The notes beneath the pieces were generated by a model. That model had not been told where the DNA came from. It made no database searches and was given only the letters and a program-made list of their open reading frames with translations. A stretch of 64,000 bases of DNA, taken from Acidobacteriota bacterium (lineage in GTDB: Bacteria > Acidobacteriota > Terriglobia > Acidiferrales > UBA7541). Positions 1 to 64,000 of the stretch are shown piece by piece (position 1 is the stretch's first letter; every line of letters starts with the position of its first letter). A program made the position numbers and the translations under genes. The stretch is taken from positions 1-64,000 of the forward strand of contig QHYH01000103.1 in the NCBI GenBank assembly GCA_003223215.1. The letters run 5' to 3'.

Positions 1-176
1 TCAGAGCGAAAGCAGGTGGCTGCATGACTTCCCTAAATCTGATGTGCGCCCCTCACGCGGCAGAAATACCTCTTATTACGGAACGAATTAGAATTGACCG
101 GTAGCTTTAGCGCAGCCTTTAGGCCTTCATTCTTGCTGGGTTCAATGGGATAGTGCCGAAATGCAGGGGCAGTGAA

Positions 177-1748
177 CTACGGTTTCTTCGTTTTCAACTC
201 TTCTTTGACCATCGCTTCGACAACGGGCTTCAGAATCTCTCGGGTCACCGCTTGCAGCACTTCCGGGCTCATCTTGGCCAAGACCTTCGCAACGAGATCG
301 TCCATGCTGGATGCTTCTGACGGTGCCGGTGTCGCCGCTGAGCCGTTAGGCTCTCGAACCACTTCTACATCTTGCGCGTAAAAGCCGCTTCCTTCTGACG
401 TCGGCTCCTCGGCCTCCACGATGAACGTGGCGTCTTCGGCTACCTGCGCCGCTTCCTGTCGAATCGCCTCGACCGTCGCCGGCGGAATCGCTTCTGCCTC
501 AATAACTGCCTTTGCTCCCTGGCCGGCCCCATTTGTTTTTTCGTTTCCGTTCTTTGGCGCGGCCCCCAGATTTGCCACCGTCGGCGCATCCCAAGTCGAA
601 GCCAGTTGGTTGGCCTTCTGAATCTCGCCTTCCCACGGGCTTGACGAAACGGAAAACCATGAACCCTTACCGTCTTTCCCGTCCCCGTCAGGCGCGGGCC
701 CGGCCGTTGTTTTTGCCTTATCTTCGACTACCGCCGTTGCCGTCTCAGCGGAATGCCTTTGGCTTGAAACCGCAGGGAAGGAAGAAGCTGCAGGCGGCGG
801 AACCGGCGGTGCCCACAGCTCCGCGGCAGGCGGCTTGTTCGAAACCGGTCTTGGCTCTTGCACCGGGGCTCCCGGGACCGCTGGCGTTCCAGACTTTCCG
901 GCGGCCATCTGCTCGAATCCGCCCGTCCGCCAATCGCCTACGCTGCTCTTTGACTTCGATTTCCCGGCGTTCGCCGCGGGAACCTCTTCTTGGTCTCCGG
1001 CGCCCTCGCGCCTCCAGGCCGACGGTTGTTCTTCCTCCTCCTCGGCTACTTCCTCGGAGTCCCGGTCGCGCCAATCGTGTTCCATCGTGAATGGCGAGCC
1101 CGCCGTCGTGAAACTCGAATCCTCCGCAGGCGTTTCCAGCAGGCTTCCAAACGCGACCGGCTGTGAGCTCGAATCAATCTGTAGCGGTTCCGGTCTCGGA
1201 GGCACTTCCTCCACAAAGCTTTCGCTTGCGGTCTCCGGGCCGCTTTTCATGTGAAATTCCGGCACCGGCGTTGCACTCACCGTCGGCAGGCTCGCGGCGC
1301 CTGGCATCACCATATCCTTGGCGCCATAAGCAGCTTCTGGCGCGGAGGCTCTCGGCGGCGCGCTCGTGTGTCCCGCTCCGGAAGCTTGCAGCGCGGCCTT
1401 CACCATGGAAATCAACGGGTCGGGCGGAATAAACGGCTTCTTCAACACCCCGTCCGCTCCCACTCTTTGCGCTTCCTGTTCATCGAGAGGGTCAAACGCT
1501 CCTACCAGCAGGATCACGGGGATATGTGACAGCGCGGAATCCATCTTCACAAACTGGCAGACTTCATAGCCATTTCGGACCGGCATGAACACGTCGGCAA
1601 GCACCAGGTCCGGTCTCACGTCGGCGATCTTTCGCACGGCCGCTTCGCCATTTCCAACGGCCACTACGTCAATGCCCTGATCTTTCAGGGCAAGACCGAC
1701 CATCTTCTGGATGTTGCTGTTGTCGTCCGCAACGAGAATCTTCGGCAC
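177..1748 (-). CDS. CheY-like response regulator with long disordered tail
   Basis: The N-terminal ~120 residues form a receiver domain. The acidic pocket is D8/D9, the phospho-acceptor is D52 (in LADVFMP), and K104 sits in the KKPF motif. The usual Thr/Ser of strand 4 is Val here (ILLVGAFDP), which may weaken the phosphorylation switch. There follow ~350 residues of low-complexity sequence rich in Pro, Ala, Ser and Glu. A conserved-looking helix of ~40 residues ends the protein (MDDLVAKVLAKMSPEVLQ...), a likely interaction segment. No DNA-binding or enzymatic output domain is visible. ATG start at 1748. Single gene; partner kinase not in the window. Receiver domain is certain, role unknown. 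Confidence 0.88.
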   Translation of the reverse strand: MPKILVADDNSNIQKMVGLALKDQGIDVVAVGNGEAAVRKIADVRPDLVLADVFMPVRNGYEVCQFVKMDSALSHIPVILLVGAFDPLDEQEAQRVGADGVLKKPFIPPDPLISMVKAALQASGAGHTSAPPRASAPEAAYGAKDMVMPGAASLPTVSATPVPEFHMKSGPETASESFVEEVPPRPEPLQIDSSSQPVAFGSLLETPAEDSSFTTAGSPFTMEHDWRDRDSEEVAEEEEEQPSAWRREGAGDQEEVPAANAGKSKSKSSVGDWRTGGFEQMAAGKSGTPAVPGAPVQEPRPVSNKPPAAELWAPPVPPPAASSFPAVSSQRHSAETATAVVEDKAKTTAGPAPDGDGKDGKGSWFSVSSSPWEGEIQKANQLASTWDAPTVANLGAAPKNGNEKTNGAGQGAKAVIEAEAIPPATVEAIRQEAAQVAEDATFIVEAEEPTSEGSGFYAQDVEVVREPNGSAATPAPSEASSMDDLVAKVLAKMSPEVLQAVTREILKPVVEAMVKEELKTKKP

Positions 1749-2004
1749 TACACGGCCTCCGGCGATACCTCACCTGCGCAAGCCACTCCGGCTGCACCGC
1801 AGCCAAAAAGCGTGCCCTGCCTGGCTTCATTGGAGCATTCGCGGGCGTGCCCGTCAATCATACTGGGGTAGCACTGTGTCCCAAAACAACACTGTCCACT
1901 CGCACAGTAGCACCCGGCCGGGCCCCAGCGAAATAGCAAAATGTGCGGCTTCCCTGCCGCCCACTTGCCTCACTTCCAAACTCGTCCCCGCAGGCAGAAA
2001 GGGA

Positions 2005-3471
2005 TTACCACGGAACGATTTTCTTCAATCCCTTTTTCCTCTTGCTGCTCGATTCTTTCTTGCCATCCTTCTTGTCAGACGGACTTGCCGTCTGGTCCCC
2101 GGCCTCTGGTAGAGAGTCTGCCTTCGCGCCGCTCTCGCTCCCTTGACCGGCGGCGACAGCCGCCCCGTCGCTTTTCGCCCCTTCGTCGGTGGTTCCACTC
2201 GCCTCGCCGGTCCCCTCCGTCTTCGGCGGATCGCTATTCCCCGCCGCAGTGGAGGCCTTCGCTGGATCGCTCGCCGGCGCCGGCGCTGCGGGATCCGGTT
2301 GCTGGGCCTGGGGTTTCGCCTCGCTCCCATCGGAAGGCGCGGTTACGTTCTCTGCTCCACTGGTCGTCTCCGCAGGGCCGCCAGGCACCACTATTGCCAC
2401 GATTCCTGGCCCGGTCCCGTCAATCCGCGATGGATTCCCGCCGGTTAGAATGTCCCCTCCCTCGTCATTGTCCGGCGACATCGTCGGCGTTCCCGATTTA
2501 GCCGCGGCGTACAATTCCTGCCTCGGGGTCGTGTGTACCAGCGCGAAGGGTTTCAAGACGAGTGGGTCATGTTTCCGCGGCGAATTTTTCTCCGCGGTCA
2601 TCCACGCCACCGCTTTCGGGTCCGGCTGCGGCACCGGCGCCTTCAGCGCCTTCAGCCTGTCCTTCGCTCCCGGAACCAGCGGCGAAAGCGGATAATCCCG
2701 CACGATTCTCGCGTAATAGGGCGTCGCCAGTTCCTTCTTTTCCGTGGCCTCCCAGATCGTTCCGAGCATCCACAGCGCGTGATCCGCCTTGCTGTACAGC
2801 GGATAGCGGTTCACAAGCGCAGCCAGTCTCGAAGCAGCCGCCCTTTTGTCCCCTCGCGTGGTGTAGTAAAAATAGCCGATGCGATAATCTCCCTCCGCCA
2901 GCACTTCCTGCACTTCCCGCAAATACTGTTCCGCTTTCGGCGCCAGTGGATCTCTCGGATACTTTTGCAGGAAGGTTTGGAAGGCGTCCTCGGCCTCGAG
3001 CGCTTGCGTCCGGTCGCGGTCCGGCTTTTCCATCTCACGGAAATGCGCCACGGCCACCTGCAACTGCGCGTACGCGGCTTCCGGCAGCATCGGGAAGAAC
3101 ACGGTGAAGTCTGTGTACGCCTGAATGGCCTGCGTGGTGTTCGCGGTTCCGCCCTCTTTGTAAAACGAATCCGCAATCGCCAGCTTTGCTTTGGCCAGGT
3201 ATTCGCTGTCCGGATAGGTATTGATCAGCGTCTGCATGTTTAGCCGGCCGACTTCGTGTCTTCCGTGCTTGATGTCGTCCATCGCCCGTTCGTAGAGAAG
3301 CTTGTCCGGCTCGGCCGTATTGTCTACGCTCGTGGATTTATTGACCTTTTTCTTCTTATGCGGAATTTGTGCACGGCTGGGTGTGGCCGAGAGCAGTAGC
3401 ATTCCGGCGATGATTGAACCAGCGAGCCACTTCGCCCCCGCTTTCTCTCGCCACTTTTCTGTAAGGCGCAC
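2005..3471 (-). CDS. BamD-like outer-membrane assembly TPR protein
   Basis: A signal peptide (hydrophobic LAGSIIAGMLLLSA, cleavage near SRA|Q) precedes TPR-type repeats from ~55 to 290 in the style of BamD/YfiO (LLYERAMDDIKHGRHEVGRLNMQ). BamD proteins act in the periplasm in the complex that inserts beta-barrel proteins. No lipobox cysteine is visible, so unlike classical BamD it would be soluble or anchored otherwise. After residue ~300 comes a ~190-residue tail rich in Pro/Ala/Asp that ends in a very basic stretch (SSSKRKKGLKKIVPW). The tail is unusual for the family. Family assignment is good; participation in a Bam complex is inferred. Confidence 0.78.
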   Translation of the reverse strand: MRLTEKWREKAGAKWLAGSIIAGMLLLSATPSRAQIPHKKKKVNKSTSVDNTAEPDKLLYERAMDDIKHGRHEVGRLNMQTLINTYPDSEYLAKAKLAIADSFYKEGGTANTTQAIQAYTDFTVFFPMLPEAAYAQLQVAVAHFREMEKPDRDRTQALEAEDAFQTFLQKYPRDPLAPKAEQYLREVQEVLAEGDYRIGYFYYTTRGDKRAAASRLAALVNRYPLYSKADHALWMLGTIWEATEKKELATPYYARIVRDYPLSPLVPGAKDRLKALKAPVPQPDPKAVAWMTAEKNSPRKHDPLVLKPFALVHTTPRQELYAAAKSGTPTMSPDNDEGGDILTGGNPSRIDGTGPGIVAIVVPGGPAETTSGAENVTAPSDGSEAKPQAQQPDPAAPAPASDPAKASTAAGNSDPPKTEGTGEASGTTDEGAKSDGAAVAAGQGSESGAKADSLPEAGDQTASPSDKKDGKKESSSKRKKGLKKIVPW

Positions 3472-3685
3472 TCCTCACCTCTCTCACCTATCTAGGATTC
3501 CCACGCCAGCCCGGGAAGAGCGTGCTGGTCCACAATCCTCCCAGTTTAACGTTTGGATTATACCTGAACGAAAGGCCAGGTCGCGCCCCTTCTTTTGCGA
3601 TGCCGCGTAGGCTCCCGCCCGGGCCCTTCCACCTCTTTCTGATGCCGGTCGAGGCCCTTGGGGGTTGCCTTGCCCCTTTCCTGGC

Positions 3686-6433
3686 CTACCGTTTGAACTT
3701 GCTCGGCGTCGCTTGTTTCTCCTTTTCGAGCTCGATGATGTCCGCTCCCGTGTCCGAGCTGCCCAGCAACCACCTGCTGAAAAAGTCCCCCCGCGCCAGG
3801 ATGACGTAGTTCTGGATAGGCATGTAACTGTGCCGCATTCCCGGGAACACCAGCATCTCGAATCGTTTGTTTGCCTTAATCAAGGCGTTCGCCAGCCGCA
3901 TGGTATTCACCATGCTTACGTTATCGTCCATATCGCCGGTCGTCAGCATCAGGTGCCCGATCAGGTTTTTCGCTATTTCGGAGTTCTTATCGATCTCGTA
4001 GACAAACTTCTCCGTCCCATCCTTTTGCTTCTCTTCCCGCACCCCCTGATACTTCTCGCCCCACGTACTGTTGTACACGTCGTTGTCATGGTTCCCTGAT
4101 TCCGACCATCCTGCCTTGTAAAAGTGCGGATACTGCAGCATCGCCGCCGCCGTCATGAACCCTCCGCCGGAGTGGCCCCACATCCCCACCCCGCTCAAAT
4201 CCATATACGGATGCGCCGCCGCGAGTCGCTCCAGGGCCGCCTTTTTGTCCGCCAGGCCATAGTCCCGCAAATTCCCATACCCATAGGTGTCGTACCATTT
4301 GTCTCGCTGAGGGCTTCCGCCGCGGTTGCCTACCTCAACCACGACAAATCCCAGCTGCGCCAGGGGCACGTTGGGACTTTTCGGTGAAAACGCCTTGGTT
4401 ACCTGCTCCACCTGCGGCCCGGGATACACGTATTCAATCACCGGATACTTCCGGCTGGCATTGAAATCAAACGGCTTGTCAATCACACCGTAAAGGTCGG
4501 TCACGCCGTCATCCGCTTTTATTTTGAAGGTCTCGGGATACTTAAACCCTGCGGGTCATCAATTGTGAAACGTCGGTCGTCTCCAGCTCACCGAGCGGCG
4601 TTCCTTGCCCGTCGAGAAGCGCGGACTTCGGCGCCGTATCCACCCGCGAATACGTATCCACGAAATACTTGCCCGAATCCGGCCAGCTCAGGGCATGTGT
4701 GAAGTTCCCCGGCGTCAGCAATTTCAGTCCGCTTCCGTCCAGGCCGACGCGGTACAGGTGCGTGTAATAGGGATCTTCTCCGGCCTCGTGCCCGTTTGCC
4801 GTGAAGTACAACATCCGCGTTTTCTCATCTACCGACACAATTTGATCGGTCACGTATTCGCCTGCCGTGATCTGGTGTTGCAGCCTCCCCTGGCCATCGT
4901 ACAAATAAAAGTGGCCCCATCCGTCTCGCTCCGACCACCACAACATCTCCTTCCCGTTTTCCACCAGCCGCAGCGGCTTTTGCGTCATCCACACGTTCGA
5001 ACGCTCTTCAATCAACTTCTCGACTTTGCCGGTGGCGGCGTCCGCAACGTCCACCTCCGCTTGCCGGAAATCCCGGCTCCGGCTCGTGAAGTACAGCTTG
5101 TCCGAGGTGTCCGCCACCCACTTCGGGCTCAACCGCGAAAGCGGCGCCGGATTCTGGCGATTTTCCTCCTGTTCTTCCCGGAGCTCCTCCCGGTCGCGCT
5201 CCGTTTGCGCGGCATCGGCGATGTTCAGAACCTCATCGACAAAGCTCTTGGGCTCGACCACCACGCCCTGCTTGCTGGCCGTGTCAAAGATGTCGATTTC
5301 GCCGATCGGCATGTTCGCCTCGCCTGGCAGCGCGTAGCTACGCGTCTCCAGGATCGGCCGCGGATTGGTAAGCGAATGAATCACCCAGTAGTCGGCCACT
5401 TTGCGGTCGTCGTTGCGTTGCAACGCAAATTTCTTGGAATCCTTCGACCAATGAATCGTCACCGCCGGTGTCCGCGGACCTGCTTTGTTCGTGTCGCCCT
5501 GATCCTGTTTCTTCAGTTGCTCTTCCTGTTCCGGCAGCAGCACTCGCGCATAGCTGTATTTTTCCACTCCGTCGTTCGTCAAAGCGCTTCGACCACGCTC
5601 GTATCGCCGGCTTTTTCGAGCGCCTTCGCGTAGTTCGCGGCGTCCAGCTGGTAGAGGTTATGTCCCCGCGCGAAAACTACCGTCTTTTCATCCGGTGACA
5701 GGAAGGCCCACAAGGGTTTTTTCTTCGGCGGTGCAAAGTTGTCCAGCCGCGTGATTTTTCCCGTTGCCAGGTCGTATGCAAAGTAGATGGTACGTGTCTG
5801 TTCCGGTTTTTCCGCTGGCGTGCCCGCAGTTTGATCCTCCTGCTCTCCCTGCTTCATCTCTCCTTCTTTGCGTTGCTCCTCGATGTCTTCCTGGCTCCTT
5901 TCCCTTTTTGGTTCGTTTGGCACCACCGCGTCCTTTCGAATCTCCACCTGAAATCGCATCCGCGTGTCTTTGTCGACCAGCTTCAGCCGCTTAACCGGGA
6001 GATGCCGTGCGTCATACGGAAAATTGGTCAGCAGCGAGAGTGCCGCCGCCACCTTCGCGTTGTCCCACAACGGAGCCTTGGCCTTCCGTCCCGGGTCCAC
6101 CAGGTAATACCGCGTCCCCTCCGGCGTCTCGTAGCTGTACCAGAATCGGTTGGATTCGCCGAACCAGTGAGGCGTCACCACTAGGTCAAACACCAGCTTG
6201 CTGACCTGATCGGGCAGAAACCGCTCTTCGAGAGCGTAGTTGGGCGCTACTCGCGAGGTCCGGTCTGCCGAAGACGCCTCCGCATCGGCCGCCGACGCTA
6301 GGTTCTCCTGCCCGGCCCACGCACGCGCCGCCAGCAGACTTGCCGCTGCCAAGCCCGCGCGCACTCCCACTCGCGCGACCCGTTTCTCTCTCGGACACAT
6401 CCTGTGTACCGAATTTGCCGCTCTCATCGTCAA
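3686..6433 (-). pseudogene. Dipeptidyl peptidase IV-like S9 peptidase, two frameshifts
   Basis: Three consecutive minus-strand frames together make one DPP-IV-type S9 serine peptidase. Residues coded at 6433-5579 hold an export signal and the first half of the beta-propeller. Those at 5582-4542 hold the rest of the propeller. Those at about 4550-3686 hold the alpha/beta-hydrolase domain with a full triad (Ser in GHSGGG, Asp in GDMDDN, His in GMRHSYM). Frame breaks lie at ~5580 (after VVEAL, resuming at TNDGVEKYSYAR) and ~4545 (after SQLMTRRV, resuming at GFKYPETFKIKADD). No sequence of the family appears to be missing at the joins, so either two recent frameshifts or two indel errors are possible. 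If intact it would cleave N-terminal dipeptides outside the cytoplasm. Confidence 0.8.
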
Positions 6434-6637
6434 TTTCCGCCACCGCGAACCGTTGCCCGGCCCAAAGGCCGCACATTATAGTCCTAATCGCGTGTGTTCG
6501 CGGCTTGAGGAAGGGCGGGGTCGCTCTACCCGGTAAGACATAAAATCTTTCGGCAGGAGGGAATATTCTTGGTCTTTGCCTGGTCCTGTAGAAAAAGCCA
6601 GGTGTGATTCGCCGGTTGGGGGATCTTCGAGAAACCT

Positions 6638-7225
6638 ATGGTGAAACGCGCACTCATTGTTGCCTTACTTCTGGCTGCCGCGGCTGTTGCTCCACCGCTC
6701 GCCCATCAGGTGCGCAAATCCCGGGTGGCGCGCACGTCTCTCAAGGTCGGTGACGCGGCTCCCGACTTTACGCTGCTCACCGATGAATGGAAAACGGTCA
6801 GGCTCAGCGAGTACCGCGGCAAGAAAAATGTCTTCCTCGCCGTCTATGTCCTCGCGTTCTCCGAGGGTTGCACCAAGCAAATGCGCGCCGTCCAAGCCGG
6901 TATCGATTCCGGGCAAATCCCCACCTCCGACACTGCCGTGTTCGGCGTCAGCCTCGACAGTCCCGCGGCCAACGCCGCCTTCGCCGAACAGAACGGTCTC
7001 GAATTTCCACTGCTCAGCGACATGAACCACAAGATGCTCACCTCCTACGGCATCTTGAAAACCTACAGCGTCGAGAATGAAGACTATCAGTGGGCTCTTC
7101 GCGCCAACATCGTCATCGACAAGCAGGGCATTATCCGGCTCATCGACGAAGGCGACGAGGCCGTCGACCCCAACACCGCCCTCACCCTGTGCACCACCCT
7201 CCACAAGCAGCCCCCCTCGGACTAG
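6638..7225 (+). CDS. Exported/anchored AhpC/TSA-type redoxin
   Basis: Residues 1-22 are a hydrophobic signal or anchor. From ~35 (VGDAAPDFTLLTD) runs a thioredoxin-fold domain of the AhpC/TSA peroxiredoxin group. Cys78 in AFSEGCTKQM takes the place of the peroxidatic cysteine. A second cysteine near the C-terminus (LTLCTTL) could resolve it, but no CxxC motif is present. Expected role is peroxide reduction or thiol-disulfide exchange on the outer face of the membrane. The ATG at 6638 is the only start that keeps the signal. Divergent from the broken DPP-IV gene, with a ~200 bp shared upstream region. Confidence 0.8.
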   Translation: MVKRALIVALLLAAAAVAPPLAHQVRKSRVARTSLKVGDAAPDFTLLTDEWKTVRLSEYRGKKNVFLAVYVLAFSEGCTKQMRAVQAGIDSGQIPTSDTAVFGVSLDSPAANAAFAEQNGLEFPLLSDMNHKMLTSYGILKTYSVENEDYQWALRANIVIDKQGIIRLIDEGDEAVDPNTALTLCTTLHKQPPSD

Positions 7226-7328
7226 TGGAATCAACAGCGCCGAGACCTCGCTCGCCGCTGTTGATTCGGAACTTACACCGAGAGAGGGGTAGCGAAACGG
7301 GTGAGCGATCCGCGGTTGCCCCAACCGG

Positions 7329-8219
7329 CTAGTCGGACGTGCCGATTGCGGCGTAACTGTCTTTCGCGGCGTCGCCGTACAGGTGCAGGAGCTGCGAGGC
7401 GCGCTTTAGCAAATCGGAGGGCAGGTCCCCTGGCTGATAGTCCACCCACCCGGTCGAGTACGCGAGCGAAATCTTTCGTCGGGCGCATTCCAGGTCCATC
7501 GAACCCATGCGCTTCAACACTTGGCTCACTTCGCCAACATTGCATTTCGGCAGCACCAACAGGAAATCGTCATGGGCCAGCCGGACCGCATAGTCCGACC
7601 CGCGGCTCACTTCCTTCAGCCGCCGCGCAAACTCTTTGAGCGCTTGGTCCACCGCCGTCTTGCCGTACTGCCGGTCCAGGTCTGCCAAATCTTCCAGGTG
7701 AATGGTGGCCAGGCTCAGCGCGGTATTCTGCTTTTTCGCGCGCGCGATTTCTTTGCCAAGATGCAGGAGCGCCGACGTACGCGTGTACAGGCCCGTCACC
7801 GGATCCACGGCCGCGGTTTCGTCGATCGCTGCTGTTGGATCTTCCGACCCGGCGCTCGGTGCGGTCGCTCGCTGCCGCAGCTCGCGAAACATTCTCTGTC
7901 GGTAGAGCATCCAGCCGTTGAAAACGAGGAGCAAGCACAAAACTCCCCAGCGCGCCTGCTCGGGACTCATTTCATAGAAATGGTCATTGTGGCGGAATAG
8001 CCGGGAGAAAGCGGTGAGCAGCAACGTCGCCGCGGAGAGTGTCGTCACCGTGAGCGCGGAAAACCACAGCCACCACTCGCGTCGCCCGAGCTTCTTTAAG
8101 TCGATTTCCACCATCTGCCCGTAGTAACTCGCTGGCCCTTCCGGACGGGAGGACTTGGCCGATAAGCTCACCCGGTCTCCGAACTCAGATACGGCGGTTC
8201 TGTCAGGCCGGCCGAACAT
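7329..8219 (-). CDS. Degenerate GGDEF-domain membrane protein
   Basis: After a polar N-terminus there are two membrane segments (~48-72 and ~88-103), then a GGDEF-fold domain from ~135 (DPVTGLYTRTSALLHLGKEI) to the C-terminus. The active-site loop reads RLAHDDFLLVLP where active diguanylate cyclases have RxGGDEF, so both catalytic glycines are lost. The allosteric RxxD site is not evident either. It is therefore probably a non-catalytic nucleotide-binding or dimerisation module. Three PilZ proteins in the next 14 kb suggest a c-di-GMP theme. ATG at 8219 has a short AAAGG upstream; ATG at 8114, just before the first membrane segment, is an alternative start. Convergent with the redoxin. Confidence 0.82.
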   Translation of the reverse strand: MFGRPDRTAVSEFGDRVSLSAKSSRPEGPASYYGQMVEIDLKKLGRREWWLWFSALTVTTLSAATLLLTAFSRLFRHNDHFYEMSPEQARWGVLCLLLVFNGWMLYRQRMFRELRQRATAPSAGSEDPTAAIDETAAVDPVTGLYTRTSALLHLGKEIARAKKQNTALSLATIHLEDLADLDRQYGKTAVDQALKEFARRLKEVSRGSDYAVRLAHDDFLLVLPKCNVGEVSQVLKRMGSMDLECARRKISLAYSTGWVDYQPGDLPSDLLKRASQLLHLYGDAAKDSYAAIGTSD

Positions 8220-8429
8220 AACCTTTAATGTAGGCTGCTGCTCGAAAGGGAGGCAATCCCCAATCGGGACAGGCTCCTCGTTTCAGGAAACTGCACCAAA
8301 GTACGGTTTTCAGACGAGAACCTGGTTGAAGATTTCCTCGAGGCTGTGGTATCGAGGCCTTTTGTTTTCAATACGTTATATGGCCAACCGAGGGTTGTGC
8401 AACAGGTTGTGAATTGCTTTGAAGAGCGT

Positions 8430-8744
8430 TTAATTCGTTGGCAGCTTGCCCGACCTCGTCCAATCTTCCGTAGAGGGATACAGCGCCAGCCCAATCTCAT
8501 AAGAGCCATCGCCGCGTGTTTTGCAGTGCGCAACGCGGCCTCGCGAAGCCAGGCTTCCGCGGATAGGCTGGACACAGAGATCCTTGTTCCTATTCCAGGG
8601 GCTCTTGGTCAACACGCGCGCGCCGTGGCAACTCACATCAATCGTTGAGGTGATTTCGAACGCCCCCGTTAGAGGATCCGACAGCTTCACAAACATCTTG
8701 AAGGCGATACGGCTTTCCGCCCGGCGGAGAAGAGGAGCGTCCAC
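8430..8744 (-). CDS. PilZ-domain protein
   Basis: Small single-domain PilZ protein with both c-di-GMP-binding signatures: RAESR (RxxxR) near the start and DVSCHG (DxSxxG) about 30 residues later. C-di-GMP binding is therefore likely. I place the start at GTG 8744, which has AAGGA eight bases upstream; a TTG at 8762 extends it by six residues but lacks a ribosome site. Lies between the degenerate GGDEF gene and the metalloprotease pseudogene, same strand. Confidence 0.75.
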   Translation of the reverse strand: MDAPLLRRAESRIAFKMFVKLSDPLTGAFEITSTIDVSCHGARVLTKSPWNRNKDLCVQPIRGSLASRGRVAHCKTRGDGSYEIGLALYPSTEDWTRSGKLPTN

Positions 8745-8929
8745 GTATATGATCCTTCGCAACTCAAGTTGTTTAAAGGGAAATCAGGCGGGGCTCGCTT
8801 CGCCGGGCATCTTCCTTCTTCCTGGCGATCGCCGTCAATAGTACTTTCCGCTCAATTCGCGTTGCTCTTGTGCCATGCGGCACCCGAAGCTATGCCGCCT
8901 GGGCCGAAGTCCTGGCGCACGATCCGGCT

Positions 8930-11401
8930 TCAAAAGCCCGTACGCTGCATGTTGGCCTTGAGCGCCTCATCGATCCGCGCCACGGATTCGCTCAGGTGCG
9001 CCCGCGTCTCGACAGACATCTTGATGCCCGGCTTGCTCAGTGCGCTCTGCAACTGGCCTCGCAGGCTGGCCAATCCTTGGCGCGACAGGGTCTGCGCATC
9101 CTCCGGCACGGAGGAATCTCGCAGCACCATGCCCACCATCTTGCGCAGATGCGCTCGCTGCAACGATCGGCGGTAGCTGCCAAGGTTCAGAGAGTCGCCC
9201 CGGCGCTTTGGTCTCGGCCCAGATGGAGTCTTGCAGTTCGGCGAAAAGCCCTCCCAGGCCGAACGGCTCCGCCGGCGGGGCCACTTTTACTTCCGAATCC
9301 AGTATCCGGCTCAGCACGAGCGGATGGAACAAGCGGTCCATCACCTGGTTTTGCAAGGATAGAACCATGTCGTGAATGGGCACGTCGAAACGCGTGCGCA
9401 TGGCGAGAAAGTCGACGAAGTTCGAATGCCGCGGGCTGGCCAGCTTGTTCAGCAGTTGCGGAGAAAACCGGAACGCCGGTGGCGAGAACAAATGCTCGCG
9501 CAGCAGTTCGAGCGCCTCCTTCTGTTTTGCCGCCGGCACTGGTTCAAACGGCAGCCGGTTTCCCGGATCGCCCACGTGCGAACGGTAATGGTAGACGCCG
9601 ATGTATTTCGAGGCGAGATACAACGAATATCCTTCCTGCCCCAACGCGCTATTAAAGCTGCGGTGCAACACCTGGTAACCTTCCCCCGGCTTTTCCAGTT
9701 TTTTCTCCATGTTGGCGTGGATTTCCTCCGCCAATTTCACGCGCAGCGCGTAGTACTTCAGCGGGTCGCTGCCAAAATCGAAGCGGTTCACCCCGGGTCC
9801 ATGTCAAAGGGCCCGCCGCCGCGTTCTTCATCGGTGTCGTATGCGAGCTGTGGTTCTGCGGCACGCGAGGCTATCTTCGCCAACTCCGGCAATTCCTCGT
9901 CTGGCGTGTTTGCGGCAATCGGCTTATAGGCATATTCGATGGCCCAGTAGTCGTAGGGACCGAGCGTGGTCTGGTGGTACGGCCCCTGCTTCTGTCCCTC
10001 GGTGGAGATATTTGTCGGGATGTAATCCATCACCGAGCCGGTGAGACCTTCCTTGGCCGTTAGCGTCGCGTCTTGCGCCTGTTCCAGCGTGTGGATGGTG
10101 CTCGCGCGGAAGTTGTGGCGCAGCCCCAGGGTATGTCCGACTTCGTGAGCGGCGATCTCCACCAGATAGTCGTGGACGAACTGGTTCGCCTCCGGACCCT
10201 GCGGATCCATCCCTCGCGCGGTCAGCAGGTCGAACGCGAACTCCGCGTCCCGCACCGCGCCACCGACCAGGTCGCAGAATTCCGCCGGCCGGTTATGCCA
10301 CGGAGCTAGGAACGGTTTTCTTGGCTCTTCCATCCACGGCATCCAGGGCGTTCCCGCAGGATTCACGTATTCGTTGATCTCCCGCCGGAAAAAGCGCGTC
10401 ATCCCCGCATCGAAGCGTATGTCGGCGTCGTAAATCTCTCCGGTGAGCGGATTCACGCGGGACGGCCCTTCCGCGAATCCGGGGTCGGGATAGCCCGCGA
10501 ACCACCGCAGCGTGCTGTACCGCACGTCCGCCGGATCCCAATCGGCGTTATCCGGCTGCTGTCCCACGCGGTCGTCGGCCAAACGTGCACGGAACCCCCG
10601 GCCCAGGCAGTTCGGAAATGCTGTACCGGAAATGAAACAGCACGCTCCGGATGTCCGGTACGTTGCGAGGCGGCTGAGGTGAGGGTGGCGGCGGAACGCC
10701 CGGAGGCAACAACGGGGGCAACGGCGGCTGCTCGGCGGCAAAGTGGTTGACGGTTTCAATTTCGATGTTGCGGTCGAAGGCCTTCAGCATGCCGAAGTTG
10801 CTGTTCTTGGCGTCGTAGCGATAGGCGATTCGAAAAACGTCGTTCAGTTGGTAAGCCATCATCGGTACGTCGGTCAGCAGAATGGCCCCGAGGTCAATCA
10901 ACTCGCTCTTCCGTTCTGGATGGGGCTGGCTCTCGCGCTTGGTGGACCCGAGAATCGAGTCGCTAAAGGAATGCGCGACCGCGCGCCCCATCGGAGAGTT
11001 GTCCTCGGCGGCGAATCGCGTATTCTTCAGAATCACCTGGACGTTTTTCCCCTCTTTATGAAAGACAAAGGGCGTTTCTCCGCAGTAGCTGTCCGCATAG
11101 AATCCCCACTCGCCCAGGCCGGATTCGCAGGTGAGCGAGAACATGTACATTTTGTCGAACTGATCCGGCTGAATTTCCAGATTGATCACTTCAGCCTCTT
11201 TGACGACGTCGGCAAAGGGCTTTTCCTTTGGCGGCTCCGGCTTCTGGTCCGCGGGGCTTGTTTCTTTTCTCCGTCGTTTTTTCCGGGCGGCGTCTGCGCC
11301 GAGAGTCGCGTGCTTCCGAACAAAAACAGTGCGATGGCCAACAGGGGGAAGAATGCTCTAGGCATACAGGTCACTCCTTGGGTTGGCCGCTTGGCGGCCA
11401 A
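8930..11401 (-). pseudogene. DUF5117/DUF5118-type zinc metalloprotease, decayed
   Basis: Fragments in order are: signal peptide (11401-~11245); frameshift; the N-terminal domain to ~10560 (EIQPDQFDKMYMFSLTCESG, ending LADDRVG); a junction straight into QQPDNADWDPADVRYS; the catalytic region with the zinc motif HEVGHTLGLRHN (~10150-10110); a frameshift at ~9788 in a G run; the C-terminal domain; a frameshift at ~9200; and the last ~75 residues ending ANMQRTGF at 8930. Against my memory of the family, ~15 residues are missing after KEAEVI and ~80-90 between DDRVG and QQPDN. That removes part of the protease core fold. With several frameshifts plus two deletions this cannot yield a full enzyme. 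Confidence 0.8.
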
Positions 11402-11538
11402 GCGCGTTGCGAAGGAATATGCGGCTGATACCGGAGTTCTCGAGTAAAGTCAAGTCAAGGTCAATTCGCGCGCCGGCGGAGTCCCAACTCAATCATCCGC
11501 CCATCTTCGATTTCCCATCTTCCCATTTCCGCTTTGTC

Positions 11539-12246
11539 TCAGGCTTCGACGAGGCGGAAGCCTCGGCCGGGCGCAAAACGATAACCTTGCAAGTATTCGT
11601 AGGCGACGCTCCACACGGCACCGCCGGACGCCGCGAACATCAGCTCTTCGATCGGAACGCCAAGAAGCCGGATTCCCGATAGGTTCGCAAGATTGTAGTA
11701 GAGATCGACAAAGTTGCGGTACAGCGACAGAAAATACAAAAACAACGCAAAATACAAGATGGTGAAAATCACCGCGCCCACGATCATGGTCAGGATCAAG
11801 TCACGGCGCAAAAGGGCGACCATGAGCGCGCAAACCGCAAAGGCGACGGCGGTGTTGTAGATGTTCTTCTGGGGATGCCAGGCCCGGAGAATCAAAAAAA
11901 CCACGACCATCACGATAAAAGGGAAGTAGTGTTTCTTGCGCGGCTGCTTTCTGAGCGCGGCAAATCTCTCCTTGAGAAAGATTTCGCCCACGACGGAGGC
12001 AATCCCGCCCACCGCGCCGGCCCAAAGAAAGTCTTCGATGCCCACGCGAAACCGCGCGTCCAGGTCAAACAGCGACGGCGGGGTCCAGTATTGCGGAACG
12101 AACAGGAAACTGGTGAACGCCAGGGGGACGGTGACTGCCGTGCCCCAAATCATCTGCGGACGATACTTCTTTCCCACGAGGTAACAAACCGCCCAGGCGG
12201 CGTCGAAAAGGAGCGCCCCGACCAAGTACGCCAAGTGGTAGTTCAT
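11539..12246 (-). CDS. Lycopene cyclase domain membrane protein
   Basis: A ~235-residue protein with about six or seven membrane helices. The conserved loop GIRLLGVPIEELMFA near the C-terminus carries the PxE(E/D) signature of the CrtYc/CrtYd heterodimeric lycopene cyclase family. Lycopene cyclases of this type cyclise the ends of linear carotenoids. No other carotenoid gene (crtB, crtI, crtE) is in the window, so the substrate is open. I choose the ATG at 12246 because GGAGG lies eight bases upstream; upstream in-frame starts would add a hydrophilic leader. It lies just upstream of the metalloprotease pseudogene on the same strand. Confidence 0.72.
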   Translation of the reverse strand: MNYHLAYLVGALLFDAAWAVCYLVGKKYRPQMIWGTAVTVPLAFTSFLFVPQYWTPPSLFDLDARFRVGIEDFLWAGAVGGIASVVGEIFLKERFAALRKQPRKKHYFPFIVMVVVFLILRAWHPQKNIYNTAVAFAVCALMVALLRRDLILTMIVGAVIFTILYFALFLYFLSLYRNFVDLYYNLANLSGIRLLGVPIEELMFAASGGAVWSVAYEYLQGYRFAPGRGFRLVEA

Positions 12247-12476
12247 CTTCATTTCCTCCGTCGCTCGGTTCGGCTGTTCCTCACCATTTCGTTCGAGGTT
12301 CGACAACGGGCCGGCAGAGACAGCGAGGGCCAATGATGGCGGAGGTTGTTCCCCTGGCAGGGATATCTTGCTCGATCTGTGAACTAAAGCCTTGATCGAT
12401 AAGGCAGGGCGAACGAGGTAAATGTCGCCTGCCCTTCAACTGGCGAGACGAGCAACAGGAGAAGGAGAGCCGGACG

Positions 12477-13055
12477 TTGCGAACGCTCCGGGTCTACACC
12501 CGCCGCAATGCCAAGGTTTACCGGATTGCCTGGCTTCGGCAAGGTCACGAGACTAGGCTTACGCTACGGTTCGTAGAGGTACAGTGGGTGAATCTCCTTG
12601 GGCCTCTGACACGCGGGGAATCGAAGGAGTTCACTTCACGCCTCCCCGCCCTGAACCGCGGCGTTAAGGGAATCAGAGCACACAGCGTGGAAGGCCGCAG
12701 GGAAGGGCGGGACCGACAGCAGCTTCGCGTGTTGCTCGCCAGCGCGGGCAAGCCGGTGCTGGCCGAGTCCGCTTCCACGGAAAATATAAGTTCTTGCGGC
12801 GCGCGCGTTCGAACCGGGTGTCGTTTGCAGCCGGAAACCCGCCTGTTTGTCCAATCTTTGCAAGGTGAATTCTGGGCGCGAGCCAGAGTGGTGTACTGCC
12901 AGACACTCTCGGTGAGGACCTTTGCGCTGGGGTTGGAGTTCCTTGTGAGCGCGGTGAGTGGAGCACGCCGAGGTGAGCGATTTCGCTTGTTCAACAACGG
13001 AGGCGAATCAATTGGCGACAGTGAGTTCGATGGTGGCGGTGGAAGGGATTTTTGA
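12477..13055 (+). CDS. PilZ-domain protein with N-terminal extension
   Basis: The C-terminal ~120 residues form a PilZ domain, with an arginine-rich first motif (GRREGRDRQQLR) and NISSCG matching the D/NxSxxG motif. The first ~70 residues are basic and unlike known domains. The TTG at 12477 has AAGGAG nine bases upstream, supporting the long form. A GTG at 12687 would give the bare PilZ domain but lacks a ribosome site. Its 3' end overlaps the convergent PASTA gene by 48 bp. Confidence 0.65.
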   Translation: MRTLRVYTRRNAKVYRIAWLRQGHETRLTLRFVEVQWVNLLGPLTRGESKEFTSRLPALNRGVKGIRAHSVEGRREGRDRQQLRVLLASAGKPVLAESASTENISSCGARVRTGCRLQPETRLFVQSLQGEFWARARVVYCQTLSVRTFALGLEFLVSAVSGARRGERFRLFNNGGESIGDSEFDGGGGRDF

Positions 13056-13727
13056 GCCGGCCATCGGCGACTGGTCAATCACCGCGCCGCGGGGCCATTG
13101 TGGAGCGGAGACATAATTCACTTTGCGGCGCATTTGCACCTGGTCCAGGCGTCGTTGGGCCTCATTTTCGTTCAATCCCACCAGATGCGGCATGACGTAA
13201 TCGGTCTCGCGAGGTCCCTCGGAAACCAGCACGTCCACGCGAGGCGTGGCAGCCCCGGCGCCGGGTTTAGGGTTTTGCAGCACGATGGTATCAGCGGACT
13301 GCCCTGGCATGCTCATGGCGGAGACTTCGCCGACTTGCAGGCCCTGGCGAAGCAATTCGACGCGCGAGGCGCGCAGGGAGTTTCCTTCGAGCATGGGAGT
13401 CTGCAACTGGCGCTGGCCAAGGCTGAGGACGACATGGGCCTGCTGGGAAACCTTCATGAGGAGGCCAGCGGGGGGAGTCTGGCGCAACACCACGTTGACG
13501 GGCTGCTCGCTGTAGATGCGGTCGGCGACGCGCAGCACCAGGCCACGGGATCGCAGCATGTTGTTGGCTTCCGAAACGTTTTTGCCGACGAGATTGGGCA
13601 TGGTGACTTCGCGGCCATGAATGGCGATGCGCATGGCAGTGATGGCGCTCAAAAAGGCCGCTGACGCAAGAATGAACACGAGCAGCGTCATGCGGGTGAG
13701 CCATTCGAGTCGTTCGCGCAGAGTCAT
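13008..13727 (-). CDS. Membrane-anchored PASTA-domain protein
   Basis: A short cytoplasmic N-terminus and one membrane helix (~13-36) are followed by three PASTA repeats: ~42-108 (TMPNLVGKNVSEANNML), ~109-175 and ~177-239 (MPHLVGLNENEAQRRLDQVQ). PASTA repeats bind peptidoglycan fragments or muropeptides; a kinase domain is absent. In several acidobacterial genomes a similar stand-alone PASTA gene follows def-fmt-rsmB (from memory). Here it comes last in the minus-strand series aroC-def-fmt-tldD-tldE, but a terminator-like hairpin just upstream suggests separate transcription. Confidence 0.82.
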   Translation of the reverse strand: MTLRERLEWLTRMTLLVFILASAAFLSAITAMRIAIHGREVTMPNLVGKNVSEANNMLRSRGLVLRVADRIYSEQPVNVVLRQTPPAGLLMKVSQQAHVVLSLGQRQLQTPMLEGNSLRASRVELLRQGLQVGEVSAMSMPGQSADTIVLQNPKPGAGAATPRVDVLVSEGPRETDYVMPHLVGLNENEAQRRLDQVQMRRKVNYVSAPQWPRGAVIDQSPMAGSKIPSTATIELTVAN

Positions 13728-13771
13728 CTTGAGCCGTAAGTTTAGGTTAGTTCCAAGTTTCGCAGAAAACC

Positions 13772-13801
13772 GAAAAAAGAGAACCTTAAGCCGGAGGTTC
13801 T
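13772..13801 (-). terminator. Rho-independent terminator, probably bidirectional
   Basis: A perfect 7-bp stem AGAACCT/AGGTTCT with an 8-base loop is flanked by T runs on both strands: TTTTT after it on plus, CTTTTTT after it on minus. Minus-strand transcription from the secreted hypothetical gene at 13892-14431 would stop here, before the PASTA gene. Confidence 0.7.
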
Positions 13802-13891
13802 TTTTCCGTATCTCCGTTGCCAGCCTTGCATGTTGAATGAAAGCGACAAAGGAACTCCGACGGGTGCTCGCCCCCTCAAGTTTCCGATTCT

Positions 13892-14431
13892 TTATTTTGC
13901 AGGGTCAGGGGCGAAATTGCCCGCGCGGCCCTGCAGGTTTTTTAGGTCTGCGATCAGAGAGCCGATTCCCTGATTTACATTTCTAATGAAAGTATCCTTG
14001 CGGAAAGCTCCTTCGACCGGCTCGAGCATGGTCCAAAGCACAAAGCGGGTTTTCGCGTCGTAGATGGTCAGGTTGCATTGCGGCGCATAGCTCGGAACAT
14101 GTTTATCGCCGTTGAACGGCGCTTTGAATCGAATTTCAAGAACCAGGTCGGCCTCAGCCGGAGAAAACACAAGGGTGTATTTTCCCCATTCTTTCATCGC
14201 GGCGTAGAAGGCGTTATACGGTTGATCGACATCACCCAGCTTGCGGAAGGTTTGCAAAGCAATGCCATCAAGCCCTCCGTTAGAGATGAAGACATTCTTC
14301 GCCGTAAAGATTTGGGTGGGCACGGGAGCGGGCGGCGCAACGCCTTTCTCCTGGCCACCGACCGTGTGAGAAGAAGAAGCAAGAACAACAAGGAAGAAAA
14401 AAACGATGATGGTAAGGACGGAGCGCGACAT
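13892..14431 (-). CDS. Secreted protein of unknown function
   Basis: A 179-residue protein with a clear signal peptide (TIIVFFFLVVLASSSHTVGG). The mature part shows alternating beta-strand-like segments (VFISN, LVLEIRFKAPF, CNLTIYDAKTRFVLWTMLEPVEGAFRKD). I recall this pattern from acidobacterial exported proteins of unknown function. No catalytic motif is seen. It follows the tldE-like gene on the same strand by ~130 bp and precedes a terminator. Confidence 0.68.
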   Translation of the reverse strand: MSRSVLTIIVFFFLVVLASSSHTVGGQEKGVAPPAPVPTQIFTAKNVFISNGGLDGIALQTFRKLGDVDQPYNAFYAAMKEWGKYTLVFSPAEADLVLEIRFKAPFNGDKHVPSYAPQCNLTIYDAKTRFVLWTMLEPVEGAFRKDTFIRNVNQGIGSLIADLKNLQGRAGNFAPDPAK

Positions 14432-14563
14432 GGACCCTCCGGGAATGCTGCCCGAAAAAAAGACGTGTCCGACCAGTGAAGGGTTGCGGAACTGCGCCAG
14501 GGAAAGGAAAACCTCCGGTCTGCTGACGAACGGACCAGAGCGTTTCCATGATGGATCGAGCCA

Positions 14564-16226
14564 TTACTTCTTGAGAGGGGGAGGCGGATACTCCGGTAAT
14601 TTGTCCTTGCTGGTATCCGCGCGCTTGACTTCCAGCTCGTCGAAAAGGAGCGATGGGCTGATGACCGTGGTAGGAATGCCGCCGGGGCGATTACTGACCA
14701 GAGGGTCGTTGCCAGCGGCAATCACGTCGGCGCGCAGCGCGCGAGTGTCCAGTTCGTTGAAGACGGCGCCGCGCACGAGTTCTTCGTGGCCATCGCTCGC
14801 GTAAACGCGATAGAGCAGGCGGGGGGTGTTGCCGGGCTGGACGAGCGTTTCGACCCGATAGCCGTAAGGCAGGCCCTGTGCCTTGACCATTTCCGTGACT
14901 TTCTTTTTCAGCTTGTCGGGCGATTGTGGCTCCGAACTTTTGACCAAGAGAACGCCGAGATTCGCGGCGGCGGTCGCGCCAGGCGCCGCGCGGCCGTGCC
15001 CGTTCGAAGCAGGGAAGTCGCGAAGCGGCTGCCGGCCGATGAGGTAATTGGTGAGTATGCCGCTTTCGATGACGTCGACGGACTGCGCCTTTACACCTTC
15101 GCTGTCAAACAGGTAGCTCCCGATGAGACTCTTGCCCTGAAAATTCTTCAATGTGGGGTCGTCAATGACCGAAAGAAAGGTCGGGAGAACGCGCGCTTTG
15201 TAGCTGGTGGCGAAGGCGCCGACCGTACGGTTGGGCCGACCAAGCTGCGGCTTGCGACCCACGAGGTTTTGGCCGATCAAGGAGGCGACGATGTCGTCGG
15301 CAGCATCGGGGGAGAACAAAACGGGGCCGCGATACTCTTCTTCGACAATGGGAGCTTTGCGGAGCGCAACAATGGTGTCGAGCGTTTGCTTTGCATCTGT
15401 CATCAAAGCGTCGTGCGAAGGTAATTCCTCCAAGTGCGCAACGAGGTAAGCGGGGCTGCGGCTGAGGCGCATGCCGTCAGCGGCTTGTGCGGAACCGTTT
15501 AATTGCAGGAAGTAGGTGGTCTTACCGCAGCGCGTGACGGTGCCTTCGCTATTGACAACATATTCGTTAATGGCGGAGAAGCGCGCGGACGCGGTGACGG
15601 ATTGCACGTCGGGATACTGACGATACAAGTCGGTGACGTCCTCGAGAGTTTTCTTCCAGGTCGACAGCGATGAGCGGAGCGGATTTGGCAAAATCGTCCA
15701 CTGGATTGGCATCGGTCGTGAAGCGCTTGAGTTCGGCTTGCTTTTCGGCGAGCGCCTGGCCCGCGTCCTTGTAGGCTTCGTCGGTGGCGAGCCAGATCTG
15801 ATGGCGGAGGGCAAGGGAATCGTTGTCCAGGGGAAGAATGGTGGATTCGCCTTGGCCGGGGCCGTAGAAGCTGTCCTGTTTGTAGTCGCCGATGCGAACA
15901 ATCACGCGCAGAACGCGAAAGTGGGTGTGCTGGTTTTCGCGAAGTGCACCGAAAGCGGCTTCGGCGCCGTAATCTTCGACGTCATTGACACGATATTCGA
16001 TGAAATAAGGCGGCTGAACCTGATCCATTTTGAGCCGCGATTTGGAGCGCTCCAGTTCGGTGAGCAGGGCTTCGAGCAAGCCATCGCCCCGGGCTGCCGC
16101 GCGGGCGGCAACCCAGGCGGGGTCGAGCGCGGGCTTGGAGTCGCCAGAAGCGGCGCGGAGCAAAGGCACACAGGGCGCCATGGCCAGCGCGAGAGCGAAT
16201 GCCAGCTTGCGGTGAAGAGCGCTCAC
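14564..16226 (-). pseudogene. Exported TldE/PmbA-like protein, one frameshift
   Basis: This is the second gene of a TldD/TldE-type pair. It begins with GTG at 16226, which overlaps the stop of the preceding tldD as GTGA, a classic coupling overlap. A signal peptide (KLAFALALAMAPCVPLLRAAS) leads to a PmbA/TldE fold. At the place where the catalytic partner has HEVLGH this protein reads SPDAADDIVASL, so it has no zinc site, as expected of TldE. The frame breaks near 15660: ...SAPLIAVDLE leads to a stop at 15567, while the family sequence resumes in another frame at TWKKTLEDVTDLYRQYPD. Everything else looks intact, so one indel (real or sequencing) separates it from a working gene. Confidence 0.78.
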
Positions 16227-18058
16227 GGCTTCACCTCGTCTTTGGCTTGCGCGCCGGCTTTTGCCGCAGAAGCCCCGTCTTCGAACCCGGGCGGAGGCAA
16301 GAGCGGCGGGCGTTCGTGCTGATGCGCGCGCTTTTGCACTTCCATTTCCGAGAAGAGCATGGAAGGAGCGACGGCGGCGACGGGAACTTGCCCGCTCTCC
16401 GCGCCGCAAACGCCGTTAAAAACATGTTTCTGAGCGCCGGTCGTGAGGATGCGGGTCAAAGCGGCGAGAGGTGTGCCGACAATGTCGACCCCGCGGACCA
16501 ATTCATCAGTACGGCCGTCTGCATACACCTTATACACCATCACGGGGAGCACTTGAAACGCCTGCGGCAGTTGGCGCGTGGTGATGGTGAAGCCGCCCTG
16601 TATGTCGTCGAAATACAAGCCGTAGGGTTTGCCCTGTTTTTTCACTTCGTCGACGAGTTTCTGCCGCATCTGGGTTTCCGGGACCGTTTGCGTGGAGGTG
16701 ACAATGAGATTGCCCTGGCGTCCGGTGGGCATGAGTCCGGGCTGATTGCGGCCGTGGCCATTGGACTCGCTAAAATTTTTTATGGGCATGCGCGACATCA
16801 GAAAGTTCTTGAGCACCCCGTCTTTGATGACTTCAACCCGCTCCGCGGGCGTGCCCTCATTGTCGAAGTCGTAGGCGCCGGCGAGTTTCACGCCCGCCAA
16901 TTCGTGGATGGTGGGATCGTCGACCACGCTTAGGAATTTCGGCAAGACTTCCTGCCCGACCTTCTTCGTGAAGGTTTGGCCTTCTTCTTCATCGCGCTGG
17001 CGATGGCCTTCGAGGCGGTGGCCAAGGACTTCATGGAAAAAGACGGCGGCGGCGCGCCCGCTTAGGAGCGCAGGACCGTCGTAGGGTTCGGCCACGGGAG
17101 CTTTGCGGAGAGCGCTGAGGTCCGCGGCCATCTTTTCGATTTTGGCAGTGAGTTCGGCTTCCCCAGGCAGGCCGGTGGCGTTGGGGGCTTGAAAGGTTTC
17201 GACGCGAAGCAGGTCCATGCCGTCGTCGGCGCGGGTCTGTGCTTCCATCACCAGGCGCATGGAGGAACTGGGCGAAACCAGTGTCGTGCCTTCAGTCGAA
17301 ACCATGCGCGAATTGGAATTCGTGACCTGAAGAACGACCGAAGCGAAATAAACGTCGGGATATTTGCGGAAGGCGGCGGAGAGGCGCTTGATTTCGCCTT
17401 CCCAGGCGGAGCGGTCGAAAGGCGCAGGGTCGGCTTCGCCAACATGGGTTTCCGGTCTCTCCTTGGAGAAATCAGGGGATTTGTCCTCCTCTTCGGCGCG
17501 GACAGCGGTGTCGGTACGCACGTTCATCAGCGCGGGAACAGCGCGCTTGTATTCGCGATCGGTGAGCTCCCACAAGACGCGAGCAATGGCATCCTGATCG
17601 TTGCCGAGAGGAAGTGTTCCGGAAGAGACACCGCTCGAGCGGCTCTGCCCGTGGGTATTGTCGAGGTCGGGAGTGCCAACACGCATGGTGACGTCGGCGA
17701 AGCGGCGGGCGATGGCCCGGTCATCTAGAAGGCTGCCGTAGGCCCCGGTAAGCATGATGAAATCCTGGTCGTAGACCGTGTAGCTGAGGTAGTAGGGAGG
17801 CTGGTCGGAGGTGCCAAGTTCCGTGATGGCGCGGGAAAGCTCGGTTTGCATGGCCTTCAAGACGGGATCGTTGGTGGATACGCGCGCCGATACCCTTGAC
17901 GCGGTGCTCGGCGCCGAGGTCGGCTTATCGCCTGCGTCGGACGGGACAGGGAAAAAGACCAGCTGAGCTGCGAGGAAGCTGGCCGCGGCCAGGCGCAAAA
18001 GCTTTGCTGCGCGGACGTGTAGTTGTCCGCGATTTGGTGACAGTTCAGAAATAGGCAT
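16223..18058 (-). CDS. Exported TldD-like zinc metallopeptidase
   Basis: About 611 residues, longer than cytosolic TldD (~480). A signal peptide (LLRLAAASFLAAQLVFFPVPSDAG) precedes a variable N-terminal domain, then the TldD core with the zinc motif HEVLGH at ~342-347, followed by RLEGHRQ. A cysteine in the VCGAESGQVPV segment matches the third zinc ligand of TldD. TldD/TldE pairs are proteases that degrade unstructured peptides and process small RiPP-like precursors in the cytosol; an exported version implies a periplasmic substrate. I choose the ATG at 18058 because GGGGAG lies ten bases upstream (alternative ATG at 18109). Coupled to the downstream tldE by a GTGA overlap. Confidence 0.82.
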   Translation of the reverse strand: MPISELSPNRGQLHVRAAKLLRLAAASFLAAQLVFFPVPSDAGDKPTSAPSTASRVSARVSTNDPVLKAMQTELSRAITELGTSDQPPYYLSYTVYDQDFIMLTGAYGSLLDDRAIARRFADVTMRVGTPDLDNTHGQSRSSGVSSGTLPLGNDQDAIARVLWELTDREYKRAVPALMNVRTDTAVRAEEEDKSPDFSKERPETHVGEADPAPFDRSAWEGEIKRLSAAFRKYPDVYFASVVLQVTNSNSRMVSTEGTTLVSPSSSMRLVMEAQTRADDGMDLLRVETFQAPNATGLPGEAELTAKIEKMAADLSALRKAPVAEPYDGPALLSGRAAAVFFHEVLGHRLEGHRQRDEEEGQTFTKKVGQEVLPKFLSVVDDPTIHELAGVKLAGAYDFDNEGTPAERVEVIKDGVLKNFLMSRMPIKNFSESNGHGRNQPGLMPTGRQGNLIVTSTQTVPETQMRQKLVDEVKKQGKPYGLYFDDIQGGFTITTRQLPQAFQVLPVMVYKVYADGRTDELVRGVDIVGTPLAALTRILTTGAQKHVFNGVCGAESGQVPVAAVAPSMLFSEMEVQKRAHQHERPPLLPPPGFEDGASAAKAGAQAKDEVKP

Positions 18059-18278
18059 GAAAAGTGGACTCCCCTTCGGCGGTCGATTGAAACAGTCAGG
18101 CCATTTCAACGGTCAAGTTCCACCCCTGCCAGGCGGCCTGAGTGACGCAGAATTCGAGTATGCCTTAGTGTTTTGACGCGCGCAAATGAGGTCTTGCGGA
18201 AAGGTTACTCCCCATCGAATGAGGCAGGCATAAAAGACCGAATTGCCGGTCGAGGGCCGTTGACGCGTTTGGCGAAAA

Positions 18279-19259
18279 TCACATATCGCCGAAGCGTTCG
18301 GCGGATTTGAGGCGGGCGCCGTTGGCGAATTCAGCAGCGCTGACTTGTTTGCGTCCTTCGAGTTTGACGGACTGCAACCGCAACGCGGTGGCCTTGCCGC
18401 AAGCAACAAACCAATCCCACTTTCCGCCGAACAGAGCACCAGGCACGGAGCGAGCGGACGCGAAGGAAGGATCGGCGCGGATTTCTGCTGGCAAAGCCGC
18501 GTCGTTAGCCGCTGGCTCGCCCCAGAGGTGGCAGGTCTGGCCGCGAAACGTGGTATAGGCGCCGGGCCAGGGAGCGAAACCGCGCATACGGTTGTAAATT
18601 TCCAGAGCAGAGCTATTCCAAGCAATGCGGCCATCCTCCTTCTTCAAAATGGGCGCGATGGTCGCCTCCGCGTGGTTCTGTGGTCTCGGAACGATTGTGC
18701 CCGCGTCGAGCCCGCGCAGGGTTTCTTCAACGAGAGGGGCGCCAGCTTCAGACATTCGCGCCGCCAGTTCGGGGGCAGCCTCGGCAGGGCCAATTTCCAT
18801 TTCACGTTGCAACAGGATTCCGCCGGTGTCCATACCCGCGTCGATGCGCATGGTCGTGAGGCCCGTCTGTGTTTCGCCGTTAGCGATGGCCCAGTGAACG
18901 GGAGCGGCGCCGCGATACTTCGGGAGCAGGGAAGCGTGAAGATTGATCCAGCCGTGCTTGGGAATCGAAAGGAGGCGTGCAGGGATAATCTGACCGTAGG
19001 CAATAATGACGATGACGTCGGGCGCAAGCCTTTCGAGGAGCTGCTGGACTTCCGGTGCGCGAATTTTCTCCGGTTGGTGCACGGGAAGATGCGCGGCGAG
19101 TGCAACGTCCTTCACGGGGGAAACCGAAATTTGCTGTCCGCGGCCGCGGGGGCGGTCGGGTTGCGAGATGACGCCCAAAACATCGAACTCGGGCCGTGCC
19201 AGAAGATGTTTGAGCGTGGGGACGGCGAACTGGGGGGTGCCACAAAACAGGAGGCGCAT
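18279..19259 (-). CDS. fmt: Methionyl-tRNA formyltransferase
   Basis: Transfers a formyl group from 10-formyl-THF to Met-tRNA(fMet) for translation initiation. The N-terminus MRLLFCGTPQFAVPTL, the catalytic region SLLPKYRGAAPVHWAIANGE and the C-terminal OB-like domain are all present at the usual length (326 residues). ATG at 19259. It follows def on the same strand with a ~140 bp gap, the common def-fmt pairing: deformylation and formylation of the initiator methionine. Confidence 0.96.
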   Translation of the reverse strand: MRLLFCGTPQFAVPTLKHLLARPEFDVLGVISQPDRPRGRGQQISVSPVKDVALAAHLPVHQPEKIRAPEVQQLLERLAPDVIVIIAYGQIIPARLLSIPKHGWINLHASLLPKYRGAAPVHWAIANGETQTGLTTMRIDAGMDTGGILLQREMEIGPAEAAPELAARMSEAGAPLVEETLRGLDAGTIVPRPQNHAEATIAPILKKEDGRIAWNSSALEIYNRMRGFAPWPGAYTTFRGQTCHLWGEPAANDAALPAEIRADPSFASARSVPGALFGGKWDWFVACGKATALRLQSVKLEGRKQVSAAEFANGARLKSAERFGDM

Positions 19260-19401
19260 GGTTCAGACTTTCCCGGCCGAAACAAAGGCTTTGCGAAATA
19301 CCGAGGGGACAGGCGTTGAAATCCTGCTGAAACAGGGCGCCGGATTCCTTCGCTGGCACCCGGGATAAAGCTGCGCCGCTACCGTGTGAAGTTTACGGAA
19401 C

Positions 19402-19989
19402 TTACCACTCTCCTTGTTTGCGAAGCTTTTTGATTTTGCGCTTGATGAGGTCGCGCTTCAGCATGCCCAGGTGCTGCAAGAAGAGGATGCCATTGAGGTG
19501 ATCGATTTCATGGCAGAAGGCGCGCGCCAGGAGGTTTTCGCCGCGAATTTCAAAAGGCTCGCCTTTGACGTTTTGTGCTTTCACAGTGACGAATTGCGGA
19601 CGCACGACGTAGCCGCGAAAGCCGGGAATCGAGAGGCAGCCCTCTTCCTCGCGGACTTCGCCTTCGGCGTGGGTGACTTCGGGGTTGGCCAGAACGATTT
19701 TGGCTTCGGGATTTTTCCCGCCGGTCACGTCCACCACCGCGAAACGTATGCTTTTGCCAATTTGTGGGGCGGCCAGGCCAACGCCCTGCGCGGCATACAT
19801 GGAGGCAAACATGTCTTCGGCAAGATCTTCGAGTTCGGCGTCAAATTTCTGCACCGGCGCGCCGGGCCTTTCGAGCACCGGATCGCCGTACTTGACGATG
19901 GGATAGATTTTGCGCGGCGGCGAAGACGGCTGTGGCGTCTCGGTGGCGGTAATCGCAGGTGTTTTAGAACTCGTTGATTTGTCGGACAT
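19402..19989 (-). CDS. def: Peptide deformylase
   Basis: Removes the N-formyl group from nascent proteins. All three metal-site motifs are present: GVGLAAPQIG, EEGCLSIPG and HEIDHLNG. The ATG at 19989 gives 195 residues, with a ~25-residue Ser/Thr/Pro-rich leader before the fold begins at IYPIVKYGDPVL. The start lies inside the last codons of aroC (26 bp overlap), suggesting translational coupling. An upstream TTG/ATG extension into aroC is possible but would only add a basic stretch. Confidence 0.95.
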   Translation of the reverse strand: MSDKSTSSKTPAITATETPQPSSPPRKIYPIVKYGDPVLERPGAPVQKFDAELEDLAEDMFASMYAAQGVGLAAPQIGKSIRFAVVDVTGGKNPEAKIVLANPEVTHAEGEVREEEGCLSIPGFRGYVVRPQFVTVKAQNVKGEPFEIRGENLLARAFCHEIDHLNGILFLQHLGMLKRDLIKRKIKKLRKQGEW

Positions 19990-21133
19990 AACCGTCGAAG
20001 TTCCGCCGCGTCTCCGCGAGCGAGTCCCCACCAAATTTTTGCAGAAAAGCATCGGCTAACACAAGAGCAACCATGGCCTCGCCTGCGACCGCACCGGCAG
20101 GCACCACGCACCAGTCGGAGCGCTCATAGGCCGCCTCGACCGGCTCCTTGGTAACCATGTTGGCGGTGTGCAGCGGCTTGCGCAGCGTGGAAATGGGCTT
20201 CAGATAGCCACGCATGACGAGGTCTTCGCCGTTGGTGATGCCGCCTTCTAGCCCGCCGGCACGGTTGCTGAAGCGGCGAAAACGGTGCACGGCCTTATCG
20301 TAGAAGATTTCGTCCTGGACGTCGCTGCCGTGAGCCGCGGCTATCGAAACGCCCTCGCCGATTTCGACGGCTTTGACGGCCTGGACGCTCATGAGCGCCT
20401 GGGCCAGGCGGCCATCAAGTTTTTCGTCCCACTGAGCGTGGCTGCCGAGACCGGGCGGAACATTGTGAGCGACAATCTCGAAGACGCCGCCGACGGTGTC
20501 GTTGGCCTTGAGAACGGCGTCCACTTCGGTTTTCATTTTGTCCTGGGTGGCGGCATCCGTGCAGCGCAGAGGGGAATCCAAATCCGCGCTGACGGCGCGA
20601 ATGTCCTTCCAGGTGGCGGGACGCTCCAGACGGATGTTGCCTACCTGGAGGGTGTGGCTGGCGATTTCCGTGCCGAATTCCTGCAAGAGGATTTTGGCAA
20701 ACGCGCCGGCCGCGACGCGCGCGGCGGTTTCGCGGGCAGAGGCCCGCTCGAGAACATAGCGCGCGTCGTGATAATTAAATTTCAGAGACCCGGCCAGGTC
20801 CGCATGGCCGGGCCGGGGTGCCACCAGCTTGCGCGCGCCAGGGTCATCCTCGGAGGGCTCCACGGGAAGGATTTTTTCCCAGTTGGCCCAATCGCGATTC
20901 TCGATGCGCAAGGCGATGGGAGCGCCGATCGTGTTGCCGTGGCGAACGCCGGCAAAAATCTCGGCGCGGTCCTGTTCGATTTTCTGGCGGCCGCCGCGAC
21001 CGTAGCCCAGCTGACGGCGGTGCAACTCGGTGTTGATGAACTTGAGGTCGATGGGGAGCTGCGCGGGAAGCCCGGAGATGTAGGCGAAAAGCGCCTGTCC
21101 ATGCGATTCGCCGGCGGTATAGAATTTCAGCAT
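19964..21133 (-). CDS. aroC: Chorismate synthase
   Basis: Last step of the shikimate pathway: EPSP to chorismate, FMN-dependent. The canonical N-terminus is MLKFYTAGESHGQALFAYI. The segments RRQLGYGRGGRQKIEQD and RASARETAARVAAGA, and the C-terminal region TLRKPLHTANMVTKEPVEAA, match the family, at ~389 residues. I choose ATG 21133 (GAGG just upstream) over a 56-residue upstream extension that lacks similarity. First gene of the aroC-def-fmt run. Confidence 0.95.
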   Translation of the reverse strand: MLKFYTAGESHGQALFAYISGLPAQLPIDLKFINTELHRRQLGYGRGGRQKIEQDRAEIFAGVRHGNTIGAPIALRIENRDWANWEKILPVEPSEDDPGARKLVAPRPGHADLAGSLKFNYHDARYVLERASARETAARVAAGAFAKILLQEFGTEIASHTLQVGNIRLERPATWKDIRAVSADLDSPLRCTDAATQDKMKTEVDAVLKANDTVGGVFEIVAHNVPPGLGSHAQWDEKLDGRLAQALMSVQAVKAVEIGEGVSIAAAHGSDVQDEIFYDKAVHRFRRFSNRAGGLEGGITNGEDLVMRGYLKPISTLRKPLHTANMVTKEPVEAAYERSDWCVVPAGAVAGEAMVALVLADAFLQKFGGDSLAETRRNFDGYVRQINEF

Positions 21134-21189
21134 CCGCGCCTCTGTCCTCGCGTGTCCTTTGACCGTGCCATCAGGAGGAAGAGACAGTC

Positions 21190-21663
21190 TAGCGACCGCG
21201 GCCTTCGGCGTCCAGCAAGCCGCGTTGTGTGCCTGAGCGTCGAGCAATTCACGCAGGATCTCGGCGGCAGCTTTCGCTCCGTGAGGGATACGCTCGTGCA
21301 TATCTTGGGCGGCGAGTGGGACTTGCTAACTGGAAGGAGGGTCTCATACCGCTCAATTCTTGACGGATTTGCGGACGCGGCGCGACAACCTTTTCCATCC
21401 GGACGCATTTCCCAACGTCGCTGCGGTTCGGATGAGGTGGGCAGAAGTCGAAAAAGAGCAAACCGAGTTCGTGAATCGCCTGACCGAAGAAGCCCTGGCA
21501 AAAAAATGCTTCCTTTTCGGAAAAAGGAGGTCAGCTTGGGGCGCTTGGGGCACTTGATGCAGCATCTCGCGAACCACGCGACTTACCGTCGAGGTCAAAT
21601 CGCGCTGACATGCGACAGCTGGACGCGGAACCTGTGGCTACGGACTTCCACGTGTTTCTGACG
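21190..21663 (+). pseudogene. DinB-family protein remnant
   Basis: A DinB/YfiT-like four-helix protein can be pieced together from two frames. Frame 1 reads LSVEQFTQDLGGSFRSVRDT..HILGGEWDLL (about 21232-21340). Frame 2 reads LFHPDAFPNVAAVRMRWAEVE...FVNRLTEEALAKK (21385-21515). Frame 1 resumes with LGHLMQHLANHATYRRGQIAL (21540-21610). The metal-binding histidines of the family would be in HILGGEW and NHATYRRGQ. The 5' part before LSVEQF is not recognisable. At least two frameshifts make it a pseudogene. It diverges from aroC, starting only ~60 bp away. Confidence 0.62.
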
Positions 21664-21688
21664 GAAGGCCGCGGGGGCCGTTAATCAT

Positions 21689-22021
21689 TCAGCGTTGGGT
21701 TTCTTTGCCGCCGACGTAGAGGGGCATGAGGATTTCGATGGCGATGCCGCGCCGCCCCTGGCCCAGGTCGTCGATGCGAACCACTCTGCCAAGCGATTCG
21801 CGATTGAGAGAACCGGGAGAGTCTGAATACGGGAAGGTAATGAACACGCGCATGCCCTCGATGTACGTCCCGTTTTTGGAGGCAAAGTACACACTTTCCC
21901 GGGTCGTGTTCAGCGTAGGGAGAATCTCGTCGAAGTTGAGATGAGCATCCGAAGGCCGCACGCGAACCACCTGCTGAAGCTTCAGACGAGCCCGACGCCG
22001 GCGCTCTGGTGGATAGCCCAT
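21689..22021 (-). CDS. PilZ-like domain protein
   Basis: A 110-residue basic protein starting MGYPPERRRRARLKLQQVVRVRP, then NTTRESVYFASKNGTYIEGMRVFITFPY and a final GRVVRIDDLGQGRRGIAIEI. The layout (N-terminal Arg cluster, central beta-hairpin, VxRID..GxG end) is that of a PilZ domain, but the second motif (NTTRESVYF) departs from D/NxSxxG, so c-di-GMP binding is uncertain. Divergent from mlaE across ~300 bp. Confidence 0.65.
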   Translation of the reverse strand: MGYPPERRRRARLKLQQVVRVRPSDAHLNFDEILPTLNTTRESVYFASKNGTYIEGMRVFITFPYSDSPGSLNRESLGRVVRIDDLGQGRRGIAIEILMPLYVGGKETQR

Positions 22022-22318
22022 AGTGTCCTGTCAAACCAGATTACCGGACATCGGCCGGTGGCGACCCGCGGATGTGGCCCAAGTTGCTCTTTTGACAACG
22101 GGAGCGGCCGTCGAGAACGACTCTTCCGAACGGCGCAAGCCCCTGTCGAATGCACAAGATACGGGAGGTCAGGGCGGCGACACGCCGGAGACGGGGAGTT
22201 GCCGGCGCCTTGCTGCGGAATCGCTTACTTGACGCATCGTTGCCAGCGAAGTTACGCTTCGGGTAGTGCTGTTTTGGGCGAGAGGCCCAACGCAGAGGAC
22301 GGGTGCAGACAGGAACTT

Positions 22319-23161
22319 GTGGCCGACACTCCGCTCCAGGTAACAGGCAATCATGCAAAGCAGGAAGAAGTCCCTTCGGTCGTCGAAGTGCTGGAAGGTG
22401 CGACGAAACGGGCGATAGCCGCCGTTCAGGACTACTCGCAGCTTTCCTTCCGCGCGCTGACCAATCTCGCGACTCCCCCGCATTATTTTCAGGACACGCT
22501 CGTGCAGATGGATGACGTGGGCGTTGGCTCGGTGCCGATCATTCTGCTCTCCGGATTCTTCATCGGTGGCGTCATGGTGTTGCAGACCGGCGCGCAGTTC
22601 GTGCGTTTTGGGCAGACGTCGTTGACCGGAGACGTGGTGTCGCTGGCGCTGGTGCGCGAACTTGCCCCCGCGATCACGGGCCTGCTTACGGCGGGGCGGT
22701 GTTCGTCGGGAATGGCTTCGGAGCTAGGTTCCATGCTAGTGACCGAGCAAGTGGATGCCATGCGGGCGATGGGCACGGACCCCAGCCGCAAGCTGGTCAC
22801 GCCTCGAGTGCTGGCAAGCCTGGCGATGGTGCCATTGCTGACGGCCATGATGGTGTTCGTTGGTCTGCTGGGTGGATGCGTATCTTCGGTTTTCTCGCTG
22901 CAACTGAGCGCGGTGGAGTTTTGGCGGCGCGCCATCGACATTTTGGAATTCTCGGACCTAATGCAGGGATTTTCAAAAGCTGTGGCATTTGGGTTGATTC
23001 TCTCCACGGTGGGCTGCTACAAAGGATTAACCGTGCGCGGCGGCACGCAAGGGGTCGGCCGTGCCACGACGCAGGCGGTCGTCATTTCCTCCGTGTTTAT
23101 TATTGTGGCCGACCTCTTCTTGACCAAGCTTTCTCTCTACCTAGCCAACCGGGTCTTCTAA
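22319..23161 (+). CDS. mlaE: MlaE-type lipid ABC transporter permease
   Basis: Inner-membrane permease of the Mla/MCE phospholipid transport system. About 280 residues with a soluble N-terminal helix (VVEVLEGATKRAIAAVQDYSQL) and five or six membrane segments. Conserved segments are PIILLSGFFIGGVMVLQTGA, LVRELAPAITGLLTAGR and the EQVDAMRAMGTDP loop typical of MlaE. I choose GTG 22319 (AGGA five bases upstream); the frame is open to 21941, but that part looks non-coding. mlaF and mlaD lie 2.3 kb on, beyond an opposite-strand peptidase whose stop is 2 bp from this one. Confidence 0.86.
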   Translation: MADTPLQVTGNHAKQEEVPSVVEVLEGATKRAIAAVQDYSQLSFRALTNLATPPHYFQDTLVQMDDVGVGSVPIILLSGFFIGGVMVLQTGAQFVRFGQTSLTGDVVSLALVRELAPAITGLLTAGRCSSGMASELGSMLVTEQVDAMRAMGTDPSRKLVTPRVLASLAMVPLLTAMMVFVGLLGGCVSSVFSLQLSAVEFWRRAIDILEFSDLMQGFSKAVAFGLILSTVGCYKGLTVRGGTQGVGRATTQAVVISSVFIIVADLFLTKLSLYLANRVF

Positions 23162-23163
23162 AC

Positions 23164-25329
23164 CTAATCCCCGGTCGAAATCGATTCGCCTTTGGCGAGA
23201 ACGCGGTCGAAGAAGTCCGCGCAGGCTTTGTAGCCGCGCACCCAGGAGCGCCACAGCAAAAAATCGTGGATCTCGTCAGGAAAGACCATCTGCTCGAAGG
23301 GAACTTTCTGTTCGCGAAGACGCTGCACAAGGTCCACCATCTGGCTGAAGTCCACGTTGCGGTCGTCATCGCCCTGAATCAGGAGCACCGGCGATTTCCA
23401 TGATCTGATGGAGGCGTTTGGCGAAGACTCGAACGCCAGGCGCATGGCCTCCGCGCGGTCGGGAGGGCCGCCGCCCTCCTGCCCACCCGGGCCGCCGCGG
23501 AAAATGCCGCGCGCGGACCAGTCATGCACGCCGTGGAAGTCCACGCCCGCCGCGAAAATGTCGGAATTGCGTGCAAGGCCCATGGCCGTCAGGAAACCAC
23601 CGTAGGAGCCGCCCCAGAGCCCGATCTTCTTAGTGTCCACGATCGCGAGCGTTTGGAGATATTTTGCGGCGGCGACGATGTCCTGATATTCCTCGGCGCC
23701 GCGCGGCCCGCCTTTCTCGCGTTCGCGGAATGCGCGGCCGTACATGATGCCGGTACGGTAGTTGACCGAGAGAACCACGAAGCCGCGCGAGGCGAGATAC
23801 TGATTCTCGGCGTAAGCGTTGTGATAGTACTGCATGTAGTGAAAGCCGAGCATCATTTGGCGGCGCGAGCCTCCGTGCATGAACAGCAGCGCCGGCCCGG
23901 CCGCGGTGCGTCCGCGTGGAACAAACAGTTGGCCGTGAATCTCGAGGCCGTCTTCGGCAGGGAATGTGACTTGCTTGGGCGCGACGAGCTGCGCGGTAGG
24001 AAAATCCCCGGGAAGAAGGCCGGCAATCATCTCGCGTCCAGAAGAAGTGAGGTGATAGGGCATGGCCGGGGAGACGGCGGTTGAGCCGAGACAGACAATG
24101 GTGCGGCCGTCGGAAAGTTCGACCGGTGTCCACTCCATCGTTGGGCCTTTACTGAGCGGTTCGGGCTTGCCGCCGTCGACGCGCACGCGCCACAGATGGC
24201 GCCGGTCGATGTCGTCCTGGTTCGAAGAGTAAATCACCGAGTGCGCATCGCGCGATATCGTCACATCTTCGACCTCGAATTCCCCGGGAGTGAGCAGCAC
24301 GGCCGCGCCGCCGGAAGCGGCTATGGAGTAGAGATGGTTCCAGCCGTCCTGCTCGGAAGCGAAAAGGATGCGGTTTCCGACGAAGTGCAAGGATTTATTT
24401 TCAGTGAGATTCGGGAGCGATCCGTTCTGCTCTTCGCTGCTGTGCCAGATTGCGTGAGCTTCGCCGCTAGAGGCATCGGCAACGTAAATAGCCCAAGGAT
24501 TGGGGCGAATCTGAAGAAGAGGAAGACGCTCCTCGAGGCCGTGGATGCGGACGAAGACAATCTGCTTGCCGTCGGCGGACCAGCGCGGCATGGAGTCACG
24601 ATCTACCGACGGCGCGAGGTAGCGGATGGATTCCTGCCCGAAATTGTAGATAGCGATGAAGCTGTGATCGCCGCGATGCGAGACGAAGGCGATTTCCGAG
24701 CCGTCGGGCGACCACTTCGGCGAATCATTTTCGCCGCGCACAAACGCAAGTTGATGTGCCGGCGTTGCGCCAGACACGGGGGCGACCCAAAGTTGGCCGC
24801 GCGCAGCCCACACGGCGGTGGTGCCGTCGGGCGAAAGTTCGACGTCCTCGCAGCCTTCGCGCGCGCAATCCAGGTCGCCCAGATAGCGCGGCTCGCCCTT
24901 GTCTACGTCCACGGCCCACACTTGCTGCTTGGGCCGAGTGACGTTGCTGGTGGGGTCGGCAACATCGCCTTCGGCGTTGAGTTCGCTGCCTCGCGAATAA
25001 ACGACGGTGCGGCCGTCGGGAGTGAGCCGAAGACTGGCCAGGGCCATCCCGTCGTCTGCCGAGTAATGCGTGACCTGCCGCGCCGCGAAGCCGGGAGCGT
25101 CGGCGATCCACGCGTTGCGGACGCCCCTGGCATCGAACACCCAGGCGACGCGCGGCACGCGTGCTGCAGCGGTCAAGTCGTCGGGAAACGGCGAGCTCAT
25201 AACCTGCTCGACGGTGAAGCTTTGCGCCGAGGCCATTTGCGGAACAAGCATTGCGCACACGCCCGGAACAAGAAACGCAACCAGATCGAAGAGAGCTGGC
25301 AATCTAGACGAGCCGGAAATCGTTTTCAC
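23164..25329 (-). CDS. S9 family prolyl oligopeptidase-like peptidase
   Basis: About 721 residues. A signal peptide (VAFLVPGVCAMLVPQMASAQ) is followed by a TolB/WD40-like beta-propeller (~40-440) with repeated LSPDGT/WSPDGS/WSADGK motifs. The alpha/beta-hydrolase domain then carries the catalytic Ser in GGSYGG ~150 residues from the end, Asp in QGDDDRNV and His in DEIHDF. Expected to cleave oligopeptides in the periplasm or outside the cell. GTG start at 25329 with GGGGAG upstream gives the best signal peptide. It sits antisense between mlaE and mlaF, tail-to-tail with mlaE (2 bp apart) and head-to-head with mlaF. Confidence 0.86.
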   Translation of the reverse strand: MKTISGSSRLPALFDLVAFLVPGVCAMLVPQMASAQSFTVEQVMSSPFPDDLTAAARVPRVAWVFDARGVRNAWIADAPGFAARQVTHYSADDGMALASLRLTPDGRTVVYSRGSELNAEGDVADPTSNVTRPKQQVWAVDVDKGEPRYLGDLDCAREGCEDVELSPDGTTAVWAARGQLWVAPVSGATPAHQLAFVRGENDSPKWSPDGSEIAFVSHRGDHSFIAIYNFGQESIRYLAPSVDRDSMPRWSADGKQIVFVRIHGLEERLPLLQIRPNPWAIYVADASSGEAHAIWHSSEEQNGSLPNLTENKSLHFVGNRILFASEQDGWNHLYSIAASGGAAVLLTPGEFEVEDVTISRDAHSVIYSSNQDDIDRRHLWRVRVDGGKPEPLSKGPTMEWTPVELSDGRTIVCLGSTAVSPAMPYHLTSSGREMIAGLLPGDFPTAQLVAPKQVTFPAEDGLEIHGQLFVPRGRTAAGPALLFMHGGSRRQMMLGFHYMQYYHNAYAENQYLASRGFVVLSVNYRTGIMYGRAFREREKGGPRGAEEYQDIVAAAKYLQTLAIVDTKKIGLWGGSYGGFLTAMGLARNSDIFAAGVDFHGVHDWSARGIFRGGPGGQEGGGPPDRAEAMRLAFESSPNASIRSWKSPVLLIQGDDDRNVDFSQMVDLVQRLREQKVPFEQMVFPDEIHDFLLWRSWVRGYKACADFFDRVLAKGESISTGD

Positions 25330-25461
25330 CGAAATCTCCCCTTTACTCCCAAAGCCGCTGTATTGTACGCCCATCTCGTTTTGTTCAGGCCTCGGGGAAA
25401 CGATTGCACATTAGGCTCCCTTTCCGGAAACCAAAGGCCAATTGCCGCTATAATCGCAAGT

Positions 25462-26298
25462 ATGATCGGAGACGGGTCTTTTCCCTTTGGAGAAGCGAGA
25501 TCCGCGATTGTTTTTGAGAACGTGCGCATCGGCTTCGACGAAGGAGAGATTCTGCGTGGGGTGTCGTTTTGCGTGCGCGAGCGAGAGACGGTGGTCTTGC
25601 TCGGCGAAACCGGCACTGGAAAGACCCTTACGCTGAAGATGGCTGCAGGGCTATTGCGGCCGGACAGCGGATGCGTCGACGTGCTGGGCCAGAAAGTATC
25701 GGAAATGGAAGAGAAAGAACTGCTGGCGTTTCGCCGCAAGATCGGCTTCATGTTTCAGGAAGGAGCTCTGTTCGACTCCTTGACGGTTGCGGAGAACGTG
25801 GCGTACCGGCTGCATGAAGACGGCATGCCTGCCGACGAGATCGAGCCGCGCGTGAGAGAAGTGCTGCGCTTTGTGGAGTTGGAGCATACCATGGGCCAGC
25901 TTCCTTCCGACTTGTCGGGCGGCATGAGACGGCGCGTTTCGATCGCGCGGGCCCTGGCAAATCGGCCTCCCATCGTGCTGTATGATTCGCCGACGGCGGG
26001 CCTGGATCCCGTTACCTCGCAGACGATTATCACGCTGATCTTGCGCCTGCGCGACATGTATGGAGTGACCGCCCTACTCGCTACCCACCGGCTTCAGGAT
26101 GGATTCGCGTTGGCGAATTTCCATTTCGACCCTCGTGCGGAACGCGTGGTGGCCAACTCGCGAAATGGGGGTGGGCCGGCGGCAAATGCGGCGCGGACGC
26201 GGTTTCTGGTGTATCGCGAGGGTGAGATTTATTTCGAAGGCGAACCAGAAGAAATTGTGAATACCAAGGATTCCTATCTAAAGCGTTTCTCGGCGTGA
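25462..26298 (+). CDS. mlaF: MlaF-type ABC transporter ATPase
   Basis: ATPase subunit of the Mla/MCE lipid transporter. Walker A is GETGTGKT, the Q-loop lies in FMFQEGALFDSLTV, the signature is LSGGMRRRV and the H-loop is ATHR. Walker B reads IVLYDSPTAGLD: the catalytic Glu after the Asp is Ser, which would slow hydrolysis unless compensated. A ~30-residue insertion after the H-loop (RNGGGPAANAARTRF) precedes the last strand. The ATG at 25462 starts MIGDGSFPFGEA; the much longer open frame upstream is antisense to the peptidase. 44 bp before mlaD. Confidence 0.9.
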   Translation: MIGDGSFPFGEARSAIVFENVRIGFDEGEILRGVSFCVRERETVVLLGETGTGKTLTLKMAAGLLRPDSGCVDVLGQKVSEMEEKELLAFRRKIGFMFQEGALFDSLTVAENVAYRLHEDGMPADEIEPRVREVLRFVELEHTMGQLPSDLSGGMRRRVSIARALANRPPIVLYDSPTAGLDPVTSQTIITLILRLRDMYGVTALLATHRLQDGFALANFHFDPRAERVVANSRNGGGPAANAARTRFLVYREGEIYFEGEPEEIVNTKDSYLKRFSA

Positions 26299-26342
26299 AT
26301 TTGCGATAGTGTTCTTTTTGGAATGCGGGAGGAAAGAACAAA

Positions 26343-27428
26343 ATGCCACAACGAAAACAACTTACCTGGACGGAGTTGCGGGTGGGGCTGTTCGTGATGG
26401 TGGGCTTGTCGGTGCTGGCAGCCGGAATCTTCTACGTGACCGGCCAGGGAATTTTGGGGCCAAAGTACCGGCTGAAGACGTATTTGCCGGAAGTTTCCGG
26501 GCTGGCCAAAGGGGCGACGGTGCGCGTGGACGGCGTGGAAGTGGGAAACGTGGAATCCATCACGTTTTTGCGGCGAACCCCAGGGAGGGCCATGGAGCGG
26601 AACAAAAATATCGAGGTGGTGATGCGCGTGGACCGGAAGTTTCAAGGCGATATTTTGACCGATTCGATAGCAAGCCTGAGGACGGAAGGCCTCCTGGGCA
26701 ACCGTTACGTGACCATTTCGCGCGGAATCACGGGGACCCCGATTCCTGATTCCGGAGTCATTCCGGGAACGGAAGAAAAGGCCATGTCGGAGGTGGTGGA
26801 GAGAAGCGCGGAAGTTCTGGGCAATCTTTCCGCCTTGTCCACCGACGTGCGCGAGCTCGTTGCCGGCGTGCAGGAAGGCCGTGGCTCGCTTGGGAAAATG
26901 CTGACCGATGATCAGGCTTACAACCATTTGAACGGTCTCCTGGCCAAGGGCGATGCGATGATGACCGGCATTCGAGATGGCCAGGGCACGCTTGGAAAAC
27001 TGGTCGCTTCCGATGACCTGTATGCGAAGGTGGATAAAGGGATGGATGACGTGAACGTCATGCTGGCGGATACGCGCGCCGGCAAAGGCACCCTCGGCAA
27101 ATTGCTTTACGACCCGACGCTCTATGACCAGACCAAAGAGGCGGTGGCGAATGGCAACTCCATGCTGAAGGATGCCCGCGCCGGCAAAGGCTCGTTGGGC
27201 AAGTTCATGACCGACGACACTTTATACGACAAGCTGCGCGAAACCAGCGCGAACGTTGCGTCTGCTTCCGCAAAGCTGAATGACAACACCACTACCGCGG
27301 GAAAATTGTTTACCGACCCAAAGCTTTACGACAATCTGGCCGGGTTGACCGGAGACATGCGCCTGCTGATTGGCGACTTTCGGCAAAACCCGAAGAAATT
27401 CCTGCACATCAAGATCACCCTCTTCTAA
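26343..27428 (+). CDS. mlaD: MlaD/MCE-domain lipid-binding protein
   Basis: The periplasmic, membrane-anchored partner of MlaE/F. One N-terminal membrane helix (~12-34) is followed by the MCE domain ~38-120 (YLPEVSGLAKGATVRVDGVEVG...). A long C-terminal part contains five imperfect repeats with the core G-x-G-(S/T)-L-G-K...D..LY (GRGSLGK, GQGTLGK, GKGTLGK, GKGSLGK, TTAGK) at ~35-45-residue spacing, probably forming the elongated helical needle seen in MCE proteins. GGGAGG lies upstream of ATG 26343. Confidence 0.9.
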   Translation: MPQRKQLTWTELRVGLFVMVGLSVLAAGIFYVTGQGILGPKYRLKTYLPEVSGLAKGATVRVDGVEVGNVESITFLRRTPGRAMERNKNIEVVMRVDRKFQGDILTDSIASLRTEGLLGNRYVTISRGITGTPIPDSGVIPGTEEKAMSEVVERSAEVLGNLSALSTDVRELVAGVQEGRGSLGKMLTDDQAYNHLNGLLAKGDAMMTGIRDGQGTLGKLVASDDLYAKVDKGMDDVNVMLADTRAGKGTLGKLLYDPTLYDQTKEAVANGNSMLKDARAGKGSLGKFMTDDTLYDKLRETSANVASASAKLNDNTTTAGKLFTDPKLYDNLAGLTGDMRLLIGDFRQNPKKFLHIKITLF

Positions 27429-27528
27429 AGCCGCTGGCGCTTTGCCGGAACCGCCGCAATGTGCTGTAATGCGGCTGTAACAATCGGTGCATACTCTTGC
27501 CGTTTGAATCGCTTCTCGTTCGAGGCCC

Positions 27529-28290
27529 ATGGAAACGCAGGATGTAGCGCAAAAACCGGCACGGACCGAGCCGGCCAAGTCCACCCTTCCGCAGCCAGGG
27601 CGCCCGGTTCCGAGCCGCGCTTATCCCGGCGCGTTAATCGTGGTGGAGGGCACGGATGGCTCCGGAAAAAGCACGCAGCTGTATTTGCTGAAGCGCTGGC
27701 TGGAAATCGGCGGCTACCGGTTGCACTTCACGGAATGGAATTCCTCGCCGTTGGTGAAGTCGGCGACGCGGCGCGGCAAGCAGCGCCGCTTGCTCACGCC
27801 GACGACTTTTTCGCTGCTGCACGCCGCGGACTTTGCCGACCGCTGCGAGCGCCAAATCATGCCGTTGCTTCAGGGAGACTACCTGGTCCTGGCTGACCGC
27901 TATGTTTACACGGCCTTTGCCCGGGACACGGCCAGAGGCTGCCCGCCGCACTGGCTCAGAAATCTCTATCGCTTTGCTCCTGTCCCGGACATCACGTTCT
28001 ACTTCCGCGCGCCGCTCGACGTGGCCGTGAACCGCATTTTAAGCGGGCGTCCCAAGCTGAAATACTACGAAGCAGGCATGGACCTCGGATTGTCGTACGA
28101 CCGGGCAGAAAGTTTTCGCTTGTTCCAGGCGCGGATTCTAGAGGAATACGACAAAATGGTAGATTCCGACAGTTTCGTGGTGCTGGACGGCACGATGCCG
28201 GTCAATAAATTACAGAAGCAGATGCGCGAAATCGTCGCTTCGAAAATCGATCTCAAGCGTTTTGCTCCCCGCGCTGAGGAAGGGGAGTAA
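27529..28290 (+). CDS. Thymidylate-kinase-like P-loop kinase (copy 1)
   Basis: A 253-residue nucleoside-monophosphate-kinase fold of the thymidylate kinase family. Walker A is EGTDGSGKSTQ at ~43-50, the DR(Y/F) motif is LADRYVYTAFARDTARG, and a lid-like region follows. The substrate region differs from true Tmk: after Walker A it reads FTEWNSSPLVKSATRRGKQRRLL, and the usual RxPGGT motif is absent. The true substrate is therefore open. First gene of the plus-strand run kinase-kinase-ppx-sixA, separated from copy 2 by 2 bp. GAGG precedes ATG 27529. A role as the housekeeping dTMP kinase is possible but not favoured. Confidence 0.75.
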   Translation: METQDVAQKPARTEPAKSTLPQPGRPVPSRAYPGALIVVEGTDGSGKSTQLYLLKRWLEIGGYRLHFTEWNSSPLVKSATRRGKQRRLLTPTTFSLLHAADFADRCERQIMPLLQGDYLVLADRYVYTAFARDTARGCPPHWLRNLYRFAPVPDITFYFRAPLDVAVNRILSGRPKLKYYEAGMDLGLSYDRAESFRLFQARILEEYDKMVDSDSFVVLDGTMPVNKLQKQMREIVASKIDLKRFAPRAEEGE

Positions 28291-28292
28291 GC

Positions 28293-29141
28293 ATGCCCAA
28301 TCAGGAAAAGGAGAAGCCTGCGGCGACGGTTACCGCGACAGAGGCGGTTGCGCCCCCGCCCCCTTCCCCGCCGCCACCAAAACCGGCTCCCGCCTCGGAA
28401 GATAGCGGTACACAGTATTTTTTCGGCGAACCTCTGGTCGGATTCGACCCGAGCGAAATCACCGGCAGCCTGATCGTGATCGAAGGCATGGACGGCTCGG
28501 GACGCTCCACGCAAATCATGCTCTTGCAGGAATGGCTCGAATCGGAAGGCTTCGCCGTGCAGACCAGCGGCTTGCGGCGTTCGAATCTCGTGGGCCGCGA
28601 CATCGACGAGTTGCTCGCCAAAAACGCCGTGACGCGGCTGACATTGGCCTTGATGTATGCGACCGACTTTTTTGATCAAGTGGAACACCGCATCCTTCCC
28701 GCGCTGCGTTCCGGCACCATGGTGCTCGCCGACCGTTACATTTTCACGTTAATTGGCCGCGGCGTGGTGCGTGGAATCAACCGCGACTACATGAGTGGGC
28801 TTTACGCCATGGCGCTGCGGCCACATCTTACTTTTTGGCTGAACGTCCGCCCGGAAACCGCCTTTGGCCGCGAATTCCGCAAGGCGCAGGCCATCAGCTA
28901 CTGGGAAGCCGGGCGCGATATGTCACTTTCGCACGATCTCTATTGGTCCTTCATCCGCTATCAGACTATGATTAAGCGCGAATTCGAGGTGATGGCCAAA
29001 AAGCACAACTTCATCGAGCTCGACGGCGAGGCCAGCGTGCCTGCTGTCAATAAACTCCTGCGCCAGCGGATCGCGGAACAGCTGGGCATTCGCTCGACGA
29101 AGTACACTCCCTCCTCAGCCTTGTCTCACCTCTGGCGGTAG
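28293..29141 (+). CDS. Thymidylate-kinase-like protein (copy 2), altered Walker A
   Basis: Paralogue of the gene before it, with a Pro-rich N-terminal leader (PPPPSPPPPKPAPAS) of ~45 residues. The P-loop reads EGMDGSGRSTQ: the invariant Walker A lysine is arginine. The DR motif (LADRYIFTLIGRG) and the segment SYWEAGRDMSLSHD, equivalent to KYYEAGMDLGLSYD in copy 1, are kept. Either a crippled, possibly regulatory partner of copy 1, or an enzyme that tolerates Arg. GGGGAG before ATG 28293; the next gene begins within 10 bp of its stop, so the run is probably one transcript. Confidence 0.72.
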   Translation: MPNQEKEKPAATVTATEAVAPPPPSPPPPKPAPASEDSGTQYFFGEPLVGFDPSEITGSLIVIEGMDGSGRSTQIMLLQEWLESEGFAVQTSGLRRSNLVGRDIDELLAKNAVTRLTLALMYATDFFDQVEHRILPALRSGTMVLADRYIFTLIGRGVVRGINRDYMSGLYAMALRPHLTFWLNVRPETAFGREFRKAQAISYWEAGRDMSLSHDLYWSFIRYQTMIKREFEVMAKKHNFIELDGEASVPAVNKLLRQRIAEQLGIRSTKYTPSSALSHLWR

Positions 29142-29149
29142 CATTGCCG

Positions 29150-30745
29150 ATGCCTGAGCCGATCCACATCGCGGCGATCGACGCCGGCTCCAACGCCGTG
29201 CGCCTTTCGGTGGCGCGCGCCCATTCCGCTTTGGACATCGAACCGCTGCAATCGGAGCGCTACCCGCTGCGGTTGGGTGAGAGTGTTTTTCTTCGACAGC
29301 ACTTCAGTAAGGATGTTTTCAAGAAGGCCGCAAAAGCGTTCCGCCATTTTCACGACATCATGGACGAATTCGGAGTGGCGCGGTATCGAGCAGTGGCGAC
29401 CAGCGCTACGCGAGAGGCGGAAAATCGCGACGCGTTTGTGCGCGCGATCAAGCGAAAATCCGGAGTTCTTCTGGAAGTAATCAGCGCAGCGGAAGAGTCC
29501 CGTCTCGGCCGGGAGGCCGTGCTGGCGGCCTTGGGGCCTGAAGCCGCTCCGCGCTGTATTGTCGATTTGGGCGGCGGAAGCCTGGAGATCAGCATCCTCC
29601 GAGATCACAACGTGGAACAAAGCGCTCAGTTGCCGGTGGGCACGGTTCGGCTCATGACCACTTTGGATTTGCCCGGTGTGATTCGTCCTGCGCAAAGGGA
29701 ACAGGTACATAAATACGTGCGCGCCTTGCTCGAGTCAAAACTCGTGCCGCGGCCCAACCTGGGAGAAGGGATCGCCGTGGCGCTGGGCGGCAACGCCGAA
29801 ACGCTGGCTGACATCGCCCCGGGCGAGCGAGTGCACGGCTTACAGACGATCGAGCTCTCCCTGTTGCGGGAGCGTTTGCCCGACATGCTCGAGCGCGACG
29901 TGCACGATCGCATGAAGACTTATGGGGTGCGCCGAGACCGCGCCGACGTGATGGGCATCGCCGCCATTATTTTTGTCAACCTCGGACGCTACCTGAATCT
30001 GCGGCTCTTTGCCGTCCCGGGGGTCGGCGTGCGCGAGGGGCTTCTGCAGGGAATCGCGCACGAAACGTTCTCGCGCAAAGAGCCGCACCGCTACAGCGGC
30101 GCCGCGCGTCAGTTGCTCGTGGGGACGCGTAGCTTTGCTCGCAGGCTCGAATACGATCAGCGGCACGCGGAGCACGTGCGCGAGTTGTGTCTTCAGCTCT
30201 TTGACCAGCTGCAGCCGGTACACCGTTTACCGCCGCAAACGCGCGTGCTTCTCGAAGCGGGAGCGTTGCTGCATGATGCCGGACACATGATCAGCCACCG
30301 TGGACATCACAAACACGGAGAATACCTGGTTTTGAACGGCGATATTCCCGCGCTGGGGGGCCGCGAACGCGCCATCGTCGCCGGTCTGGTGCGCTATCAC
30401 AACCGCAAGTCGGAACCTGCTGGACACCACACCGCGTATTCCTCCCTGGATGACGCCGATAAGCCCATCCTGCGAAGGCTGGCCTCGATTTTGCGGATTG
30501 CCGAGAGTCTCGATCACTCGCACCGCCAGCGCATCGTGAAAATTCGCGCTTCGTTTCAGCGCGGGGCCGTTGGCTTGGAAGTGCAGGCGCGCGGCGATCC
30601 CGGCGAAGATTTGCGCGACGCCGGGCGCAGTGCGGAATGGTTTGAAAAAGAATGTCACGTCAAGGTTTACACGCGGCGGGCTCCCGGCATTATGAATCGA
30701 ATCCGGCGTTTGTTCCGCCCATCGTCGGCGTTGAGTGATTCGTGA
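29150..30745 (+). CDS. ppx: Ppx/GppA-type phosphatase with C-terminal HD domain
   Basis: Exopolyphosphatase/guanosine-pentaphosphate phosphatase family. An ASKHA fold in two halves is recognised by DAGSNAVRLSV (~9) and DLGGGSLEI (~140). It is followed by an HD-type domain with LLHDAGHMISHRGHHKHGEYLV (~375) and LVRYHNR. Ppx releases phosphate from the ends of polyphosphate; the GppA activity acts on pppGpp. About 532 residues, the length of the E. coli-type long form. ATG 29150 (a TTG at 29144 adds two residues). Operon with the kinase pair and sixA. Confidence 0.88.
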   Translation: MPEPIHIAAIDAGSNAVRLSVARAHSALDIEPLQSERYPLRLGESVFLRQHFSKDVFKKAAKAFRHFHDIMDEFGVARYRAVATSATREAENRDAFVRAIKRKSGVLLEVISAAEESRLGREAVLAALGPEAAPRCIVDLGGGSLEISILRDHNVEQSAQLPVGTVRLMTTLDLPGVIRPAQREQVHKYVRALLESKLVPRPNLGEGIAVALGGNAETLADIAPGERVHGLQTIELSLLRERLPDMLERDVHDRMKTYGVRRDRADVMGIAAIIFVNLGRYLNLRLFAVPGVGVREGLLQGIAHETFSRKEPHRYSGAARQLLVGTRSFARRLEYDQRHAEHVRELCLQLFDQLQPVHRLPPQTRVLLEAGALLHDAGHMISHRGHHKHGEYLVLNGDIPALGGRERAIVAGLVRYHNRKSEPAGHHTAYSSLDDADKPILRRLASILRIAESLDHSHRQRIVKIRASFQRGAVGLEVQARGDPGEDLRDAGRSAEWFEKECHVKVYTRRAPGIMNRIRRLFRPSSALSDS

Positions 30746-30783
30746 ACGACTCCATGGGTCGTGGAAAACGTTAGGAGAAAAGG

Positions 30784-31284
30784 ATGCAGCTCTACATCGT
30801 TCGCCATGGCATCGCCATCGATCGGGAAGACCCGAAATGCCCTCCCGATCCGGAAAGGTATTTGAGCGAAGAAGGTGTCGAGAAAACGAAGGCAGTTGCG
30901 AAGGGTCTGGCTTCCCTTAGGGTAGCGCCCGGCTTGTTCGTCACCAGCCCTTACACGCGCGCGGTACAAACGGCGGAAATTTTTGCAGACGCCTTGGATT
31001 ACTCCAAGCAGAAAATCCGGCGAAGCGAGTTGCTGCTACCCGGCGCCGAGCCCACGCTGCTTTTCCGCGAACTCGCACGGGACAAGCAGGCTTCTTCGAT
31101 TTTTTTGTTTGGTCACGCGCCGCATCTTGACGATGTGATCGCCACCGCTTTGGGCTCGAAGAAGCGCGTAACGACTCTGAAAAAAGCAGGCGTTGCCCTC
31201 GTTGAGTTGAAACGCATTTCGCCTCCCGCCGGCATTCTCGCCTGGCTTGCTACTCCCAAAATGTTGCGGCGAGCCGGGAACTAG
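30784..31284 (+). CDS. sixA: SixA-like histidine phosphatase
   Basis: A 166-residue branch-1 histidine phosphatase: RHG at 7-9 (LYIVRHGIAID), Arg in the PYTRAVQTAEI segment, and the second catalytic His in FGHAPHLDDV. SixA acts on phospho-His of signalling proteins such as ArcB or PTS Npr; family relatives act on small phosphorylated molecules. Next to ppx and the convergent CHAD gene it may belong to phosphate/polyphosphate metabolism. AGGAGAAAAGG precedes ATG 30784. Convergent with the CHAD gene, 59 bp between stops. Confidence 0.85.
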   Translation: MQLYIVRHGIAIDREDPKCPPDPERYLSEEGVEKTKAVAKGLASLRVAPGLFVTSPYTRAVQTAEIFADALDYSKQKIRRSELLLPGAEPTLLFRELARDKQASSIFLFGHAPHLDDVIATALGSKKRVTTLKKAGVALVELKRISPPAGILAWLATPKMLRRAGN

Positions 31285-31343
31285 ACCATGGGCCTGCGAC
31301 TTGCTTTGGGTTCCCAAGGTGGTTGACTAACGCTCCGGTTTCA

Positions 31344-32861
31344 CTAGTCGGACGCCACAGAAAATGGGGGCGTTTGCGGAGCCGGCAAAGCGACGACTTT
31401 CCCCGCCTTGACCACGGGCTTCAGAATCAGAGGCCTGCCCAGATATTCTTCGAGCAGATGCTTGCCGGCCGCGATGCGCGCGGCGGTGTCCACGTCGTCC
31501 GCCAATCCTCGCACCCGAAGCACGATGGTTTCTGCGGACTTGTCCGCATGGAGCCCCGCACCGCTTTCCACCCCGCATTTGCGCAGCGCAAGGGCCAAAC
31601 GCAAAACGCCGGCCAGTGCGCGAACGCGATTCTGCCGCTCTGTAGATAATTTGGAAAACGGCCCGCTCTTGTCAGATGGTTCTGTGCCCCGGTGATAACG
31701 GACCACCATTGCGAGCAACTCCCATTCCTCGTTGTTCCACCCGGGCGGGAGCGGAAGGCCAAGGATAAACTTCCGCGCCGCCTTCTGCGGTGATCGATCC
31801 GCGTCGGCATTTCCGACACCGTGCAGTCGGGCCGCGGTCAACAGGATGCGATCGAGCGTCGGCTCGCAAAAGGCGGGACCGGCATCCGCTCGTTTCAAGG
31901 CTTGGTAAACCGCCACGGCAATGCGGGAAACCTGTGAGGTGCGGCTCACATCGGGATCGACGGCCCGCGCCGTGGCGCGCAGTCGGGCTTCTGCGGCCGC
32001 CTCGACACGGCCATTCGTGGGCAAGCCAGCACGCCACAAATTCCAAAAGCTGGTCTTCCCGAGCGTGAGTTGCCGATACGTTCGAATGCAGTGTTGGCGT
32101 TCCTGGCCAATCGTCTCCATCCACACGTTCAGGGAATCTTCCGTCTCCACGAAATCCGATTTTTTGACGATGTCCAGCAGCACGTCGAGGTCGTGCACTT
32201 CTCCCAGCAAATCCTGGACGCGCTTCAAATTCTCGCTCCAAAGCGCGTAACGCTCCGGTAGCAGGCTCTCAACCGTGTAGCGGAAGCGTTTCAGGCCGAT
32301 TCGCAGCGCATGCCATGGCTTCGGTTTCTCCGTGCACAGGGCTTTTGCATGAAGTTCCTTTGCGGCTTCGAATCGTTCAAGCGCCATGCACTCCGCGGCC
32401 AGACTACCCGCAGGCACCAGCCGGCTGCGCTGCCGGAGCACGCGTGCCATTCTTCTCCACGACCTTTGATCGAATTTGGCGACGATGCGTACCGCTGCTT
32501 CCCTCAGCGCGGGCTCCTTGGACTCAAACGAAGCTTGCAAATGCGCGCGGACGGGATCGTTTTCAGGCCCGAGCTTCTTGACCCACTCGTTCATCACCTG
32601 GGCATCGCGCAGTGCGCCCAAAGTGCGGAAAAGCTTGCGCGCCGCCTTGCGCATCGCAGGCCAGGCCGGATCGGGATCGATTTCTTCCATGGCTACAGCG
32701 ACCGAGCGGCACCGCCGGATGGCCACGCGGAGGTCTTTGACCGCGTCCATCTTAGGCGACGAGCGCACAGAGTCCAGTGCCTTCAGCACTTGGTCCATCC
32801 AGAAAGGCAGATCGCGGCGCTCTAGGTGGGCCCCCGTGGAAAGGGGAGTTACCGTGGACAC
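31344..32861 (-). CDS. CHAD-domain protein with degenerate HD-like C-terminus
   Basis: Residues ~15-300 are a CHAD domain: conserved basic patches VKDLRVAIRRCRS, KLFRTLGALRDAQVM, ALRIGLKRFRYTVE and LGEVHDLDVL. CHAD domains are histidine/arginine-rich helical bundles shown to bind polyphosphate. Residues ~330-490 align by eye with the C-terminal HD region of the Ppx gene next door: AARLHGVGNADADRSPQKA against ALLHDAGHMISHRGHHKHG, and LAMVVRYHRGTEP against VAGLVRYHNRKSEP. Here HD is HG and the metal histidines are missing, so this part is probably non-catalytic. GTG start at 32861 with TGAGG six bases upstream. Confidence 0.83.
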   Translation of the reverse strand: MSTVTPLSTGAHLERRDLPFWMDQVLKALDSVRSSPKMDAVKDLRVAIRRCRSVAVAMEEIDPDPAWPAMRKAARKLFRTLGALRDAQVMNEWVKKLGPENDPVRAHLQASFESKEPALREAAVRIVAKFDQRSWRRMARVLRQRSRLVPAGSLAAECMALERFEAAKELHAKALCTEKPKPWHALRIGLKRFRYTVESLLPERYALWSENLKRVQDLLGEVHDLDVLLDIVKKSDFVETEDSLNVWMETIGQERQHCIRTYRQLTLGKTSFWNLWRAGLPTNGRVEAAAEARLRATARAVDPDVSRTSQVSRIAVAVYQALKRADAGPAFCEPTLDRILLTAARLHGVGNADADRSPQKAARKFILGLPLPPGWNNEEWELLAMVVRYHRGTEPSDKSGPFSKLSTERQNRVRALAGVLRLALALRKCGVESGAGLHADKSAETIVLRVRGLADDVDTAARIAAGKHLLEEYLGRPLILKPVVKAGKVVALPAPQTPPFSVASD

Positions 32862-33094
32862 AGCTAGCCTCAAAGTGTCCGCCCGGACGTTTCCCTTGGT
32901 AGTGAAAACCCCTGTCGGGCGGGTAACATAGAGTAGCTCCTCGAGAACCTATACGTCCAGCCAGGCTGTGAAAACTTTGTGGAAATGTTGATAGAAATTT
33001 GGAAAACCGAAACGATAATCCCTTCCCTGGCGTTCCCTGTCCCGCGGGTTTTCTTGAGTGCCGCCTGTGGGCGTGCTGTCTTTTGACGGTCCAC

Positions 33095-33142
33095 GCCGGA
33101 GTGGCCGAACCGGCAGATGCGCAGCAGGCAAAAACTAATCCT
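33095..33142 (+). other. Degenerate tRNA-Leu 5'-half-like sequence
   Basis: GCCGGAGTGGCCGAACCGGC plus AGATGCGCAG match the acceptor-D-arm part of a tRNA-Leu, and AATCCT follows where the anticodon stem would end. The anticodon loop, variable arm, T arm and 3' acceptor are not recognisable. It is a fragment at best, lying in the 361-bp gap between the CHAD gene and the next ORF, in which I see nothing else. Confidence 0.3.
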
Positions 33143-33234
33143 AGCGTGCTGAAAACAAATCACCTACAAGCAAAAAAGCCAGTTAGATCACCGAACCTCC
33201 GTCGTTCCTTCATCCACCTTTCGGGCGAATTGCC

Positions 33235-33468
33235 ATGAGCGATAAGCCCATCGAAAAGAAGCTGCCCCTGCACTCCTTGCTTGGTTGTCTGAGAACGCAC
33301 TTGCGATTTTCGAACTGGCGCGCCTCGCGGAAGTGGCGAACCTACCCCAGTGAGTTGCACAAGTGCGAGAAATGTCCGGATCGAAGCGCATCGGCCTGGA
33401 CGGAATGCGCGAAGCATTTCGATACTTTTCTGAAAGAATGCAGGAGGTGGCCAGTCTGCCCAGGGTAG
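33235..33468 (+). CDS. Small cysteine-containing hypothetical protein
   Basis: A 77-residue, strongly basic product with cysteines spaced CxxC...C...C..C (KCEKCPDRS, TECAKH, KECRRWPVC) that could hold a zinc ion. No family recognised. There is no clear ribosome site before ATG 33235, and the gene lies in an accessory scar, so it may be spurious or a remnant. Confidence 0.35.
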   Translation: MSDKPIEKKLPLHSLLGCLRTHLRFSNWRASRKWRTYPSELHKCEKCPDRSASAWTECAKHFDTFLKECRRWPVCPG

Positions 33469-33628
33469 TGGGTTCGAGAGGAGTGCTCCGCCTCCTACGT
33501 TCCTAAAGTTGAGAGGGCGGCAAGCCTAGTTCTCCCGGCGCACTTATTGGAACCGTCAAAGCAAACAGGGAGCAATCCACATCAAACGGCAAGGGCGGAA
33601 TGCGGGAGTCTTGCAGGTATTTTCCTCA

Positions 33629-33895
33629 CTAGCGCGTCACGGCGAAATAGATCACATATGCCCAACTGCATAGCCCATGAAGTAGGCACCACAGGATGCT
33701 TGCGTTTCTGGACCACGATAGCACCATTGCCAAGGACATCCCCATGGCGTAACCCAAGGACAGTCCAGTAACAGTCACTGGTGGCGTTGATTCCAGTTCA
33801 TCAATGCGCCGCTCTAATTCTTCGATTCGCGACTCATCGTCATCATCGCTAAATTGTCCCTCGCCTAGTTCCAATTCCTCATCTCGTTTGTCCAT
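33629..33895 (-). CDS. Small coiled-coil membrane protein
   Basis: 88 residues. An acidic start (MDKRDEELELGEGQFSDDDD) leads to a short heptad-like stretch (SRIEELERRIDELES), then two hydrophobic segments (GLSLGYAMGMSLAMVLSW and ILWCLLHGLCSWAYVIYF). It looks like a real small bitopic or hairpin membrane protein. AAGGCAGG lies six bases upstream of ATG 33895. Function unknown. Convergent with the small Cys-rich ORF. Confidence 0.55.
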   Translation of the reverse strand: MDKRDEELELGEGQFSDDDDESRIEELERRIDELESTPPVTVTGLSLGYAMGMSLAMVLSWSRNASILWCLLHGLCSWAYVIYFAVTR

Positions 33896-34029
33896 GGAAA
33901 GCCTGCCTTCCCCAAGCCCCAAAGACTCTACCACTCCGATTGTTAAGCTTTGGTTTCAGGGGGTAGACTTTTCTCCACGTTTCCGCCAGAGGACTCAATG
34001 CCGCCAGCTCTTGACGGAACTGCACAAGG

Positions 34030-34210
34030 GGAAGCAGCCAGAAGATTTTCTCACCATGATTCGCCGCGGCGTTCCTCAAAAGACGGCGCGGGAATCTTCG
34101 GCCACAAGACGGACTCGGTCCTTTCGCGCTACAATATCGTCTCCGAGGCTGACATCCTTAGACAGACGCGGCCAGGTGATCGAAGAAGGCGCCAAGGCCG
34201 CAATTCATAG
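34030..34210 (+). pseudogene. Tyrosine recombinase (integrase) C-terminal remnant
   Basis: Two frames carry the end of a phage-type integrase. The first reads MIRRGVPQKTARE (34056-34094) and the next FGHKTDSVLSRYNIVSEADI (34097-34160). The pattern GHKT.SV..RYNIVSE with its Tyr nucleophile is very characteristic of the catalytic box of XerC/phage-integrase proteins. One frameshift separates the pieces. The rest of the gene is gone: upstream sequence is not recognisable, although weak traces may exist to 33950. It points at a tRNA-Leu-like sequence 78 bp downstream, the usual target of such integrases. Confidence 0.6.
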
Positions 34211-34287
34211 TTTATGCATCTCGAGCTCCACTAGAGACTGGAAAGGAGGCAGCCCGGAAGCCTTCCTAATCAGCGAGTTAGAAGCAA

Positions 34288-34374
34288 GCCCGGAATGGCG
34301 GAACTGGCAGACGCGCTGGACTCAAAATCTAGTCGTACTTCGTACCGTGGGGTTCGATCCCTCGTATACACCTT
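34288..34374 (+). pseudogene. tRNA-Leu(CAA)-like sequence with broken acceptor stem
   Basis: The D arm (GGCGGAACTGGCAGACGCGC), an anticodon arm with loop CTCAAAA (anticodon CAA), a variable arm (CGTAC-TTC-GTACC) and a T arm (TGGGG-TTCGATC-CCTCG) can all fold. The 5' acceptor strand GCCCGGA faces TATACAC instead of a TCCGGGC-like 3' strand, and no CCA is encoded. Probably a dead or disrupted copy of the tRNA on the other strand 140 bp on. Confidence 0.55.
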
Positions 34375-34515
34375 CGAAACCGAAACACCGCACAAATCAA
34401 CCAAAATCGCGTTTTTCAAGGCTTTTTGATGAAGTCGTTGTGCAAACCTCTGCAAGCTAATGATGCCAAAATCGGGGTTTTGGGAGCTTACTGTATACAC
34501 CCGCAACGGTGACTC

Positions 34516-34602
34516 TGGTCCCGGAGAAAGGAGTCGAACCTTCACGACCTTGCGGTCACCGGATTTTGAGTCCGGCGCGTCTGCCAGTTCCGCCACTCCG
34601 GG
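34516..34602 (-). tRNA. tRNA-Leu (anticodon CAA)
   Basis: A complete cloverleaf on the minus strand. Acceptor CCCGGAG pairs with CTCCGGG, followed by A73 and an encoded CCA. The anticodon stem CCGGA/TCCGG has loop CTCAAAA. The long class-II variable arm is typical of tRNA-Leu, and the T arm is AAGG-TTCGACT-CCTT. It faces tail-to-tail the degenerate copy at 34288-34374. Confidence 0.85.
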
Positions 34603-35208
34603 CATTGCGTTTGACTATATCATGGGTGGCGTGGTCAGTCATGGGCGACGGGGGCAAAATCGGAGTGACCCCGGAGGCGATTCGCTACGCCCTGTGGCTG
34701 ACCCACTAGGTACGCTGTTGATAGACTAAGCTATTATTCCGCCAGCGAAAGCAGCACGGTAACGAGGAACTCGGGTCCGGACGGCCGCCCCGTAAGACTT
34801 ATCAAAATTTGGACAATGCCCCTTCGTTGGTGTGTCGCTGAACTGTGTCCCTGGCGAATTGGTACGGTGTCAAGGTTCAGCGCAATGTCACTTTGTCCTA
34901 CCGAAGCAAAACAACAATTCGCCAACCACACGCTATACGACCCCCTCCTCCGGGACCATTTAACCTACTGAAAAGAACGGGTTGTGGCCTGGTGGCGGTC
35001 CGACTCGCTGACAACGGCGCAGCGGGCAGGTCTTGGACAACACCAGCTCAAATGTTGCTTTGTTGTTTTTTGTCGTCGCAACAGCAACGGTGGACAGGCG
35101 ATTCAGCTCATCGGCCTACCTCCAGTCGCATCGTCAGCAACTCGGACGCGGAAACCAGAGTTGTACGCAAGAGCGAGCACTGTTGGTCTTCACAGAAGTC
35201 ACCGTTCA
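34603..35208 (+). other. No gene recognised
   Basis: Only short overlapping ORFs without ribosome sites or recognisable motifs. Codon pattern does not favour any strand. Part of the 33-36.5 kb accessory scar; probably eroded mobile-element sequence. Confidence 0.5.
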
Positions 35209-35625
35209 TCACAAGTTCGGCGGCCCTGCCAAGAGAATCACCAGGTAAAACAAAATGCAGAAAAATATGATACGCCACCCTAGCTCCCAGCCGGGATTCT
35301 TAACCTTGCGGCAAATCATCCATACGATAAGCCCATTAAAGGTAAGAATCAGGAGACTTCCAACCAGCTCTCCCAGCTCGTGGACCAGGTCAACATCATG
35401 CCGCCAGTTTGTAAAAAACGCCCGTATCATTCCCAATCGCCACGAAAGTAAACACAGCGGAACCAGATAGGCGGCAGCCGCAGCTGCTTGCTTGCTTCTC
35501 TGTTTGAGTTTTACTTTGAGCAGCTGCCAGCGAAACTGCCTGAACAATTCTCTTCGCGCTCGCAAGTCTTCACTCATCCACCGAAGCGCGGCATACTCGG
35601 GTTGTTCATACTTGGGGTCATCCAT
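35209..35625 (-). CDS. Hypothetical membrane protein
   Basis: 138 residues from ATG 35625. A charged N-terminus (MDDPKYEQPEYAALRWMSED, then many Arg/Lys) is followed by three hydrophobic segments (~50-68, ~90-110, ~118-135), ending at LAGPPNL. No family recognised. The frame is open up to 35769, which would add a His-rich stretch. GAGAGGA lies ~12 bases before the chosen start. Orphan gene within the accessory region. Confidence 0.5.
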   Translation of the reverse strand: MDDPKYEQPEYAALRWMSEDLRARRELFRQFRWQLLKVKLKQRSKQAAAAAAYLVPLCLLSWRLGMIRAFFTNWRHDVDLVHELGELVGSLLILTFNGLIVWMICRKVKNPGWELGWRIIFFCILFYLVILLAGPPNL

Positions 35626-35947
35626 AAAGCAGTAGTCCTCTCGAGCACAGTGTCCTTCGTTGTGATGATGATACTGATAGTTCCGTGGACGTATCAACGG
35701 TGAGGTTGCCCAATATGACATGCCGTGAGTCCCGTCGCAAGAATAGAGCTTGTTCGTCATCGGGCCCACGTCGCATCAAGGCATAGCATCTGGAGTACAC
35801 GAATACAGTGGTGTTGTAATTGAGCCAGGTTCAACCAACGCGAAAATGCGAAATGAGCGGGCCTCGATGTACTTCGCCGTCTGCCCGAAGTAAGCCTCGC
35901 GCCAAGGACGAACGCGGTCAGCGAGTCGAAGCCAGGTGCGTCCGACT

Positions 35948-36040
35948 CGGCATAAGACCAGAAGACTTGGCTGAGACGGATTCAAAGTCCGTGGTACCTA
36001 GACTCGTACCGTATGGGTTCGCCCACCCGGGGCCCATTCT
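35948..36040 (+). other. Degenerate tRNA-Leu(CAA)-like sequence
   Basis: The anticodon arm ACGGA-TTCAAAG-TCCGT (CAA in the loop centre), a long variable arm GGTAC...GTACC and a T-arm-like CGTATGGGTTCGCCCACC occur in the right order. They share the string CTCGTACCGT..GGGTTCG with the 34288 copy. The D arm is poor, the T stem is mismatched and no acceptor stem closes, so it should not be functional. Confidence 0.35.
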
Positions 36041-36091
36041 TCTGGGAATCACAACCACCAGTGGTGGGTTTGAAATCACCAGGATCAAGGG

Positions 36092-36138
36092 CCCAGCAAG
36101 AATTTACCCATGTGGGCCGTAACGGCTGGGCGTTTTTA
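36092..36138 (+). terminator. Rho-independent-like terminator
   Basis: The inverted repeat GCCCAGC (36092-36098) / GCTGGGC (36126-36132) is directly followed by GTTTTT. The 27-base interior can form a further small stem. No intact plus-strand gene lies before it, so it may be a relic of the decayed tRNA-like or mobile sequence. Confidence 0.5.
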
Positions 36139-36169
36139 GGCCGAGGATATAAGACCCCTCTTTCTTTTC

Positions 36170-36349
36170 CTCCCGAACTGCTCTATATTCTCTGTCCGAA
36201 CGACCTATGGGCGGGCAGCCCAAAAGTAAAGCCTCTTCGTGGTCCTCCGCTGAAGTAGGGCGGTTGTGGGAGGAACCCACCGAAGCCATCTCGGGGAAAC
36301 AAACCGAGAGGCCGTAGGAATCCTCGCCGCTTGCGGCGGGGAGTATGTC
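36170..36349 (+). mobile_element. IS200/IS605 right end with omega-RNA-like structure and tnpB tail
   Basis: An open frame ending at 36258 (last residues AGSPKVKPLRGPPLK) resembles a TnpB C-terminus. It runs into three consecutive hairpins: GTGGG-AGGAA-CCCAC (36266-36280), TCTCGG...CCGAGA (36289-36308) and CCTCGCCGC-TT-GCGGCGGGG (36321-36340). The sequence ends AGTATGTCA, very like the right ends of IS605-type elements, where the tnpB 3' end encodes the omega (reRNA) guide scaffold. The tnpB body and left end are missing. The guide, if expressed, would be read from ~36350 on. Confidence 0.5.
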
Positions 36350-36561
36350 ACGATTTAGGGCGTCAGCAAACTCGGACGGCAGATTGCTTGAGGAAACGCG
36401 GGAAAGGCTGTCCAGTTGAATGCAGTTGAAGAGGCTCCTGGCGGTTTCAGTAATGACCCCGTGTAGTTTTTATGCGAGGTTGTCCCGATCCTAGCATTCT
36501 GTCCGGCACCGGGCTGCCTGCCAGAAAACACGACTTCATCGTTCAAAGCCCGGAGGCTCCC

Positions 36562-38064
36562 GTGATCGCCCATGCCCTACTCTGGCTCAGGAACCGACCC
36601 ATTTCATTCCTCCTTGTTTCTCTGATCGTCGTGGTCCCCTTGATGGTCATCAGCTGTAGCGGGGTAAACAACACGATGCAAAGCCCCAATACGGGGACCA
36701 TCAACGTCTCGCTCAGTGATCCTCCCAGTTGCATGCCGCCTACAGGTCACTTCACGCACGTGTTCATCACTGTGCAGTCGGTCGAAGTGCATACCAGTGC
36801 GACTGCAGGCGACAGTTCGGCGGGCTGGCAGGAACTCGCTCCGCAACTCGCTTCCGCTCCTCAGCAGATTGATCTTTTCTCCCAGGCAAACACCAACTGC
36901 GTGCTTGCGCAATTGGGTTCCGCGAGCTTGCCCGTAGGAAGCCTTCAGCAGATTCGCCTCGTGCTGCTGTCCAACGCGCCAGCTGCAGGCGCTGCCACGC
37001 CTTCTCCAAACGCTTGCGCGGGCCACGGCTTCAACTGCGTGGTTACGGATGACGGTTCGATCCACGAGATCATGTTGAGCAGCGAGGCACAAACGGGGTT
37101 GAAAATTCCTCCCGGCCAGATCATGGGAGGTGCCATTCAAGTCGCTGCCGGACAAAGCGTGGATCTGAACATCGATTTCAACGCGTGCTTCTCGATCGTG
37201 CAAGAAGGGAATGGCATCTTCCGCTTGAAGCCCGCCCTGACAGCGGGCGTCGTCAGCGCCAACCATTCCGGCATTGGCGGGCGGGTCGTCGACTCCGTCA
37301 GCAAAACGCCGATCGCTGGAAACGTGCTGGTGGCCATCGAGAAAACCGACAGTACCGGAGTTGACCGCGTCCTCATGCAGACTACGGCAGATTCGCAGGG
37401 CAATTTCCGCTTCTGTCCGATGCCGATGGGAACGTTCGACATCGTAGTTGTTGCGCTTACCGCGAGTAACGCGCCTTATAACGCGACGACCGTAGTGAAT
37501 GTGCCCAACGGTTCGGATCTCGGCGCCATTCCGCTGGTCGCCGAAACCGGTGCCACCGGCCCCGCCAATCTTCAGGGCTTCCTAACCGCGAAGACCGCAA
37601 CCGGCGGCGCTACCGTCGACGTGAGTCTCGCGGCGCTCCAGAGCATCTCGCTTTCCGGCAACGTCACGCGGCAGTTGAATATTCCTCTCCAGAACACAAG
37701 CGCATCAGCGGCGGGCCCGGCGGTGAATTCTACGGGCTTGGTTTCCATCACCGCCAGCAACAGCTGCCCTATGGGAAGTCCCACAGGAGCGAACTGCGCC
37801 CAATACATGCTCGTGGTTCCTGCGAGCAATCCGAGCGTAGCCGTGTTTGCGGCAGGCGGTCTTACGTTCTCAGCGCCGGCGAGCGGCGACGTTCTCTTTA
37901 CCGTGGACGCACAAGCGGCCGTGCCCATGAGCGGTGCAAATCCCGATTGCATGCCGCCCGAGATCATGACCTCCAACGACGCTAGCACACCGCCACAGCC
38001 GCTCAAGGTGACACCCGGCATGACGACGAACGTCGCTCGGATGGACTTCTCCAGTTGTTCCTGA
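36562..38064 (+). CDS. DUF4382 lipoprotein with carboxypeptidase-regulatory-like domain
   Basis: A lipoprotein signal (FLLVSLIVVVPLMVISC, Cys ~31) precedes a DUF4382 domain (~45-240: GTINVSLSDPPSCMPP, FTHVFITVQSVEVHTS, LPVGSLQQIRLVLL). Next comes a beta-sandwich carboxypeptidase-regulatory-like domain (~245-330: GGRVVDSVSKTPIAGNVLVA) and a Thr/Ser/Ala-rich C-terminal part. Exported, probably at the cell surface; no enzyme motif, role unknown. GTG 36562 is preceded by GGAGG at five bases, better than the ATG at 36472, which would bury the signal. Confidence 0.78.
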   Translation: MIAHALLWLRNRPISFLLVSLIVVVPLMVISCSGVNNTMQSPNTGTINVSLSDPPSCMPPTGHFTHVFITVQSVEVHTSATAGDSSAGWQELAPQLASAPQQIDLFSQANTNCVLAQLGSASLPVGSLQQIRLVLLSNAPAAGAATPSPNACAGHGFNCVVTDDGSIHEIMLSSEAQTGLKIPPGQIMGGAIQVAAGQSVDLNIDFNACFSIVQEGNGIFRLKPALTAGVVSANHSGIGGRVVDSVSKTPIAGNVLVAIEKTDSTGVDRVLMQTTADSQGNFRFCPMPMGTFDIVVVALTASNAPYNATTVVNVPNGSDLGAIPLVAETGATGPANLQGFLTAKTATGGATVDVSLAALQSISLSGNVTRQLNIPLQNTSASAAGPAVNSTGLVSITASNSCPMGSPTGANCAQYMLVVPASNPSVAVFAAGGLTFSAPASGDVLFTVDAQAAVPMSGANPDCMPPEIMTSNDASTPPQPLKVTPGMTTNVARMDFSSCS

Positions 38065-38269
38065 TCGGCCTCGCCGCGGGAGTTCCTCCATACACTCGCA
38101 GGCTTGGCCGGCGCCGATTCCCACGCAAGCTGCTACGCTCCTCTTCCGCCGAATTCCGCCGAAAATAATGCGAGACCTCTTCATTGAAACGGTTTAGCAT
38201 GCTTCATGCGGTTTGTCCGGCCGGGGTGTCGGGCCACGCTGTAGAACTGTTGGATCCCAGGAGAAACTC

Positions 38270-40924
38270 GTGCGACGATCGAGGTGTCTTCTCTTTTCGT
38301 TGATTTTTTCCGCCGTCGTTTGTTTTCTAGCTCCAAGTCTCCTCACCGCCGCAAACGGCCCCACGAACCGAACCTACCTTCACAAGAACTGGCAAATCCA
38401 ATCTTCCTGTGAAGCAAAAACCACGGGCGATCAAATCTCCCTCGCGGGCTTTGACGCCGCAGGCTGGCACCGGGCCGAGATTCCGGCGACCGTCGTCGGC
38501 GCTCTGGTCACCGACAAGACGTATCCCGATCCCGATTACGCCATGAATCTGGACTCTTTTCCGGGGATGAGTCACTCGAACACCGAGCTTTTCGCCAATA
38601 CGGATATGCCCGACGGAAGCCCGTTCAAGTGCTCTTGGTGGTACCGAACCGAATTCGTCTCGTCCGCGGGCGCAGACAAGAATGTGTGGCTCAATTTCCT
38701 CGGAATCAATTACCGTGCCAACATCTGGGTCAACGGACAGAAAATCGCCGATGCCAACGATGTCGCCGGAACTTACCGCGCGTATGAATTCAACATCACG
38801 CAATTTCTCAAGCCCGGGAAAACGAATGCTCTTGCCCTGGAAATCTTCGCGCCCGACAAATACGACCTGGGCATCACATGGGTGGATTGGAATCCCACGC
38901 CGCCGGACAAAAACATGGGGATCTGGAAGGAAGTGTTCCTCACCTCCAGCGGAGCCGTCGCCGTGAGAAATCCGTTCGTCTCTTCGAAACTTGACGGGCA
39001 GTACAAGTCCGCCGAATTGACCATCAGCGCGGAACTCCGCAATGCTTCAAAGGCGTCCGTCAAAGGAATGCTGCAGGCAGAATGGGAAGGGATCGCTCTC
39101 GAGCAGCCCGTGGAATTGGCTGCCGTAGAAACGAAGACGGTCAAATTTTCCCCGGAGCAATTCCCGAAACTGAAATTGGCCCATCCCCGGATCTGGTGGC
39201 CGTATCAAATGGGTATGCCGAATCTCTACACCGCAAAGCTGCGCTTCGAAATCGGCAAGCAGATTTCCGACACCGCGAACGTCACGTTTGGCATTCGTGA
39301 AATCACTTCCGAATTGACCGACAAGGGTTATCGCCTCTTCAAGGTCAATGGCCGCAAGCTACTGATTCGAGGCGCAGCCTGGGCGCCCGAGCTGCTCTTC
39401 CGGTGGTCTTCCGCAAAGCTCGACGCCGATCTTGGCTACGTGCGCGACATGCGCCTGAACACCATTCGCCTGGAGGGCCGCCTCGACCGCGACGAATTTT
39501 TCGAAAAAACCGACACGCTCGGCATTCTCGTCATGCCCGGCTGGACCTGCTGCGACGCCTGGGAACGCTGGAAGTATTGGACCGGCGATCAGAGCCACGT
39601 TGCCGCCGCCTCGCTGCGAGATCAAATCACGCGCTTGCGCAATCACCCGAGCGTGTTCGTCTTCCTGAATGGAAGCGACAATCCTCCCCCTCCCGATGTC
39701 GAGCAAATTTATTTGGACATCGAGAAGGAATTGCAATGGCCCAATCCCGTTGTTTCGTCCGCATCGGCGGAGAAAACGACGCTGACCGGCGAGTCCGGCG
39801 TCAAGATGACCGGCCCCTACGAATATGTACCGCCGGCTTACTGGCTTCAAGACACGGAAGCCGGGGGCGCGTACGGCTACAACACCGAAACCAGTCCCGG
39901 CCCGGCCATTCCTCCCCGCGAGTCCCTGGAAAAATTCATTCCCAACGACCATCTCTGGCCAATCGACGAAGCGTGGAACTATCACGCGGGCGGCGAACGC
40001 TTTACTAACGTGAACATTTTCACCGACGGTTTAAATCGTCGCTACGGCGAAGCCACTTCCCTCGACGACTATGAGCGCAAGGCTCAGGCCATGACCTACG
40101 ACGGCGAGCGTGCCATGTTCGAAGCCTATGGCCGCAACAAATACACCGCCACCGGGGTGATTCAGTGGATGCTCAACAACGCCTGGCCCTCTCTGATTTG
40201 GCACCTGTACGACTTTTATCTGGTCCCTGCCGGCGGTTATTTTGGAACCAAGAAAGCCTGCGAGCCCGTGCACGTGCAGTATTCCTACGACGGCAATTCC
40301 GTCTACGTGATCAACACCACGCATGAAGCTCTGAAGGGAATGAAGGTGTCCGCGAGAATCTACAACATCGATGCCAAGGAAAAAACCTCGCGCAATACGA
40401 CGCTTGATCTAGCGGAAGACAACAGCACCAAGGCCTTTGACCTGCCCACGCCCGAGGGTCTTTCCACCACGTATTTCCTCAAACTTCAGCTGCACGATGC
40501 CACGGGAAAACTCGTCAGCGATAATTTCTACTGGCTATCCACCAAGCCCGATGTGCTCGACTGGGCCGGGAGAAGCGACACGGTCTACACACCGCAAAAG
40601 GATTTCGGCGACTTGACCGGACTAAACGGCCTGCCAAAGGCCAAAGTGACGATCACCAAAACAACAGGTGGAACCGGATCAGAACAGTGGATGACCGTTT
40701 CGCTGGTCAACCACGGCGACACCGTGGCCTTCATGATTCATCCGCGCCTCACACGCGGCAAGGGCGGCGAAGACGTGGTGCCCGTTTTCTGGAGCGACAA
40801 TTATTTCTCGTTATTGCCGGGAGAGAAAAAATCCGTCACGGTGCGCTTTGACAATTCTTCGCTTGCGGGGACGACCCCGAGACTCGTTGTGGACGGTTGG
40901 AACCTCGAACCGGTGGCGCGATAA
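38270..40924 (+). CDS. GH2 exo-beta-D-glucosaminidase-like glycosidase
   Basis: About 884 residues with a signal peptide. In order: jelly-roll sugar-binding domain (WWYRTEF, VWLNFLGINYRANIWVNG), immunoglobulin-like domain, TIM barrel (KLLIRGAAWAPELLF; NTIRLEGRLDRDEFFEKTD) and C-terminal beta domains. The likely acid/base Asp is in FLNGSDNPP (~residue 468) and the nucleophile Glu in YNTETSPG (~540), close to the GSD and ET positions of chitosan-degrading CsxA enzymes. Expected to release glucosamine from chitosan oligomers; mannosidase-type activity remains possible. GTG 38270 has AGGAG six bases upstream. The 3' end overlaps a convergent regulator. Confidence 0.84.
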   Translation: MRRSRCLLFSLIFSAVVCFLAPSLLTAANGPTNRTYLHKNWQIQSSCEAKTTGDQISLAGFDAAGWHRAEIPATVVGALVTDKTYPDPDYAMNLDSFPGMSHSNTELFANTDMPDGSPFKCSWWYRTEFVSSAGADKNVWLNFLGINYRANIWVNGQKIADANDVAGTYRAYEFNITQFLKPGKTNALALEIFAPDKYDLGITWVDWNPTPPDKNMGIWKEVFLTSSGAVAVRNPFVSSKLDGQYKSAELTISAELRNASKASVKGMLQAEWEGIALEQPVELAAVETKTVKFSPEQFPKLKLAHPRIWWPYQMGMPNLYTAKLRFEIGKQISDTANVTFGIREITSELTDKGYRLFKVNGRKLLIRGAAWAPELLFRWSSAKLDADLGYVRDMRLNTIRLEGRLDRDEFFEKTDTLGILVMPGWTCCDAWERWKYWTGDQSHVAAASLRDQITRLRNHPSVFVFLNGSDNPPPPDVEQIYLDIEKELQWPNPVVSSASAEKTTLTGESGVKMTGPYEYVPPAYWLQDTEAGGAYGYNTETSPGPAIPPRESLEKFIPNDHLWPIDEAWNYHAGGERFTNVNIFTDGLNRRYGEATSLDDYERKAQAMTYDGERAMFEAYGRNKYTATGVIQWMLNNAWPSLIWHLYDFYLVPAGGYFGTKKACEPVHVQYSYDGNSVYVINTTHEALKGMKVSARIYNIDAKEKTSRNTTLDLAEDNSTKAFDLPTPEGLSTTYFLKLQLHDATGKLVSDNFYWLSTKPDVLDWAGRSDTVYTPQKDFGDLTGLNGLPKAKVTITKTTGGTGSEQWMTVSLVNHGDTVAFMIHPRLTRGKGGEDVVPVFWSDNYFSLLPGEKKSVTVRFDNSSLAGTTPRLVVDGWNLEPVAR

Positions 40925-41352
40925 ACCAGGCGTTGTGTTTGCTGCTCTGCGGGATGGCCCACAGGCACAGCGGGTTCGTTTGGCGCGCGGGCGGCCATTG
41001 CCGGACGATGCCCGTCGAGCCGCTCCACTGGCGCGACGAAGCAGTAGCCCAGGCGCGGACGCGTTTCGATGAACCGCGGGCTTTGCGCTAAATCTCCAAG
41101 GACACTGCGAAGCTTGTTCACCGCCGTATTCAGGCTGTGGTCGAAGGCCACGTAGGTGTCGGGCCACAGTTTTTCGCACAGCGTCTTTCGCCGTACCACC
41201 TGTCCGGCGCTTTCGATCAAAGTCTCCAGAATTTGGAAGGGTTTTTCTTCCAGCTGGATGCGCATGCCGCGTTTACGAAGCTCCCGCGATTCGAACGAGA
41301 CTTCGAACGCGCCAAAGCGCACCAGGGAAGGCAAGTTTTTCTCGTCACTCAT
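40801..41352 (-). CDS. Winged-helix (OmpR/CadC-type) regulator, truncated
   Basis: Residues ~10-105 are an OmpR/PhoB-type winged helix (VRFGAFEVSFESRELRKRG, LETLIESAGQVVRRKTLCEKLW, FDHSLNTAVNKLRSVLGD, FIETRPRLGYCFVAPV). Acidobacterial relatives normally continue into a membrane helix and a TPR or beta-propeller sensor. Here only ~75 low-complexity residues follow, and the last 124 bp are antisense to the GH2 gene. Likely a truncated regulator; it may still bind DNA. ATG 41352 begins MSDEKNLPS; the open frame upstream looks non-coding. Confidence 0.66.
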   Translation of the reverse strand: MSDEKNLPSLVRFGAFEVSFESRELRKRGMRIQLEEKPFQILETLIESAGQVVRRKTLCEKLWPDTYVAFDHSLNTAVNKLRSVLGDLAQSPRFIETRPRLGYCFVAPVERLDGHRPAMAARAPNEPAVPVGHPAEQQTQRLVYRATGSRFQPSTTSLGVVPASEELSKRTVTDFFSPGNNEK

Positions 41353-42340
41353 GCGCCCTGCCCGCGGGGTTCCCTGGCCTCGACCCCCAGGTTGCCCGCC
41401 GATGCTTTCCTTGTCCTCTTGAGTTTTTCGCCTAAGTCTCCATTCCCCAAAGGCTGTAACGCTGATAAAGACTTGTTCTTTCGTTGTTTTATTCCCGCCA
41501 ACCTTTTGCCATGAAACCCCAAAGCGTTTTCTCCGGTGCGCCCATTGCCGCGCCTCGCCGGGACGCAGAAGAAAGGAGCTCGAAAGCGAACCGGTTTTCG
41601 TGGAGGCCGCGGACTGCAGGCCTTCGAAGGTCACCAATCTCGAAGTCCTGCGCGTTTTGCTGAGCATCGTTTCCAGACCTGGCAGGACAAAGCAGGCAAC
41701 GCTCTTCCCATCACCGATACCGACATCGGTTTCCGCGGTTCCACCGGCGCCGACCGTTTCCTTCGCAGACCTCACCCAGACACAAGGAGAAACGAACCCC
41801 GAGTCTCTCAATGGAGGTACTTTGCAAGCGAATCTGATCATTCCGGAGCCCTGCCATTTCCTGAACCCCGCTCTGGGTCCGGTGGCCCTCATTCGTCCGA
41901 CCTCGACCAGGCTCAACGGTGCGGTGGCGGCAATCCAGGGCTTCGTGGATGACGGACTGTTCATCGGGCAGAAGGATCCCGCCTTCCTGAACACGGTCTT
42001 CCGGTTGGCGGAGGAGGCTGACGACGCTCGCCGGGCGCTCTAAGTCGTTCTGCTTTGCGGTCCCCGGTTCTAAAGGATCTCCGGCAACTTGTGGGTCCGG
42101 GCCTCATTAAGCCAGGGCCACTTCTTATTTTCTAAGTGGGGTCGACATTAGAATCACCCGGCATCGGGGGGCCTCAAAGACTGATTTTCCTTCTGTTCCC
42201 CCCGGCTCTATTTCCCAATTCACGCAACCATTACGCGCTCGTCCAACATCCAATGCGGTAGAATTGGGGGGGTAGGCAACTCCGCCTGGGAGAACGCGGA
42301 GACCACCAGCTTTTAAAGAATCGGGATGAGAGAGGGAGGT
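41353..42340 (+). other. No gene recognised (~1 kb)
   Basis: Open frames exist on both strands (for example 41600-42043 plus, and the upstream extension of the regulator frame on minus) but none has a family motif or a good ribosome site. It may hold the missing effector part of a regulator or another decayed gene. The end (42240-42340) should contain the promoter of the next gene. Confidence 0.5.
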
Positions 42341-43174
42341 ATGCGTAACCTGAAGCGTTTTTTCACTGCCATCATCGTGGGGCTGTTTTTTGTGAGTTTG
42401 GCCGCCGCCGACACTCTGGAGCTCAAGAGCGGCAGAGTTGTGCAGGGAAAGTATCTCGGTGGCACGCAGCACATTCTTCGTTTTGAAGTGAACGGCGAAG
42501 TTCAAACCTTTAGCACCAATGACATTGTCGCGCTGACCTTTACCGGCCGGTCCTCGAGTCCGGCGCCTGCGGCGGTCGACGCTCCCGCGGCTGCACCAAC
42601 GCCCGTACCTGCCGCTGCCCCTGCGCCAGCACCGGCGCCCGCCGCTGCAAATGGCGTGGTCACCATTCCCGCCGGACAGTCCGTGCTTATCCGCATGATT
42701 GATGGTGTTGACTCTTCGAAAAACCATGTCGGCGACGTCTTCCACGCCAGCCTTGAGACGGACCTGACCGTTGGTGACACCCTCGTCGCGCGCAAGGGAA
42801 CGGACGTCTATGGCCGGCTCGCCGAAGCGCAGAAGAGTGGAAACTTCTCCGGTAGATCGGAGTTGCAGTTGGAACTGACGCGCCTAGTCATTGACGGGCA
42901 CGACTATCCGATCGTCAGCAGTGACTACACGCTGCAGGGCAAGGGACAAGGTTCGTCCACGGCCAAAAAAGTTGGCGGGGGCGCCGCCGTTGGGGCCATT
43001 ATCGGCGCCATCGCCGGCGGCGGCAAGGGCGCTGCGATTGGCGCGGCGGCTGGCGGAGCCACCGGCGGTGCGGTACAAGTACTGACCAAGGGTGCGCAGG
43101 TCAAGATCCCCAGCGAAACGCTGCTGGAATTCCGCCTGCAGCAGCCCGTGAGCGTCACGCCCAGTCAAAGTTAA
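42341..43174 (+). CDS. Exported protein with Pro/Ala linker and glycine-zipper segment
   Basis: A signal peptide (FFTAIIVGLFFVSLAAAD) leads to a small beta domain (TLELKSGRVVQGKYLGGTQH...DIVALTF), then a Pro/Ala linker (~75-105). A second domain (VTIPAGQSVLIRMIDGVDSS...) resembles beta-rich exported domains of unknown role. A glycine-zipper stretch (GGGAAVGAIIGAIAGGGKGA) follows at ~215-250. The zipper suggests membrane insertion or oligomerisation. Specific function unknown. ATG 42341 has AGAGGGAGG immediately upstream; ATG 42326 is also possible. Confidence 0.72.
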   Translation: MRNLKRFFTAIIVGLFFVSLAAADTLELKSGRVVQGKYLGGTQHILRFEVNGEVQTFSTNDIVALTFTGRSSSPAPAAVDAPAAAPTPVPAAAPAPAPAPAAANGVVTIPAGQSVLIRMIDGVDSSKNHVGDVFHASLETDLTVGDTLVARKGTDVYGRLAEAQKSGNFSGRSELQLELTRLVIDGHDYPIVSSDYTLQGKGQGSSTAKKVGGGAAVGAIIGAIAGGGKGAAIGAAAGGATGGAVQVLTKGAQVKIPSETLLEFRLQQPVSVTPSQS

Positions 43175-43207
43175 GGCCTTATCCGACGGTCACTTTGCGC
43201 GAGGGTT

Positions 43208-43239
43208 GACGAAAGGCGCGCTACGGCTCGCCTTTCGTC
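43208..43239 (+). terminator. Strong hairpin after glycine-zipper gene
   Basis: A perfect 11-bp stem GACGAAAGGCG/CGCCTTTCGTC with a 10-base loop, 34 bp after the stop. No long U tract follows (GTGTTCC), so termination is likely but not certain. Confidence 0.5.
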
Positions 43240-43333
43240 GTGTTCCGCAGCCGTTCCTCTGCTTGGTAGCATTGCCGGATTGGAACCATTCACCGCACTT
43301 TCCCCCTTGCCACTCCTGCTGTTAGTCACTAAG

Positions 43334-43360
43334 ATAACACCCTACAGTTGGGGTGATTAT
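43334..43360 (+). promoter_or_regulatory. Inverted repeat, candidate XRE autoregulator operator
   Basis: ATAACACCC, 8 bases, then GGGTGATTAT: an almost perfect dyad ending 17 bp before the ATG of the XRE regulator. Such dyads are usual operators of XRE/lambda-repressor-like autoregulators; binding is inferred. Confidence 0.45.
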
Positions 43361-43377
43361 TTCAAGGCGGAGAGACC

Positions 43378-43797
43378 ATGCCAAAAGAAAAGCCTCGGGT
43401 GAACATCGGAGAAGTCATCAAAACCTATCGCAGCCAGCGCGGCTTGTCGCAGGGCGACATCGAGCGCCGCACCGGGCTCCTGCGCTGCTACCTTTCGCGC
43501 GTCGAAAACGGCCACACCGTGCCCTCGCTCGAAACGCTGGCCAAAATCGCCGAGGCCATGGACATTTCGCTCGCGGACTTTTTCCCCGGCACGGAGACGC
43601 CGCGCGATCGGGAGACGCAAAAGGCGCTCGGCGAGCTCTCCCAGGACGAGATTCGTTTCCTCGCGGAGATCAAAAAGTACAGCACCACGCTTTCCGAAGG
43701 TGACAAGCGCTTGGTTTTAGCCATGATCCGCAAAATGGCCACGCTGCTTCCGCCGCAGGCGGTCAAGAAACTCGTCGCCCGCCGCCCCACGGCCTAG
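43378..43797 (+). CDS. XRE-family transcriptional regulator
   Basis: 139 residues. An N-terminal lambda-repressor-type helix-turn-helix (~9-64: IGEVIKTYRSQRGLSQGDIE, YLSRVENGHTVPSLETLAKIAEAM) is followed by a helical C-terminal part (~75-130) without a known ligand domain. GGCGGAGAG precedes ATG 43378. Single gene between two hairpin/dyad elements; probably autoregulated through the dyad just upstream. Confidence 0.88.
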   Translation: MPKEKPRVNIGEVIKTYRSQRGLSQGDIERRTGLLRCYLSRVENGHTVPSLETLAKIAEAMDISLADFFPGTETPRDRETQKALGELSQDEIRFLAEIKKYSTTLSEGDKRLVLAMIRKMATLLPPQAVKKLVARRPTA

Positions 43798-43934
43798 CCG
43801 ACCAGGTCATAGGTCTGCCGGGCTGAACCCCGGCGGAGGAAAAGTGGAACCCCTCTTGGGCCTAGAGAAGCGCGGGTCTTGCGCCGACCACCTAACATCC
43901 GAATGGGGGGCTGCTCTGCTACAATGCAGGCAAG

Positions 43935-45695
43935 ATGGCGCGCACCTTTAGCAGGCCGCGTTTTGTTGAACTCCTCGTCAAAACACTATTCGTTTCGCTG
44001 GTAGCGGCGGCAGTTTCCCGACCGCAACCAGCTGCTCGGCCCGCTCAAGCGCCCGCGCCAGCCGCAAATTCACAAAAAATCTACGTGGTTTTGCCTTTTG
44101 AGAATGCCGGTGCGCCGGCCAAACTCGACTGGCTCAGTGAAGGGCTGGAAGAGCTGACCATCGAGCGCCTTACCGCCGCGGGAGAACAAGTCTATTCGCA
44201 CGCGGGGAGAGCCGCCGAACTCGAGCGCTACGGGCTGCCGAGCGGCTCCACGTTCAGCCGCGCAACGATGCTGCGCGTTGCCGAAGATCTGGACGCGGAT
44301 TACGTCATCTACGGAAAATATGCCGCCAAAGGCAGTACACTCACCGTCGAAATGCGCGTCCTCAGGATGGATCCTTTGGCGCTGCGTGCGCCGATACAGG
44401 AAAGCGGTCCGCTCGAATCGCTGATGGAACTGCACACCCGTGTGCTTTGGCGGACGCTGTCTTCGGGCACCGGGCATTACGCGCTGAGCCTCGCGGATTT
44501 CACCAAGCGGCAGCGGCCGCTGCGCATGGATGCGTTCGAGCAATACGCGCGCGGGCTGCAGGCTGCCGACCCGGAAGCCAAGCTGGCGCACTTGCACGAA
44601 GCAGCGCGCTTGGAGCCCGAATGGCTCGATCCGATTTTCGCGCTGGGAGAAGCCTATTTTTCAAAAAAGGACTACAACGCGGCGCTGGCCTGGTTCTTCA
44701 AGATTCCCAAGACGTATGACCGGTATGGCGAAGCGCTTTTTTTCAGCGGAGTTTGCCGCTTGCAATCGAATCAGGCAGACCTTGCCGAGCAAGCTTTCCA
44801 TACGCTGCAAGAAACTTTAAAGAGTAAGACCGGAAATGGTGCCGACTTGCCGGAAGTCCTGAATGACCTGGCAATCGCGCAAGCCCGTCAGGGCAAGGGG
44901 GCGGCCGCGCAAGCCAGCCTTCGCCGGGCGGCGGAACTGGCTCCGGGAGAAGACGACTATTCGGTCAATCTCGGCTTGCTCGCGCTCGAGAGCGACGATG
45001 CCGCGGCCGCCGCGGACTATTTCCGCGAGGCTGCCGAGCGCGAGCCGGACAGCGCGGAGGACCGCGCTTTGCTGATCCTGTCGCTCGAAAGAGCGGAAAG
45101 GAATGCGGAAGCCGACCAGGAACGCGAAGCGGCGAAAGAAGCTTTTGGCCCAAACGGGTTGCCGGTGATTCGCTTGGATAACTCGCCAGACAAAAAGAAC
45201 GAAGCTCTGGCGCGTTTGACGCGGATCAAGACGGAACTGGACGTGAGCGAACTCCGCGCGGAACCGGCGGAAGCTCCCGCCGATGCTGCTTCGGCTGCGG
45301 CGGGGAACGACACGCCGGCCACGCGCATCCGCCGGGGCAGGCAAGAACTTGCCGTCGGGCATTTGGAGGCGGCCGAAAAAGAATTTCGCGCTGCGCTTGC
45401 GGCGGAGCCGGGCAATGCCGCGGCGCATCGCGGCTTGGGAGAAATCGCGCGCCGCCAAGGCAAGATGGAGGAGGCGGTCAAGGAATTGCAAGCGTCGTTG
45501 GCGACTCGCGACTCGGCGGAAGTCCGTACCATGCTGGCGAAAATCTATTTGGACCAGAAGAAACCCGAGCTGGCGCGGGCGGAGGCGGAAAAAGCCGTGA
45601 AGCTTGCGCCCAATTATGCGGGGGCGAAGCAGTTGCTTGAGCATTTGCAGAATTCCAAGGCCACTGCCAAGAAGCCGGGCGGGGGTGCGCCATGA
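43935..45695 (+). CDS. Exported TPR-repeat protein
   Basis: 586 residues. A signal peptide (~10-30) precedes a TolB-N-like/FlgO-like domain (~48-170: KIYVVLPFENAGAPAKLDWL, SEGLEELTIERLTAAGEQVY, ADYVIYGKYAAKG). About eight TPR repeats then run from ~195 to the end, with an Ala/Pro linker near 440-460. It would act as a scaffold in the periplasm. The stop overlaps the next gene (ATGA), so it heads a plus-strand operon with the NfeD, slipin and SPOR genes. Confidence 0.8.
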   Translation: MARTFSRPRFVELLVKTLFVSLVAAAVSRPQPAARPAQAPAPAANSQKIYVVLPFENAGAPAKLDWLSEGLEELTIERLTAAGEQVYSHAGRAAELERYGLPSGSTFSRATMLRVAEDLDADYVIYGKYAAKGSTLTVEMRVLRMDPLALRAPIQESGPLESLMELHTRVLWRTLSSGTGHYALSLADFTKRQRPLRMDAFEQYARGLQAADPEAKLAHLHEAARLEPEWLDPIFALGEAYFSKKDYNAALAWFFKIPKTYDRYGEALFFSGVCRLQSNQADLAEQAFHTLQETLKSKTGNGADLPEVLNDLAIAQARQGKGAAAQASLRRAAELAPGEDDYSVNLGLLALESDDAAAAADYFREAAEREPDSAEDRALLILSLERAERNAEADQEREAAKEAFGPNGLPVIRLDNSPDKKNEALARLTRIKTELDVSELRAEPAEAPADAASAAAGNDTPATRIRRGRQELAVGHLEAAEKEFRAALAAEPGNAAAHRGLGEIARRQGKMEEAVKELQASLATRDSAEVRTMLAKIYLDQKKPELARAEAEKAVKLAPNYAGAKQLLEHLQNSKATAKKPGGGAP

Positions 45696-47089
45696 GCGCT
45701 CCAGGGCCATCCGAGAGAAGAGCCTGTCGCTTCCGGCGGGCTTCCGCCGCTGCCGGTTTTGTGATTTTTTCCGCGATGGGTGCCTTTGCCGCCACGTTGC
45801 TGCCGCCTTTGTCCGGTGCCGAGGTGCACGGCAGCAATCCGCTCGTTGTGGAATTGAAACTCGACGGTGAGGTCGAGCCGATCCTGGCGGCCTACATCGA
45901 CGAGGGACTCGCCGACGCGGCGCGGCGGCACGCCTCGCTGGTCTTGCTCACCATGGATACCCCGGGCGGCCTGAGCGATTCGATGAAAGATATCATTCAG
46001 CACATTCTCGCTTCACCCGTGCCTGTTGCCGTATACGTCTGGCCGACCGGAGCACGCGGCGCCTCGGCGGGGTTCTACATTCTCCTCTCCGCGGACATTG
46101 CCGCGATGGCCCCCGGTACGCATGCCGGCGCCGCTTCTCCCATCATCGCCATTGGCGGATTCCCTCAGCAAATCGACGAAGTCTTCCGCAGAAAAATCAA
46201 TCAGGACGCCATGGCGTTTCTGAGGAGCTTCACGGTGCGGCGTGGCCGCAACCCCGAACTGGCGGAGAAGGCGATCACCGAATCCAAAGCGTTCACGGAG
46301 AAGGAATGCCTGGATGGCAAGATGATCGATTTGATCGTCAACACATCCGATGATTTGATACGGGAGCTTGACGGGCGTACGATCACGCGGTTTGACGGCA
46401 CTAAAGTCACGCTGGCGTTGCAAAGCGCGGTGCTCGAGCCTTTCGAGTTATCCGCGCGGCAACGGTTCCTCGCGCGCATTGTCGAGCCGGATGTTTTCTT
46501 TGTCCTGCTGATTCTCGGGGTGCTCGGGCTGTACACCGAGTTCACGCATCCAGGCGTCATCGCCCCGGGAGTGATTGGCGGAATCTGCCTGATTCTGGCG
46601 CTCTACGCGATGCATTTCCTCCCGGTCAACCTGGCGGGATTGTTCCTCATTGCGTTGTCGCTGGCGTTTTTCATTCTGGAAGCCAAAGCGCCAAGTCACG
46701 GCGTCCTCGCGCTTGGTGGAATCGTTTCCATGTTCTTGGGTGCGGTGTTCCTGATCCGCTCGCCGTTGACGGCCGGAGGGGTAAGCCTCGGCGTGGCGTT
46801 GTCGGCAACGCTGCCGTTTGGCGTTTTGGCCGTGGTACTGATGAAGTTGGTGCTGCGGTCGCGAAAATGGAAAACGGCCACGGGGAAGGAGGAGTTGATC
46901 GGCTGCCAGGGCACGGTGACGGCGGAATTGAAAGCGGGCGAGGAGGGAATGGTGCGCGTCCACGGCGAGCTTTGGCGCGCGGAGTCTTCGCAGCCGGTGC
47001 CGGAAGGAAAGACCGTTCGCATAAGCAAAGTGGAAGGGTTGAAGCTCTACGTCGAGCCGGTGGAAGTGGCCACTTCGGCGGCGAAGTAA
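45692..47089 (+). CDS. NfeD-family membrane serine protease
   Basis: Long-form NfeD. The N-terminal ClpP/crotonase-like protease domain (~45-250) has the nucleophile Ser in TGARGASAGFYIL and a candidate Lys in AFTEKECLDGKMID. Five membrane helices (~265-400) and a C-terminal OB-fold NfeD domain (LIGCQGTVTAELKAGEEGMVRV) follow. Long NfeD proteins cleave the hydrophobic C-termini of stomatin-like partners, and the slipin gene follows directly. ATG 45692 overlaps the stop of the TPR gene. Confidence 0.9.
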   Translation: MSAPGPSERRACRFRRASAAAGFVIFSAMGAFAATLLPPLSGAEVHGSNPLVVELKLDGEVEPILAAYIDEGLADAARRHASLVLLTMDTPGGLSDSMKDIIQHILASPVPVAVYVWPTGARGASAGFYILLSADIAAMAPGTHAGAASPIIAIGGFPQQIDEVFRRKINQDAMAFLRSFTVRRGRNPELAEKAITESKAFTEKECLDGKMIDLIVNTSDDLIRELDGRTITRFDGTKVTLALQSAVLEPFELSARQRFLARIVEPDVFFVLLILGVLGLYTEFTHPGVIAPGVIGGICLILALYAMHFLPVNLAGLFLIALSLAFFILEAKAPSHGVLALGGIVSMFLGAVFLIRSPLTAGGVSLGVALSATLPFGVLAVVLMKLVLRSRKWKTATGKEELIGCQGTVTAELKAGEEGMVRVHGELWRAESSQPVPEGKTVRISKVEGLKLYVEPVEVATSAAK

Positions 47090-47113
47090 AGGCGCGTGTT
47101 CTTAGGAGGAGAG

Positions 47114-47884
47114 ATGGAAATCGGTTTCGTGGGGATCGCAGTCATCGTCGGAATCGTGCTGATCTGGTTTTGGAATTCGATTTACATCATAAAAGAGTGG
47201 GAGCGCGGCGTGGTGCTGCGGCTGGGGCGATTGCTGCCGGAGGCCAAGGGGGCCGGCATTCGACTCGTGATGTGGCCGATCGAAACGCTGTATCGCATCA
47301 GCCTGCGCCTGGAGACGCTGGACGTTCCGCCGCAAGACATCATCACGCGCGACAACGTCTCGGTAAAAGTGAACGCCGTGTGCTATTTCCGCGTTGTGGA
47401 CGCGAACCTCGCGCTCTCCCAGGTGCAGAATTATCAGTACGCGACGTCGCAGTTGGCGCAGACCACGCTGCGCAGCGTAGTCGGGCAATTCGAATTGGAC
47501 GAAATCCTCTCGCAACGCGAAAGAGTGAACGCCAAGCTGCAGGTGATTCTGGACCAGGACACCGAGCCGTGGGGCATCAAAGTCACCAAAGTAGAAGTGA
47601 AACAGGTCGACATCCCCGAGCAGATGCAGCGCGCCATCGCCAAGCAGGCGGAAGCTGAACGCGAGCGCCGGGCGAAAGTCATTCACGCCAACGGCGAGTT
47701 CGAAGCTTCCGCGAAGCTGGCCGACGCCGCCAAAGTGCTGGAGACACAGCCATCCGCGATCCAGTTGCGCTACCTACAGACTCTCACGGAAATAGGTGTC
47801 GAGAAGAACACAACGATTGTGTTTCCCCTGCCCATCGATATTATTAACAAGTGGGTACAGGCTTTGGGAGGAACGCAAAAATAA
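47114..47884 (+). CDS. Slipin (SPFH/stomatin-family protein)
   Basis: An N-terminal membrane hairpin (IAVIVGIVLIWFWNSIYII) is followed by the SPFH domain (KEWERGVVLRLGRL, VSVKVNAVCYFRVVDANLA) and a coiled-coil region (QMQRAIAKQAEAERERRAKV). Forms oligomeric assemblies in membrane microdomains; partner and likely substrate of the NfeD protease upstream. ATG 47114 is preceded by GGAGGAGAG; the frame is open slightly further to 47096. Confidence 0.93.
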   Translation: MEIGFVGIAVIVGIVLIWFWNSIYIIKEWERGVVLRLGRLLPEAKGAGIRLVMWPIETLYRISLRLETLDVPPQDIITRDNVSVKVNAVCYFRVVDANLALSQVQNYQYATSQLAQTTLRSVVGQFELDEILSQRERVNAKLQVILDQDTEPWGIKVTKVEVKQVDIPEQMQRAIAKQAEAERERRAKVIHANGEFEASAKLADAAKVLETQPSAIQLRYLQTLTEIGVEKNTTIVFPLPIDIINKWVQALGGTQK

Positions 47885-47887
47885 GCA

Positions 47888-48562
47888 ATGAGCTATGCAG
47901 GAAAACGGGGCGTCGGTGAGCGCGTACTCGAAGGCCGTCACGTCATTGGCTTGTTCCTGGCGGTTATTTTGCTTTCGGGTCTGTTTTTTACCCTTGGGTA
48001 CGTCATGGGGCTGCACCAGTCCGAGGCGCGAGCGAGCGCCGACGATCTGCCGGCGAAGCCCGAGTCGCGAAGTGCTCCCAAGCCAGAAACCGTTTCAAAG
48101 CGTGCGCAAAAAACCACTCCGGGGGAATCCTCGACGGATACGGGAACGCCAAACAGTTCGGAATGGGAGTTTTACCACGCGGGTGAAAAAAACAAAAACG
48201 AGGACCTGCTGAAACCTGGCCCGGCGGTGCCGGCAAAGCAAGCAAAGAGCGATCCCGTGCTCGTCAAGGCGCCCGCGCCGCGTAGCGGGAATGCCGGCGG
48301 TTCGAAAGCTTCCAAGGGTTCGACTGTGCCTGCCGCGCCGGCCAATGGTTATTCCCTCCAGGTCGCCGCTATGAACCGAGAGACAGATGCGCTGGACCTC
48401 GCAAAGGTTTTGCAGAAGAAAAAATTTCCCGCTTATGTGCTGTCCCCCCATGGCGACAACTATTACCGCGTGCAAGTAGGCCCCTACGCGGACTTGAAGG
48501 CCACCGACGCCGCCCGGAAAGGCCTGGAAGCCGCCGGCTTCAAAGCCTTCGTGAAGCGCTGA
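47888..48562 (+). CDS. SPOR-domain membrane protein
   Basis: 224 residues. A short cytoplasmic start and one membrane helix (~19-40) are followed by a Pro/Lys/Ser-rich linker to ~145 and a C-terminal SPOR domain (~148-222: GYSLQVAAMNRETDALDLAK, YYRVQVGPYADLKATDAARK). SPOR domains bind denuded glycan strands at the septum, so a division or cell-wall role is likely. The stop overlaps the ATG of lnt (TGATG). Confidence 0.88.
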   Translation: MSYAGKRGVGERVLEGRHVIGLFLAVILLSGLFFTLGYVMGLHQSEARASADDLPAKPESRSAPKPETVSKRAQKTTPGESSTDTGTPNSSEWEFYHAGEKNKNEDLLKPGPAVPAKQAKSDPVLVKAPAPRSGNAGGSKASKGSTVPAAPANGYSLQVAAMNRETDALDLAKVLQKKKFPAYVLSPHGDNYYRVQVGPYADLKATDAARKGLEAAGFKAFVKR

Positions 48563-50187
48563 TGTCTCGATTCGCCGGGCCCACGCTGGTTGCTTCCGAG
48601 ACCGGGGCGAAGATACCGGATTGGCTGCGCCTGGCGATCGCGGCGGTATCCGGCGCGGCACTGTCTCTCTCCTTCACCGGGCTGTACCTTGGCATTTATT
48701 CCTGGATTTGTGTCGCCGCGCTGTTGCTGGCGGTGCTCGGTGCGAGCGGTCGCGTCGCGTTCGCCTGTGGCTTCTTCCACGCGCTGCTGTTTGTGGTGAC
48801 TTCCGTGCCTTGGATTGCAACCGTGCTTAGCGTTCACGGCGGGTTGCCGATCGCGGGCGGGTGGGGGGTTTTGCTGTTGATCAGCGCGGCGTGGGGCGTG
48901 CTCGCCGGCGGTTTCACGCTGACGGTCGATCGCATATCTTGCCGCAGCATCGAGCTGGCGTGCATGGCGGCGCCGTTCGTGTGGGTCACCTTCGAATTTG
49001 TCCGCGCGCATCTGCCGGAGATCAGTTTTCCGTGGAACCTGCTGGGTTATCCCGCCTCGGCAAATCTCGGCTTGCTGCAAATCGCTGCGTTTACCGGGAT
49101 TTACGGTTTGTCGTTTCTCGCGGCGGGGTTCAATGCGCTGCTCGCCTGGGCGGTAGCGTCGAAAAGAATGGAGTTAAAGCAACGCGTGGGGATCGCGGGA
49201 ATGGCGACGGCCGTTCTGGCGGTCGCAACGCTGGTTGGGCCTCGGCTGGTGCCGCAGGCACGGGCGCAGCATTTTGCGCGCGCCGTGCAGCTCAATTTTC
49301 CCGAGGTACCTGAATATCCGTCGGATTGGTTTGCGAAGAATGTGCAGCAGCTCGACGAAGTCTCAAAAATGAGCCTCGCCCCAAGCGCGGAGCAACCCGA
49401 CTTGTTGGTCTGGCCGGAAGCACCCGCGCCGTTTTCGTTTGAAGACTCGCAATTTGCAAAACTGGCCTCGAGCCTGGCGCTGCACTTTGGCCATCCTTTT
49501 CTTGCGGGCGTCGTCGAATGGAAGGCTCCCGGGGATCGTTCCGACAGAGTTCCCCCCGGGCGATTGGTGCCGTACAACAGTGCGATCCTCACTGACGCGC
49601 AAGGGCAGCGCGTTTTTGTCTACGACAAGATCCATCTGGTGCCCTTCGGTGAGTACGAGCCGTTTCCGCTCATTCATCGCGTCGTGGCCAACATTTCCGA
49701 CGAGGTCGGCGGTTTTCACAAGGGCCACAACTATGCCGTGGGCCGCTTGCCCGATGGACACACCTTTGGCGTGTTCATCTGTTACGAAGCCATTTATCCC
49801 GGCGAAGTGCGGCGCTTTGCGGCGAACGGCGCCGAGCTATTCTTGAACATTTCAAACGACGGCTGGTTCGGACATTCCGCGGCTGCCGAGCAGCATCTGC
49901 ACATGGTACGCGTCCGCGCGGTCGAAAACCGGCGGTGGATCGTGCGCTCCACCAACAGCGGCTACACCGTGTCCGTGGATCCCTACGGCCGCATCATCGA
50001 GCCGCTTCCGCCGGATGTGCGCGCGGAAGCCGACCTGCCTTATGATTTTCGAACCGACAAAACCATCTACACGCTGTTCGGGAACTGGTTCGCTTGGATG
50101 TGCGTCATCGTTTCCGTTATTCTGTTGTTGGTCTCCTGGAAACCGCGAACCAGGGAAGTAAACACGCTAGGCGATAACGAGAATTAG
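48562..50187 (+). CDS. lnt: Apolipoprotein N-acyltransferase
   Basis: Third step of lipoprotein maturation: N-acylation of the diacylglyceryl-cysteine in the inner membrane. About seven membrane helices (~20-215) precede a nitrilase domain with the triad E286 (VWPEAPAPF), K356 (VYDKIHLVPFGEY) and C407 (FICYEAIYP), then a final helix. 541 residues, normal length. Serves lipoproteins such as the DUF4382 protein. Translationally coupled to the SPOR gene; 14 bp before prfB. Confidence 0.95.
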   Translation: MSRFAGPTLVASETGAKIPDWLRLAIAAVSGAALSLSFTGLYLGIYSWICVAALLLAVLGASGRVAFACGFFHALLFVVTSVPWIATVLSVHGGLPIAGGWGVLLLISAAWGVLAGGFTLTVDRISCRSIELACMAAPFVWVTFEFVRAHLPEISFPWNLLGYPASANLGLLQIAAFTGIYGLSFLAAGFNALLAWAVASKRMELKQRVGIAGMATAVLAVATLVGPRLVPQARAQHFARAVQLNFPEVPEYPSDWFAKNVQQLDEVSKMSLAPSAEQPDLLVWPEAPAPFSFEDSQFAKLASSLALHFGHPFLAGVVEWKAPGDRSDRVPPGRLVPYNSAILTDAQGQRVFVYDKIHLVPFGEYEPFPLIHRVVANISDEVGGFHKGHNYAVGRLPDGHTFGVFICYEAIYPGEVRRFAANGAELFLNISNDGWFGHSAAAEQHLHMVRVRAVENRRWIVRSTNSGYTVSVDPYGRIIEPLPPDVRAEADLPYDFRTDKTIYTLFGNWFAWMCVIVSVILLLVSWKPRTREVNTLGDNEN

Positions 50188-50201
50188 ATAGAAAGAAACC
50201 A

Positions 50202-51360
50202 ATGAACCTCGAAGACCTGCAAGATCGCTACGAATCACTGAAACAGCGCAGCACGCTTGTACGGAGCTATCTTTGACCCGCCCAGCAATCGCGAGCGTCT
50301 GAAGGCGCTGGAAACCCGCATCGCCGACCCCCATTTCTGGAATGACCAGGAGGCCGCTCAGGGAGTATTGCGCGAGCGCAAGCGCGCCGAAGAACAGATT
50401 GCCGCGGACGAAAAGCTCACCGCCGTGGGCGGCGACCTTGAAACCTACATCCACCTCGCACAGGAAGAAAGGGATCCAAAGCAAAGGGAAGACCTTTTGA
50501 AAGAGCTCGAGCGTGAGCTTGGCGCCGCGGATGTTTACGTTTCCGACCTGGAAACCAAGACGCTGCTCTCCGGCGAGAAGGATCATCTCAACGCCATCAT
50601 GACCATCAAGCCCGGCGCGGGCGGAACGGAGTCGCAGGATTGGGCCTCGATGCTCGTGCGTATGTATTTGCGTTGGGCAGAGCGAAAAGCCATCAGCGCT
50701 TCCGTGCTCGATGAGATGCCGGGAGAAGAAGCCGGGATTAAATCGGCAACGATCGAATTTGCCGGCGAGAATGCGTACGGGTTGCTGGCCGGTGAAACCG
50801 GTGTTCACCGTTTGGTGCGGATTTCTCCCTTCGATCAGGCGGCGCGGCGTCACACTTCTTTTGCGTCGGTGTTCGTAATTCCCGAAATCGACGACAAAAT
50901 CGAGATCAGCATTCGTCCGGAAGACTTGAAGGTCGACACCTTTCGGTCCGGAGGCAAAGGCGGCCAAAACGTCAATAAAGTGGAAACCGCAGTGCGCATC
51001 ACGCACATCCCGAGCGGCATCGTGGTCGGCTGCCAGGCCGAGCGCAGCCAGCATAAAAACCGCGAGCTGGCGATGAAAATGCTGCGCTCGCGCCTCTATG
51101 ACATGGAAGTACAAAAGCGCCAGGCGGAAACCGACAAGCTGGACGAAACCAAGATGGATATTTCGTTTGGCAGCCAAATTCGCTCGTATGTGATGCAGCC
51201 CTACCAGATGATCAAAGACCACCGCACCAAAGTCGAAGTCGGCGACGTCAACCGCGTGCTCGACGGCGATTTGGATCCTTTCATTCGCTCTTACCTCATG
51301 GCCAAGAAAACCAAGGGTCGGCTCGACGTCGAGCCCGATGACAACGGCGAACCGGAATAG
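50202..51360 (+). CDS. prfB: Peptide chain release factor 2, programmed +1 frameshift
   Basis: Terminates translation at UGA and UAA. Frame 1 runs from ATG 50202 (MNLEDLQDRYESLKQRS) to an in-frame TGA at 50274-50276; reading continues in the +1 frame from GAC at 50275 (join 50202-50273, 50275-51360). RF2 hallmarks are VRISPFDQAARRHTS (the SPF anticodon-like motif) and SGGKGGQNVNKVETAVRI (GGQ). About 385 residues. The recoding makes the level of RF2 self-limiting. Confidence 0.96.
50263..50277 (+). promoter_or_regulatory. RF2 programmed frameshift site
   Basis: CGGAGC-TAT-CTT-TGA-C: the slippery CTT followed by TGA-C, with a Shine-Dalgarno-like CGGAG a few bases before it. E. coli has AGGGGGTATCTTTGAC, so the internal SD here is weaker (CGGAGC in place of AGGGGG) but the CTTTGAC core is identical. 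Confidence 0.9.
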
Positions 51361-51387
51361 CGTTTACGGCCATCAGGAAAACCGTCA

Positions 51388-51807
51388 TCAGCCCGTTTCT
51401 GCCCTCCGGTTGGCCTTGCCCAGCGCCCATTTTCCCCCGCCGCTATACGCAACCATTAACAGGCCGCCCATGATGGCCAAATTTTTCCGAAAATGTGTTT
51501 CCTGTATGCCCGCCATCGCGGCACTCGCCGCCCAATAGTTGTGGAACAACACCGTGACGACCGTCGTGTAGAGAAACATGACGAATGCGGCGATGCGGAT
51601 CTGGTATCCCGTAATCAGGCAGACCGAACCAGCCAACTCAATGAAGGCCGCGATGGCCAGAAGCACGGGAATCATCGGCAAGTGCCTGGTGCTCATATAC
51701 TGCACGTTGTCTGACCAGGAGAACACCTTTGCGATTCCACTGGTGGCAAAGATGTAGGTGATCATCAGACGTCCGGTGAGCGGAATGATGGGATGTTCGA
51801 GTTTCAT
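51388..51807 (-). CDS. DoxX-family membrane protein
   Basis: 139 residues with four membrane helices: LTGRLMITYIFATSGIAKVF, ~50-70, ~75-95 and KNLAIMGGLLMVAYSGGGKW. The GR..(F/Y)..SG..K start and the N-L-A-(I/L)-MGG...Y..GGG end are DoxX/YphA-type signatures. Relatives are linked to thiosulfate oxidation or redox balance; the exact role here is unknown. Convergent with prfB, 27 bp between stops. Confidence 0.88.
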   Translation of the reverse strand: MKLEHPIIPLTGRLMITYIFATSGIAKVFSWSDNVQYMSTRHLPMIPVLLAIAAFIELAGSVCLITGYQIRIAAFVMFLYTTVVTVLFHNYWAASAAMAGIQETHFRKNLAIMGGLLMVAYSGGGKWALGKANRRAETG

Positions 51808-51911
51808 TGCGCCTCATTTCTAAGCAGTCGCAAAACGTGGCAAGGTCGACTTACGAAGAATCGCCTCTCTTGAGAGAAACTTTGGCGTGATGCCTGACCG
51901 CATGCTCGCTG

Positions 51912-54623
51912 TCACTCATGCCGCAGCGCAATCAGGGGATCGACGTGCGTCGCGCGGTGCGCCGGCAGCAGGCACGCCAGCAGCGTGACGGCCGCGAGGA
52001 GCGCGGCGATAGTGCCGAACGTTAGGGGATCGGTCGCCTTGACCGAAAACAGCATGGACTCGAGGAAGCGGGTCAAAGCGAGCGCACCAAGCAGCCCCGC
52101 GCCAACGCCCAACGCAATGGTCACTGCGCCTTCCTCGAAGGCCATTCTAAAAATGTCGGTGCGCTGTGCACCCATGGCTATGCGAATGCCGATTTCGTTG
52201 ATTCGTCGGCTGAACGTGTAGGCCATGATGCCGTAGATGCCGATGGAAGCCAGGAGAAGAGCAACGCCGGCGAAGATGCCGAGGAGTTCAAGAGCAAAGC
52301 GCCGCTCCGCAAGGAAAGTGGAAACCACAGTCTCCATGGTGCGGACGCTAAAGACGGGAATGCCCGGATCCACGTGCTGAATCTCTGTGCGTAGGGCCTC
52401 GCTCAAAACACCGGGTTCGCCCGTAGCCCTAAGAAAAACCACGGCGCTGTAGGGAGGGGTTTGAAAAACGGGAAAATAGATGTGGGGAGGCGTGGCCGCA
52501 TCGAGGCCGTCGGATTTGATATTGCCGACGACTCCGACGATCCTGACCCACGGATTTTGCGCGGCGGAAGTTTGACCGCGTCGGGCTACTGCAAGCTGAA
52601 GGCGCTGGCCAATCGCATCGGAATCCGAGCTCGGCCAATAGCGGTGCGCAAGTGTTTCATCGATCAGAGCGACCTGCTGGCCTTTGGTGTCGTCGGAGTC
52701 AGTAAAGACTCTGCCGTGGAGCAGTGGTGTTTTGAGGACAGAGAAATACGCGGCGCTGACGGTTGCAATTTCGGCCACCGGAGTCCGCTCGACATCGAGC
52801 GGGCGATTCTCGATGATGAAGGGCGACTGAAAATGGTTGAAATCTATAGGCAGACTGGTGCCATTGCCAATTGCGGCCTGCTCGACTCCGGGAAGCGCGG
52901 AAATGCGCCGCAGAATTTCCTGGTGAAACGCGGCCCGCTTTTCGGGAGTAAAGTAAGGGTCGCCTTTCGGATCGTTGGGCACAGCAAGCCAGATTTTTGC
53001 CGTGACCAGGTGGTGAGGTTCGAAGCCAGGTTGCACCTCAAGAACGTGCTCGAAGCTGCGGACCAGAAGACCTGCGCCGATCAAGAGCACGAGCGAAACG
53101 GCAATCTCCGAGGCCACGAGAATGCGCGAGAATTTGAGTTGATGATTGCTGGTGCCAGCGCCGCGGGTGCCCTCGCTAAGCGCGCTCCTATGACTGGTGC
53201 GAGCCGCTTGTAAAGCCGGAGCCAGCCCGAAAACGACCCCGGTAAGAATGGACATCAGGAACGCGAATAAAAGGACGCCGAGACTGAAGCCGACTTCGCT
53301 AAGGCGAGGCAGATTCGCCGGCGCGAGGTGGAGCAGGGAACTCTTCAACCAGACAACGGTGATGAGCGCCGCGACACCGGAGATGGTTGCGAGAAGAATG
53401 CTCTCCGTGAGCAGCTGGGTGATCAGTCGCGAGCGGCCTGCGCCAACCGCTAGGCGAATGGCCATTTCCCGTTGCCGGCTCGCGGAGCGCGCGAGAAGTA
53501 AATTGGCAAGATTCACGCAAGCGATGAGCAGGACGGAAGCCACGGCGGCAAAAAGCACCAACAGTTCCGTACGGACATTGCCGACCAAATCCTGCTGAGC
53601 CGGAACCAGCCGGATGGACCATCCTGCGGCGAGAGGATACTCGTCGGGAAACTGGCGCGTGAGTTGCGCTACGAAATTGTCGAGTTGCGCTTGCGCCTGC
53701 GCCAAACTAAACCCTGGCTTGAGGCGGCCCATGACCCCGGGAAGAAGGCGGACCGCGCGAACGGGAGGCGCAGGAAAGGGCGGGGCGGCGAAGCCGGTGG
53801 TGGCCCAGAGATCGACGTCGGCGGTCAGCGTCCGACCAGGATGGTGAAAATCCGGTGGCAGCACGCCGGTGATGGTGTAGAGGTCGCCATCCACGCGAAT
53901 TTTCTTGCCGATGACGTTCGGGTCGCCGCCGAAGCCGCGGTGCCAGTAAGCGTCGCTGATGACCACCGCTTCTGAGAAACCGGGGAGAGCATCGCCAGGC
54001 GCGTAGGTGCGGCCAAGCTGCGCGTGAACGCCCAGCATCGTGAAGTAGTTAGCGTTAGTACCGAGGAATTCGACGCGTTCAGGACGCTCGCCGCCGGTGA
54101 TGTTTGCGTCGGCGGGGAAGATGACGGAAATGTCCTGAAACACCTCGGAACGGTCGCGCAGGTCCCAGAGCTCGGGAACCGACATCCCTACGTCGTGCGT
54201 GTTGGAGCTGCGGATGTCGTCGTACACGCGCACGAGTTGGTCGGGATGGGGAAAGGGCAGCGGCCGCAGAAGCACGGCTTCGACGAGTGTGAAGATGGCA
54301 ACATTTGCGCCGATGCCGAGAGCGAGCGTGAGAATAGCCGCTAGTGTGAATCCAGGGTTGCGCCTGAGCATCCGCCCGGCATAGCGAAGATTCTGGCCCG
54401 TCGCTTCCATCCAGCCAACAATGTCCACGGCGCGCGTCTCCTCTTTCAGCAGCGTCAAATTGCCAAAGCGGCGTTGCGCGTCGTAGCGGGCTTCCTCGGG
54501 CGACATTCCCACGGCGAGGTTGTCCTCGGTGCGCATCTCGATGTGCGAGAGCAGCTCGTCGTCGAGGTCGTGCTCGAGGCGCTGGACTTGCAGCAAGCTC
54601 TTGAGGCGGGAAAGCCAGGACAT
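51912..54623 (-). CDS. ADOP-type ABC transporter permease (MacB/FtsX)
   Basis: About 903 residues. A cytoplasmic leader (LLQVQRLEHDLDDELLSHIE, RYDAQRRFGNLTLLKEETR) is found in the acidobacterial duplicated orphan permeases. There follow two MacB_PCD plus FtsX units: a membrane helix ~75-95, a periplasmic loop to ~270, three helices (~315-445), a second periplasmic part ~470-750 and three final helices (~760-895), ending with HRATHVDPLIALRHE. No ATPase is adjacent ('orphan'). Likely extrudes a substrate or acts in mechanotransmission with an unlinked ATPase. ATG 54623 has AGGAG nine bases upstream. Probably regulated by the PadR gene just upstream. Confidence 0.9.
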   Translation of the reverse strand: MSWLSRLKSLLQVQRLEHDLDDELLSHIEMRTEDNLAVGMSPEEARYDAQRRFGNLTLLKEETRAVDIVGWMEATGQNLRYAGRMLRRNPGFTLAAILTLALGIGANVAIFTLVEAVLLRPLPFPHPDQLVRVYDDIRSSNTHDVGMSVPELWDLRDRSEVFQDISVIFPADANITGGERPERVEFLGTNANYFTMLGVHAQLGRTYAPGDALPGFSEAVVISDAYWHRGFGGDPNVIGKKIRVDGDLYTITGVLPPDFHHPGRTLTADVDLWATTGFAAPPFPAPPVRAVRLLPGVMGRLKPGFSLAQAQAQLDNFVAQLTRQFPDEYPLAAGWSIRLVPAQQDLVGNVRTELLVLFAAVASVLLIACVNLANLLLARSASRQREMAIRLAVGAGRSRLITQLLTESILLATISGVAALITVVWLKSSLLHLAPANLPRLSEVGFSLGVLLFAFLMSILTGVVFGLAPALQAARTSHRSALSEGTRGAGTSNHQLKFSRILVASEIAVSLVLLIGAGLLVRSFEHVLEVQPGFEPHHLVTAKIWLAVPNDPKGDPYFTPEKRAAFHQEILRRISALPGVEQAAIGNGTSLPIDFNHFQSPFIIENRPLDVERTPVAEIATVSAAYFSVLKTPLLHGRVFTDSDDTKGQQVALIDETLAHRYWPSSDSDAIGQRLQLAVARRGQTSAAQNPWVRIVGVVGNIKSDGLDAATPPHIYFPVFQTPPYSAVVFLRATGEPGVLSEALRTEIQHVDPGIPVFSVRTMETVVSTFLAERRFALELLGIFAGVALLLASIGIYGIMAYTFSRRINEIGIRIAMGAQRTDIFRMAFEEGAVTIALGVGAGLLGALALTRFLESMLFSVKATDPLTFGTIAALLAAVTLLACLLPAHRATHVDPLIALRHE

Positions 54624-54715
54624 GGTTTTCAGCTCCTTTTGCCCGACGCCATTCACTGGAACGTAATGGTGTCGGAGCGCCCTTTATCGCGTCCTCAAAC
54701 CGATTACCTGTCGCC

Positions 54716-55048
54716 TCAAGCGCATTCGAGTACCGCGGCGACCGCTTCCGTCAAGCGCGCCCAATTCTTTTCTTCTTCGGCAAGTTGCTTTCGGCCGGCC
54801 GCGGTCAGCCGATAATAGCGGGCACGCCGGTTGTTCTCAGACATTCGCCACTCGGCGCCGATCCAGCGCAGCTGCTCCATCCGGTGCAATGCCGGGTACA
54901 GCGACCCTTCCTCGACGCGCAAGACGTCGCTCGAAACCCGCTGGATGTGCAGCGTAATCCCGTAGCCGTGCATCGGCCCTTGCGCCAGCGTCTTCAGCAC
55001 CAGGAGCGCCAGTGTCCCTTGCAGAACGTCGCTTTTTGGCTTGGTCAA
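54716..55048 (-). CDS. PadR-family transcriptional regulator
   Basis: 110 residues from TTG 55048 (GGGAGGGG upstream). PadR winged helix: LQGTLALLVLKTLAQGPMHG, YGITLHIQRVSSDVLRVEEG, SLYPALHRMEQLRWIGAEW, then a dimerisation helix. PadR next to an ADOP permease is a standard arrangement in this phylum, the regulator presumably repressing the permease. The open frame extends to 55162 without a ribosome site. Confidence 0.9.
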   Translation of the reverse strand: MTKPKSDVLQGTLALLVLKTLAQGPMHGYGITLHIQRVSSDVLRVEEGSLYPALHRMEQLRWIGAEWRMSENNRRARYYRLTAAGRKQLAEEEKNWARLTEAVAAVLECA

Positions 55049-55267
55049 GACCCCTCCCTTGGACAGCCGGAACCTCTCCAATGGCCAGCCGACACTCTCC
55101 CATAGACAGCTATAGTAGACGGCTACTGGTAAAGACGGCTCGGTGCGGCTTTCGTTTCGCAAAAAAAAAGAAATAAATCTCGGCTATGGCCGCCGCTTAG
55201 CCTCTCGCATCCGGCTCGTCTCGGTCATCTCCATCGCCTTCGTTCCGCAGGGTGCTATGATTCACGC

Positions 55268-56827
55268 ATGTGTCTGGGGCTTCGCGGTGGCCATCTCCCT
55301 TCCGTTCTTTGGATCGCCATAGCTCTCTCCATTGGATTTGTCCAAAGGGCGCACGCGGAAAACTTCGCCGAAGGTGCCAGACAAGCGGCGGCAGGGCAGG
55401 AAGTGTTAAGCCAAAACCCAGCAAGACAACAAGCCGACTATGCCGTGGCCGCGGAAGCCTTCCGGAACGGCATTGCGCGCGAGCCGGGCTCTGCTGCCGC
55501 ATGGACGCAATGGGCGGACTTTGCCTTGGAACGGTTCCGCATCCTGGACCTGCAGCTGAGAAGCGCGCAAAGCGGCATGGCTCGGGTGCTGAGGTTCGAG
55601 GCGCAGGGTTGGCATAGTGGGCCGGAAACGCGTGAAGAGCTTCTGCGGCAGTCAGCGACGGCGGATCCCGAGCAACAAGGCATTTGGGGCGAGTTGGGCG
55701 TCGAGCAAGAGTGGCGCGGCAGGCAAGAAGAAGCCGCGGCGACGCTCAAGACCGCGCTCGAGCGGCAACCCAATGAGTCCTGGACTTTGCGGCTGCAAGC
55801 GGTCACGGCTGCCGCCGAGGGCAACTGGGGGAAAGCGGAAGCTTACCTCGTGGAACTGGGTGTCCGCTCCCGCGCAGTGCTTCGCAGCGCGCTGAAGGTG
55901 TGGCCGAAAAGCCTGCTTCCGAATGAGAGCGCCAAAGGCGAGGTTTGGGAATGCGCGAGGAAAGACTCCGAAGCGTGCTTCGCAAAAATCAAATTTCCGC
56001 CAAGTGAAATTCACGATTCTGAGGAGCAGTTCTTTGCCGAAGAACGCTGGGAACAATTGGTGGCGATGCCGGAGCCGCCCTCGGAACTACCCGCGGCATG
56101 GTTCCGGCGAGGGGTCGCGCTGGCGGAATTGAACAATTGTGAGCGAGCCATCCCGGCACTGGAGCGCGGGCTAGGTCCCGGAGGGGAAACGGCAGCTTAT
56201 TGGCTGGAGCGTTGTTATGCTTTGGAAGCCGAGAGGGCAGCGGCGCGAATTCGTGCGCTCGGAAATGAGGCGGCGTTTCACCGTGTGCGTGGAGATTTCC
56301 TGGTGCGCGTCAAGGGCGATGCCCAATCGGCCACCGAAGACTATGAGAAAGCCAGGAAACTCCAGCCGCGAGCCGCGGTGTTGGCCGAAAGGCTCGCGCA
56401 AGCATACCAGAGCCGCGGCGAGATGAATCAGGCCAAACAGGCAGCGCGGGAGGCGCTTGCGCTCGATCCGCGCCGACTCGTTGCGCTGCGCCTGCTGGCG
56501 TCGATTGCCATGAGCGAGCGAGACTACCCGGGCGCGCTCGAATTCCTAAACAAGATGCTTGCCATGCGCTCGAACGACGCCTGGGTGCGGGTCGAGATGG
56601 GCATCGCCTACGCGCAGACGGGACAGCCGCAACAAGCGCTTGCGTATCTCGAACCGCTGCTGGCCGCGGGCTATCCGGACGAGCGTGGCGCTTTGCATGG
56701 GATGCTGGCAGGCGTGCTTCGCAAATTGGGGCGCGAACAGGAAGCGCAAATCGCCGCGGCGGAGGCCAACCGGCTCTCCGACCTTTTCCAACAACACCTC
56801 AAAACGGGTCTCGATGATCATCAGTAG
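55268..56827 (+). CDS. Exported TPR-repeat protein
   Basis: 519 residues with a signal peptide (VLWIAIALSIGFVQRAHA). TPR-type helical repeats run throughout (AAEAFRNGIAREPGSAAAWT; AKQAAREALALDPRRLVALR; ALEFLNKMLAMRSNDAWVRV). Its last 14 bp overlap the start of the CRTAC1 gene, so the two are translationally coupled. TPR plus CRTAC1/ASPIC-UnbV pairs recur in Acidobacteriota and Verrucomicrobiota (from memory); function unproven. Confidence 0.82.
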   Translation: MCLGLRGGHLPSVLWIAIALSIGFVQRAHAENFAEGARQAAAGQEVLSQNPARQQADYAVAAEAFRNGIAREPGSAAAWTQWADFALERFRILDLQLRSAQSGMARVLRFEAQGWHSGPETREELLRQSATADPEQQGIWGELGVEQEWRGRQEEAAATLKTALERQPNESWTLRLQAVTAAAEGNWGKAEAYLVELGVRSRAVLRSALKVWPKSLLPNESAKGEVWECARKDSEACFAKIKFPPSEIHDSEEQFFAEERWEQLVAMPEPPSELPAAWFRRGVALAELNNCERAIPALERGLGPGGETAAYWLERCYALEAERAAARIRALGNEAAFHRVRGDFLVRVKGDAQSATEDYEKARKLQPRAAVLAERLAQAYQSRGEMNQAKQAAREALALDPRRLVALRLLASIAMSERDYPGALEFLNKMLAMRSNDAWVRVEMGIAYAQTGQPQQALAYLEPLLAAGYPDERGALHGMLAGVLRKLGREQEAQIAAAEANRLSDLFQQHLKTGLDDHQ

Positions 56828-58523
56828 GCGGGCCTTCCTTTGGCGATCGGCGGCTTTCCTTCCCTTTTCTCTGAGCTATCCTTTTCCGCGGCTCGCCCGA
56901 GCGCAGCCTCCCCTCCTGGGGCATGCGTCGGCTGGCTCCATTCGGTTTGAAGTTGCGCCGGCGTCGAGCGGACTGGATTTCGTCCTCCGCAACGGCGCGC
57001 AAGGGCGGAAGTACCAGGTGGAGACGCTGCTCGGCGGGCTGGGAGTGATTGACTTTGACGGCGACGGCTGGCCCGACCTTTTCTGCGTGAATGGCGCAGC
57101 GCTGCCATCACTGGCGAAAACCGGGCAGGAGTATTGGAACAGGCTCTTCCGCAACAACCGCGACGGCACGTTCAGCGATGTCACGGAAAAGGCCGGCCTG
57201 GCCGGGCAGGGTTACGGCGTGGGTGTTGCGGTCGGTGACTACAACAACGACGGACATGAGGATCTGTTCGTCGTGGGTGTGCATGGCAATCGGCTTTATC
57301 GCAACAACGGCGACGGCACCTTCACCGATGTGACAGAGCAAGCGGGATTCAGTGCGCCCAGCCTGAGGAGATTTTGGTCCATTGCCGCGGCGTGGATTGA
57401 TTACGACAACGACGGCCGTCTGGATCTGTTCATCTCCAACTATTGCGATTGGCAGCCGGAGAGCGATCCGGTCTGCGGCGGCTATTGCCATCCGGACGTC
57501 TATCGCGCCGAGCCGATGCAGCTTTTCCATAACAACGGCGACGGCACGTTTACCGAGATGATCGCCAAAGACGGATTTCCCGAGGTACTGGGCAAGGGCA
57601 TGGGCGTTGCCATGGCGGATTTCCTGGGTGACGCACGGCCAGGCTTGTTCGTGGCCAACGACAATGCGCGCAATTTGCTCTTCCGGTCCACCGGCGACGG
57701 CTTCCAGGAGATGGCGACCGAATCGGGAGTGGCGTACAACGGGGATGGGCGCAACATCTCGGGAATGGGCGCGGACTTCGGCGACGTTGACGGCGACGGT
57801 CGGCTGGACCTCGTGATGACCGGACTGAAAAATGAAACGTATGAAGTGTTCCTGAACCGCGGCGGCGGCTCTTTCGACGACGGAAGTGCGTCGACGGGAC
57901 TGCTAGCCCTGAGTCGTCCGTGGAGCGGCTGGGGCTGCGGGCTGGTGGATTTGGACAATGATGGCTGGCCGGACTTGTTCGTCGCCGGGGGCGGGTTCGA
58001 GGCGAAAGACGCGCAGCCCAATCGCATTTTCCGGAACGCGGCAGGGAAATTCGCCGATGTTTCGGATTTGGTTGGGAAGGAATTTCGAACGCCGCGGCTG
58101 CATCGCGGGGCGGTGTTTGCCGACTTTGATCGGGACGGCAGGCTTGATGCCGCGGTGACCGCGATTGGCGAACGCATTGAATTGTGGTGGAACCGGAGCC
58201 CACGAAAGCACTGGCTGCAGTTGCGGCTGAAAGGGAAGCAGAGCAATCATTCCGCGATGGGGGCGCAGGTGACGTGCAAATCGGCGAGCCGGGCGCAGTC
58301 GCGCTCGGTGACCAATTGCGTGGGGTATGCCTCGAGCAGCGACCTGACGGTGCATTTCGGGCTTGGCGAAGATCGCAAGGCAAGCGTCGAGATTCGCTGG
58401 CCCTCGGGCGTGGTGCAAAAGCTTGGCGAGCTCGCCGCGGATCTGCGCCTGGAGGTGGAGGAGCCGGCCGGAGGAAGCGAGGGTGAGCGGCCCCGAGAGA
58501 AGCCGTTCGGGGGCGGAAAATGA
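56814..58523 (+). CDS. CRTAC1 (FG-GAP/ASPIC-UnbV) secreted protein, Tat signal
   Basis: 569 residues. A twin-arginine signal (ISRRAFLWRSAAFLPFSL) precedes seven or so FG-GAP/VCBS repeats forming a beta-propeller with calcium-type loops (DFDGDGWPDLF, DYNNDGHEDLF, DYDNDGRLDLF, DVDGDGRLDLV, DLDNDGWPDLF, DFDRDGRLDAA). A C-terminal ASPIC/UnbV domain (DLTVHFGLGEDRKASVEIRW) follows. Likely exported folded and involved in binding at the cell surface. ATG 56814 gives the Tat signal; the open frame starts earlier at 56559 but that part is a shadow of the TPR gene. Confidence 0.87.
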   Translation: MIISRRAFLWRSAAFLPFSLSYPFPRLARAQPPLLGHASAGSIRFEVAPASSGLDFVLRNGAQGRKYQVETLLGGLGVIDFDGDGWPDLFCVNGAALPSLAKTGQEYWNRLFRNNRDGTFSDVTEKAGLAGQGYGVGVAVGDYNNDGHEDLFVVGVHGNRLYRNNGDGTFTDVTEQAGFSAPSLRRFWSIAAAWIDYDNDGRLDLFISNYCDWQPESDPVCGGYCHPDVYRAEPMQLFHNNGDGTFTEMIAKDGFPEVLGKGMGVAMADFLGDARPGLFVANDNARNLLFRSTGDGFQEMATESGVAYNGDGRNISGMGADFGDVDGDGRLDLVMTGLKNETYEVFLNRGGGSFDDGSASTGLLALSRPWSGWGCGLVDLDNDGWPDLFVAGGGFEAKDAQPNRIFRNAAGKFADVSDLVGKEFRTPRLHRGAVFADFDRDGRLDAAVTAIGERIELWWNRSPRKHWLQLRLKGKQSNHSAMGAQVTCKSASRAQSRSVTNCVGYASSSDLTVHFGLGEDRKASVEIRWPSGVVQKLGELAADLRLEVEEPAGGSEGERPREKPFGGGK

Positions 58524-58561
58524 CCGTTCGGCCTGCGTTTAAGACATTTGGATTCAGTGCG

Positions 58562-58590
58562 TTGACTCGGCGCGCGAGCAGATGTTAACT
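58562..58590 (+). promoter_or_regulatory. Candidate sigma-70 promoter of metK
   Basis: TTGACT, a 17-base spacer and TTAACT, placed ~150 bp upstream of the metK start and just after the CRTAC1 stop. Good -35 and spacing, moderate -10. It would give a ~145-base leader. Confidence 0.4.
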
Positions 58591-58625
58591 TTGTCAGGTT
58601 AGTGGGAATAACCATTCGCATGGCG

Positions 58626-58684
58626 GTGCGCAAGGCCGAAGTGGGCGCACGTTTTCTAGATCCTTTGGCGAACCTCGGTTCGCC
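58626..58684 (+). promoter_or_regulatory. Structured metK leader (two hairpins)
   Basis: The first hairpin is GTGCGC (58626-58631)...GCGCAC (58645-58650), followed by GTTTTC, terminator-like. The second is GGCGAACC-TC-GGTTCGCC (58667-58684). Both lie between the candidate promoter and the metK start. I could not match the sequence to SAM-I, SAM-II or SAH riboswitch cores. Could be an attenuator or simply the terminator of the CRTAC1 unit. Confidence 0.35.
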
Positions 58685-58742
58685 CGGGATGGCAGCCTTG
58701 GAAAATCTTTGATCCTGAGTCAAGCCAGAAGGAGAAATTGTT

Positions 58743-59933
58743 TTGAGCGAAGCCTTACGGAATTATTTGTTTACCTCAGAGTCCGTCACAGAAGGCCATC
58801 CCGACAAAATAGCCGACCAGATTTCTGACGCGGTGCTCGATGATGTGATGCGCCAGGACCCGCAAGGGCGCGTGGCGTGCGAGACCCTGGTCACAACGGG
58901 ACTCGCCGTGGTAGCCGGAGAGATCACCACGACCGCACACGTGAATTATGACGAACTGGTGCGCGAGACGATTCGCGGAGTGGGCTACGACCGCGCGAAG
59001 TACGGATATGACTCCGACACTTGCGCGGTGATGTGCACGGTGAAGCGGCAGTCGCCGGACATCGCCATGGGCGTGGACACCGGCGGCGCGGGCGACCAGG
59101 GGCTGATGTTCGGTTTTGCGTGCGATGAAACCGACGAGTTGATGCCCATGCCCATCCAACTGGCTCACCGCTTGACGCAACGCCTCTCCGAAGTTCGCAA
59201 GGCCAAGATCCTTGATTTCCTCCGCCCTGATGGAAAATCCCAAGTCACGATTGAGTACCGCAACGGAGAGCCGGCCCGCGTGGATTGCGTGGTCCTTTCC
59301 ACGCAGCACAGCGAAAAGGTGTCCAACGTGGATTTGCGCGCGGCGGTGATGGAGCAGGTCATCCGGCCGATCTTGCCCGCGCGGATGCTGGACGCCCGTA
59401 CGAAATATCACATCAACCCGACGGGGCGCTTTGTGATTGGCGGGCCGATGGGCGATGCGGGGTTGACCGGGCGCAAGATCATTGTGGATACCTACGGCGG
59501 CTACAGCCGGCATGGTGGCGGCGCGTTTTCGGGGAAGGATCCGTCGAAGGTGGACCGCTCGGCGTGCTACATGGCGCGATACATTGCGAAGAACATTGTG
59601 GCGGCGGGATTGGCACGCAAGGCCGAAGTGCAGTTGGCGTACGCGATTGGCGTCGCCGAGCCGGTGTCGGTGATGGCGGAAACGTTCGGAACGGCGATGA
59701 TTCCGGAAGAGAAAATTACCGAGCTGATCCGCGAAAACTTCAAGCTCACGCCGAAGGACATCATCGAGGCGCTGGACCTGCGGCGGCCGATTTACAAAGC
59801 TACCGCGGCCTATGGACACTTCGGGCGGAGCGGGCGTGGGTTCACCTGGGAACGTACGGACCGCGCGGACGCGCTTCGCAAAGCTGCGGGGCTTGGCGCG
59901 GCGGCGGCCGCGGAAGTTGCCGCGCGGCGGTAA
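58743..59933 (+). CDS. metK: S-adenosylmethionine synthetase
   Basis: Makes SAM from methionine and ATP. Signatures are [20 protein letters not shown] at the start, [16 protein letters not shown], the metal/K+ binding [15 protein letters not shown] motif, and [20 protein letters not shown]. 396 residues, normal. TTG start at 58743 with AAGGAG upstream. Followed by ahcY after ~150 bp: together SAM synthesis and removal of S-adenosylhomocysteine. Confidence 0.97.
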
Positions 59934-60072
59934 TCCTCAGACGGCGAGAAGCATTGCCCGCACCGCCGTCCGCAAACAACGCGACCGGGTTCGGGATGAC
60001 CCGCAACGGCTTTTTGTGGAGCAAGCTGCCGGAACAAAACTTCTACTTGTCCCCCCATCAAATTCAAATTAG

Positions 60073-61359
<1,287 letters not shown>

Positions 61360-61408
61360 ACGGCGACCGCTTCGCGGCGAAGCTTTAGTTTGCAATCGTG
61401 ATATCTTC

Positions 61409-61447
61409 TTAGGGGCGTTCGCTCGGGCGGTCGCCCCTAAATTTTTC
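61409..61447 (+). terminator. Rho-independent terminator after ahcY
   Basis: A 9-bp perfect stem TTAGGGGCG/CGCCCCTAA with a 14-base interior that can pair partly, followed by ATTTTTC. Separates the metK-ahcY unit from the tldD gene that starts 26 bp later. Confidence 0.75.
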
Positions 61448-61472
61448 TGCCAGGCACGTCGATTCCGTTTGA

Positions 61473-62942
61473 ATGATGCTTATGTGGGATTTGTGCACCA
61501 ACGCGTTGGACACAGCAAAACTGCGCGGCGCGTCGTATGGCGACGTGCGCGCGATGCATCTGCGGCAGCGCGACCTGACGACGAAGAATGGCCAAGTCGG
61601 GACGCTGGCACAAAGCGAATCGGTTGGCATCGGCATTCGCGTGGTGGCCCATGGCGCCTGGGGGTTTGCGTCCACCGACCGGCTGACGCGCGACGGCGTG
61701 GCAGCCTGTGCGGCGCAAGCCGTCTCGATCGCGAAGGCGTCCGCACTAGCGAATCGCAGCAAGGTCGTGCTGGCGCCGGAAAAAGCCTACATCGATAGCT
61801 GGCAGAGTCCTTTCCGGAAAGATCCCTTCGAGATTCCGTTGGGAGCGCAGCTTGCGCTGCTGCTTGCGGCCGACGGCGAAATGCGCAAAGTAAAAGGCGT
61901 GACGCTGACCGAAACAAGCATGCAGTTCCGCAAGGTCGACTCGTGGTTTGCGTCGAGTATCGGCTCTCGGATTCACCAGCGCAAAGTGATTTCCGGGTGC
62001 GGAATCGGTGCGACTTCCTTCCAGGGCCAAGAAATCCAAAAGCGGTCGTATCCCAACAGTTTTGGCGGGCAGCACGCGCTTGAAGGCTACGAATTGGTCG
62101 AGTCGCTGGAATTGCTGAAGCATGCGCCAGTGATCGCGGAAGAAGCGGCAGCGCTGCATGCGGCAGCGCAATGCCCGGAGAAGTTCGGCACGCTCGTTCT
62201 GGCGGGGAATCAACTGGGCTTACAGATTCACGAATCGATTGGGCATCCGATAGAGCTGGACCGCGTGCTCGGCCAAGAAGCGAATTTTGCGGGCACGAGT
62301 TTTCTGACGCTCGACCAGTTGAACAAGCTGAAATACGCGTCGAGCATCGTGAATGTGGTTGCGGATGCACGGCTGGATCACGGGCCGGGGCTGGGCACAT
62401 TTGCCTATGACGACGAAGGCGTTCCCGCGCAGTGCACGGACATCATCAAAGACGGAAAGTTCCGCGGGTACCTGTCCAACCGCGAGACGGCACACCTCAT
62501 CGGGCTTGCGCGCTCCTCGGGAACCATGCGCACGGAAAGCTGGAACCGGTTGCCGATTATTCGCATGACCAACGTGAGCTTGCTCCCTGGCACGTGGGAC
62601 TACGACGATCTGATCTCCGATACGGCAGACGGAATCCTGATGGACACAAACCGGTCGTGGTCGATCGACGACCGGAGATACCAGTTCCAGTTCTCCACGG
62701 AAATCGCGTGGGAGATCAAGGGCGGCAAAAAAGTGCGAATGCTGAAAAATCCGAGCTACAGCGGTATCACCACGGAGTTTTGGAATTCCTGCGAGGCCAT
62801 TTGCAAGTTTGACCACTGGACGTTGTGGGGGACGCCTAACTGCGGCAAAGGGCAGCCGATGCAAACGATGGGCACGGGACACGGGGCGGCTCCCGCGCGG
62901 TTTCGCAACGTAAGGATCGGAACGGCTTTTTCGAAGCAATGA
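61473..62942 (+). CDS. tldD: TldD-type metallopeptidase (cytosolic form)
   Basis: 489 residues without a signal peptide. The zinc motif HESIGH is at 253-258 in LQIHESIGHPIELDRVLG, and the third-ligand cysteine is in GTPNCGKGQP near the C-terminus. TldD/TldE form a heterodimeric protease acting on unfolded peptides and modified precursors. The stop overlaps the ATG of the next gene (ATGA). ATG 61473 is the first of three close starts. This is the second TldD homologue in the window; the one at 16223-18058 is exported. Confidence 0.9.
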   Translation: MMLMWDLCTNALDTAKLRGASYGDVRAMHLRQRDLTTKNGQVGTLAQSESVGIGIRVVAHGAWGFASTDRLTRDGVAACAAQAVSIAKASALANRSKVVLAPEKAYIDSWQSPFRKDPFEIPLGAQLALLLAADGEMRKVKGVTLTETSMQFRKVDSWFASSIGSRIHQRKVISGCGIGATSFQGQEIQKRSYPNSFGGQHALEGYELVESLELLKHAPVIAEEAAALHAAAQCPEKFGTLVLAGNQLGLQIHESIGHPIELDRVLGQEANFAGTSFLTLDQLNKLKYASSIVNVVADARLDHGPGLGTFAYDDEGVPAQCTDIIKDGKFRGYLSNRETAHLIGLARSSGTMRTESWNRLPIIRMTNVSLLPGTWDYDDLISDTADGILMDTNRSWSIDDRRYQFQFSTEIAWEIKGGKKVRMLKNPSYSGITTEFWNSCEAICKFDHWTLWGTPNCGKGQPMQTMGTGHGAAPARFRNVRIGTAFSKQ

Positions 62943-64000
62943 CCATCGCACCCAGCGCGAGAAGAAAAATCAGCGGAAAAAAGCACGCCGAACTGCTGCC
63001 GGCGCGCGAGCTGCGAGGCATTATCGAGACCGTTTTGCGATTGGCGAAATCTACCGTCGCTTCGGAGACGGAAGTTCATATTGATGAAGTTGCGGATTCT
63101 CTGACGCGGTTTGCGAACAATGGCATCCACCAGAACGTTTTTGAGCATTGCGCAACGGTTTCGGTTCGCACCGTGACCGGCGGCCGCACGGCGCGGGCCA
63201 CGACCAATCGGCTGGACGAAGACTCTTTACGCCGAACGATCGAGGCCTCGCTTTCGCTGGCGCACAGCGAGCCGCGAGATCCGCGGCTTCTGCCGATGCC
63301 GGGGAAGCAGCGGTACCGCACCGTGGATCGCTTCGTCAAGGCAACGGCGGCACTCACTCCCGAAGAGCGGGCGCGCGCGGTTCGACTCGCTTGCGATTGG
63401 GCCTCCAAGAAAGGACAGGTGGCGGCGGGAATCTTTTCGAGCGGACAAAGCCAGACGACGGTGGGCAATTCGCGCGGTCTGTTCGCCACCTACTGCGAAA
63501 CGCATTCGCAATTTTCCATTACCATGCAGGAAGATCCGGCGGCAAGCTGGGCCAAGGCGGATAGCGCAGACGTCCGGGAGATTCATCCGCAGGAACTGGC
63601 AGAAAGAGCTGGCAAAAAAGCTCGCCTCGCCGTCAAGACATCGGAGCTGGCCCCGGGGCGGTACACGGTGATTCTGGAACCGGCGGCGGTTCTGGATCTG
63701 GTCGGGTTCATGTTTTACGATTTTGCGGCCACCGCAGTCGAGGACAAGCGATCCTGCCTCAACAACCGCATAGGGAAGCAGCTTTTCGGGAAGAACATCA
63801 GCATCAGCGATGACGTCTTTCATCCGCGGCAAAAGGGCGCGCCGTTCGATGGCGAGGGCATGCCGCGCCAGAAGGTGCTGCTGGTCGACCGCGGTGTTCC
63901 CAAGAACCTGGTGTATTCGCGGGCGTCGGCCACGATCGCACGCAAAAAGCCGACAGGCCACGGGTTTGCGTTACCGAACGAATACGGCGAAGCGCCGATG
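62939..64000 (+). CDS. tldE: TldE/PmbA-like partner, cut by window end
   Basis: Open from ATG 62939 to the last base, 354 codons so far and no stop, so the 3' end lies outside. Starts MTIAPSARRKISGKKHAELL. It contains TEVHIDEVADSLTRFANNGIH, the PmbA-type N-terminal fold, and YTVILEPAAVLDLVGFMFYD at the position of the TldD zinc motif, without histidines, as in TldE. Coupled to tldD by a 4-bp overlap. Confidence 0.88.
   Translation, partial: MTIAPSARRKISGKKHAELLPARELRGIIETVLRLAKSTVASETEVHIDEVADSLTRFANNGIHQNVFEHCATVSVRTVTGGRTARATTNRLDEDSLRRTIEASLSLAHSEPRDPRLLPMPGKQRYRTVDRFVKATAALTPEERARAVRLACDWASKKGQVAAGIFSSGQSQTTVGNSRGLFATYCETHSQFSITMQEDPAASWAKADSADVREIHPQELAERAGKKARLAVKTSELAPGRYTVILEPAAVLDLVGFMFYDFAATAVEDKRSCLNNRIGKQLFGKNISISDDVFHPRQKGAPFDGEGMPRQKVLLVDRGVPKNLVYSRASATIARKKPTGHGFALPNEYGEAPM

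Follow-up and report, generated by a model that had tools for sequence, protein, structure and literature searches.

In the window analysed here, a stretch of 64,000 nucleotides of an Acidobacteriota bacterium (GCA_003223215.1, contig QHYH01000103.1, positions 1-64,000 of the forward strand), five genes are grouped between positions 27529 and 32873. The four genes of the plus strand are separated by gaps of 2, 2 and 38 bases, as tightly packed as described in an earlier note on this DNA. The first one, k1 (27529..28290), was identified by its open reading frame, Pfam match, motifs and phmmer search as a P-loop kinase of the thymidylate kinase (TMK) fold, and is proposed below to be a catalytic polyphosphate kinase. 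The second one, k2 (28293..29141; open reading frame, Pfam and alignment), codes for a paralogous P-loop kinase in which the Walker A lysine is replaced by arginine, a putative non-classical partner subunit. They are followed by a Ppx/GppA-type exopolyphosphatase with a C-terminal domain III/HD (29144..30745), whose PF02541 match lies far above the Pfam cut-off (154.8 bits against 27) and which also matches PF21447 (90.7) and PF01966 (25.6); its TIGR03706 score of 197.5 bits is under the cut-off of 307. This reading frame starts with TTG and an ATG is found in frame at position 29150. The fourth gene encodes a SixA-like phosphohistidine phosphatase (30784..31284), accepted by the NCBIfam sixA model TIGR00249 (76.2 bits, cut-off 74.5) and matched by PF00300 (His_Phos_1, 38.6). 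The convergent fifth gene, on the minus strand (31344..32873) and also with a TTG start, codes for a CHAD protein (PF05235, 105.4 bits for a Pfam cut-off of 25.6) fused to a Ppx-domain-III-like region (PF21447, Ppx-GppA_III, 40.6). CHAD is a family of polyphosphate-binding domains. Open reading frames and Pfam thus agree with the five genes previously listed, the end given then, 32861, being 12 bases inside the CHAD reading frame. In the translation of the CHAD protein, inspected by eye, the His-Asp of the HD motif is apparently His-Gly.

The identical order of the five genes, with a MlaD gene upstream, was recovered in L102 and L103, the two further members of the genus retrieved in depth, and because of this repetition the arrangement is not due to chance. 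In the genus survey, k1 or k2 was found in 18 of 19 members; a 99% complete genome (G009) has neither, and in G004 the k1 gene is interrupted by the contig end.

The two kinases and their substrate site

Both proteins match the Thymidylate_kin model PF02223 above the Pfam cut-off (68.9 bits for k1 and 71.8 bits for k2), and no match of k1 or k2 to PF02503 (PPK1) or PF03976 (PPK2) was detected at E 0.1. The dTMP-kinase equivalog model of NCBIfam, TIGR00041, accepts the window k1 (87.9 bits, cut-off 83.25) and matches 53 of 53 k1 proteins scanned; k2 is just below its cut-off with 82.0 bits and has a faint, sub-threshold match to TIGR03708 (15.2 bits against 547.65). The fold, the Walker A (GTDGSGKSTQ) and the DR motif (DRYVYTAFARD) are common to k1 and TMK, and the other k1 motifs are EWNSS, LLHAADFADR and YYEAGMD. 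In TMK, the dTMP site is formed by the RxPGGT motif, an aromatic residue stacking on the base and an arginine contacting it. These elements are all replaced in k1. RxPGGT is missing from both kinases, as had been noticed earlier, and TEWNSS (k1) or SGLRRS (k2) is found instead. The alignment revealed that 111 of 112 k1 proteins have Phe in place of the base-site Arg (20/20 TMKs), that the Pro of PGG (20/20 TMKs) is Asn in 110 of 112, that the base-site Phe/Tyr (19/20 TMKs) is His in 111 of 112, and that the Tyr-Gln pair has become Arg-Asp. In the residue table, the newly acquired basic residues are invariant throughout the k1 family.

The best PDB match of k1 is ST1543 of S. tokodaii (2plr, phmmer E 4.7e-59), the next best TMK being at 1.2e-13. 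ST1543 (PDB 2plr, 4nzy, 4rzx and 5h70), the archaeal k1, belongs to the k1 family with 44-46% identity, Z scores of 26.2-26.9 and the same motifs; it was solved and deposited as a dTMP kinase, whereas a polyphosphate kinase is proposed here. The k1 model is superimposed on T. thermophilus TMK 5x7j with a Z score of 24.0 and an rmsd of 1.8 over 188 aligned residues. PPK2 chains were absent among the 50 matches listed for the k1 or k2 model, which says nothing either way. A separate TMK gene (L001) is located elsewhere in the source genome, so k1 is not its sole tmk, and an additional Thymidylate_kin match, not belonging to the pair, was present in 16/16 other k1 genomes, chosen by hand after the locus comparison. 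A simple duplication of an ordinary TMK is rejected because of this separate TMK and the altered substrate site; judged from these residues, k1 does not belong with the ordinary thymidylate kinases, as the earlier note had suspected for both kinases. To our knowledge, no activity is known for any bacterial k1 or k2.

The description of the two kinases as paralogues stands, but not their equivalence: k1 has a classical Walker A, whereas that of k2 (GMDGSGRST in the window) carries a conserved Lys to Arg change. At the lysine position, k2 proteins have Arg in 99 of 111 cases, Lys in 7 and Leu or Val in 5, and 5/111 are degenerate; the k2 of L068, shorter than 150 residues, was left out of the tree and of the residue table. 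In the tree, k1 and k2 are mostly separated by clade, and k1 distances are correlated with k2 distances (r 0.89, the highest of 500 permutations reaching 0.21).

Conservation of the pair and of its neighbourhood

The conservation of the neighbourhood, on which the earlier note made its proposal depend, was confirmed well outside the genus. In 112 of 115 non-redundant loci, which come from numerous phyla of Bacteria and Archaea, k1 and k2 are adjacent, after exclusion of four near-duplicates (L081, L124, L131 and L166) and of one TMK (L104). No k2 is visible in L095, the k1 of L154 runs until 2 bases before the end of its contig, and in L157 k2 lies about 3 kb upstream with Ppx in between. From the wider scan, the best 80 of 545 confirmed relatives were used. 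They had been ranked on their similarity to the archaeal sequence, and for this reason give no prevalence; the records of many phyla among these 80 rule out an oddity of the genus alone. On the evidence of its distribution, the tandem of k1 and k2 is an ancient one.

A Ppx, SixA or CHAD gene was found within about 10 kb of the pair in 74 of the 115 loci, with neighbour profiles trained in part on the same loci. None was found near 20 control TMK loci of the same phylum, 17 of which come from genomes without k1, nor near 16 hand-picked TMK loci from other groups, in genomes that also carry k1; at the k1 loci of these genomes, such a neighbour is present in 15 cases out of 16. A chance neighbourhood is rejected on these two controls. 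The link to polyphosphate that had been suggested from the window alone is supported. Ppx is present in 58 loci, CHAD in 50 and SixA in 37, all three occurring together in 25. Two CHAD matches are weak, that of the Sulfolobus locus (17 bits, no Pfam match at 0.001) and that of L148 (27 bits); both contribute to the 50 CHAD loci and L105 contributes to the 25, but the total of 74 is unaffected because both weak loci have Ppx. The remaining 41/115 loci, some of them on short contigs, have none of the three genes nearby and include all Gastranaerophilales loci. PPK2 was detected in the fetched flanks of 5/115 loci, against 0/20 and 0/16 for the controls.

An all-against-all clustering of the neighbours, whose listed clusters are dominated by antisense frames, additionally highlighted metallophosphoesterase genes near 13 loci and ROK-family genes near 10 (0/20 and 0/16 controls in both cases). 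A transporter permease near 5 loci, against 1/20 controls, is indistinguishable from background.

Distribution of PPK1 and PPK2 and the function of k1

In 198 genomes of the phylum, PPK1 was present in 7 of the 34 with k1 and in 103 of the 164 without it (Fisher p 7e-6). The same complementarity was observed at the genus level (7/25 with k1 against 56/98 without, p 0.013, genus counts tallied by hand), and four families contain k1-only as well as PPK1-only members. After six weak matches (E 1e-3 to 1e-6) had been put aside, PPK2 was found in 20 of 27 k1-only genomes (absent from the other 7), in 90 of 103 PPK1-only genomes and in 5 of 61 genomes with neither. Among 50 k1 genomes not titled Acidobacteria, a subset of the best-80 loci in which similar lineages were thinned by hand, 11 have PPK1 and 30 have PPK2. 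In the phylum of one Verrucomicrobia-titled genome, the pattern could not be replicated because k1 was found in just 1 of 145 genomes at E 1e-60. S. acidocaldarius was not among the control genomes matching the PPK1 or PPK2 models. Within the genus, PPK1 is present in 7 of 19 members. The search for a ppk elsewhere in the source genome, which the earlier note had suggested, revealed a PPK1 gene on contig C259 and PPK2 matches on C2 and C182; because of these genes, the pair is not the only candidate polyphosphate enzyme of this organism, and that interpretation was discarded.

Taken with the conserved tandem, the neighbourhood and the changed base site, these distributions suggest that k1 probably acts on polyphosphate as a supplier of the polymer. 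PPK2, a polyphosphate user, is kept in k1 carriers lacking PPK1 and is rare where both are missing; therefore k1 tracks polymer supply, an argument which is not decisive because PPK2 might also supply polyphosphate. The opposite direction, in which k1 and k2 would consume the polymer like PPK2 to regenerate NDP or NTP without being its main maker, seems unlikely to us. The kinases and PPK2 are of one fold group, ST1543 being among the nearest structural neighbours of PPK2 in the available text of PMC4748334; PPK2 kinetics are described, in an available extract, as favouring ATP synthesis from polyphosphate, and 7 of the 34 carriers do have PPK1 beside the pair. Nevertheless, the other 27 carriers lack PPK1, and 20 of them still have PPK2.

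It is improbable that k1 is a true dTMP or broad NMP kinase, placed by chance among polyphosphate genes. The TIGR00041 score and the deposition of the ST1543 structures as dTMP kinase are compatible with such an activity, but the source genome has a separate TMK, all 16 of the other k1 genomes have an additional Thymidylate_kin match, the Arg and the aromatic residue of the base site are each lost in 111 of 112 proteins, and the neighbourhood separates k1 loci from both sets of TMK controls. Still a shade less credible is a pair whose target would be a protein histidine or some other small signal rich in phosphate, with SixA undoing the phosphorylation and CHAD and Ppx downstream: the 37 loci with SixA and the near-invariant k1 His at the former TMK aromatic position are in its favour, but Ppx and CHAD are commoner than SixA and the PPK1/PPK2 phyletic pattern points to a polymer.

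A putative polyphosphate-synthesising module and related systems

With k1 as a polymer supplier, the five genes would form a polyphosphate-metabolism group built around a TMK-derived kinase pair. As the catalytic subunit, k1 would move phosphate between a nucleotide bound at the P-loop and a polyphosphate chain end, the chain being bound by the invariant basic residues at the place of dTMP in TMK. The co-inherited k2, in which the Walker A lysine is mostly Arg or the P-loop is lost, would most likely join k1 in a TMK-type dimer and may have a role in structure, polyphosphate binding or regulation. Ppx should hydrolyse the polymer, CHAD should bind it and may sense it, as the earlier note proposed, and SixA may dephosphorylate a histidine or a similar substrate. 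Most relatives would use the pair in place of PPK1, whereas in the source genome it coexists with PPK1 and PPK2.

A broader version can be put forward tentatively, with somewhat less than even confidence. The pair would be an ancient and widespread second polyphosphate-synthesising system of Bacteria and Archaea that replaces PPK1. In this system, the catalytic k1 and a pseudokinase k2 (Walker-A-Arg or fully degenerate) would be obligate partners in a heteromer, k2 would be a polyphosphate-binding or regulatory subunit and SixA would reset a phosphohistidine, possibly the base-site His of k1. The genes of this system are those matched by the standard dTMP-kinase models. The pair also points to dTMP kinase as a likely misnaming in standard annotation. 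Many genomes lacking PPK1 carry polyphosphate-using genes, and k1-k2 is a candidate source of their polymer, including in many uncultured lineages. The kinase/pseudokinase pair keeps its Walker A lysine change across most of its range.

PPK2 enzymes are P-loop kinases with an ancestor in common with TMK; they match PF03976, whereas k1 and k2 match PF02223. In the available text of PMC4748334, a Dali search with F. tularensis PPK2 returned the ST1543 entries as the nearest structures after other PPK2s; S. aureus TMK is named too. In class II PPK2, according to the accessible part of PMC8776046, an inactive domain can be fused to an active one, which parallels k1 and k2, although these are separate genes.

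The archaeal family 3 polyphosphate kinase is reportedly TMK-like. The polyphosphate kinase of S. acidocaldarius has been reported as a distinct type, family 3 (Hofmann et al., bioRxiv 2024; J Biol Chem 2026, 302:111283). If k1 were the bacterial counterpart of this enzyme, it would represent a third widespread family of polyphosphate-synthesising enzymes in prokaryotes. The link is indirect, through the locus: family 3 is crenarchaeal, as is the Sulfolobus k1 locus, with the order SixA-Ppx-k1-k2. The statement of the earlier note that no pathway with this exact set was described is not supported in that form, given this characterised enzyme and the available text of PMC10892726 on CHAD proteins, in which a single gene group in biomining archaea has SixA, PPX, a 'dTMP kinase' and CHAD as its named members. 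The named set is the same as in the window module, with one kinase named there, and not discussed in that text, against two here.

Anatomy of the module

The five genes that the earlier note had assembled into a candidate polyphosphate (polyP)-linked module were all found in place, and their family assignments were borne out by profile matches. They are k1, a P-loop kinase of the thymidylate kinase (TMK) fold (27529-28290, plus strand), its paralogue k2 (28293-29141, plus), a Ppx/GppA-HD gene (29144-30745, plus), a SixA-like gene (30784-31284, plus) and a CHAD gene (31344-32873, minus). The plus-strand genes are separated by 2, 2 and 38 bases and the CHAD gene is convergent on them. The predicted structures of k1 and k2 display the TMK fold (mean pLDDT of 92.8 and 86.2, respectively) and share the same top structural match, the S. 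tokodaii protein ST1543, deposited as dTMP kinase (Z 26.9, rmsd 1.6, 205 aligned for k1; Z 26.5, rmsd 1.9, 203 aligned for k2). The k1 sequence matches ST1543 with an E value of 4.7e-59, the best among other TMKs being 1.2e-13. The NCBIfam dTMP-kinase model recognized 53/53 scanned k1 proteins, and NCBIfam models named for polyP kinase matched none of these 53 at E 1e-5.

A passage of PMC10892726 groups SixA, PPX, 'dTMP kinase' and CHAD in biomining archaea. According to part of PMC7831078, Sulfolobales had no identified polyP kinase (PPK) of the bacterial type. For S. acidocaldarius, passages of PMC11677633 and PMC13318637 cite a characterised polyphosphate kinase of a distinct type, 'family 3'. 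After other PPK2s, the structure nearest to PPK2 is ST1543 (2PLR, 4NZY; Dali Z ~11.6) in a section of PMC4748334 which also names an S. aureus TMK. Portions of PMC8776046 describe a common P-loop ancestor for PPK2 and TMK and the possible pairing of an inactive and an active domain in class II PPK2. A literature search limited to open-licence papers gave no account of a bacterial k1-k2 pair.

The CHAD protein includes a Ppx-domain-III-like region (Pfam) whose HD dyad seems to be His-Gly, so this region may duplicate the C-terminal domain of Ppx without its catalytic function. A gene that looks by eye like an ABC-transporter ATPase and a MlaD-type gene (profile) occupy 25400-27428, ending about 100 bases upstream of k1. 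The MlaD gene adjoins k1 also in L102 and L103, loci of the same genus, and its profile had 0 matches in the other 38 regions compared. Further downstream, the gene at 36472-38064 matches DUF4382 above the Pfam cut-off and a carboxypeptidase-regulatory-like domain below threshold.

Co-inheritance and active-site residues of k1 and k2

Among 198 genomes of the phylum, each at least 80% complete, k1 was detected in 34 (E <1e-75). A second kinase match adjoins k1 in 30 of these carriers, and a degenerate k2 does so in 3 of the remaining 4. A scan of named genomes seeded with the archaeal sequence yielded at least 545 confirmed relatives, and the titles of the best 80 include the archaeal Sulfolobus, Thermoplasmata, Nitrososphaerales, Nitrosopumilales and Methanoliparum as well as Verrucomicrobia, Gastranaerophilales, Anaerolineae, planctomycetes, Nitrospirae, Deltaproteobacteria, Gemmatimonadetes, Eisenbacteria and Acidobacteria. 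After removal of near-duplicates, the k1-k2 tandem was present in 112/115 loci from bacteria and archaea; the observation holds and is more general than the earlier note had supposed.

A FastTree phylogeny of 243 sequences (112 k1, 111 k2 and 20 TMK) places 106/111 k2 sequences in an exclusive clade and 98/112 k1 sequences in a separate one, with the 20 TMKs apart from both. The 5 k2 falling outside are degenerate, and the ten named among the 14 k1 outliers come from the degenerate-k2 group and from Gastranaerophilales-type loci. The k1 and k2 distances covary (r 0.89; permutation maximum 0.21), as would be expected if the unit were inherited together.

The same 112 k1, 111 k2 and 20 TMK were compared by residue, using the numbering of the window's k1. 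The Walker Lys47 is present in 112/112 k1. TMK residues, those of the base site among them, are replaced: k1 has Trp70 (112/112), Asn71 (110/112), Ser72 (112/112) and Ser73 (111/112) where TMK has mostly E-P-G-G (17/20, 20/20, 14/20 and 15/20), His98 (111/112) for Phe/Tyr (19/20), Phe102 (111/112) for Arg (20/20), and Arg132 and Asp133 (112/112 each) for Tyr and Gln (19/20 each). Lys84, Arg105, Arg174 and Arg233 occur in 112/112 k1 at positions variable in TMK (His at 105 in 13/20). At the Lys47 position k2 carries Arg (99/111), Lys (7/111) or Leu/Val (5/111), and Tyr stands at the His98 position in 111/111. This pattern suggests that k1 has an acceptor other than dTMP and a new, strongly basic site, and that most lineages have kept k2 although it has moved away from the classical P-loop mode of catalysis.

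The seven Lys-bearing k2 (L114, L123, L141, L149, L159, L165 and L180; Gastranaerophilales and one Clostridiaceae title) are those of the Gastranaerophilales-type loci and also keep the k1-like motifs DR and YTAxxRD; no Ppx, SixA or CHAD was found near them. The five Leu/Val k2 (L093, L096, L097, L098 and L101) have lost both P-loop and DR. Their genomes (G140, G090, G131, G189 and G026) all harbor PPK1 except G140, which has an ordinary pair (L092) besides its degenerate one. The Sulfolobus k2 is eroded too (ADGYANTLKAW vs SDRYIYTAYAR in its k1).

Gene neighbourhood and phyletic pattern

Near k1-k2, Ppx was found in 58/115 loci, CHAD in 50/115 (two weak) and SixA in 37/115; at least one of them occurs in 74/115, at least two in 46/115 and all three in 25/115. 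The profiles took the window as seed and the k1 loci as training set, and were run over stretches of unequal length; they found none of the three at 20 TMK loci from within the phylum (3 from k1-carrying genomes, 17 from genomes without k1) or at the TMK loci of 16 hand-picked k1-carrying genomes of other groups, whose k1 loci have such a neighbour in 15/16. Gene order and strand differ from lineage to lineage; thus no single fixed operon accounts for the association. A PPK2 gene was present in the flanks of 5/115 k1-k2 loci and of 0/20 and 0/16 controls.

A ROK-family sugar-kinase gene was observed at L107, L115, L127, L134, L145, L147, L150, L162, L171 and L181, mostly Verrucomicrobia records, and in 0/36 control loci. 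Polyphosphate glucokinases belong to the ROK family, and an enzyme of that kind would fit. A calcineurin-like phosphoesterase was seen at 13 k1-k2 loci (L066, L073, L074, L078, L080, L084, L085, L087, L088, L090, L094, L145 and L179) vs 0/36 controls.

In the 198 genomes, many of them draft assemblies, PPK1 is present in 7/34 k1 carriers vs 103/164 others (Fisher, p 7e-6), and in 7/25 vs 56/98 (p 0.013) by genus, this collapse being the only handling of kinship. Families f31, f36, f39 and f53 each mix k1-only and PPK1-only members. PPK2 accompanies PPK1 alone in 90/103 genomes and k1 alone in 20/27 and is rare with neither (5/61), four of these five having k1 in another member of the genus; by genus, it occurs in 14/18 k1-only vs 1/42 with neither. 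If PPK2 marks polyP use, k1 would, like PPK1, indicate that polyP is supplied, and could take the place of PPK1. By itself, PPK2 is weakly commoner among k1 carriers (26/34 vs 95/164, p 0.053). In 50 k1 genomes with titles other than Acidobacteria, a sample made up of carriers alone, PPK1 and PPK2 were detected in 11 and 30, respectively.

A candidate polyP chemistry

The family 3 polyphosphate kinase of Sulfolobus acidocaldarius is reportedly related to thymidylate kinases. Among the polyphosphate kinases related to TMK, the k1-k2 pair fits best as a variant that is widespread and has an unusual partner subunit. We consider it fairly probable that k1-k2 acts on polyP and supplies the polymer, and less so that the two form a heteromer. 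Most likely, k1, or k1 with k2, would transfer phosphate between ATP/ADP and the polyP end within a TMK-like dimer in which k2 would be a non-classical subunit. The sequences themselves show the anatomy, the co-inheritance, the context, the phyletic pattern and the change of the substrate site, whereas polyP as acceptor, the direction of the reaction, the composition of the dimer and the target of SixA are points that we infer.

Of the two outcomes that the earlier note had set against its reading, neither was observed: the neighbourhood recurs in other genomes, and a TMK separate from k1 is encoded on contig C99 (L001, G000:C99:44998-45507) of this 8.8 Mb draft. The same genome carries PPK1 at C259 and PPK2 matches at C2 and C182, so it has candidates for polyP chemistry besides the module. 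Across the genus, the pair is steadier than PPK1, since k1 or k2 is present in 18/19 genomes and PPK1 in 7/19. The L001 TMK has SGFPQYVSWFG in its sequence and no REPGGT motif, and is perhaps a TMK of another subtype; the gene after it reads like holB. A fourth, weak Thymidylate_kin match lies at L004 (G000:C14:104272-104433), with 22.6 bits, or 36.1 counting in-frame neighbours.
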